The notes under the pieces are model-generated. The model was not told the DNA's origin. It ran no database searches and saw only the letters and a list, made by a program, of their open reading frames with translations. The translations under genes and the position numbers were made by a program. 36,648 nt of DNA from Balneolaceae bacterium (GTDB lineage Bacteria > Bacteroidota > Rhodothermia > Balneolales > Balneolaceae): NCBI GenBank assembly GCA_007123715.1, contig SKKO01000176.1, positions 1 to 36,648 of the forward strand, in the 5' to 3' direction. Below are positions 1 to 36,648 of this stretch, in pieces (the first letter of the stretch is position 1; each line of letters begins with the position of its first letter).

Positions 1-137
1 TGGTGATGCCGGGCGATAATGTGAAGATGGTGGTAACACTGATTCAGCCGATTGCCATGGAGACGGGTTTGCGTTTTGCCATTCGTGAAGGCGGACGCAC
101 CGTAGGTGCCGGCGTTGTAAGCAAAATTACTGACTAA
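1..137 (+). CDS. tuf: Elongation factor Tu, C-terminal end (partial)
   Basis: The frame read from base 3 gives the last 44 residues of EF-Tu and ends at a TAA at 135–137. The visible part is the end of beta-barrel domain 3, with the conserved run [20 protein letters not shown]-Tu is the GTPase that carries aminoacyl-tRNA to the ribosome. The 5' part lies outside the window. Its place before tRNA-Trp and secE is the usual bacterial arrangement. Identity is certain from the motif; nothing can be said of the start or of a second tuf copy. Confidence 0.95.
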
Positions 138-198
138 ACAGTTGTAATTATAAATTTTTGCAAGGCAGTACGTTTCATGTATTGTCTTGCATGTATTT

Positions 199-271
199 AC
201 GGGTGTAGCTCAGTTGGTAGAGCACTGGTCTCCAAAACCAGGTGTCGGGAGTTCGAGTCTCTCCACCCGTG
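199..271 (+). tRNA. trnW: tRNA-Trp (anticodon CCA)
   Basis: A full cloverleaf can be folded. The acceptor stem is ACGGGTG (199–205) with CACCCGT (264–270), the D arm follows at 208, and the anticodon stem CTGGT/ACCAG encloses a loop with CCA at 232–234. The T arm carries GTTCGAGTC, and G271 is the discriminator base. No CCA tail is encoded (the next bases are CAA), so it must be added after transcription. It lies in the short gap between tuf and secE and is probably transcribed with them. Confidence 0.97.
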
Positions 272-294
272 CAATCCGGTAATGAAGAATACTT

Positions 295-477
295 ATGAAA
301 AAAATAAAAAAATTTATTGAAGATGTTCGTAAAGAGATGGCAAAGGTGTCCTGGCCAACTCAGCAGGAACTCATCGATAATACAATAATTGTAATTGTAT
401 TTACCATTATTATTTCCACATTCATATTCGGAGTAGATCAGGTGTATAGCACTATTCTGGAGGCTATCTACAGATGA
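295..477 (+). CDS. secE: Preprotein translocase subunit SecE
   Basis: A 60-residue protein of the short, single-span SecE type. It has a charged amphipathic N-terminal helix (about residues 1–25) containing the family signature KVSWPTQQEL, then one membrane span (about 29–50, IIVIVFTIIISTFIFG). SecE clamps SecY in the Sec channel of the inner membrane. The stop codon overlaps the nusG start by four bases (ATGA at 474–477), which suggests translational coupling. Short length is normal for this family outside Enterobacteria. Confidence 0.95.
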   Translation: MKKIKKFIEDVRKEMAKVSWPTQQELIDNTIIVIVFTIIISTFIFGVDQVYSTILEAIYR

Positions 478-1058
478 TGAGTACTGAAAAAGATAATGGA
501 AATAACGGCTATAATTGGTTTGTTATACGTTGTTTTTCAAGCCACGAGAAAAAGGTAAAAGAATTTCTGGAAAGAGAAATTGAAGAACTTGATCTGAGCC
601 ACAAAATTAAAGAGATCTTGATTCCTACCGAAACGATTGTTGAGATCAGATCGGGAAAAAAAAGAACCAAAGAAAAAAACTTTTTCCCCGGGTACATACT
701 TCTCCTGACCCGGTATGACGAAGAAGTGAATAACCTGGTGCAATCAGCGCCTTCCAGCTTAGGCTTCTTAAAAGCCGGAAGAAGTGATGTTGTCCCAACA
801 CCATTAAAGAAACAAGAAGTTGACCACATACTTGGACGTGTTTATGACAACAAGGAACTGGCTGAAAAAGGCGGAGTCGTTGCAATCCCGTTCAGGGAAG
901 GCGACCTCGTTAAAGTCATTGACGGTCCCTTCAAGGAATTTGATGGTACTGTGCAAGAGGTGCTGCCCGATAAACTTAAACTTCGGGTACTTGTAAGTAT
1001 TTTCGGTAGAAAAACCCCTGTTGAGGTTGATCTGAATCAGGTCGAATCAACTACATAA
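474..1058 (+). CDS. nusG: Transcription termination/antitermination factor NusG
   Basis: A 194-residue protein with the two NusG domains. The NGN domain (about residues 14–120) opens with NWFVIRCFSSHEKKV and includes FFPGYILL. A C-terminal KOW domain (about 138–175) reads FREGDLVKVIDGPFKEFDG. NusG binds the RNA polymerase clamp and links it to Rho or to ribosomal protein S10. The start ATG at 474 overlaps the secE stop; a second ATG at 477 is possible and removes one residue. The coupling to secE and the rplK gene 59 bases on are the standard context. Confidence 0.96.
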   Translation: MMSTEKDNGNNGYNWFVIRCFSSHEKKVKEFLEREIEELDLSHKIKEILIPTETIVEIRSGKKRTKEKNFFPGYILLLTRYDEEVNNLVQSAPSSLGFLKAGRSDVVPTPLKKQEVDHILGRVYDNKELAEKGGVVAIPFREGDLVKVIDGPFKEFDGTVQEVLPDKLKLRVLVSIFGRKTPVEVDLNQVESTT

Positions 1059-1117
1059 GAACTTAAACGTGAGCTATTACGCAGCAAACAGAAGAATGAA
1101 TCGATAATGGATTCTAT

Positions 1118-1549
1118 ATGGCAAAAAAAATAGAACGAGTGCTAAAACTTCAAATCGTTGGCGGCCAGGCAAATCCTGCGCCACCCGTAGGCCCGGCTTT
1201 AGGTCAGGCGGGTATCAACATAATGGAGTTTTGTAAAGCATTTAATGCACGCACCCAAGACAAGATCGGTACTATCATTCCGGTTGAGATAAACGTGTTT
1301 GCCGATAAGTCTTTTAATTTTAAAACAAAGACTCCACCGGCAGCCGTACTGCTCAAACAAGCTGCAAAAATCAAATCAGGGTCAGGAGAACCTAACCGCG
1401 CCAAAGTGGGCAGGGTTACCTGGACTCAATGTAAAGAGATTGCAGAACAGAAAATGGAAGATCTCAACGCCTATGATGTTGAGAGAGCCGCCGAAATGAT
1501 TGCAGGTACTGCCCGAAGCATGGGATTGCGAGTAATCCGAGACAAATAA
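1118..1549 (+). CDS. rplK: 50S ribosomal protein L11
   Basis: A 143-residue protein, the normal family length. The N-terminal domain has the hallmark [22 protein letters not shown] (about residues 22–43), which includes the proline-rich loop facing the GTPase-associated centre. The C-terminal rRNA-binding domain includes the glycine- and serine-bearing loop [14 protein letters not shown]11 binds 23S rRNA at the thiostrepton site and contributes to factor-dependent GTP hydrolysis. It is followed 12 bases later by rplA. Confidence 0.97.
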
Positions 1550-1561
1550 GAGGATTTATAA

Positions 1562-2260
1562 ATGGCAAAAAAAGGTAAGAAATATCAGAAGGTTGCCGAG
1601 TTGATTGATCGTGAAATGGAATATACCATAGAAGAAGCTTGTGATCTTGTTAAAAAAACAAGTACAGCTTCATTTGATGAGTCCGTTGATCTTGATCTTC
1701 GACTAGGTGTTGACCCTCGCCACGCCGACCAGATGGTTCGTGGAACTGTTTCGCTTCCTCACGGTACAGGTAAATCTGTTCGGGTACTTGCTTTGGTTAA
1801 CGAAGCCAAACAGGATGAAGCGAAAGAGGCCGGAGCCGATCATGTAGGCCTGGATGAATACATTACAAAAATTGAAGAAGGCTGGGCCGATGTAGATATC
1901 ATCATTGCCACACCGGATGTAATGGGTAAAATTGGGCGTTTGGGGAGGCAATTAGGGCCTCGCGGACTAATGCCAAACCCTAAAAGCGGTACGGTAACAA
2001 TGGATGTCGGAGCAGCTGTGAAAGAATTCAAAACCGGTAAGATCGACTTCAGAGTTGATAAAACCGGGATTGTACATACTTCGGTTGGAAAGGCAAGTTT
2101 TGAGGCGAATGCATTGCGGGAAAATATGATTTCTTTTTTGAAGAATATCATCAGGCTCAGGCCGGCATCCGCCAAAGGCATTTACATTAAAAGTGCCTTC
2201 CTGAGTACAACCATGGGTCCGAGCATTCCGATAAGCCGGTCATCAATCACTTCAATTTAG
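1562..2260 (+). CDS. rplA: 50S ribosomal protein L1
   Basis: A 232-residue L1 protein of normal length. Family signatures are [20 protein letters not shown] near residue 41, the domain II region with [20 protein letters not shown], and NPKSGTVT after it. L1 forms the mobile L1 stalk that moves deacylated tRNA from the E site, and in many bacteria it represses its own operon by binding the mRNA. An AAGAGG purine run lies just upstream of the ATG. The ending [10 protein letters not shown] matches the expected C-terminus, so the gene looks intact. Confidence 0.97.
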
Positions 2261-2278
2261 AAATTAACAGGTAGAACA

Positions 2279-2803
2279 ATGCCGACATTATCAGAAAAAA
2301 AGGCACTTGTAGACGAAATTACCGAACAACTTAATAACTCAAATGCCGTTTACGTCACGAACTATTCGAAGATGTCAGTTGCAGATATGGGTGACTTAAG
2401 AGGAAGATTCAGAAAAGGTAATGTGCAATTTAAAGTGTATAAAAATACACTGGTTAAACGTGCAATGGATACAATTGGCGGTTACGAAACACTCTATCCA
2501 CACCTGGAAGATCAGAATGGTTTTGCATTTGTGAATGAAGAGCTTGCCGCTCCTGCCAAAGTGCTGAAGGAATATATTAAGGAAAAAAGCAAACCAAAAT
2601 TTACAGCTGCCTTAATAGACGGAGATTTTTACAGTGAAGACCAATTAGACATACTTGCCTCGATGAAGTCTAAAGATGAGGTAATTGGTGACATTATCGG
2701 TCTGCTGTTATCCCCAATCGCCAATGTTATTGGCGGGCTTCAAGCACAGGGAAGCAATATTGCCGGAGCGATATTAACCATCGCCGAAAAAGGCGAAAAC
2801 TAA
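2279..2803 (+). CDS. rplJ: 50S ribosomal protein L10
   Basis: A 174-residue L10 protein. The N-terminal rRNA-binding domain includes NAVYVTNYSKMSVADMGDLR and the basic helix KVYKNTLVKRAM. The C-terminal helix that carries L7/L12 dimers ends the protein. L10 anchors the ribosomal stalk. Only 18 bases separate it from rplA, so there is little room for the long autoregulatory leader known from Enterobacteria; any L10 control would have to use sequence inside rplA. Confidence 0.96.
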   Translation: MPTLSEKKALVDEITEQLNNSNAVYVTNYSKMSVADMGDLRGRFRKGNVQFKVYKNTLVKRAMDTIGGYETLYPHLEDQNGFAFVNEELAAPAKVLKEYIKEKSKPKFTAALIDGDFYSEDQLDILASMKSKDEVIGDIIGLLLSPIANVIGGLQAQGSNIAGAILTIAEKGEN

Positions 2804-2852
2804 CAATTTTTCAAACTTTTTAAATTAAACCGACGAACGGAGAACAAAAACA

Positions 2853-3230
2853 ATGGCTGACGTTAAAGAACTCGCTGAACAACTTGTAAACTTAACTATT
2901 AAAGAAGCAAACGAACTTGCTAAGGTTCTTGAAGAAGAATATAACATCAAACCAGCAGCTGCTGCAGTAGCTATTGCCGGCCCCGCCGGTGGTGGAGACG
3001 CAGAAGCTGAAGAAGAAAAAGATTCTTTTGATGTAATTCTGAAAGCTGCCGGTGCCAAGAAAATTGCTGTAATCAAAGAAGTACGGGCAATTACAGGCTT
3101 AGGTCTTAAAGAGGCTAAAGAACTTGTTGATGGTGCACCAAATACAGTAAAAGAAGGTGCCACTAAAGCAGAAGCTGAGGAACTCAAAGCTAAACTAGAG
3201 GATGCCGGCGCTGAAATTGAGCTTAAATAA
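2853..3230 (+). CDS. rplL: 50S ribosomal protein L7/L12
   Basis: A 125-residue acidic stalk protein. The N-terminal dimerisation domain (about residues 1–33) is followed by an alanine/glycine-rich hinge (about 38–55, [15 protein letters not shown]). The globular C-terminal domain (about 57–125) contains the factor-binding helices [20 protein letters not shown]. It recruits translational GTPases. A purine-rich AACGGAGAAC lies upstream of the ATG as ribosome-binding site. Confidence 0.97.
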
Positions 3231-3258
3231 GCCCATTTTACAGACCAAATTTTGCCTT

Positions 3259-3287
3259 AGCCGTCTCCCGAATGGGTGCCGGCTTTT
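3259..3287 (+). terminator. Putative attenuator hairpin between rplL and rpoB
   Basis: AGCCG (3259–3263) pairs with CGGCT (3280–3284), and an inner CCC/GGG stem closes a GAAT loop (3267–3276), with a 3-by-3 internal loop between. Four T residues follow at 3284–3287. This resembles a weak intrinsic terminator 29 bases after the rplL stop and about 94 before rpoB. Partial termination between the ribosomal and polymerase genes is known from other bacteria; its activity here is inference. Confidence 0.5.
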
Positions 3288-3380
3288 GGCATCTTATTAA
3301 ACTGTGAGAGATTTCAGATCAATTTCTTTACATCATAAAGAGAACTCACAATTTCTTTTAACCTAAAGGAGAATTTCCTT

Positions 3381-6300
3381 TTGAGTACTACTATGGAGAA
3401 AATTCCGTTTACCGACCGCCTATCATTCGGCAGAATTAAAAATGTAATTGATTACCCGGATTTTTTGGATATCCAGCTTGAGTCATTTAATCATTTTGCT
3501 CAGCTTGATGTAGCTCCAACCGATCGTATTAACCTGGGTTTACAAAGAATATTCAATGAAAATTTCCCGATTCAGGATTCCCGGGAAACACATATCCTTG
3601 AATTTCTATATTATGCAGTTGATACACCAAAATATAATATACGAGAATGCCAGGAACGAGGTTTAACCTATGCAATTCCGTTAAAAGCAAGGCTGAGGCT
3701 GTCTTCAGTTGATGGCGGTGATGAAGCTGCAGAAACTATCGAACAGGAAGTATTTCTCGGCGATTTGCCATGGATGACTGAAAGAGGAACGTTCATTATC
3801 AATGGTGCCGAGAGGGTTATTGTAAGTCAGCTTCACCGTTCCCCTGGTGTTTTCTTCGGGCAATCTGTCCATCCGAATGGAACACAACTTTATTCAGCCC
3901 GCGTAATTCCCTTCAAGGGTTCCTGGATTGAATTTACGAACGATATTCGTGATGTACTCTGGGCATATATCGACCGGAAAAAGAAAATTCCTGCAACCAC
4001 ACTTTTACGTGCACTTGGTTACTCTACTGATTATGATATTCTGACATTGTTTGATTTGTCAGAAGAGATCGCTTTTGGCGGGAAAAAAACGTTTAACGAC
4101 AAACTGGTGGGTAAACGTCTTGCAACCGACATATCAGTAGAAGTGATTGAAGAGGTTGTTGATGATGAAACCGGTGAAGTAAAGGATGCAAAAAACAAAA
4201 AAATGCTCCTTGAAAGAGATCATACAATCACAGAAGATGACTTTGGACTGCTGAAAGAAGCAGATATCAAGAAAGTTCTGGTACAAAAAATTGGCTCTGA
4301 AGAGTCTGAGCGTTCCATTATCATGAATACTCTCCGGAAAGATCCGTCAAAAGATGATGTATCGGCACTCGGTGAAATCTATCAGCAAATCCGTACCGGT
4401 GAAATGCCTGATCCGGAAACTGCACGTCAGGTTCTTGAAAGGTTATTTTTCAGTGATAAAAAGTATGATCTTGGTGAGGTAGGCCGTTACAGGCTCAATA
4501 AACGCCTGAAGCTGGATATAGATGCTGCAATCCAATACCTTACCAAAGAGGATGTAGTTGCGATTGTTAAAGAAGTGATCCGTCTCAAGGAACTGAAGTC
4601 CCAGGTAGATGACATCGATCACCTGAGCAACAGAAGGGTGCGTACCGTAGGTGAACAGCTTGGTCAGCAATTTGCAATTGGACTCGCACGAATGGCACGA
4701 ACTATTCGTGAACGAATGAACTCACGTGATGCCGAGCAGCTAACTCCACAGGATTTGGTAAACGCCAGAACCATTTCGAGTGTAATCAACAGCTTCTTTG
4801 GTACCAATCAGCTTTCCCAGTTCATGGATCAAACAAATCCTGTAGCTGAACTGACTCACAAGAGAAGGATGTCTGCATTAGGCCCGGGTGGTCTTACACG
4901 TGAACGTGCAGGTTTTGAAGTAAGGGACGTTCACTATACCCACTATGGTCGCCTGTGCCCGATTGAAACTCCTGAAGGCCCGAATATCGGTTTGATCACA
5001 TCACTTTGTATCCATGCCAAGGTAAATGATTTCGGGTTTATTGAAACACCTTACAGAAAGGTAAAAGGGGGTGTAGTAACCAATAATGTTGAGTACCTTG
5101 CCGCCGAGCAGGAAGATGAAACAATTATTGCCCAGGCAAACGCTCCATTAACTTCTGATAACAAGTTTGAAAACGAGGCAATTTTCTCCCGTTTCAGAGA
5201 TAGCAATGTGGGCCTTGCAAGGCCTGAGCAGGTTGAGTATATGGACATTTCTGCAAACCAGATAACGTCTCTTGCAGCAGCACTCATTCCGTTTATTGAG
5301 CACGATGATGCCAACAGGGCTTTGATGGGTTCAAACATGCAACGGCAGGCTGTTCCACTTTTACGCCCTGAATCGCCTATTGTTGGAACAGGACTGGAAC
5401 AAAGGGCCGCAAAAGATTCGAGAGCGATCATCATTGCCGATGGCGACGGTGAGGTTGTATATGTAAGCGGTAATGAGATTCGTATCAAATATAACCGTAA
5501 TGAACTCGAGCAGCATTGCTTTTTTGATGATGGGGTAAAAGCTTACCATCTGCAAAAATTTGAAAGAAGCAATCAGGATACAACCATCAATCAACGCCCG
5601 ATTGTTAGTATTGGTGATAAAGTGAAAAAAGGCCAGGCTATTGCAGATGGCTGCTCAACCGACAAAGGTGAACTTGCACTTGGAAGAAATCTGCTCGTAG
5701 CATTTATGCCGTGGAGAGGTTATAACTTTGAAGATGCGATTGTAATCAGTGAACGCATTGTTCAGGATGATGTTTATACTTCGATTCACATTACCGAATT
5801 TGAACAGCAGGTTCGTGACACCAAACGGGGTGAAGAAGAACTTACTCGTGAAATACCAAACGTGAGTGAAGAAGCCACGAGAAATCTCAATGAGAAAGGT
5901 ATTATTCGTGTGGGTGCCAAAGTAAACCATGGCGATATTCTTGTTGGGAAAATCACACCTAAAGGTGAAACCGACCCAACTCCCGAAGAAAAATTGCTAC
6001 GCGCCATATTTGGTGATAAGGCAGGAGATGTGAAGGATGCTTCTTTAAAAACACCTCCTGGAGTATCAGGAGTCGTGATCAATACCAAGCTTTTCAGCCG
6101 TAAACGTGATGAACAAATATCGCGTAAGGAAGAGAAGAAAATGGTTGAGCAGGAAAATGACCGTCACACGCAAAAACTTTCTGAACTGAATTCAAAGTGG
6201 GCGGATAAAATGTACAGTCTGCTCAGGGATAAAACATCACCCGGTGTTTTTAATTACAATGGAGTTGAACTGATTCCAAAAGGCGAGAAATATAAAAAAT

Positions 6301-7208
6301 CTGTCTTTGAAGAGCTTGATCCTGTTAATATTAATGAAAATATCGACTGGGCAACCGATGAAACTCTTGTGAAACACGTGAGATTGCTGTTCAAGAATTA
6401 TCGTGATATGCGAAGAGACATCGATACTGAAGCCAAACGACGCAAGTATCAGATCCAGGTAGGTGATGAACTGCCCCCGGGAATTATCCAAAAAGCTAAA
6501 GTTTATGTTGCCAAGAAACGAAAAATGCAGGTTGGCGATAAAATGGCCGGGCGTCATGGTAATAAAGGTGTGATCGCAAAAGTGGTTCCCGTTGAAGATA
6601 TGCCATTTATGAAAGACGGAACCCCGGTTGATATCGTTCTGAATCCTCTTGGTGTACCTTCAAGGATGAACCTTGGCCAGATTTATGAAACCATTCTCGG
6701 ATGGGCGGGTAAGAAACTCGGAGTGAAATATGCTTCACCGATATTTGATGGTGCTTCCTACGAACAGGTTCAGGAAGAACTCAAAAAAGCCGGTTTGCCG
6801 GTAGACGGACGCGTGTACCTTTACGATGGACGTTCCGGTGAAAAGCTCGATCAGCAAACTACGGTAGGTTTTATGTATATGCTGAAACTGAATCACCTTG
6901 TTGAAGACAAGATGCATTCACGTTCTATCGGGCCATACTCGCTTATCACACAGCAGCCGCTTGGAGGTAAAGCTCAATTTGGTGGCCAGCGACTGGGTGA
7001 AATGGAGGTTTGGGCGCTTTACGCTTATGGCGCAGCAAACATTCTAAAAGAAATGCTCACTGTAAAAAGTGATGATGTAAAAGGACGCTCCAAAGTATAT
7101 GAAGCCATCGTAAAAGGTGAAAACCTGCCCGAAGGTGATATACCGGAATCGTTCAAAGTACTATTACGTGAATTAATGGGTCTCGGTCTCGAAATCCATA
7201 TTGACTAA
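3381..7208 (+). CDS. rpoB: DNA-directed RNA polymerase subunit beta
   Basis: A 1275-residue beta subunit. The rifampicin pocket begins near residue 474 ([14 protein letters not shown], then [13 protein letters not shown]) and keeps the residues typical of sensitive enzymes (D, H and S at the usual hot spots). The conserved [16 protein letters not shown] follows, and the C-terminus contains the clamp-contacting region [22 protein letters not shown]. An acidic insertion at about residues 255–350 (starts [17 protein letters not shown]) fits the Bacteroidota-type lobe insertion. The start is TTG: AAGGAG at 3366–3371 lies 9 bases upstream of it, whereas the next ATG (3393) is 21 bases away. The stop overlaps the open frame upstream of rpoC. 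Confidence 0.97.
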
Positions 7209-7238
7209 CGTTTGTTCTGTTAAATCAAATATAAAAAA

Positions 7239-7254
7239 CGGAGGTCTTCCTTTG
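7239..7254 (+). promoter_or_regulatory. Ribosome-binding site that fixes the rpoC start at TTG 7252
   Basis: CGGAGGT (7239–7245) is a near-perfect Shine-Dalgarno core, followed after 7 bases by TTG at 7252–7254. The same frame is open from a TTG at 7201, but that start has no such site and would place the GGAGG inside the coding region. The protein from 7252 begins [18 protein letters not shown] (first residue read as Met). Confidence 0.8.
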
Positions 7255-10200
7255 CCGTCTACAAACACATTAACTGTTACAAAAGACTTTTCAAATATCG
7301 GGATATCACTGGCATCTGCCGAAACGATTTTATCCCGTTCGCATGGAGAAGTTCTTACACCTGAAACGATAAATTACAGAACATTCAAACCGGAAATGGA
7401 TGGACTTTTCTGCGAAAAGATCTTCGGGCCGGTTAAAGATTATGAATGTCACTGTGGAAAATACAAGCGTATCCGTTACAAGGGTATAATCTGCGACAGA
7501 TGCGGAGTTGAAGTTACCAGAAAAGCTGTTCGGAGAGAACGTATGGGGCATATTACATTAACGGTGCCTATCGTTCATATCTGGTACTTTAAATCCCTTC
7601 CAAGCAAGATTGCTTATCTGCTGGGTTATTCTTCAAAAAATCTTGAACGTATTGTTTATTACGAGACGTTTGTAGTGATAAATCCCGGTTTAGCCCGTGA
7701 TCTGGGTTACAAGCGTGGCGATCTGATATCTGAAGAAGAGAAATTTGATATCCTCGATCAGCTTCCGGAAGATCATTATGATCTGGATAATGATGATGAG
7801 GATAAATTTGTAGTAATGGATGGGGCTGACGCGATCCAGGCACTCCTTACGAATATGGATCTTGACAGCCTTGCATACACTCTTAGAGATGAGGTGAAAA
7901 ATGAAACCTCACAGATGCGTAAAAAGAAAAAGCTGAAAAGGTTGCAAGTGATTGAATCTTTCAGGGCAGCAAACAAGCATACCGAGAACCACCCCAACTG
8001 GATGGTTCAAAGCGTGATCCCTGTTATTCCGCCGGAACTACGCCCGTTGGTGCCACTTGAAGGCGGCCGTTTTGCCACGTCTGATCTTAATGATCTATAT
8101 CGCCGGGTTATTATTCGAAATAACCGATTAAAAAGACTTATCGATATTAAGGCGCCGGATGTAATTCTCCGAAACGAGAAACGCATGTTGCAGGAAGCGG
8201 TAGATTCGCTGTATGATAATTCCAGAAAATCGAATGCGGTTCGGAATAATAACCGCCCGCTCAAATCACTCAGCGACATGCTGAAAGGAAAGAGCGGCCG
8301 ATTCAGACAAAATCTTCTTGGCAAGCGTGTTGACTACTCAGGCCGTTCTGTGATTGTTGTTGGCCCGGAGCTGAAGATGCATGAATGCGGCCTTCCGAAA
8401 GAAATGGCAATCGAACTTTACAAGCCTTTTGTTATCCGCAGGCTCATCGAGCGCGGATATGTGAAGACAGTGAAAAGTGCCAAGAAAGTAGTTGACCGCC
8501 GGGATCAGGTGGTTTGGGAAGTACTCGAAAATGTAATTGACGGTCATCCCGTTCTTCTGAACCGTGCGCCGACCCTTCACAGGCTTGGTATCCAGGCTTA
8601 CCAGCCGGTACTTATTGAGGAAAAAGCAATCCGTTTACATCCGCTCTCTTGTACGGCATTTAATGCCGATTTTGACGGAGATCAGATGGCGGTTCACCTT
8701 CCGCTGAGCCATGATGCAGTGCTCGAAGCATCTATTCTGATGCTTGGTTCGCATAATATATTAAGCCCGGCGAGCGGTGGCCCGATTGCTGTACCTTCCC
8801 AGGATATGGTTCTTGGTATTTACTACCTCACTAAAATGGGTAACAACAAGAAAGGAGAAGGAAAAACTTTTGCCGATCTGGATGAAGTTGTTATAGCTTT
8901 CGATCAGGGTATTATAGATGTTCACGCCAAGATTAACGTCCGTATTTCGAAAACAGACGATAACGGTGAAACCGGTTACGAAATCATCAAGACAACTACC
9001 GGTCGCGTACTCTTTAACCTCATCGTTCCCGAAGGAATTGAGTTTGTGAACAAAACACTTGGCAAGAAAGAACTGCGGATATTGATTAGTGATATATTCA
9101 ATTTTTCCGGCACTTCAAAAACAGCCGAATTCCTGGATAAGATGAAAACAATGGGATTTGAGCGTGCTACTATTGGCGGGCTTTCTTTCAGCCTTGAGGA
9201 TATCATCATTCCTGATTCAAAACAGGAACTGATTGATAAGGCACAAGCTGAAGTGGGTGAAATTCAGGATCGTTATGAAATGGGTTTTATCACCGATAAT
9301 GAGCGATATAACCAGGTTATTGACAAATGGACAAGTACCACAAACCGGGTTTCTGAAACACTCTTTAACAGTCTTGCCAACGATAAAGACGGATTTAACT
9401 CTATCTTTATGATGGCAGATTCGGGAGCCAGAGGTTCCAAAGAACAGATTCGTCAGCTCGGCGGTATGCGCGGCCTGATGGCCAAACCACAGAAAAGCTC
9501 GATGCAGCAGGGTAATGAAGTAATTGAAAACCCAATTCTTTCAAGTTTCAGGGAAGGCCTTACCGTACTCGAATATTTTATATCAACTCACGGTGCAAGG
9601 AAAGGTCTTGCCGATACTGCATTAAAAACTGCCGATGCCGGTTATCTTACCCGCCGACTTGTGGATGTTTCTCAGGATATCATTATTAATGAGAATGACT
9701 GCGGTACGCTTCGGGGTATCAGAATGCAGGCTCTCAAAGACAATGAAGATATCATCGAAAGCCTGGAAAATCGTGTTATCGGTCGTGTTTCGATGCATGA
9801 GATCATTGACCCAATTACGGATGAACACATTTGTGATGCCAACCAGCTGATTAGTGAAAAAGTTGCGAAAAAGATTGCCGAAACATCAATTGAGGAAGTT
9901 GAGATCCGTTCGGTACTTACCTGTGAAACAGAGCGCGGAGTTTGTGCGAAGTGTTATGGACGTGATATGGCCAGGAACTCCATCGTTGAAGTGGGTGAAG
10001 CGGTAGGTGTTATTGCGGCACAGTCAATTGGTGAGCCGGGCACACAGCTTACATTGCGTACTTTCCACGTAGGTGGAACAGCTTCACGCCTTGAATCTGA
10101 TTCGCAGCACAAAGCCAAATTTGACGGTAAGATTGAGTTTGAGAATGTTCGTGTTGTGGAGTATGATGACGGTGAAGAAATTCACAGCGTGGTACTTAGC

Positions 10201-11550
10201 CGTGCAGGTGAAATGAAGATTGTTGGGGAAGACGGTAAAATTCTGAATTCCTACAATGTGCCTTACGGTGCCGAAATGCTCGTAGAAGAAGGCGATAAAG
10301 TTCCAAAAGGGATGCCGCTGTGTAAATGGGATCCCTATAATGCGCTTATTTTCAGTGAAATTGACGGTGTTGTTGAATATAAAGACATCATTGAGGAAAT
10401 AACCTATACTGCTGATACTGATGCCCAGACAGGCCACCGTGAAAAAGTGATTATCGATACCAGAGATCGCTCACTTGTACCAACACTGGTCATCAAAGGT
10501 GCAGACGACAGGATCCGCGAGAATACCCTTCCTGTGGAAACACACATTGTTGTGGAAGATGGCGTGGCTGTTCAGGCCGGACAGGCTCTTGCAAAGATCC
10601 CCCGTGCGGCTTCCAAATCGAAAGACATTACAGCGGGTCTGCCGCGTGTGACCGAGCTCTTCGAAGCAAGGTCACCAAGTGATCCTGCAACCGTTACTGA
10701 AATTGACGGAATCGTAAAAATGGGCGGCAGGAAACGCGGATCACAGGAAGTGATTGTGGAAAGTAAAGACGGAACGGAAGAGAAGCGTTATCTCATTTCA
10801 CTGGCCAAGCATATTCTGGTACAGGAGAACGATTTTGTGAGGGCGGGGCAGGCACTTTCTGATGGGACCATTCCTGCACAGGAAATCCTGAACATCCTCG
10901 GCCCGTTTGCGGTACAATCTTACCTGGTGAATGAAATTCAGGAAGTTTACCGCCTTCAGGGTGTGAAAATCAACGACAAACACATTGAGGTAATTGTTCG
11001 TACCATGATGCAGAAAGTTGAAGTAACCGACCCGGGTGATACCATGTTCCTTGAAGGCGACAAGGTAGACCGTTTTGAACTCAACAATGTAAATGATGAA
11101 CTGATCGGTAAATTTGTAGTAACAAATCCCGGTGGAAGCGACCTTAAAAGAGGTAAGATTCTAGACAGGCGCCAGGTACGGGAACACAACAATGAATTGA
11201 TCAAGGATGGAAAGGAGGAATTGCATACACGCGAAGCCGAACCTGCTATTTCGAAACCAATTCTGTTGGGTATTACACGTGCATCGCTTTCAACTGAGAG
11301 CTGGTTGTCTGCCGCATCATTCCAGGAAACCACGAAGGTACTTACTCAGGCGTCTATTGAAGCGAAGAAAGACCTTTTACGTGGGCTGAAAGAGAATGTA
11401 ATTGTAGGCCATAAAGTGCCTGCAGGTACCGGACTCAGTAGATACGATGAGCTTATCGTTGGCTCAAAAGCCGATTACGATGAGCAGGATGAGGATATCC
11501 TGAAAGTATTTGAAACACTCGGAGCTGACAGACCCGGTGAGAATGAATAA
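7252..11550 (+). CDS. rpoC: DNA-directed RNA polymerase subunit beta'
   Basis: About 1432 residues from the TTG at 7252, the usual size for this lineage. Zinc site 1 is at Cys66, Cys68, Cys81 and Cys84 ([10 protein letters not shown] … ICDRCGVE). The catalytic magnesium motif NADFDGDQM begins at residue 471. The bridge-helix and trigger-loop region includes [20 protein letters not shown] and the later [19 protein letters not shown]. The second zinc site reads [16 protein letters not shown]. The gene follows rpoB with a 43-base gap from this start and ends before a strong terminator. Nothing suggests damage. Confidence 0.97.
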
Positions 11551-11554
11551 AAAC

Positions 11555-11587
11555 AAAAAAGCCCTGCAAAGTCAGGGCTTTTTTTTT
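11555..11587 (+). terminator. Rho-independent terminator of the rpoBC operon
   Basis: AGCCCTG and CAGGGCT form a 7-base-pair GC-rich stem around a CAAAGT loop (11560–11579). It is preceded by an A-run that extends the pairing and followed by nine T residues (11579–11587). It begins 4 bases after the rpoC stop. With the minus-strand gene that ends at 11684 it may also act for the opposite strand. Confidence 0.93.
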
Positions 11588-11683
11588 AACAGAAATTTCT
11601 TTTAATAATCCTGTTAAACAACCGGAATACACGGTATTCTGCTATGTGAATCGTTTCAGAAGTTCTGACAAACAAAAACCGGT

Positions 11684-11995
11684 TTAATTTTTTGGCTTCG
11701 ATTTCTCAATATTTTGGAGCAGTGCTTCTGCTTCTTTAATCAGATCGTCAGCACGCTTTTTGGCATCTGTTACAACATCATCACCTTTTTGTTTGGCATC
11801 TGATGCAATCTTCTCTTTTTCTGCCTTTAATTTTTTTATAAGTTTATTAATCTCATCACCGTAAGAACTCATGCGATAAGTTAAGCGGCCCCTGGTATTG
11901 GAACCTGAATCTGGTGCGTAAAGCAGAGCTACGGCTGAGCCCATAATTGCACCAGCAAAAAATCCTAACGTAAAACCTAATCCTGATCTTCTCAT
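11684..11995 (-). CDS. YtxH-domain membrane protein
   Basis: A 103-residue protein. The N-terminal hydrophobic span (about residues 7–26, GFTLGFFAGAIMGSAVALLY) is followed directly by the YtxH signature APDSGSNTRGRL, and a long charged helix rich in K, E, D and A (about 45–95) forms a probable coiled coil. YtxH/gas-vesicle GvpP-like proteins are small stress-associated envelope proteins of unknown biochemical role. It is a single gene, divergent from the transaldolase and convergent with rpoC. The family is recognised by motif; function is not assigned. Confidence 0.8.
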   Translation of the reverse strand: MRRSGLGFTLGFFAGAIMGSAVALLYAPDSGSNTRGRLTYRMSSYGDEINKLIKKLKAEKEKIASDAKQKGDDVVTDAKKRADDLIKEAEALLQNIEKSKPKN

Positions 11996-12134
11996 ATTAT
12001 CTTCAATATATAATTATTATTCAGTATATATAAAATAGTAAATCATTTATGATGAATAAACCGAATCTTATCTTTCTTGATAGGGTACTTTCATTATCTT
12101 CTGAAAACCAAAATTAATTAACGAAACATTCACT

Positions 12135-12800
12135 ATGAAATTTTTTATTGACACCGCCGACCTTAACGAAATCCGTGAAGCGAATGACTTAGGAGTGCTT
12201 GACGGGGTAACAACGAATCCGAGCCTCTGTTATAAAGTGGGTGTAAAGGATTTCGAATCCCATATTGCCAAAATTTGTGAAATCGTAGATGGTGATGTAT
12301 CGGCAGAAGTAATTTCAACAACGTATGCGGAAATTATTGAAGAGGGCCGCAGAATTGCATCTATTGCAGACAACGTGGTTGTTAAGGTTCCTTTAATTAA
12401 AGATGGCATAAAAGCGATTAAAACATTTAGTGAAGAAGGTATTAAAACCAATTGTACGCTCTGTTTTTCAGCAACACAGGCACTCATTGCCGCTAAAGCA
12501 GGTGCTACTTACATTTCGCCATTTATCGGGCGGTTAGATGATATCTCGAGCGAAGGGATGTTAATTATTGAAGATATAGTTCAGATATACGCTAATTACG
12601 GTCTCGAAACGGAAGTTCTTGCTGCCAGCATCCGGCATCCGTTGCATGTACTCGAAGCTGCCCGATTGGGTGCTGATGTAGCGACCATGCCACTCAATGT
12701 TATCGAACAACTGCTTAAACATCCGCTTACCGACTTGGGGCTGGAGCGGTTCCTGGCCGATTGGGACAAGTTACAGGAAGCGATAAAATCTCAGAATTGA
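12135..12800 (+). CDS. fsa: Small transaldolase / fructose-6-phosphate aldolase (TalC/FSA family)
   Basis: A 221-residue single-domain class I aldolase, in the size class of the decameric TalC/MipB/FSA subfamily and far shorter than classical transaldolase. Asp6 lies in FIDTAD, the signature GVTTNPSL is at residues 24–31, and the Schiff-base lysine is Lys84 in [21 protein letters not shown] and [10 protein letters not shown] follow at the phosphate end. It transfers dihydroxyacetone units in the non-oxidative pentose phosphate pathway, or cleaves fructose 6-phosphate; sequence alone does not separate the two. It is monocistronic by context. Confidence 0.9.
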
Positions 12801-12913
12801 GATCAGTTTCTTTAATCAGGTGAATATCCACACCAAAACTCGCTGAGGGCTTCGTTTGTTTTCAACTCGTTCCTGATCAGGTAATATAATTTTCATAAGA
12901 TATATATTCTGTG

Positions 12914-12942
12914 TCTGTCCCGCACACCATTGTCGGGACAGA
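12914..12942. terminator. Hairpin between convergent genes, possible bidirectional terminator
   Basis: TCTGTCCCG (12914–12922) and CGGGACAGA (12934–12942) form a perfect 9-base-pair stem with an 11-base loop. It lies between the convergent ends of the transaldolase gene (12800) and the isomerase-like gene (13010). There is no T-run on either side, so it is not a canonical intrinsic terminator; it may be an mRNA 3'-end stabiliser or a repeat. Confidence 0.45.
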
Positions 12943-13009
12943 TATTGGGCATCACAGTATTTTTATTCCTTTAGGACTAAAAAATATATATCCCTTGTTA
13001 CTTCATCGT

Positions 13010-13948
13010 TTATCCAGCCAATGAATTTCGAACTTCTTTGAGTATGTCCCGGATTTCAACAATGCTTTCCCATTCCCTGCCTCTTTCACCATGTTCGATG
13101 CCAACATAACCGTGATAGCCATGCGAGAGTACAATTTTCATCATACGTTCGTAATCGAGATCATGTCTGTTTCCATAGTGATCCCAAACAACCGGTTTGA
13201 GGCTGACCCCTTTCGCCTGGGGCATCAGCAGATCTGTTCCAATATATGAGTCAAATGAAACCGTTCTCTGATCATCACCATATATACGGAAATTGCCAAA
13301 GTCTGGTAATGTGCCTGCTCTGGGATGATCAGTTATTTCAATAACATCTGCCAGCCAAACAGGATCGCTCGAGTAACCTCCATGATTTTCGATGAGCACA
13401 TTCATGTCGAATCTGTCAGAAAATTCACAAAGTTGTCTCAATCCGTCGGCAACAAGGTTTTTTGCATTGTTGGCAATCTCTGTATCCTCACTCCATGGAA
13501 TGTCAGTATAGGCATTCACACGGATAGAATGGCAGCCAAGATAACGGGCAGCTTCCACCCATTTTTTATGGTTTTCAACAGTTTGTATGCGTTCTGCTGA
13601 ATCAGAGGCTCCCAATTGTCCTTCCCGGTCGCACATTATCAGGACAGATGTAACCCCTTCACTATCGCATCGGTTTTTCAACTCTCTCAGGTAATTCATG
13701 TCTTCTGCTTTATCCATGAAAAACTGGTTTACATATTCCACCGCATCCATTCCATGCTTTTTGGTCAGGACAGGAAAATCAAGGTTATCCATTTCACCGG
13801 AAAAAAGGAGGGAATTCACAGACCACTGTGCGAGTGATATTTTGTAAAGTTCCTCATTGCGTTTTATTTGTGTTGATAAACCGGACAGCCCAATACTAAT
13901 GGCGCCGGATGCTAAGGCTGTATATTTCAAAAAATCACGTCTGTTCAT
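13010..13948 (-). CDS. Tat-exported xylose-isomerase-like TIM barrel (sugar phosphate isomerase/epimerase family)
   Basis: A 312-residue protein with a twin-arginine signal (MNRRDFLKYTALASGA, Arg3 and Arg4), so it is probably folded in the cytoplasm and exported to the periplasm. The rest is an AP-endonuclease-2/xylose-isomerase-like barrel. Candidate metal ligands are Glu187 (LIENHGG), Asp216 (LPDFGNF) and Glu285 (GIEHGE). Such proteins isomerise or epimerise sugars or inositols, and the substrate cannot be read here. It follows the oxidoreductase gene on the same strand after 27 bases, which suggests that the two act on one exported sugar pathway. Confidence 0.8.
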   Translation of the reverse strand: MNRRDFLKYTALASGAISIGLSGLSTQIKRNEELYKISLAQWSVNSLLFSGEMDNLDFPVLTKKHGMDAVEYVNQFFMDKAEDMNYLRELKNRCDSEGVTSVLIMCDREGQLGASDSAERIQTVENHKKWVEAARYLGCHSIRVNAYTDIPWSEDTEIANNAKNLVADGLRQLCEFSDRFDMNVLIENHGGYSSDPVWLADVIEITDHPRAGTLPDFGNFRIYGDDQRTVSFDSYIGTDLLMPQAKGVSLKPVVWDHYGNRHDLDYERMMKIVLSHGYHGYVGIEHGERGREWESIVEIRDILKEVRNSLAG

Positions 13949-13975
13949 AATATATCTGATTGTTTTAAATTTGAA

Positions 13976-15490
13976 TTACATTTCCCATCCGGAGCGATAA
14001 ACCCTGGCAAGAAGTCTATTTGCGTTTTCATCGTTGATAATTTTACCATTTTCAGGATCGAAATCTATTCTTTTGCCGGCCTGCAGGGCAACAGCGCCCA
14101 GGTTCATTGTATCGGTGATGGTTTCGGCGCGAATAAAACTACCCGGAGATTGTCTTCCGGCAAGGATATCATCCACCCAGACATCTCTGCGGCGTTCTAT
14201 CTCCCGGGAATTTATTCTTTCGGTAGCCGGCCGGCTGGCCATTCGGCTTTCTGGAAGCAAGACAGGGTTTTCACCACGAAATCCGCCGAGTATTTTTCCT
14301 TTTGTGCCCACAATCATCAGCCCTTCTTCCGGAATATCTTTTCCTTCTGATTCTAGCTCTTCAGGGGCAAATGGTTTCATGCCTCCATCGTACCATATCA
14401 GGTCGAATTCAGGCAGAGCAGGCTGTTCGGGGAATTTCCATTTAATCATACAGCTTGCGGGGAATGCCACATCATTCACAACCCACTGATATACCTGGTT
14501 AACAGCTTCCCTGGAAGTAGTGCCAAACGCACGAACACTTACAGGGGGCCTGGTGATTATCAGGGTTTCAAAAAGAGGAAAGAGACTGTAATGGCCCATA
14601 TCGGCCACACTGCCACCGCCGAAATCATACCAGCCACGGAAAGTATTGTGAGTGTAGTTGGGATGATAGGGTATATCCGGTACAGGGCCAAGCCATAATT
14701 TCCAGTTAAACCCATCGGGTACAGGAGCATTTCCTTCCGGCCTTTTTGTCCACTGCTCCCAAACGGGCCGATACGACCAGTTATGGATTTCCAGGAGTTC
14801 CCCGATTAACCCTTCGTCCATCCAGGCTTTCATCTGTATGTATTCCGGTCGGTCTGACCATGCCAGGAGATGAGTCATGACACCGGTTTCCCGGGCTTTT
14901 TCGATTACTTTTCTTCCTTCCAGCAGCTTATTGGAAATGGGTTTATGAGTTATTACATGAATTCCTTTTTCCATGGCGGCAATAGATATGGATGCATGCG
15001 TATGGTCTGGTGTCATGATCTTTACGGCATCAAGATCATCTACATCATCAAGCAGTTCACGGAAATCTTCATAAGATGCACAACCCCGGTAATCTCCTGA
15101 AGTTTTATTTTTAGCATAATATCGCTCAACATATTCCCTTCCTGTATCACGTCCGCCGGGGATGCCGGGTATATTTTCCCACCAGGAATCGTCTTTCAGT
15201 ACACTTCTGATATGATTACGAATGCCAAAAGGAGACCAGTCGATATAATCGGTTGAAAATTTATTTACATCACAGACGGCCACAACACGAATATTTGGGT
15301 TTTGCAGAAGGCTGCCCATTTCCCGTAATCCCTGAGTTCCGCACCCGATATTGGCAATGGTTATCTGATCGGAAGGAGGGATATGTCCTGTGCCTGAAAC
15401 CACATGTGAGGGCACAATTGAAAATGCAGCCGCAAACGATGCGGCTGATGCGAGAAACTCCCTCCGGTTAAGTTTATTAGAACTGTCCAT
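13976..15490 (-). CDS. Tat-exported Gfo/Idh/MocA-family oxidoreductase
   Basis: A 504-residue protein. The twin-arginine signal NRREFLASAASFAAAF spans about residues 8–23. The Rossmann nucleotide site ITIANIGCGTQG spans 43–54, and the family lysine-proline motif is HKP at 182–184, in place of the usual EKP. The C-terminal alpha/beta domain contains WGLGPVPD-like WLGPVPDIPYHP and the conserved GGGSVADMGHY. These enzymes oxidise or reduce sugars with a tightly bound NAD(P), and the Tat signal lets the folded holoenzyme cross the membrane. It is the first gene of a two-gene unit with the TIM-barrel protein. The substrate is unknown. Confidence 0.82.
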   Translation of the reverse strand: MDSSNKLNRREFLASAASFAAAFSIVPSHVVSGTGHIPPSDQITIANIGCGTQGLREMGSLLQNPNIRVVAVCDVNKFSTDYIDWSPFGIRNHIRSVLKDDSWWENIPGIPGGRDTGREYVERYYAKNKTSGDYRGCASYEDFRELLDDVDDLDAVKIMTPDHTHASISIAAMEKGIHVITHKPISNKLLEGRKVIEKARETGVMTHLLAWSDRPEYIQMKAWMDEGLIGELLEIHNWSYRPVWEQWTKRPEGNAPVPDGFNWKLWLGPVPDIPYHPNYTHNTFRGWYDFGGGSVADMGHYSLFPLFETLIITRPPVSVRAFGTTSREAVNQVYQWVVNDVAFPASCMIKWKFPEQPALPEFDLIWYDGGMKPFAPEELESEGKDIPEEGLMIVGTKGKILGGFRGENPVLLPESRMASRPATERINSREIERRRDVWVDDILAGRQSPGSFIRAETITDTMNLGAVALQAGKRIDFDPENGKIINDENANRLLARVYRSGWEM

Positions 15491-15588
15491 GAAGGTAATG
15501 TATGGTTAGAGGTAATTTCGAATATCAGAAGTATATAACTTATTCAATATAGAACAGATACCGGAAATCAGCTATTAAATTTTATTAT

Positions 15589-15700
15589 AAGGCAGGAAGT
15601 GTTTAGCCACGAAGGCACGATGACACGAAGGTGCACGAAGTTATTTAATGTCACCTCTTATATAGTGTTGTATGCTTATTGTGCAAAATTAGTAGCTTCC
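15589..15700. repeat. Direct repeat, copy 1 (CCACGAAGGCACGA type)
   Basis: The first 84 bases (15589–15672) match 16070–16153 with a single difference (A/G at 15605/16086). After that the copies diverge but stay recognisable to a shared AG-GCTTCC end. The inside shows degenerate units of about 8 bases built on CACGAAG or CACGATG. Confidence 0.92.
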
Positions 15701-15767
15701 AGTGACGGATTGCAAAGTATGGCGTTTTCAGGCCATTTTTAATGGTTGGCTTAAACATGTTGCCATG

Positions 15768-15824
15768 AACCCCTCGACCAGGTTTCTCATGTTTCCTAAA
15801 ATCCTGGCTCGGGGTTTATTTTTT
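15768..15824. repeat. Inverted repeat with T-rich tail inside the island
   Basis: AACCCC … CCAGG (15768–15782) can pair with CCTGG … GGGGTT (15803–15816), with one small mismatch and a bulge, around a loop of about 20 bases. ATTTTTTG follows on the + strand. No + strand gene precedes it, so a terminator role is doubtful; it may be part of the repeat element. Confidence 0.5.
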
Positions 15825-15906
15825 GAAGCTTATCTATCCGTCAGCTAAAGCAGACGGCAATTGTATCGTATACACTTTGTCTCTCCTTCGATATTCGGTG
15901 TTCTTT

Positions 15907-15984
15907 CCTGCCCTGAAGGGGCGTAAGCACACAGTCCGGTAAAGTGAGCGCAGTGAATGCAAGCGAACATCGCCCCGGGACAGG
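15907..15984. repeat. Long GC-rich hairpin in the repeat island
   Basis: CCTG (15907–15910) pairs with CAGG (15981–15984), and GGGGCG (15918–15923) pairs with CGCCCC (15971–15976). The internal side is also partly complementary, and the loop is 47 bases. A second hairpin lies at 16023–16044 (CCC GAATC GGG core with GCCC/GGGC outside). The bases differ in composition from the AT-richer flanks. Confidence 0.65.
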
Positions 15985-16069
15985 CAAAGCAATAAGTACC
16001 CCCGGGTGATGGTCACGTTAAAGCCCCCACCCGAATCGGGGGGCAAAGAACCGGCTTTGGTTTGAGGAA

Positions 16070-16180
16070 AAGGCAGGAAGTGTTTGGCCACGAAGGCACG
16101 ATGACACGAAGGTGCACGAAGTTATTTAATGTCACCTCTTATATAGTGTTGTACGCTATTTGGGCAAATTAGTGGCTTCC
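16070..16180. repeat. Direct repeat, copy 2 (CCACGAAGGCACGA type)
   Basis: The second copy of the 15589 repeat in the same orientation, about 370 bases after the first one ends. The 84-base core is almost identical, and the 3' part (GCTATTTGGGCAAATTAGTGGCTTCC) has several substitutions and one fewer base. Such conservation without coding content points to recent duplication or to selection on an element. Confidence 0.92.
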
Positions 16181-16285
16181 GAAGGCTTGGCCGTTATTTT
16201 ATTGTTGACACTAGATCAGCCTTTCGTAAGCAACTTATTTCAACAGTATAATGCCCGGTTTTACGGTGTTGGCCGGTGAAATGAT

Positions 16286-16726
16286 TTATACCGTACTCAA
16301 GTTGATGATGCTATTGCCCTGCTTGCTGTCTTCAACCAGCCCTGCGAGTGTTTTATTTTCGAACAGAAACTGTACCTGATGCCTTACTTTCTTGTAGTCT
16401 TCATGGATAGGGCAGGGGTTATCATCGCTGCACTGTTTAAAACCGATGCCACACTTGGTGAAAACGCCCATTCCATCAATGGCGTCAATGATTTCAATGA
16501 GTGAAATGTCTTCCGGTTCGCGCTTTAGCCTGAATCCGCCCGAGGGGCCTTTGGTGGAGACCAGTAAATTTTTTCTAACAAGGATCTGTAAAATTTTACT
16601 CAGAAAGTGCTTTGGGATATTCTGTTCTTCAGCAATCTGTTTGAGGTCGATATTGCGATCTTCATCGTGGTGATAGGCAATATGGAGGATTCCCTGGAGG
16701 GCATAGTGGCATGAGGTGGAGAACAT
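16286..16726 (-). CDS. Rrf2-family transcriptional regulator
   Basis: A 146-residue protein of normal Rrf2 length. The N-terminal winged helix (about residues 1–70) has CHYALQGILHIA, the recognition helix region IPKHFLSKILQILVRKNLL, and the wing STKGPSGGFRLKR. The linker carries Cys92, Cys99 and Cys105 (CGIGFKQCSDDNPC), spaced like the [2Fe-2S] ligands of IscR, NsrR and RsrR-type members. It is therefore probably a redox, NO or iron–sulfur sensor. It lies downstream of complex I and of the cysteine-rich gene at 16846. Its target genes are not known. Confidence 0.88.
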   Translation of the reverse strand: MFSTSCHYALQGILHIAYHHDEDRNIDLKQIAEEQNIPKHFLSKILQILVRKNLLVSTKGPSGGFRLKREPEDISLIEIIDAIDGMGVFTKCGIGFKQCSDDNPCPIHEDYKKVRHQVQFLFENKTLAGLVEDSKQGNSIINLSTV

Positions 16727-16845
16727 TGGCGGTCAGTTTATATTTTTTTTCTGATTGTTTCTTAAATTCTAAATTGGATAAAATGATTCATTACTCCGAA
16801 TTCAGTTTTAAGATAAGAAATAGCAAAGGAAAAAATGCAAATGGA

Positions 16846-17253
16846 TTAATTGTGCATCTTTTCTTCCAGAATACCCTTCACACTTTCGGCAAGGTTGGCA
16901 CAATAGTTTACCCTGTTTACGCTGGTGCAAAAAACAATCTCTTCTTCACCGTCTTTGAGAATCTGATTGCATTTACAATCAAGGGAGGAGAAGTCGATCT
17001 GTTTCAGTTTTTTATTGTATTGGCTACAGAAGGTGATAAGCTGATCAATGGTTAATTCTGGTTCAAGGATCACTTTTTTTTCTGATGCATGGAGATGTGC
17101 AAGGCCGTTCAGGAATTTGTAGAGTGCCCGTCGCGAATAGACGCAAGCGGAAAAACCGACCACATCACTCGAAGGACGGTATAGCTCCTGCACAGCGCGT
17201 TTCAGGTCTTCATCAGCCTGCTGATAAAGTAATTCGGTTTTCGTCTGGCTCAT
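16846..17253 (-). CDS. Cysteine-rich helical protein, possibly HEPN-like
   Basis: I do not recognise this gene with certainty. It is a 135-residue, mostly helical protein. The start ELLYQQADEDLKRAVQEL followed by a helix SACVYSRRALYKFLNGLA looks like the first two helices of HEPN-fold proteins. The HEPN ribonuclease motif (Arg, 4–6 residues, His) is not seen, so an RNase toxin role is not supported. Six cysteines (37, 76, 93, 95, 109, 118) are unusual for so small a protein. It lies 72 bases after nuoN and 119 before the Rrf2 gene, all on one strand. A role tied to redox or complex I is only a guess from position. Confidence 0.6.
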   Translation of the reverse strand: MSQTKTELLYQQADEDLKRAVQELYRPSSDVVGFSACVYSRRALYKFLNGLAHLHASEKKVILEPELTIDQLITFCSQYNKKLKQIDFSSLDCKCNQILKDGEEEIVFCTSVNRVNYCANLAESVKGILEEKMHN

Positions 17254-17325
17254 AGCAGTGGGATTATGTGTTATGAAAAAATAGGTAATGGATGTTTGTA
17301 AACCGGCATCCGCAAATTCAAAGAA

Positions 17326-18816
17326 CTAAAAACCAATCATCGACATTGAGCTTTTTGCAAACTCAAGAAGCGGTGCAAAATAAATTCCAAGCAGTAATGT
17401 GGGAATCAGTAAAGCAAAGAGTATGAGTTTTGATGTCAGATCAAAAGTCAATTCAGGGGCATCATCTTCCGGTTTAAAGAAAAACATATTTCTCACTACC
17501 CTAATATAGTAAAATAGTGAAATTACGGTAGTGATACCTGCGATAACAACAAGCCAGATCCAGCCCGCACTTATGGCCGCCCCGAAAATATAAAGTTTGG
17601 CAACAAGCCCTCCTGTTGGAGGTAAACCGGTGAGCGATACCAGAAAAATGGTCAGTGCAACACCAGCAAGCGGTGCCCTGAATCCGAGACCTTTGTACTC
17701 TTCAATGGATTCGGTGCCGGCCTTATTCATGAACAGCATTGCAACGTAAAAGGCACCGAGATTCATGAACAGGTAAATAAAGAGATAAATCAGGATAGCT
17801 GTAAGACCTTCGCTGGTCAGAATCACCAGCCCCATCAATATGTAACCGGCGTGTGCAATGCTCGAATAGGCAAGCATTCGCTTGATGTTATCCTGCCGGA
17901 GGGCTGTGAGGTTGCCCACAATCATCGCAAGGGCAGCCATGCCGCCCAGGAGTATATCCCAGTGGATGCCGTCAATGGCAGACCATACCCCGGCTGCCGA
18001 AAACCCTGCTGAATCAATAAAGGTGACCGAAAAGAAGCGGATCATCATACCGAAAGCAGCAATTTTTGAAGCTACGGCAAGAAGTGCAGCGATGGTAATC
18101 GGCGCGCCTTCGTATACATCCGGAGCCCAGAAATGAAAAGGAACGATCGCAATTTTAAATCCGAGACCTACAATGATCATCAAAACGGCAATATTCAGGA
18201 TCAGGGTTTGATCCACACCGGCAACAAGGGCTTTGTTGATAGCATAAATATCAGTTGCCGATGTTACACCCACCAAAAGCGAGATTCCGTACAACATTAC
18301 ACCGGAAGAAACTGCGCCATAAATGATATACTTCATGGATGATTCGGATGACCTGAGCGACTTCTTTGTGAACCCGACAAGCACATATGATGAGATGCTG
18401 GTTATCTCAAGAGCCAGGAACATCAGAAGCAGATTGGTTGAACCAACCATCATCAACATGCCAAGCATCATTCCGGCAAGCAGCATGTAATATTCTCCGA
18501 TGCGGGATTTGTAATTTTCCAGTTCAAGACTTTTCATCGAGAAGAAGACAACGAAAAGTCCGGCAAGGATCAGCACTGATTTAAAGAAGACGGCAAACGG
18601 GTCAACAGCCACCATATCGTAAAATACGGATTCGGAACGGCCGCTTTGTAAAATGGTAAAATAGCCCGCAAGAAGTAAACCTGCCAGCATAATCCAGCCA
18701 GTGGTATGTCTCTCGCTTTTTATGAAAAGATCGGCCACGATAATCACACACAGAGTTGCAAGTATTACAATCTCAGGAAGATACTGGCCAATACTATGTA
18801 ATGTGTGTTCAACCAT
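17326..18816 (-). CDS. nuoN: NADH-quinone oxidoreductase subunit N
   Basis: A 496-residue antiporter-like membrane subunit with about 14 spans. Family marks are the glutamate of transmembrane helix 5 (Glu137 in FLALEITSISSYVLVGF), the region FKIAIVPFHFWAPDVYEGAP, and the broken helix LLAVASKIAAF that follows. NuoN is one of the three proton-pumping antiporter-like modules of complex I in the inner membrane. It is the last gene of the nuo set and is separated from nuoM by 308 bases carrying repeat sequence, so it may need its own promoter or survive on long read-through. Confidence 0.95.
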   Translation of the reverse strand: MVEHTLHSIGQYLPEIVILATLCVIIVADLFIKSERHTTGWIMLAGLLLAGYFTILQSGRSESVFYDMVAVDPFAVFFKSVLILAGLFVVFFSMKSLELENYKSRIGEYYMLLAGMMLGMLMMVGSTNLLLMFLALEITSISSYVLVGFTKKSLRSSESSMKYIIYGAVSSGVMLYGISLLVGVTSATDIYAINKALVAGVDQTLILNIAVLMIIVGLGFKIAIVPFHFWAPDVYEGAPITIAALLAVASKIAAFGMMIRFFSVTFIDSAGFSAAGVWSAIDGIHWDILLGGMAALAMIVGNLTALRQDNIKRMLAYSSIAHAGYILMGLVILTSEGLTAILIYLFIYLFMNLGAFYVAMLFMNKAGTESIEEYKGLGFRAPLAGVALTIFLVSLTGLPPTGGLVAKLYIFGAAISAGWIWLVVIAGITTVISLFYYIRVVRNMFFFKPEDDAPELTFDLTSKLILFALLIPTLLLGIYFAPLLEFAKSSMSMIGF

Positions 18817-19124
18817 AATGATATACAGACTCTAAATTCTTTAATCGGGATGGTATCAGTGACCTTTTTTGGCCACGAAGGCTCAAAGTCACAAAGTTGC
18901 AAAAAGTATAAATGATCAGCATCAAAAAGATTATGAATTCTTTGTACCATCGTGTCTTCGCTGCCCAATCAAACAACCGAAGATCAAATTCTGTGTTGCC
19001 AATATTCTGGTTTGTCCAGTTTATGAAGGTGAACCCGTTTCGAAATATCCCGGGCAAATCATCAAAGCTGTGAGAAACTGCCGCACGCTGATAGATTGCT
19101 TGATATGGTGACGAAAGCAGCATC
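18817..19124. other. 308-base nuoN–nuoM spacer with short-period repeats in inverted arrangement
   Basis: On the + strand GGCCACGAAGGCTCAAAGTC (18871–18890) runs into CACAAAGTTGCAAAA in units of about 8 bases. CCATCGTGTCTTCGCTG (18952–18968) lies in the opposite sense, so CACGAAG-type units face each other about 60 bases apart. Short open frames exist on both strands (for example 18809–19138, −, and 18869–19111, +) but overlap each other, match nothing I know, and are not called. The spacing breaks an otherwise continuous operon. Confidence 0.65.
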
Positions 19125-20711
19125 TCAAAAGCCTCCATTGGTTACAACTTCTACCAGGTAGCTGAGTGAACTGTTCATGAGCTCTATGGCAGGGGAGGGA
19201 TAAATACCGAGAAAAATGATCAGTACGATCAACGGGATAAACATCAGTAGTTCACGTGGAGTGAGATCTGTGAGATTGTTAAGTTTTTCCGGGGTTTTAC
19301 CGAGGAAAACGCGCTGTATGGTCCAGAGGATGTAGCCTGCCGTGATGATTATGCCGGTTACGGAGATGATGGTGATCCACTTGTACGCCTCGAATGCACC
19401 GAGGAATGAAAAGAGTTCGCTCACAAATCCGTTGAGACCCGGCAGGCCGAGTGCGGCAAACATTCCGATCATGGCCAGTCCGGTATATTTCGGCATCTGA
19501 TTGGCAATACCTCCGAAATCGTTCAGGCCGCGTTTGTGAGTTCTGTCGTAAAGTACACCAACAGCGAGGAAGAGCACGGCTGTAATGATGCCGTGGTTAA
19601 ACATCTGCAAGACACCTCCTACCATACCCTGCGTATTCAGTGCCGCAATGCCAAGCACCACAATACCCATGTGGCTGATAGAAGAGTAGGCAATCAGTTT
19701 CTTGAAATCGTCCTGGGCCATTGCACAAAAAGCTCCGTAAATGATACTGATCATCCCGAGAATCGCCATGAAGTACATGAAATAGATGGTTCCGTCAGGG
19801 AAAATCGGGAAGTTGATTCGCAGTAGCCCGTAGGTTCCCAGTTTCAGCAGTACACCCGCAAGAATCACGCTGATGGGTGTAGGTGCCTCTACGTGCGCAT
19901 CAGGCAGCCAGGTATGGAATGGGAACAGGGGGATCTTGATCGCAAAGTTGATAAAGAGCGCCATCCAGGCCACATATCGCCAGGTGGTATCCACCCCGGA
20001 GAGAAGTCCGCCATCCACGTAGTTGGCGGGATTCATCATGTGCAGGATATTGAAAGTATGCACCGACTGACCTGTAGCAGGATCCGTATAAGCCACACTG
20101 AAATAGAGCGCCAGCATGGTAAGCAGCATCAGGATGCCGCCTACAAACGTGTACAGGAAAAACTTGATGGCAGCATATTCCCTTCTCGGGCCGCCCCAGA
20201 GGCCGATGAGGAAGTACATAGGCAGCAGCATTATTTCCCAGAAAATGAAAAAGAGGAAGAAATCGAGTGCAACAAAAACACCCATCATTCCTGTTACCAA
20301 CAGAAGGTATAGCGCATAATATCCCTTCACCATCTTATCAATACTCCAGGATGAAATCACACCAATAAATGAAATCAGCGATGTCAGGATAATCATCAGT
20401 ACACTGAGCCCGTCTATACCGAGGAAATAGCTTATCTCAATCCGACCGACCCATGGAACCGCCTCAACGGTAATCCAGCTGAATTTTTCGATGAACTGGA
20501 AACTTTCCGCATCGTTGATTCCGAGTTTGGTACGATCGAAAACCGCAAAAATCACACCGGCAAGAATCACCTGGATACCGGTGGCAATGACTGCGGTCCA
20601 TCGTATGGCGTTACGGTTTTTGTCCGGAAGCAGCAGTACGATAATCATACCCGCGATCGGGATAAATACGATCCAGGTAAGAATACCGATGCCAAAAAAT
20701 TGAAGTTCCAT
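19125..20711 (-). CDS. nuoM: NADH-quinone oxidoreductase subunit M
   Basis: A 528-residue antiporter-like subunit. The signatures are GIDGLSVLMIILTSLI near residue 98, Glu159 in FWEIMLLPMYFLIGLWG, Lys259 in FAIKIPLFPFHTWLPDAHVEAPTP, and Lys290 in LLKLGTYG; these glutamate and lysine residues belong to the proton path in this family. The C-terminus is complete. It pumps protons as part of the distal membrane arm. It is 212 bases downstream of nuoL, a gap that contains two kinds of short-period repeat. Confidence 0.96.
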   Translation of the reverse strand: MELQFFGIGILTWIVFIPIAGMIIVLLLPDKNRNAIRWTAVIATGIQVILAGVIFAVFDRTKLGINDAESFQFIEKFSWITVEAVPWVGRIEISYFLGIDGLSVLMIILTSLISFIGVISSWSIDKMVKGYYALYLLLVTGMMGVFVALDFFLFFIFWEIMLLPMYFLIGLWGGPRREYAAIKFFLYTFVGGILMLLTMLALYFSVAYTDPATGQSVHTFNILHMMNPANYVDGGLLSGVDTTWRYVAWMALFINFAIKIPLFPFHTWLPDAHVEAPTPISVILAGVLLKLGTYGLLRINFPIFPDGTIYFMYFMAILGMISIIYGAFCAMAQDDFKKLIAYSSISHMGIVVLGIAALNTQGMVGGVLQMFNHGIITAVLFLAVGVLYDRTHKRGLNDFGGIANQMPKYTGLAMIGMFAALGLPGLNGFVSELFSFLGAFEAYKWITIISVTGIIITAGYILWTIQRVFLGKTPEKLNNLTDLTPRELLMFIPLIVLIIFLGIYPSPAIELMNSSLSYLVEVVTNGGF

Positions 20712-20752
20712 ATGTATCAGATTCTGTTAGGTTTTTTAAACTCGTTTAATTT

Positions 20753-20785
20753 GGAGGAAGAAGACAAACGGCAGAAGGCAAAAGT
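20753..20785. repeat. Degenerate heptad repeat (GAAGACAAACGGCAGAAGGC type)
   Basis: Read on the minus strand, this is a chain of about 7-base steps: GACTTTT, GCCTTCT, GCCGTTT, GTCTTCT, TCCTCC. It lies in the nuoL–nuoM gap, just upstream of the nuoM start. Similar purine-rich chains occur elsewhere in this window in gaps but not inside genes. Confidence 0.6.
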
Positions 20786-20883
20786 CTCCACGGCGATAAC
20801 CGAAAGACAAGTACACTTAAAGCCTTGAGTGATCAAATATTTATCAATTATATATTCAAAAAAGTGCATTGCCTGATTTATAA

Positions 20884-20911
20884 ATTTCACTTTTCACTTT
20901 TCACTTTTCAC
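20884..20911. repeat. Tandem heptad repeat TTTTCAC ×3 plus a variant
   Basis: Three exact units TTTTCAC (20891–20911) are preceded by one variant ATTTCAC (20884–20890). On the transcribed (−) strand this is GTGAAAA repeated, beginning 13 bases after the nuoL stop. The rest of the 212-base nuoL–nuoM gap is AT-rich and holds no gene. Confidence 0.85.
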
Positions 20912-20923
20912 TATCTCATCATC

Positions 20924-22960
20924 TCACAAGAACAGCACAAACAACACCAGGAAACTGAAAATCACATACACCAGGTAGGTTTGTACTTTGCCCGTCTGAA
21001 TGTGGCTTAAAAGCCCTCCCGCTTTGTTTGCAGTTGAGGCCGTGCCATTTACGAGGCCGTCTACGATATTGGTATCAATCCAGCCGCTTACTTTTGAGAA
21101 TATTAATGTGATTACGGCTGATCCGTTTACAATTCCGTCAATAATATTTTCATCGAACCAGCGAAGCATCTTCATGATAACATGGCTTCCGTTTACAAAT
21201 ACCGTATCGTATATCTCATCGAAATACCATTTGTTAACCGAGCCGGAGTAGAGTACACCAGCACGTTTTGCAAGATCATCCGCGCTCACTTTCTTCCACT
21301 GATATACCGCAAGCGCCATCAATACACCAGCGCCGGCTATCAGGATAGAAAGAAGCATGGCAAAGGAATGAACACTGCTTACAGCTTCATAGAACACAGG
21401 GTATGCTGCGGGCTGCATAAGTTCAGGAACCATACTCAATGGTCGCTCAATGGCTGAGTAAAACCAGCCGGATGAGGCACCGAAGGGATTAAAGCTGTAA
21501 AAGAAAAAGAGTGACAGTGCGGCCAAAATCATCAGTGGAATAGTCATCACTTTGGGTGACTCGGTCACACCTTCAATCATTTTTTCATTAACAGGTTTTC
21601 CGTGGAATGTAAGAATGAGCAGGCGGAACATATAAAATGCGGTGAGCCCGGCTACGAGGAAGCCAATTAGCGGCAGCAGCCAATGACCGTTCAGGGTGCT
21701 GAAAGCAAGGGTTCCTGCAAGGATTTCATCTTTGCTTAAAAATCCTGATGTAAGTGGTATCCCTGAAATAGCCAGCGTAAATATTAAAAATGTCCAGTAT
21801 GTGGCCGGCATTCTGGACTTCAATCCGCCCATATTGCGAATGTCCTGTGCATCGGTGTCATGATCATGTAATTTGTGAAGTGCGGCGTGCATCCCGAAAA
21901 TCACGCTTCCGGCACCAAGAAAAAGGCCTGCCTTAAATGCGGCGTGGGTTACAAGGTGCATGAAGCCGGCAGTATAGGCGCCAACACCAAGTGCCATAAT
22001 CATATACCCAAGCTGGCTGATAGTAGAATAGGCCAGTACTTTTTTAATATCGAATTGTGTGATGGCGATGGTGGCTGCAATGAGTGCCGTTATGGCGCCG
22101 ATATATGCAATGACCAGTAGAGCATCTGCCGTTAACATCGGGAACACACGTGCAACAAGATAAACTCCCGCTGCAACCATTGTGGCAGCATGAATCAGCG
22201 CACTGACTGGTGTAGGGCCTTCCATTGCGTCAGGAAGCCAGACATGGAGCGGGAACTGGGCCGATTTACCAACGGCGCCACAAAAAATCAGGATACCGGC
22301 GGCAGTAAGCCATCCTTCGCTTCCAAATGGCAATTGACCAGCCGAAATGGATTCGAATATTGCTTCAAAGGTAAATGTTGAAAAACTGAGGAACAGGATC
22401 ATGATACCAATAAACATCCCAAAATCACCTACCCTGTTCACGATAAAAGCTTTGTTTGCTGCATTGGATGCTGATTTTTTTTCGTACCAATGGCCGATCA
22501 GCAGGTATGAGCTTATTCCGACCAATTCCCAGAACACATACATCAGCAGGATGTTATTTGTGAGTACGATTCCAAGCATGGAAAACGAAAACAAACCGAG
22601 GTATGCGAAGTAGCGTGAATACCGTACATCATCCTTCATGTAACCCATAGAAAAGTAATGAACCAGGGTACTCACCAGTGTAACCACCACAAGCATTACT
22701 GCGGCAAGATTATCGATCATGATGCCGAATCCGATGGTCTGAGATCCAACTACAACCCAGTCGAACGAACTGCTGATAGATTCTCCAGGATATGCATTGA
22801 GCTTAAAAAGCAGAAGAAATAAAGACAGCAGGAGCGTCAGAGTCATTAGCCCCGCAGCAAGCCAGTCACCCTGACGGGGAAGTCTTTTGCCGAAAAATAT
22901 CAACAGGATAAAAGCCAGTAAAGGCAGCAGCAATATGGTTAATGGTAGTTGTGTGAACAT
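20924..22960 (-). CDS. nuoL: NADH-quinone oxidoreductase subunit L
   Basis: A 678-residue subunit, long enough for the 14-span antiporter core plus the amphipathic lateral helix and final anchor. Marks include Glu145 in YVFWELVGISSYLLIGHWY, Lys232 in GKSAQFPLHVWLPDAMEGP, and the histidine-rich LIHAATMVAAGVYLVAR. The last 100 residues contain the hydrophobic/amphipathic stretch expected of the lateral helix. It forms the distal pump of complex I. The ATG at 22960 follows a 150-base gap after nuoK that holds a small open frame. Confidence 0.96.
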   Translation of the reverse strand: MFTQLPLTILLLPLLAFILLIFFGKRLPRQGDWLAAGLMTLTLLLSLFLLLFKLNAYPGESISSSFDWVVVGSQTIGFGIMIDNLAAVMLVVVTLVSTLVHYFSMGYMKDDVRYSRYFAYLGLFSFSMLGIVLTNNILLMYVFWELVGISSYLLIGHWYEKKSASNAANKAFIVNRVGDFGMFIGIMILFLSFSTFTFEAIFESISAGQLPFGSEGWLTAAGILIFCGAVGKSAQFPLHVWLPDAMEGPTPVSALIHAATMVAAGVYLVARVFPMLTADALLVIAYIGAITALIAATIAITQFDIKKVLAYSTISQLGYMIMALGVGAYTAGFMHLVTHAAFKAGLFLGAGSVIFGMHAALHKLHDHDTDAQDIRNMGGLKSRMPATYWTFLIFTLAISGIPLTSGFLSKDEILAGTLAFSTLNGHWLLPLIGFLVAGLTAFYMFRLLILTFHGKPVNEKMIEGVTESPKVMTIPLMILAALSLFFFYSFNPFGASSGWFYSAIERPLSMVPELMQPAAYPVFYEAVSSVHSFAMLLSILIAGAGVLMALAVYQWKKVSADDLAKRAGVLYSGSVNKWYFDEIYDTVFVNGSHVIMKMLRWFDENIIDGIVNGSAVITLIFSKVSGWIDTNIVDGLVNGTASTANKAGGLLSHIQTGKVQTYLVYVIFSFLVLFVLFL

Positions 22961-22979
22961 GTGATTTACATAATGTGAT

Positions 22980-23108
22980 TCATTCTTTTTTTGACCTGTC
23001 AGCGTGCGATAGCCTCTGCCCGTGAGGGATCAGCGTCGAAGTCGTATATCCAAAACTATCCGTTGGCCACACGGACTCTCGCAGGTTCCTGATAGTGATG
23101 GTGATCAT
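22980..23108 (-). CDS. Small open frame between nuoK and nuoL (42 codons)
   Basis: The frame fills the nuoK–nuoL gap. It starts at an ATG two bases after the nuoK stop, with AAAGGA (the last two codons of nuoK) 5 bases upstream as a ribosome-binding site, and it ends 19 bases before nuoL. The product begins MITITIRNLRESVWPTDSF and is short, basic and soluble, with no membrane span, so it does not look like a complex I subunit. I know no family for it. It may be a true small protein or a chance open frame in a dispersed repeat inserted in the operon. Confidence 0.3.
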   Translation of the reverse strand: MITITIRNLRESVWPTDSFGYTTSTLIPHGQRLSHADRSKKE

Positions 23109-23110
23109 TT

Positions 23111-23446
23111 TTATCCTTTCAATAAGCTGATTTCATCAAGGTTAATGGTTTTAAATCTGTTGTAAACATTCAGTACTATGGCCAGCGCAACGGCTGCTTC
23201 TGCCGCGGCAATAATGATGACGAAGAGGCCGATCATTTGCCCATCCAGCGACAGTTCGGTAAACCGGCTGAACGCAATAAAATTAATGTTGGCCGAATTC
23301 AAAATCAGTTCCACACCCATTAGCACCATGATGGTGTTGCGTCTTGAGAGTACCGCCATAATGCCAAGTGAAAAGAGGATGGCACTTACAATTAAAAAGT
23401 GGGTCAATCCGGGTTCTGCAAAAGATTGAATCATCAAAACATCCAT
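23111..23446 (-). CDS. nuoK: NADH-quinone oxidoreductase subunit K
   Basis: A 111-residue, three-span subunit of the MrpC type. The conserved membrane glutamates are Glu46 (LMGVELILNSANINF) and Glu83 (AAAEAAVALAI), both part of the E-channel proton path. The start at 23446 is supported by GGAGG 9 bases upstream, inside the last codons of nuoJ, which gives the N-terminus MDVLMIQSF rather than the later Met5. It is translationally close to nuoJ (2-base gap). Confidence 0.95.
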   Translation of the reverse strand: MDVLMIQSFAEPGLTHFLIVSAILFSLGIMAVLSRRNTIMVLMGVELILNSANINFIAFSRFTELSLDGQMIGLFVIIIAAAEAAVALAIVLNVYNRFKTINLDEISLLKG

Positions 23447-23448
23447 AA

Positions 23449-23964
23449 TCAGGTGCCTCCTTTATTTTCGGCAGAAAGCCTTGTTGACATCAAAATGGCA
23501 CCGATGATGGCGATCAGCAACAGTACGCCTGCCACGATAAACGGCAGAATGTAATCGCCCATCAGCATCATGCCGAGGTCGTAGACCGTATCAGGCCGCT
23601 CGGCAACTTCAGTGATTTTCCATTCTGTTGTCACAAATGCAAAAATCAGCAATACAGCGGCCCCGGTGGAAAGTACGGTTGCCGGTACCAGATTTACCGT
23701 AATGGTTCTGAAGTTAAACGTGTAACCGAGCGATGTGAGCATTACACCGAACAGGATCAGGATCAAAATTCCGCCTACATAGACCAGAAGCTGTGTGGCA
23801 GCCAGAAAATCAGCATAAAGAAGCACATACAGGGCTGCTACTCCAATCAGGGCAAACATCAGGGCAAAAGCCGAATGCACGATATTCTTCGAAAATACCA
23901 TAACAGCCGCTGCGCCAATGGTTACAATTGAAAAGAGATAAAAAAGAATGGTAGTCAGTTCCAT
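23449..23964 (-). CDS. nuoJ: NADH-quinone oxidoreductase subunit J
   Basis: A 171-residue subunit with five membrane spans. The signature is the third span and its surroundings, YADFLAATQLLVYVGGILILILFGVML, where the pi-bulge-forming glycines lie. NuoJ links the quinone site movement to the pumps. The start lies 3 bases after the nuoI stop and the end lies 2 bases before nuoK, so it is well inside the operon. Confidence 0.95.
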   Translation of the reverse strand: MELTTILFYLFSIVTIGAAAVMVFSKNIVHSAFALMFALIGVAALYVLLYADFLAATQLLVYVGGILILILFGVMLTSLGYTFNFRTITVNLVPATVLSTGAAVLLIFAFVTTEWKITEVAERPDTVYDLGMMLMGDYILPFIVAGVLLLIAIIGAILMSTRLSAENKGGT

Positions 23965-23967
23965 TGG

Positions 23968-24603
23968 CTATGAATCTCCGTTTTCTTTTTTGGATGGTTC
24001 TGAACCCTTCTCACCATCGTTTTTTTCTTCAGCCTGCTTCTTGGCTTCTATCTGTTTCATTTTGGCTTCTTCTGCTTTTTTTCGCATCATTTCTTCCCGC
24101 TGTCTCTGTTTTTCAGCGGCTTCATTTGCTGCTTTTTCCTTCACTTCGGCAACCATTGCGGGTTCCAGGTTGCTGAAATGATAGATCAGGTTGGTTCTGT
24201 TGAATTCAGAATATTCATATTCGGAAACCATATAGATACAGTTGGTAGGGCAGGGGTGTACACACAAATCGCAGTACATACACTTGGCCATATCAATATC
24301 GAACCGGGTGAGCCAGAACCGTTTTGGATTTCCGGTGGATGTTTTGCCCAGGTCAACATCGGAAGTGGATGGTACAGTATCGATATAGATACAATTTACC
24401 GGGCAAGCCCTTGCACACAGGTTGCAGCCGATGCAGTCATCAATATTGACATACAATTTGGCTCTGGCATTATTGGGGAGCACTGGGCGTTCATCGGGGT
24501 ACTGCAGAGTTACCGATTTCCCGAAAAAATGGCGTATGGTAATACCCATCCCAATAAAGATCGATTTAAATGTGATCCAGCTATTTTTGAAAGCTTCTAC
24601 CAT
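23968..24603 (-). CDS. nuoI: NADH-quinone oxidoreductase subunit I with charged C-terminal tail
   Basis: A 211-residue ferredoxin-like subunit carrying two [4Fe-4S] sites (N6a and N6b). The first motif is Cys57, 60, 63, 67 and the second Cys108, 111, 114, 118, each ending in the CP step. They pass electrons to the N2 cluster in NuoB. From about residue 150 there is a tail of roughly 60 residues rich in E, K, A and Q, likely a coiled coil followed by a disordered end, which is not part of the usual NuoI fold. The gene ends 3 bases before nuoJ. Confidence 0.95.
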   Translation of the reverse strand: MVEAFKNSWITFKSIFIGMGITIRHFFGKSVTLQYPDERPVLPNNARAKLYVNIDDCIGCNLCARACPVNCIYIDTVPSTSDVDLGKTSTGNPKRFWLTRFDIDMAKCMYCDLCVHPCPTNCIYMVSEYEYSEFNRTNLIYHFSNLEPAMVAEVKEKAANEAAEKQRQREEMMRKKAEEAKMKQIEAKKQAEEKNDGEKGSEPSKKENGDS

Positions 24604-24622
24604 TTGTTTAAAAATCTGTTAT

Positions 24623-25648
24623 TTAAAAAATCACTTCCCATAAAGCCACAAGTACCAGGTTAATAAATGAAAGGGGTATCAGTATACTCCAGCAAATGTA
24701 CATGAGCTGATCTACGCGATATCGTGGCAGGGTCCAGCGTATCCACATCATTACGAAAACGAGCAGCAGGCCTTTCAGCATGAACCAGAAGAAACTCCAG
24801 AACGGGCCCGACATAAATTCACCGAACGGGCTATTCCATCCTCCGAAAAAGAGGGTAGCACCCAAAAGAGAAAGAAGAAGCATATCGGCATATTCAGCCA
24901 GCATAAACATGGCCCATCTCATACCCGAATATTCGGTCTGATAGCCTGCAACAAGTTCGGATTCCGATTCGGGCAAATCAAACGGAACACGATGAGATTC
25001 TGCAAGGATCGAAATAAAGAATATTACAAATGCCACAAGCAGGAACGGGTTCTGGAAAATGAGCCAATTTGGCAGGAACCCCAGAATGTCATTGCCAGAT
25101 TGCATTTCGGTGATGGTCATCAGGTTCAGGGATCCGGTAACCACAATAACTGTTAAAACGGTGGCAATAGTGGGTACTTCATAACTTACCAACTGTGCTG
25201 CACTTCTCATTCCTCCAAGCAGCGACCACTTGTTATTGGAAGCCCATCCTGCCATGATTATGCTGAGTGTCAATACGGATGTAACTGCCAGCAGGTAAAA
25301 TACACCGATATTGATATTGCTGCCGATATAGGAACTACTGAAGGGAATCACTGCAAATGCTGCGTAGGATGCCGCAAACATCATGAATGGTGCAAATTTA
25401 AACAGAAAACGGCTTGAATCGGCGGGTATGATATCTTCTTTTTGAATCAGTTTCAGCAGGTCGGCGATGGACTGTGCCCAGCCGTGCCAACCGCCAACCC
25501 TCATAGGCCCCAGCCTGTCCTGGATAAATCCAGCCACTTTGCGTTCGGCCCAGATAGCTACCAGTGCATAAACAAGAATAATCGTAAGCGGAATAGCCGC
25601 ATGAACCAATATGGCGATCGGGTTTATATTTAGCAGATATTGAGTCAT
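24623..25648 (-). CDS. nuoH: NADH-quinone oxidoreductase subunit H
   Basis: A 341-residue subunit with eight membrane spans. It contains the AERKVAGFIQDRLGPMRVG motif after the first span, the quinone-chamber loop FDLPESESELVAGYQTEYSGM, and AEYADMLLLS. NuoH forms the quinone entry channel and contacts NuoB and NuoD. Length and both ends are normal. It is separated from nuoD by 59 bases of repeat-like sequence. Confidence 0.96.
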   Translation of the reverse strand: MTQYLLNINPIAILVHAAIPLTIILVYALVAIWAERKVAGFIQDRLGPMRVGGWHGWAQSIADLLKLIQKEDIIPADSSRFLFKFAPFMMFAASYAAFAVIPFSSSYIGSNINIGVFYLLAVTSVLTLSIIMAGWASNNKWSLLGGMRSAAQLVSYEVPTIATVLTVIVVTGSLNLMTITEMQSGNDILGFLPNWLIFQNPFLLVAFVIFFISILAESHRVPFDLPESESELVAGYQTEYSGMRWAMFMLAEYADMLLLSLLGATLFFGGWNSPFGEFMSGPFWSFFWFMLKGLLLVFVMMWIRWTLPRYRVDQLMYICWSILIPLSFINLVLVALWEVIF

Positions 25649-25707
25649 TTATTGAGAGTGCTGAATATTGTGTGTCGGGTATTGAGTTTTTTCACTTTTC
25701 ACTTTTT
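25649..25707. repeat. Heptad-phased repeat tract in the nuoD–nuoH gap
   Basis: On the minus strand the gap reads AAAAAAGTGAAAAGTGAAAA, then ACTCAAT, ACCCGAC, ACACAAT, ATTCAGC, ACTCTCA, which is one motif family of about 7-base steps followed by another. The GTGAAAA part is the same motif as at 20884–20911, 4.8 kb away and in the same operon. Confidence 0.65.
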
Positions 25708-26856
25708 TCATCTGTCTACTTCTCCTAAAACGATGTCGATGCTGCCCACGATGGCCACTATGTCTGCAATTAGTGCACCTTTGGATATGGCCGGGAGCAT
25801 ACTCAGGTGAACAAAACTGGGAGCGCGTGCTTTTACCCGGAACGGGCTTGCCGATTTGTCGCTCACGATGTAATAGCCAAGCTCTCCGCGCGGCGATTCG
25901 GTTCTTACATACAGTTCGCCTTCTTTTGGCCTGATTCGTTTTGGAATTGCCGCCATTACGTCGCCTTCATCCGGCATGCCATCGAGTGCCTGTTCAATAA
26001 TTCGCAGGCTCTGCTCCATTTCTTTAACCCTAACTATATAACGGTCCCAGCAGTCGCCCAGAGACCCCATCTCACCGGACCCAACCGGTATGTCAAAATC
26101 GAAACGGTCGTAAATGGAATAGGGGTCATTTTTTCGCAGATCCCATTTAAAACCGGAACCTCGCAATACCGGCCCTGAAGCCGCGTAATTGAGGGCCACT
26201 TTCACCGGTAGCACCCCTATGTTGGCCGTTCTCCGGACAAAGATTTTATTATAAGAGAGCAGGTCGTCAAGTTCTTTGATTTTCGGACGGAAGGTTTTTA
26301 CAAAATCGGCCACTTCATCTTTGAATTCCGGATGAACATCCCTCATTAAGCCGGCAACCGCCATATAATTATAAAGCAGGCGTGCACCGCTGGCTTTTTC
26401 AAAAATGTCAAGAATTTTTTCGCGTTCGATAAACAGGTACAGAAATGGGGTGAATGCTCCCAGGTCGAGTCCAAAAGCCCCGATTCCCAGCAAATGGCTT
26501 GCAATTCTCTGAAGCTCGGCCATGATTACGCGGATATATTCAACGCGCTCGGGTACTTCGAGTTCAAGCATCCGCTCAACTGCCAGAACATATCCATGCT
26601 CCTGGTTCATCGCAGAAACATAATCCATACGGTCGGTGTAGGGGATTACCTTTGCATAATCATCCATCTGCTCGGCATATTTTTCAAAACAGCGGTGCAG
26701 GTAGCCGATATGTGGTTTAACATGTTTGACTACCTCGCCATCAAGCACAAGCTCCAGTCTCAATACACCGTGTGTGGACGGGTGCTGAGGCCCCATATTA
26801 ATGGTCATTTCACGCCGTTCGCCGCTATCTGTAATTGCTTCAATCATTTTGTTCAC
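25708..26856 (-). CDS. nuoD: NADH-quinone oxidoreductase subunit D
   Basis: A 382-residue homologue of the hydrogenase large subunit. The quinone-site motif MGPQHPSTHGVLRL spans residues 21–34, with His25 and His29. HIGYLHRCFEKYAE and the region YTDRMDYVSAMNQEHGY follow, and the C-terminus ends in the usual DIVLGEVDR. NuoD forms the quinone headgroup site with NuoB. It is not fused to NuoC, unlike in Bacteroides. It overlaps nuoC by 17 bases; Met18 is an alternative start that would remove most of the overlap. Confidence 0.96.
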   Translation of the reverse strand: MNKMIEAITDSGERREMTINMGPQHPSTHGVLRLELVLDGEVVKHVKPHIGYLHRCFEKYAEQMDDYAKVIPYTDRMDYVSAMNQEHGYVLAVERMLELEVPERVEYIRVIMAELQRIASHLLGIGAFGLDLGAFTPFLYLFIEREKILDIFEKASGARLLYNYMAVAGLMRDVHPEFKDEVADFVKTFRPKIKELDDLLSYNKIFVRRTANIGVLPVKVALNYAASGPVLRGSGFKWDLRKNDPYSIYDRFDFDIPVGSGEMGSLGDCWDRYIVRVKEMEQSLRIIEQALDGMPDEGDVMAAIPKRIRPKEGELYVRTESPRGELGYYIVSDKSASPFRVKARAPSFVHLSMLPAISKGALIADIVAIVGSIDIVLGEVDR

Positions 26857-27349
26857 TTACTGTTTTCTCGCCCGTTGGTACTCCGTGATAAAATTCCTGA
26901 GGCACATAGTCTTTCCTGAGCGGGTAGCCTTCCCAGTCATCAGGGCATAAGATTCTTCGTAAATCGGGATGATCTGTAAATTGAACCCCCACCATATCCC
27001 AGGCTTCGCGCTCGTGCCAGTCAGCCGTTTTCCAGATTGATTCAACAGAGGGTATCTCAGGCTTTTCTTCCGGTACACGAACCTTTAGTGCAAGGCTGTG
27101 TTTAAGTGATGTTGAGTGGAGGTGATAAGCCACACCCAATTCCTGCTCTGCAGAATAGTGAAGGCCACTAAGACACATCAGGGTATCAAATCTGAATTCT
27201 GCGTCATCACGCAATATTTTTGAAACTTCCTTGATTTTATTTGCCGGCACCCGGATCCAGGGAAGGCCGCTTTGACCGCTTTCAAGAATCCATTCCTCAT
27301 CAGTAAACCGGTTTTGCAGGATCTCTATAATCTCTTCAGGTGTTTTCAT
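26840..27349 (-). CDS. nuoC: NADH-quinone oxidoreductase subunit C
   Basis: A 169-residue 30-kDa-type peripheral subunit. The signature [23 protein letters not shown] followed by [11 protein letters not shown] is complete. The protein clamps the NuoB–NuoD interface and has no cofactor. Its start overlaps the nuoB stop by four bases (ATGA) and its end overlaps nuoD, so it is tightly coupled on both sides. Confidence 0.95.
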
Positions 27350-27870
27350 GATCCGGTCTCTTTTTCAGGCTGATTTTCCTCACCTTTTTTCTGAATGATG
27401 GTCTCACCCGTAATTTTTTCCTGGAGCTTCAGAAACCCCTCCAGAAGTGCTTCGGGGCGTGGTGGACAACCCGGCACATACACATCTACAGGAATTACCT
27501 TATCCACTCCTTTTAATACATGATATCCGTGCTCCCAATATGGACCGCCGCAATTGGCACATGAACCCATACTGATTACATATCTTGGTTCTGACATCTG
27601 CTCGTAGAGGCGCAGTATCCGCGATGCCATTTTTATGGTTACCGTTCCTGCAACGATCATTACATCGGCCTGGCGGGGTGATGAGCGGGGGATGATTCCG
27701 AAACGGTCAAAATCGTATCGTGAAGCTGCGGTTGCCATCATTTCAATAGCACAGCAGGCCAGCCCGAACTGTTCGTACCACAGGGAGTTTTTTCTTGCCC
27801 AGTTCAGGGCACTTTCAAGGCCCACAATGATGATATTGCTGTCATGATATTTCTTATCGAGCATTCCCAT
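27346..27870 (-). CDS. nuoB: NADH-quinone oxidoreductase subunit B
   Basis: A 174-residue subunit holding the N2 [4Fe-4S] cluster. The ligands are visible as Cys39 and Cys40 (LACCAIEMM), Cys104 (MGSCANCGG) and Cys135 ([10 protein letters not shown]). N2 gives the electrons to quinone. The last 20 or so residues are a charged tail. It follows nuoA by 14 bases and overlaps nuoC. Confidence 0.96.
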
Positions 27871-27884
27871 AAGGAGACAATTAA

Positions 27885-28343
27885 TTATACTGGAATTTCA
27901 GATTGTTTTTTTCTCTTTTGGTTATCTGCGTAATCAGCGTCAACAACCCCTATCCCTTCAATATATTCCGGAATTTTCGGTTTTGGGATATCCCAGGTCA
28001 GATGACCTTTGCCAAGTTCATAAATGAACCCGATAAAGATCAGGAATACAAAAACGAACATAGCGGCAAAAGCAAACCAGCCAATATCTTTGAAAACTAC
28101 TGCCCACGGGAATAGAAGTAAGATTTCGACTTCAAAAATCAGGAACATTAAGCCGATTACATAAAAGCGGTTGTTGAATTGAACCCGCGCGTTACCGAAT
28201 GGGATCTCTCCGCACTCATACGTCATGAGTTTTATCTCATTGGGACGGTCGGGGCGTATGAGTTTTGACGCAAAAAGGGCAATTCCCACGAAAATTGCCC
28301 CTGTAACGATAAAGAGCAGAACATAACCGAATTCTGAGAGCAT
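27885..28343 (-). CDS. nuoA: NADH-quinone oxidoreductase subunit A
   Basis: A 152-residue subunit with three membrane spans. The first loop holds [21 protein letters not shown], with the redox-exposed cysteine Cys44, and [11 protein letters not shown] marks the second span. The C-terminal 40 residues form a hydrophilic extension ([10 protein letters not shown] … NQKRKKQ) longer than in the shortest homologues. It is the first gene of the nuo operon; the operon promoter must lie in the 576-base gap up to 28919. Confidence 0.94.
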
Positions 28344-28919
28344 GGTATCACGTTAACTTGGTTTCTATAAAAGACAAATTATGATATTTATACCTATTTA
28401 TCCAAAATAATTGAATAAACTTTACAATTTTTTGATCATCAGAAAATAATCAATTCCATTTGAAAAAGGCCAGCCCGGCAGGCATATTAATTTTATTGGC
28501 AATTACGCCAATCCTGCCAATTGCTTTGCGGCATTCTGTTTTTGTTATATGAATCCTGAAAATCAGAGAAGATTTGTAGATTCTGATTTAGAATTCGGAT
28601 CGTGTGATGATTGGCCCGATTCGCCGGGTAATATTAGCCGGTATACGTTGGAACTTTTTTCAGGAATTGAGTAAACAGACGCCTCACTTAAAATTTTTTC
28701 GAAACAAGCTATCGAATTCTAAAAGTACGATAACAGCCAGATCATTTTTTATGCTAAAATACTCTTTATTTAGCCGTGTAATCTGCATAATCTCCTGCGA
28801 ATGAAATGGATACACCTCATTGATGGAAGAATATGTATATTTAAGCCGATTTCTCCCAATCACAAAAAGTTTGCTGCTGCTCACTTTTTAAACGTTATTG
28901 CTAAATAGCACGGTAAGAT
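28344..28919. other. 576-base divergent gap between nuoA and the DUF2914 gene
   Basis: No credible gene is seen: the short frames at 28604–28804 (+) and 28684–28884 (−) overlap each other and lack ribosome-binding sites. The part next to nuoA is very AT-rich, as expected for a promoter, but I could not fit a convincing -33/-7 pair. It should hold the nuo operon promoter on one strand and that of the DUF2914 gene on the other. Confidence 0.6.
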
Positions 28920-30011
28920 ATGGCATTACGCATCAGGGCCTGGGTCAGGCTTCATCAAAAGTATGCACCGGTCGTATTTTTTGTCTGTGGGTTTCTCTGG
29001 GACACCCTTACTCTCGGGCGGATTGACCGGCTCTACGACAGAATTATCCTGAGTACCTACCTCACCTCTCTCACCGTTTGCCTCTATCTCTACAATCTGA
29101 AGGATGATGATACATTTAAGGGCACCTTTTTTGAAAGGTATGAGGAATACCTGCCGCTTGCCATCCAGTTCTTTTTGGGAGGGTTGTGCAGTGCTTACGT
29201 GATCTATTTTTCCAGGAGCGTAACCTTCACTAAAACACTTTCATTTTTCATCATACTTTTGTTTTTGCTCATTGCAAATGAACTCCTTAAAAAACGGATT
29301 TCAAATAAATACTTACAGTTCAGTGCCTACTTTTTTGTGAACTTTACCTTCTTCACGTTTTTCCTGCCGGTACTTTTGAAAGAGATGAACACATTCATTT
29401 TCATTATATCAGGCATCATCAGCATCGTTATTACTTTAACTCTTATCACATTTATCTACAACTCAAGCCCATCTACCCGGGCCGAAATCAGTAAAAGAAA
29501 AATGGTTGCCATTATTGCCGGCATTTATCTGATGATTAACATATTCTATTTTTCGAACCTGATTCCGCCCGTTCCGCTGGCTCTCGATACTGCAGTTGTT
29601 GCCTATAATGTGGAGAAGGCGAATGGCGATTACATCGTTACCTACGAACGCGGAGTATGGCACAGGTTCTGGAGAGAAAACGATTTTCAATTTTCTCACA
29701 ATCCCGGCAACAGGGTGTATGTGTTTTCTTCCATTTTTGCACCTACTGATTTAAGAAAAAAGGTGGCCCACCGATGGAAATGGCGAAACCCCGCTACAGA
29801 CAGATGGGAAGTCACAGACACGATCCGGTATGAGATTACAGGCGGACGTGATGATGGGTACCGCGGTTTTACGTTTAAACAAAATATGAGAGAAGGCAGG
29901 TGGCGGGTTGATGTGGTTACAATCGAGGGGCATATCATCGGGATTGTGGATTTTGAGCTTGAATTCAACTCAGACAGGGAACAGAAACGGATGGTTACAA
30001 GGGCATTCTGA
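28920..30011 (+). CDS. DUF2914-domain membrane protein
   Basis: A 363-residue protein. Seven hydrophobic spans lie between about residues 15 and 217. A soluble C-terminal part follows whose last 70 residues carry the DUF2914 pattern (YEITGGRDDGYRGFTFKQN then GRWRVDVVTIEGHIIG). DUF2914 proteins have no established function; the C-terminal domain is predicted to lie outside the cytoplasm. It is divergent from nuoA and stands alone. The start ATG at 28920 has only a weak purine signal (GGTAAG) upstream. Confidence 0.8.
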   Translation: MALRIRAWVRLHQKYAPVVFFVCGFLWDTLTLGRIDRLYDRIILSTYLTSLTVCLYLYNLKDDDTFKGTFFERYEEYLPLAIQFFLGGLCSAYVIYFSRSVTFTKTLSFFIILLFLLIANELLKKRISNKYLQFSAYFFVNFTFFTFFLPVLLKEMNTFIFIISGIISIVITLTLITFIYNSSPSTRAEISKRKMVAIIAGIYLMINIFYFSNLIPPVPLALDTAVVAYNVEKANGDYIVTYERGVWHRFWRENDFQFSHNPGNRVYVFSSIFAPTDLRKKVAHRWKWRNPATDRWEVTDTIRYEITGGRDDGYRGFTFKQNMREGRWRVDVVTIEGHIIGIVDFELEFNSDREQKRMVTRAF

Positions 30012-30452
30012 GAGGTAAACATTACAGGTATATAGCTGGTTTGATCAGGAATGACTCAAACCCATTCTAATGTTGAATATTCGAAATTTTGTCAGAAACG
30101 CCGCGAGGAACCTGACAAACCCTTTTCTGGCTGCGTGATACTTCGACTTCCAGCGGAGGTTCATCGGAAGGGATATGTGCTGGTAAAGATGGAAAGAAAA
30201 AGCCTGAATGCATATCCGGAATATTTTTCCTGGCAAATGAACAAGCCGTGAAAGCGTTAGTTGGTACCAATCATCCTCAGTTAGTTTCAGAAAAAATAAA
30301 ATACTAATGCTGAACGATAATTGGTCAGTGAAGCTTTAACAGTCACTATTACATGCTCCTGTCAAAAGTGTTATACTGTTATGTACTTTGGTTTTATGCG
30401 AGGTTGAGCACAAAAAGTATCATAATTTTCAAAACCACTAAATCTTATACAT
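30012..30452. other. 441-base gap with no gene recognised
   Basis: Short open frames (for example 30051–30251, + and 30045–30236, −) overlap one another and show no family features or ribosome-binding site. The only structure seen is a weak AGTGA…TCACT inverted repeat near 30327–30347. It presumably contains the promoter of the DoxX-like gene that begins at 30453. Confidence 0.5.
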
Positions 30453-30803
30453 TTGGCCACAACATTGAAAATTTTATTAATCTTAAATGCTCTGTTTTTC
30501 CTGTTCTACGGGTTTCAGGCCTTATTTTCACAGTTTATGATAGACGAGTTTAAACGATTCGGCATGACTGATCCACAGCGAAGAATGACAGGCGTTTTAC
30601 AAGTATTAGGGGCAGCCGGACTGTTTGCAGGTTTAAATTTCCCATACATTGGTCTTTTGGCTTCTGCCGGATTCACTGCAATGATGTCTGTAGCTTTCAT
30701 CGTTCGCATAAAAATTAAAGACAGCATTGCACAATCCGTACCATCTCTCGTTTTTATGCTGATCAACATGTGGTTGATGGTCACATTTTTCAGGCTTTTA
30801 TAG
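30453..30803 (+). CDS. DoxX-like small membrane protein
   Basis: A 116-residue protein with four predicted membrane spans. The layout resembles the DoxX-like/DUF4149-type small membrane families: LLILNALFFLFYGFQALFS, then a cytoplasmic patch FGMTDPQRRMTGVLQVLGAAGLFAGL, then two more spans. The start is uncertain: TTG at 30453 gives MATTLKILL, TTG at 30465 is also possible, no in-frame ATG lies near, and no Shine-Dalgarno is seen. It is convergent with a second DoxX-like gene only 6 bases away. Function is unknown. Confidence 0.65.
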   Translation: MATTLKILLILNALFFLFYGFQALFSQFMIDEFKRFGMTDPQRRMTGVLQVLGAAGLFAGLNFPYIGLLASAGFTAMMSVAFIVRIKIKDSIAQSVPSLVFMLINMWLMVTFFRLL

Positions 30804-30809
30804 TGAGAT

Positions 30810-31172
30810 TTACAAAAGTGCGATAACGAGAGAAATAACCAAAAAAGTAAAAGCTGGAAGAGACTTTTTAAGAGGATCTCCAATTTTTATATGCATAGAG
30901 ACAGCTCCCAGCATCAAAATTGAGATTCCATAAGCTGCAATAGCTTCAACCTGTGGATAAAAAATAGAAACCAAGAGCAGAAGAGCAAGAATAACCTTTA
31001 AAGAACCAATTACCCACATAAACCAAATTGGGAGTCCATAATTTTTAAACTCTTCCACAATATTAGCTGCATCACCGCCTCTCCAGGGCGTAGATTTATT
31101 CAAACGTACAAGCCATACGTTGAGAATACTTAGACCAACGATTAATTTTAAAGCAATAATCAAAAATTCCAT
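30810..31172 (-). CDS. DoxX-family membrane protein
   Basis: A 120-residue protein from the ATG at 31172 (MEFLIIALKLIVGLSIL). The open frame extends 14 codons further (to 31214), but that part is polar and the shorter form begins directly with the first membrane span, as in DoxX homologues. Four spans are visible. DoxX-type proteins are small quinone-linked or thiol-stress membrane proteins in some organisms; no role is claimed here. It ends 6 bases from the convergent gene at 30803. Confidence 0.68.
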   Translation of the reverse strand: MEFLIIALKLIVGLSILNVWLVRLNKSTPWRGGDAANIVEEFKNYGLPIWFMWVIGSLKVILALLLLVSIFYPQVEAIAAYGISILMLGAVSMHIKIGDPLKKSLPAFTFLVISLVIALL

Positions 31173-31609
31173 AATAAATTTTTTAGTGTTTATATCTGAA
31201 TAAGAAAAGCGCAACTAAGCTTAAGATAGAAAAAAACCTTTTCTTTAGGTAAGAAAGCAGGCTTTTATTTTGAGGTTCAATTCTATTGGTGGTGTTCCAA
31301 ATATGCTGCCCGATAAATATCAGCGTTCAAAATATAGTGAAGTACAAGCATTATGGGAAAACAGTCCATAAGTGCGAGAGACTGTTGGTAAATCAGCTTA
31401 AAAACTGTAAAATATTATATAACATCCTAATAGGCCTGAAATGATTTCCAGCTGCCGTCGTGTGTTTCGTGTTAATAGTTGAATTCAAATAGAAAGTTAC
31501 TCAATATCTTATTTCCATTATTTGAGCTAACATTCACACTGCTTCAATGCAATGCTATTATACTAAGTAAGATCAAATATTTAATATCAACAATTTAAAA
31601 AAGATAGAA
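31173..31609. other. 437-base divergent gap with no gene recognised
   Basis: AT-rich sequence between the DoxX gene (−) and the SDR gene (+). I see no open frame of note, no clear hairpin terminator and no tandem repeat. It should contain promoters for both flanking genes, but none could be fitted with confidence. Confidence 0.5.
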
Positions 31610-32593
31610 ATGAAATCGCTTGTCAACATGCCCATTTTGGTGACAGGTGCAACCGGATTTGTTGGTTCACGCCTGACCGAAATTTTATTCACCAAAGAGA
31701 AAGCAGATGTTACAGGTATTGGCAGAAATACCGATCGTGTTTCACATCTGGCTTTGCAAGGGGTCAAACTCAAGTCCGTTGATCTTCTGGATGAAGACGC
31801 AGTGATGGATGTGGTGAAGGGCAAGAAATTTATCTTTCATTCGGCCGCCTTTCTGGACGCTGATCCTGTTGCTGCACAAAAAGTGAATGTTGATGCAACT
31901 GAAAATCTAATACGGATGGCCGCTGAGGCAGGCGTTTCACGCTTTATTCATGTGAGTACTGTCGGTGTTTATGATATGGAAGGACTGAACGTGGTAGATG
32001 AAACAACTCCATTAGCCTTAAAGCATCTTTCTGTCTATCCAAGAACGAAAGCAGAAGCTGAATTTCGGGCAAAAAAAATGGCAGAAAAGTATGACTTGGA
32101 ACTTTCCATCGTGCGGCCTTCCATGATTTATGGGCCTGGCCATGGAATTTGGTCAGAGGGCATGTTTAAAAATATCCTTGCGGGAAAACCAGTCTTTCTG
32201 GGGGATGGTTCTGCAGGATTTAATCCTATTTATATTGATGATGTAATCGATGCATTGATATGTTGTGCGAAGCATCCCCGGGCAGCCGGTGAGGCGTTCA
32301 ATATATCTGCGGAGAAAACGACATGGTATGATTTTATGAGCCATTACGGAAAGTTATGTAATAAAAAGCCCAAAGGCCTGCCAATGGTTATTGCCCGATT
32401 GATGGCCTTCGCGAACAGGTTGCCGGGAATCAAAACTCCGATAGATCAGGGTTTTATAGAAATGGCCACTTCCGATAAAAAATTTCCGGTTCATAAAGCA
32501 AATGAAATTCTTGGATGGGAACCGAAAGTTGGGTTTGAACAGGGAATGAGAAATACCATAAATTGGCTTAATAAAGAAATCTACAAAAAATAA
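31610..32593 (+). CDS. NAD-dependent epimerase/dehydratase family protein (extended SDR)
   Basis: A 327-residue extended short-chain dehydrogenase. The nucleotide motif TGATGFVG is at residues 12–19, the catalytic pair is Tyr143 and Lys147 (YPRTK), and Ser116 lies in HVSTVGVY. NPIYIDDVIDAL marks the substrate-side helix common to 3-beta-hydroxysteroid-dehydrogenase-like and sugar-nucleotide members. The substrate cannot be told. Met7 (MPILVTGATG) is an alternative start closer to the typical N-terminus. It is flanked by long gaps and likely monocistronic. Confidence 0.85.
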   Translation: MKSLVNMPILVTGATGFVGSRLTEILFTKEKADVTGIGRNTDRVSHLALQGVKLKSVDLLDEDAVMDVVKGKKFIFHSAAFLDADPVAAQKVNVDATENLIRMAAEAGVSRFIHVSTVGVYDMEGLNVVDETTPLALKHLSVYPRTKAEAEFRAKKMAEKYDLELSIVRPSMIYGPGHGIWSEGMFKNILAGKPVFLGDGSAGFNPIYIDDVIDALICCAKHPRAAGEAFNISAEKTTWYDFMSHYGKLCNKKPKGLPMVIARLMAFANRLPGIKTPIDQGFIEMATSDKKFPVHKANEILGWEPKVGFEQGMRNTINWLNKEIYKK

Positions 32594-32657
32594 ATACTGG
32601 TAACAGATTAAAGCCTGCACTGATATAGGTAGCAAGGAAGTTCAATATGCATAATGA

Positions 32658-34085
32658 TTACACCTTCTTACTCTTCCAGTTGCCCCTTGTGAAAAGCCAA
32701 AGAGTAAAAAGTCCAACAGCAGTTTCGGAATAAAAGACTCCCCAGAAAACCCCGGAGTGCTGCCAGCCGAGAGAGATGGCGAGGTACCAGGCCAGTGGGA
32801 TCTGTATTAGCCAGAAGAAAACGAAATTGATTTTTGTTGGTGTTATAGTATCGCCTGCACCGTTAAAAGCCTGCACCGAAACCATCCACCAGCCATACAC
32901 AAAATAGGAGAAGGAAAGAATACGGAGCCATTCCCCGCCAATGATAATGACCCGTTCATCACCGGAGAAAATTCCAATCAGTGCTTCGTTGAAGAAGTAA
33001 TAGACAACGGATACACTCAGCATAAAGATCATGTTGTAGTAACCGATTTTCCATACGGCAGACTCTGCCCGTTCGGGCTGGTTTGCACCGAGGTTTTGCC
33101 CAACCATCGTAGCGGCGGCGTTTGCCATTCCCCAGGCCGGCATCAGCGTGAAGAGGATAATCCGGAGTGCAATCGTCGCTCCGGCCACTGCATCACTGCC
33201 GATATCGGCAAGGATACGCATCAGGAAAATCCATGAAGTCATCGCTACCAGCATCTGACCAACTCCCCCCAGCGATGTACGCAGGATATTAAGCACAATT
33301 TTCCCGCTCCAACTCAACTGTGATGGAGTGACCCGGATATGTTTCCCTCCCCTGAAAAGCACCCAAAGCTGCATGGCCACGCCGGCACCGCGCCCGATAG
33401 TTGTGGCGATGGCTGCCCCTTCAATCCCCATAGCCGGAATGGGCCCAAGTCCGAAAATGAGTATAGGGTCTAAGATGATGTTCAGTCCGTTGGCGAACCA
33501 GAGAACCCGCATGGCGATGGCCGCATCCCCGGCTCCCCTGTAAATCGCATTGATAACAAACAGGAGTACAATTACTGAATTTCCACCGAGCATCCATTGC
33601 GTATAACGGTAGCCGTGTTCAATACTCCATTCGTCGGCGCCCATGAGTGCTAGCAGGTCTTTGGCATAAAAAATCCCCGCAAATGCAAACGGCATGGAGA
33701 TGAGGATACCCAATAAAATAGCCTGTACCGCGGTCACACTTGCCTCGCCCTGTTTCTTTTCACCGATACGGCGCGCGATGATGGCGGTTACCGCTGTGGC
33801 CACACCCATGGCGATAGAGTATAACAGGAACAGGTAGGTTTCTGTGAGGCCAACAGTAGCGACGGCCGAAGCGCCAAGTTTACCAACAAAAAAGATGTCC
33901 ACAACTGCAAATGTCGATTCCATTACCAGTTCCAGGATCATAGGTACTGCCAGCAGGAAAATGGCTTTTTTCAGGCTGATTCTTGTATAGTCAGCCTCGG
34001 TACCTCGTATCGCATCTTTGGTATTCTGCCAGAGTGATGTTGAGGGAATTCCTTCTTCAGGGGGAGTATAATCTGATTTAGGCAT
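32658..34085 (-). CDS. MATE family efflux transporter
   Basis: A 475-residue protein with twelve predicted membrane spans in two homologous halves, starting after a polar N-terminus of about 40 residues. Family marks are VPMILELVMESTFAVVDIFFVGKLGASAVATVGL in the first half and AWGMANAAATMVGQNLGANQPERAE in the second. MATE pumps export cationic drugs or metabolites in exchange for Na+ or H+. The subfamily looks NorM/DinF-like, but coupling ion and substrate are not readable. It stands alone between long gaps. Confidence 0.92.
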   Translation of the reverse strand: MPKSDYTPPEEGIPSTSLWQNTKDAIRGTEADYTRISLKKAIFLLAVPMILELVMESTFAVVDIFFVGKLGASAVATVGLTETYLFLLYSIAMGVATAVTAIIARRIGEKKQGEASVTAVQAILLGILISMPFAFAGIFYAKDLLALMGADEWSIEHGYRYTQWMLGGNSVIVLLFVINAIYRGAGDAAIAMRVLWFANGLNIILDPILIFGLGPIPAMGIEGAAIATTIGRGAGVAMQLWVLFRGGKHIRVTPSQLSWSGKIVLNILRTSLGGVGQMLVAMTSWIFLMRILADIGSDAVAGATIALRIILFTLMPAWGMANAAATMVGQNLGANQPERAESAVWKIGYYNMIFMLSVSVVYYFFNEALIGIFSGDERVIIIGGEWLRILSFSYFVYGWWMVSVQAFNGAGDTITPTKINFVFFWLIQIPLAWYLAISLGWQHSGVFWGVFYSETAVGLFTLWLFTRGNWKSKKV

Positions 34086-34735
34086 GGTCGATCAGTGTAA
34101 AAATAAATTGAATATATACCTGTGGAAAGATTGCACCGAACTTCCTGTTGTTTTGCAAAGATAACTGTAAGCCGGAACTTGTGCGGGTAAGCTGTCTTAA
34201 TTCAACGGGTGTGAAGTTCCCGGGGGGATGAATCAGCGGTTAACAAATGACAGCAGCCGGAATCGGATAAAGGTATATTTTCATGGTAAGACGGTAAGTG
34301 ATCAGAGGCATTCACTGCTTCTGTCGGAATGGAGGTTTTTGATACGGATACTTCCACGTATTTTCACATATGGATGTTACAACAAATTCAGGACTAAGGC
34401 CTAACTTTTTTTGTCTAAACATTTTTTGCAATAACCCAGAAAGCATGAATCATACCGGACAGAAAGCCGGTTTTTATAACATCTATATTGTTGAAAATGT
34501 ATTGATTCAGGGTAGTGTCTGGTAAAACCTTAAGTTCAGAAAAGTAAGCCATTGTTCTATTCAGATTATGCGCCGACATTTACAGGCTGATTATATCTTC
34601 AACTGTGGGTACTGTATATCTGAAAGCAGATCGAATTTCCTGCGGCACTTTCTTTACCTTTGATGGAAAAGCACTGATATGCATTTCAGCATTATATTTT
34701 ATCATATTAAATCTGAGAATATTTAGCAGTCGTTT
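34086..34735. other. 650-base gap without recognised genes
   Basis: The gap lies between the SRPBCC gene end and the MATE gene start, both on the − strand. A small hairpin ACCGG/CCGGT followed by T residues is at 34454–34475 on the + strand, with no + strand gene before it. The frame at 34605–34961 (+) is mostly antisense to the SRPBCC gene and is not called. No transposase remnant could be read. Confidence 0.55.
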
Positions 34736-35239
34736 TCACTTTTGCAGGGTAACAAGCAACTCATCCAGTCTGTCCCAAGTTTCAGTAAATCCTTCTATCA
34801 TTCCCATCTCCACCAGTTTGTCAACCTCTTCTTTCGAACCTACTTTAGAGTTCATGGTTATTTTGGTTTTATTTACGAATTCTTCAAATAATATAATGGT
34901 ATCAAAAACTGGCATATCCGAATTCACTGCACCTTCTTTATCTGAAAAGGCATCTGAATAAACTATTTTTTCATGTTTAATAATCTCTTTATAAAAAGCG
35001 ATTCCCCACGATTCATCCCCTTCATTTGGCCCCTTCATACAGTAGTGCCAGGTTCCACCCGGTAGAAAATCCATTTTACAATAGATTAGAGGCCACTCCC
35101 GCGGACCCCACCAGTTCATCAAATGTTCGCAGGATGAGTAGGATTCAAAAACCAACTCCCGGGGTGCATTAAAAATGCGGGTAAAAATAATTTCATTGTT
35201 ATTTGTTTCTACGGTCTGATTATTGATTGTTTTCATCAT
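34736..35239 (-). CDS. SRPBCC/AHSA1-domain protein
   Basis: A 167-residue protein of the Bet v1-like/AHSA1 fold. It has FTRIFNAPRELVFESYSS at the N-terminus, the loop HLMNWWGPREWP, and PGGTWHYCMKGP, all typical of the family called activator of Hsp90 ATPase-like proteins. These form a hydrophobic ligand cavity; no ligand is known here. AAAGGA lies 5 bases before ATG 35239. It overlaps the upstream ArsR gene by 20 bases, so the regulator and this protein are co-translated. Confidence 0.88.
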   Translation of the reverse strand: MMKTINNQTVETNNNEIIFTRIFNAPRELVFESYSSCEHLMNWWGPREWPLIYCKMDFLPGGTWHYCMKGPNEGDESWGIAFYKEIIKHEKIVYSDAFSDKEGAVNSDMPVFDTIILFEEFVNKTKITMNSKVGSKEEVDKLVEMGMIEGFTETWDRLDELLVTLQK

Positions 35240-35570
35240 TTTTATCCTTTGTTTGTAGTTGTTTCAGGTAGTCATCCAGCCTGTCGAAACTCGCTTCAAA
35301 AAACCGGCGATACTGTTCCATCCACTCATCGATGTTTTTCAAGGGGCCGGGGGTCAGGTGACACGGGCGGTACTGTGCTTCCCGGCTCCGTTCGATCAGA
35401 TTGGCTTTTTCAAGTACCTTCAGGTGTTTGGTGATAGCAGGCATCGTCATTTCAAACGGCTCGGCCAGTTGTGACACGGTCTTTTCACCCGTAGTCAAAC
35501 TCGCCAGTATGGCCCGGCGTGTCGGATCGGCCAATGCATGGAATGTATGAGAAAGTTGATCAGCTGGCAT
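35220..35570 (-). CDS. ArsR-family transcriptional regulator (SRPBCC-associated)
   Basis: A 116-residue winged-helix repressor. HALADPTRRAILASL is the first conserved helix, and the helix-turn-helix runs over about residues 32–55 (VSQLAEPFEMTMPAITKHLKVLEKANLI). The wing carries SREAQYRPCHLTP. There is one cysteine (Cys70) and no CxC metal site, so metal sensing like ArsR/SmtB is unlikely. ArsR–SRPBCC gene pairs are common; the regulator is presumed to control the pair through the palindrome upstream. Confidence 0.9.
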   Translation of the reverse strand: MPADQLSHTFHALADPTRRAILASLTTGEKTVSQLAEPFEMTMPAITKHLKVLEKANLIERSREAQYRPCHLTPGPLKNIDEWMEQYRRFFEASFDRLDDYLKQLQTKDKNDENNQ

Positions 35571-35941
35571 AATATTGTATTTAACTATTAAGTTAATTAA
35601 CTGAATGGTAAAATAATGAATTTAGAATAAATGGCAAAATTTATTTCCCGTCAGACAATGCAATGTCCAGTTTTAAAATTATTGTATTGTCACAAGCCCT
35701 AAGGGGACAGGCGGAACACTTGAGCCATCATTTGATCAGTTCAGAATAATTAATTTTTAGTACTCTGAAATCCCGTTTAACTACTTTTACAACTAATAAT
35801 CTGTTTCAGATATAATTTTAACTGAGTTGAGTGGTTATTGAGTTGTTCAATACCCTGCGATGAAAATAAGTCATTAAATATTCCTTCATTTTGAAGCATA
35901 GTCTCAAATCACATAAGGCATTGTCTTACCTTACCTTATTC
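35571..35941. other. 371-base gap between arsR-type gene and serine hydrolase
   Basis: A divergent gap, AT-rich near both genes. It holds the palindrome at 35591–35602 next to the ArsR gene. No other gene, repeat or terminator is seen. Promoters for both flanking genes are expected. Confidence 0.55.
35591..35602. promoter_or_regulatory. Candidate ArsR operator palindrome
   Basis: AGTTAATTAACT is a perfect 12-base palindrome whose near edge lies 20 bases upstream of the ArsR start codon on the minus strand. The overlapping TTAAC (35581–35585) and GTTAA (35592–35596) give a second, spaced inverted repeat. Self-control by a dimeric ArsR protein at such a site is common in the family; binding here is inference. 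Confidence 0.5.
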
Positions 35942-36648
35942 ATGGCCATAATGGTATCAATATCGGTATTTTTATTTTATGGGGAACTAAGTTTTGAGGG
36001 AGAAGCCGGGAACGTAGCAGAAGTGGAAAACCTGGTTGCTGCGGCCCCTGCAAAAATAAACACACAGGAATTGCGGATGTATTTAGACGAGCTGGTTAAG
36101 CCGCTCGACCGACTCGGCCCGATAAACGGAATATTGATCAGCCAGCATGGGGAGATCGTTGCTGAGCAGTATTTTGGCAGAATGAATGCCAATCGCGGCC
36201 ACAATATCAAATCAGCTTCCAAGAGTATCCTTTCCATACTTACAGGCATAGCGATTGATAAGGGATACCTGGATGGCGTTCATCAGCCAATCGGGGAATT
36301 TTTCCCTGAATATGTTGATGCCCATTCCGATTCATTAAAAGCTGCCATAACGATTGAAGATTTATTAACAATGAGGAGCGGGCTGGCTTCTACCAGCCGC
36401 GCAAATTATGGCCGTTGGGTTTCAAGCAGCAACTGGATCCGCTATGCACTCGACCGGCCGCTGCAGGGAACGCCCGGTACCGACAGGATTTACAGTACAG
36501 GGAATACCCACTTGCTTGCAGTAATTCTGCACAGAGCCACTGGTATGAATACACTTGAGTTTGCAAACCGGTACCTTTTCGGCCCGATGGATATCCGCGT
36601 AACCGGTTGGGACCGGGATCCGCAGGGTTATTACCTTGGTGGAAATAA
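35942..36648 (+). CDS. CubicO/beta-lactamase-type serine hydrolase (partial, cut by window end)
   Basis: The N-terminal 235 or so residues of a penicillin-binding-protein-like hydrolase. A hydrophobic N-terminus (MAIMVSISVFLFYG) suggests a membrane anchor or signal. The active-site SxxK is SASK (about residues 92–95, KSASKSILSIL), and the second motif is the YSTGN stretch (YxN type). The family includes beta-lactamase class C-like esterases and peptidases; resistance should not be assumed. The start is uncertain: ATG 35942, ATG 35951 or TTG 35921 are all in frame, and none has a clear Shine-Dalgarno. The 3' end is outside the window. Confidence 0.82.
   Translation, partial: MAIMVSISVFLFYGELSFEGEAGNVAEVENLVAAAPAKINTQELRMYLDELVKPLDRLGPINGILISQHGEIVAEQYFGRMNANRGHNIKSASKSILSILTGIAIDKGYLDGVHQPIGEFFPEYVDAHSDSLKAAITIEDLLTMRSGLASTSRANYGRWVSSSNWIRYALDRPLQGTPGTDRIYSTGNTHLLAVILHRATGMNTLEFANRYLFGPMDIRVTGWDRDPQGYYLGGN

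Follow-up and report, generated by a model that had tools for sequence, protein, structure and literature searches.

A dispersed-repeat mosaic between two genes

The DNA analysed here (the window) is a stretch of 36,648 nucleotides that makes up one contig (C53) of a Balneolaceae genome (G000; assembly of 3.9 Mb in 390 contigs, 98% complete) and that carries rpoB and a nuoN gene. A block of repeats occupies the intergenic space between a gene for a Gfo/Idh/MocA oxidoreductase and a gene for an Rrf2-type regulator (Table 1). Profiles built from the same genome placed four modules in this block, A, M, B, and C, which follow one another in the order A-M-B-C-A. The initial annotation, made from the sequence of the window, had described two near-identical direct repeats enclosing a long inverted repeat, a palindrome and two GC-rich hairpins, and each of the enclosed structures was located between the outer repeats. 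Elsewhere in the window, at positions 20885 to 20912, four perfect tandem copies of TTTCACT lie just past the stop of a minus-strand frame (20924 to 22960).

Table 1. Features of the repeat block and its flanks (positions in the window)
Feature	Position	Strand	Description	Basis
Gfo/Idh/MocA oxidoreductase gene	13976-15490	-	flanks the repeat block on one side	
Stretch between the parts aligning to G020	15576-16284	.	lone 49-nt P piece (part of A) in G020	length comparison (see text)
Module A, copy 1	15588-15700	+	CACGAAGG-type stretch (P), then TGTCA...-type stretch (D)	repeat comparison, own-genome profiles
Module M	15695-15758	+	spacer common to a few other own-genome loci	5 sequences in model
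Module B	15764-15895	+	two hairpins, including the REP-like palindrome	32 hits across 39 stretches of the own genome, window counted
First hairpin of B	15768-15816	+	AACCCC...GGGGTT stem (long inverted repeat)	two compensatory stem pairs among 28 copies
REP-like palindrome	15838-15857	+	CCGTCAGCTAAAGCAGACGG, A-A stem mismatch, tail CAATTG to 15863	copy counts, RNAalifold
Module C	15902-16010	+	GC-rich dispersed repeat, multicopy in G020 and G017 too	profiles, comparison with relatives
GC-rich hairpin	15911-15920			letters checked
GC-rich hairpin	16024-16043	+	CCCCCACCCGAATCGGGGGG	letters checked
Module A, copy 2	16066-16181	+	sister of copy 1	repeat comparison, own-genome profiles
Rrf2-type regulator gene	16286-16726	-	flanks the repeat block on the other side	

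The block is not a single genomic occurrence, since its repeats are multicopy. A search of the genome with the whole block returned at least 47 matches, itself included (40 of 126 candidates scored), and 39 own-genome stretches (38 fetched and that of the window) contained 27 hits to module A, full or partial, alongside those to module B. The modules are combined differently from place to place: A-M-B and then the latter half of A at two loci (L010 and L011), B and then that half of A at a third (L012), A-B-C at L026, C-A at L028, and B-C-A at a locus (L253) of the congeneric genome G020. At 14 of the 38 fetched stretches a contig ends within about 420 bp of the repeat, so that copies are probably missing from the assembly. 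Of 28 loci of module B, 19 are clear of stop-to-stop frames of at least 90 codons, and the other 9 overlap one of 98 to 133 codons. The block is an accumulation of dispersed, non-autonomous repeats between two genes; it does not form one element, and on the evidence here it is not a structured RNA. As a separate observation, module C of G020 (e.g., at L255 and L259) gave four 173-bp matches to the C of the window with equal scores, which suggests recent amplification in that genome.

Shorter sites in relatives and the outer repeats

The initial annotation had proposed a count of copies and a search for empty sites. Both were carried out, and in two congeneric genomes, G020 and G017, the genes that flank the block are adjacent to each other without A-M-B-C-A between them. 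The space between the matched parts is 190 bp in G020 against 709 bp here, and 32 bp in G017 against 808 bp. At a second locus (L014) a stretch of about 230 bp that holds module B is missing from both relatives, with the flanks abutting, and at L012 the intergenic space is shorter by about 257 bp in G017 and 259 bp in G020, with no match to module B there. At L015, where lengths only were compared, 658 bp in G000 corresponds to about 20 bp in G017 and 468 bp in G020.

Insertions of this kind could be classical miniature inverted-repeat elements (MITEs), which have terminal inverted repeats and target-site duplications and are moved by a DDE transposase. For the block, and for module A in particular, we regard this as unlikely. 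Module A starts with TAGCCAC and ends with GTGGCT, some P copies occur in inverted pairs, and the ends of the insert at L014, ATCAA and ATAAA, form a 5-base near-match, with ATAAA at the junction in G020. The near-match is short and A+T-rich, however, and the relatives are 72 to 85% alike around L014, so that the ends are inexact; chance in A+T-rich DNA and a short target-site duplication cannot be told apart here. Transposition by the single-strand route discussed below would be predicted to leave no target-site duplication, and the near-match, if it is one, therefore counts against that route. Also against MITEs, module B has hairpins without terminal inverted repeats and a palindrome that tracks genes for Y1 transposases.

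Three further observations concern the P stretch of module A. At L278 and L280, CACGAAGG-type stretches form inverted pairs about 100 bp apart and resemble a small inverted-repeat element. On contig C368, two P copies 3.3 kb apart enclose a frame of 925 codons, which we take to encode PEP carboxylase, and for this reason no mobile cargo is evident between them. GxxExxY genes, which we presumed to be associated with the CACGAAGG stretch, were considered as its partner and rejected, as the stretch was found in the fetched DNA at none of three PF13366 loci of the genome (0/3, with up to 6 mismatches allowed).

Alignment of the two outer repeats agreed with the initial description of 84 bases with one difference, about 370 bases apart and decaying to about 112. 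The direct repeats at 15580 to 15687 and 16061 to 16168 are 92% identical over 108 nt with a spacing of 481; within them, 15589 to 15672 and 16070 to 16153 differ at 1 base in 84, and the gap between the repeats of about 112 nt (15589 to 15699 and 16070 to 16181) is about 370 bases. Over the full alignment of the pair there are 7 differences in 110 columns, 6 of which fall in the last 26 columns, after the 84-base stretch. Were the differences spread evenly, so clean a run would be expected with P = 0.0006 as a prefix and P = 0.004 anywhere in the alignment. The boundary is tract-like, which suits gene conversion or recombination. In a comparison of 12 copies (the two of the window and ten others out of the 27 hits to A), the pair in the window was the closest, at 95% identity against a median of 77%. 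The two outer copies are sisters, and they would have originated by local duplication or gene conversion. The earlier suggestion of "recently duplicated ends" thus stands as far as the duplication goes; the outer copies are a dispersed repeat in their own right rather than demonstrated terminal repeats of one element.

The closeness of the A pair would also be expected if a 481-bp unit had recently been duplicated, in tandem or segmentally, to give the whole of A-M-B-C-A without any mobile history. We consider this improbable. Module A alone is duplicated here, whereas M, B, and C are single at this locus and dispersed elsewhere, and for module B the idea is contradicted by its absence from L014 in both relatives with abutting flanks. 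Such a duplication accounts for the A pair and not for the remaining modules.

Module B hairpins and the palindrome

RNAalifold recovered both hairpins of module B in a set of 28 aligned copies, 23 from the own genome (including that of the window) and 5 from G020 and G017. Under the given structure 92% of cells are paired, and 3 of 500 shuffles attained the covariation score. There is hardly any variation in the palindrome stem across these copies, and compensatory change occurs at two pairs of the first stem, a number of pairs changed on both sides that was equalled by 145 of 500 shuffles. The initial annotation had offered a structured noncoding RNA as an alternative to a mobile element, and a noncoding RNA or regulatory leader in which the hairpins form the domains would fit their recovery, the score and a T-rich run after the first hairpin, but this is the least probable of the explanations weighed, and very improbable, given that an Rfam scan of the window at the gathering threshold found a tRNA only and no family at the block, that the folding energy is not below that of shuffles (z = -0.58 for 151 nt and -0.22 for 612 nt), that compensatory pairs are so few while the REP-like stem hardly varies, and that many loci carry the repeat while an orthologous site lacks it. 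Covariation in module B was not read as evidence for a functional RNA because a folded single-stranded DNA substrate would conserve hairpins too.

With up to 3 mismatches allowed, the genome contains 38 copies of the palindrome core with its tail (26 bases), of which 22 are perfect; the reversed control of the core gave none. Its surroundings were compared with those of REPs, in which GTAG stands at the 5' foot of the hairpin. In none of 195 distinct contexts (21 from the own genome, 28 from relatives, and 146 from contigs of other genomes) is there a GTAG or GTGG within 2 nt of either foot. Among 117 distinct flanks picked regardless of the tail, the stem is followed by C or T in 115, next by A in 111 and then by A in 112, with CAAT the commonest flank (66/117). 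This YAA is read on the other strand as TTR at the 5' foot, the position that GTAG has in REPs. The A-A mismatch in the stem is retained in 21/21 own contexts and 24/28 contexts from relatives, the other four of which carry a pairing T. In Escherichia coli REPs, according to the available part of PMC8266576, a conserved stem mismatch is required for activity. Inverted palindrome pairs within 850 bp account for 2 of the 38 copies in G000; in the congener G005 they account for 12 of 19, at most 718 bp apart, and one pair surrounds a gene for TnpA, the Y1 transposase.

The palindrome core with tail was found in 8 of 58 genomes searched, the own genome included, and exact 21-base matches to it were found in at least 113 stretches on contigs of other genomes. 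Among the matches listed most are, by their record titles, from Bacteroidota, and others are from Balneolaceae, Acidobacteria, Ignavibacteriales, a Chloroflexi record, and a planctomycete. Searching the literature for the two literal repeat sequences gave no mention in the sources covered, which mostly exclude subscription journals.

Y1 transposase genes and a REP-type interpretation

Genes of the Y1 (HUH) type accompany the palindrome in other genomes. A Y1-type open reading frame is present at 8 of the 113 palindrome-selected loci listed, within 90 bp of the palindrome at seven and 1.1 kb away at one; seven such loci would be expected under random placement with P of about 1e-5. In G015, G005, and L129 exact inverted pairs of the palindrome bracket the gene. 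At L114 (936 to 1243), from Pedobacter cryotolerans, one exact palindrome and four with 4 mismatches are arrayed at an exact 72-base spacing adjoining a TnpA gene.

The association was also approached from the enzyme. A protein-only search of 244 genomes of the class returned 30 TnpA loci, chosen without regard to the palindrome. Eight of these are close matches, seven full genes at 63 to 100% identity and one broken gene (61%), and the next matches are at 49% or less. A palindrome with up to 5 mismatches in 20 lies within 500 bp of 7 of the 8 close genes (three exact, one with one mismatch, one with three, and two with five; 5/8 at up to 3 mismatches) and of none of the 22 distant ones (Fisher's exact test, 4e-6). 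The close gene that has no such palindrome within 500 bp is L304, from G012, and the palindrome copies of that genome have T in place of the mismatched A. One locus is shared by the palindrome-selected and protein-selected tests, as L084, one of the seven loci with the gene within 90 bp, is the same as L306 of G020. The broken gene, at 45378 to 45811 of contig C4 of G023, has a palindrome of the same type nearby. In a tree, the palindrome-bearing TnpA proteins do not form one clade (3 changes). Within the genus (28 genomes) the palindrome occurs in six genomes and an intact close TnpA in four, all four inside those six (Fisher's exact test, 0.0007, or 0.003 with the broken copy of G023 counted). 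Palindromes can outnumber the enzyme: G005 has 19 palindromes and one close TnpA, and G017 (92% complete) has 16 copies and no close TnpA found.

The motif Y---Q--HH is present in 8/8 close TnpA proteins, one of them broken, and in full in 15 of the 22 distant ones. Two of the enzymes (L129 and L250) were scanned with domain models, and both contain the Pfam Y1_Tnp domain. Against the NCBIfam IS200 model, with a cutoff of 55 bits, L129 scored 65.9 (above) and L250 52.4 (just below), and the RAYT model NF047646 gave the two proteins 40.1 and 28.5 bits against a cutoff of 80. A PDB search with one TnpA returned nothing at E = 0.001. Hairpins were found at 42 of 59 flanks of all 30 TnpA genes compared with 9 of 171 control segments, an enrichment that is overstated because the control is mostly coding DNA, and part of it could be ordinary terminators. 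The same palindrome stands on both sides at a good number of the 30 genes, as judged by eye, which speaks against terminators as the sole cause. Many of the distant Y---Q--HH genes (flanks at L309 to L330) have palindromes that differ from group to group, often with the same one on either side of the gene.

The proposal that the block is a non-autonomous repeat or mobile element is supported by its copy number, by its absence from the orthologous site in two relatives, and by a search for Y1 transposases in the own genome, which found none at E = 1e-3 and none at 1e-15. As the enzyme gene was not found here, the copies are fossils, or their spread preceded its loss, or the assembly lacks the gene. 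Our favored explanation, which we hold to be probable, is that module B belongs to the REP type of non-autonomous elements and was spread in trans by a TnpA resembling those of subclass 1.2, at a hotspot of nested repeats whose outer copies were later duplicated or converted locally. If TnpA(REP) and IS200/IS605 are taken as models, the enzyme would bind the palindrome as folded single-stranded DNA, the same palindrome that flanks the family of Y1 transposases in other genomes, and the short conserved foot beside the hairpin may guide its choice of cut. The enzyme may have moved REP units in trans to exposed intergenic single strands; repeats landing near repeats would then build up the nested arrangement, and local duplication or gene conversion could afterwards have made the two A copies near-identical. 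Against this explanation stand the moderate copy number of the palindrome in this genome, the negative searches for a Y1 gene here and for a close TnpA in G017, the few inverted pairs in G000, the missing GTAG, the close gene at L304 without a palindrome, the locus common to the two association tests, and the failure of the palindrome-bearing TnpA proteins to form one clade. The locus resembles the remains of a tiny parasitic DNA that used borrowed machinery to jump.

Compared with known systems, the repeats can be set beside the REP, BIME, and REPIN sequences of E. coli and Pseudomonas and their RAYT (TnpA-REP) enzymes. Many short intergenic palindromes, an inverted pair flanking a Y1 gene (in relatives and the named genomes), and a mismatch kept in the stem are found in both; inverted doublets, as in BIMEs and REPINs, are common in G005 and nearly absent from G000. 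Unlike REPs, the palindromes lack the 5' GTAG or GTGG and have YAA after the palindrome (TTR on the other strand) instead, and the two enzymes scanned score far under the RAYT cutoff, with none found in the own genome. IS200/IS605 elements likewise have a Y1 transposase, end hairpins, and a single-strand mechanism, which would apply here by inference; in contrast to them, the palindromes outnumber the close enzyme genes in the genus, and the dispersed unit is the hairpin and not the gene. CGTC-tagged REPs are palindromic too, contain CGTC, and have been reported from Bacteroidetes. In the available part of their description (Di Nocera et al. 2013, PMC3733652), however, their CGTC is an unpaired tag and they have no linked transposase, whereas the palindrome studied here has its CGTC paired to GACG within the stem and flanks a transposase gene.

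The enzymes resemble TnpA-Y1 subclass 1.2, which was described as close to IS200 transposases and, in the available portion of the survey, as having neither IS properties nor REPs (Quentin et al. 2018, PMC6006769). The likeness lies in the Y---Q--HH signature, the Y1_Tnp domain, and occurrence in Bacteroidetes, and membership is assigned here by motif. As far as that portion of the survey goes, its table lists no REP for the subclass, and its automatic REP search demanded GTAG or GTGG near the hairpin foot, whereas the likely members found here have flanking palindromes without either. The palindromes are thus a concrete candidate for the DNA partner of subclass 1.2 TnpA, for which the same portion names none, and the enrichment of hairpins at such genes suggests that the pairing may be general and would be missed by searches keyed to GTAG. 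The link between palindrome and TnpA is undescribed in the literature examined, which mostly excludes subscription journals. We tentatively suggest, with less confidence than we attach to the account of the locus, that Bacteroidota, Balneolota, and some Acidobacteriota have a separate REP system, lacking GTAG and having a TTR foot, in which each palindrome type has its own Y---Q--HH TnpA of subclass 1.2, and that in this genome the REPs may have outlived their enzyme.
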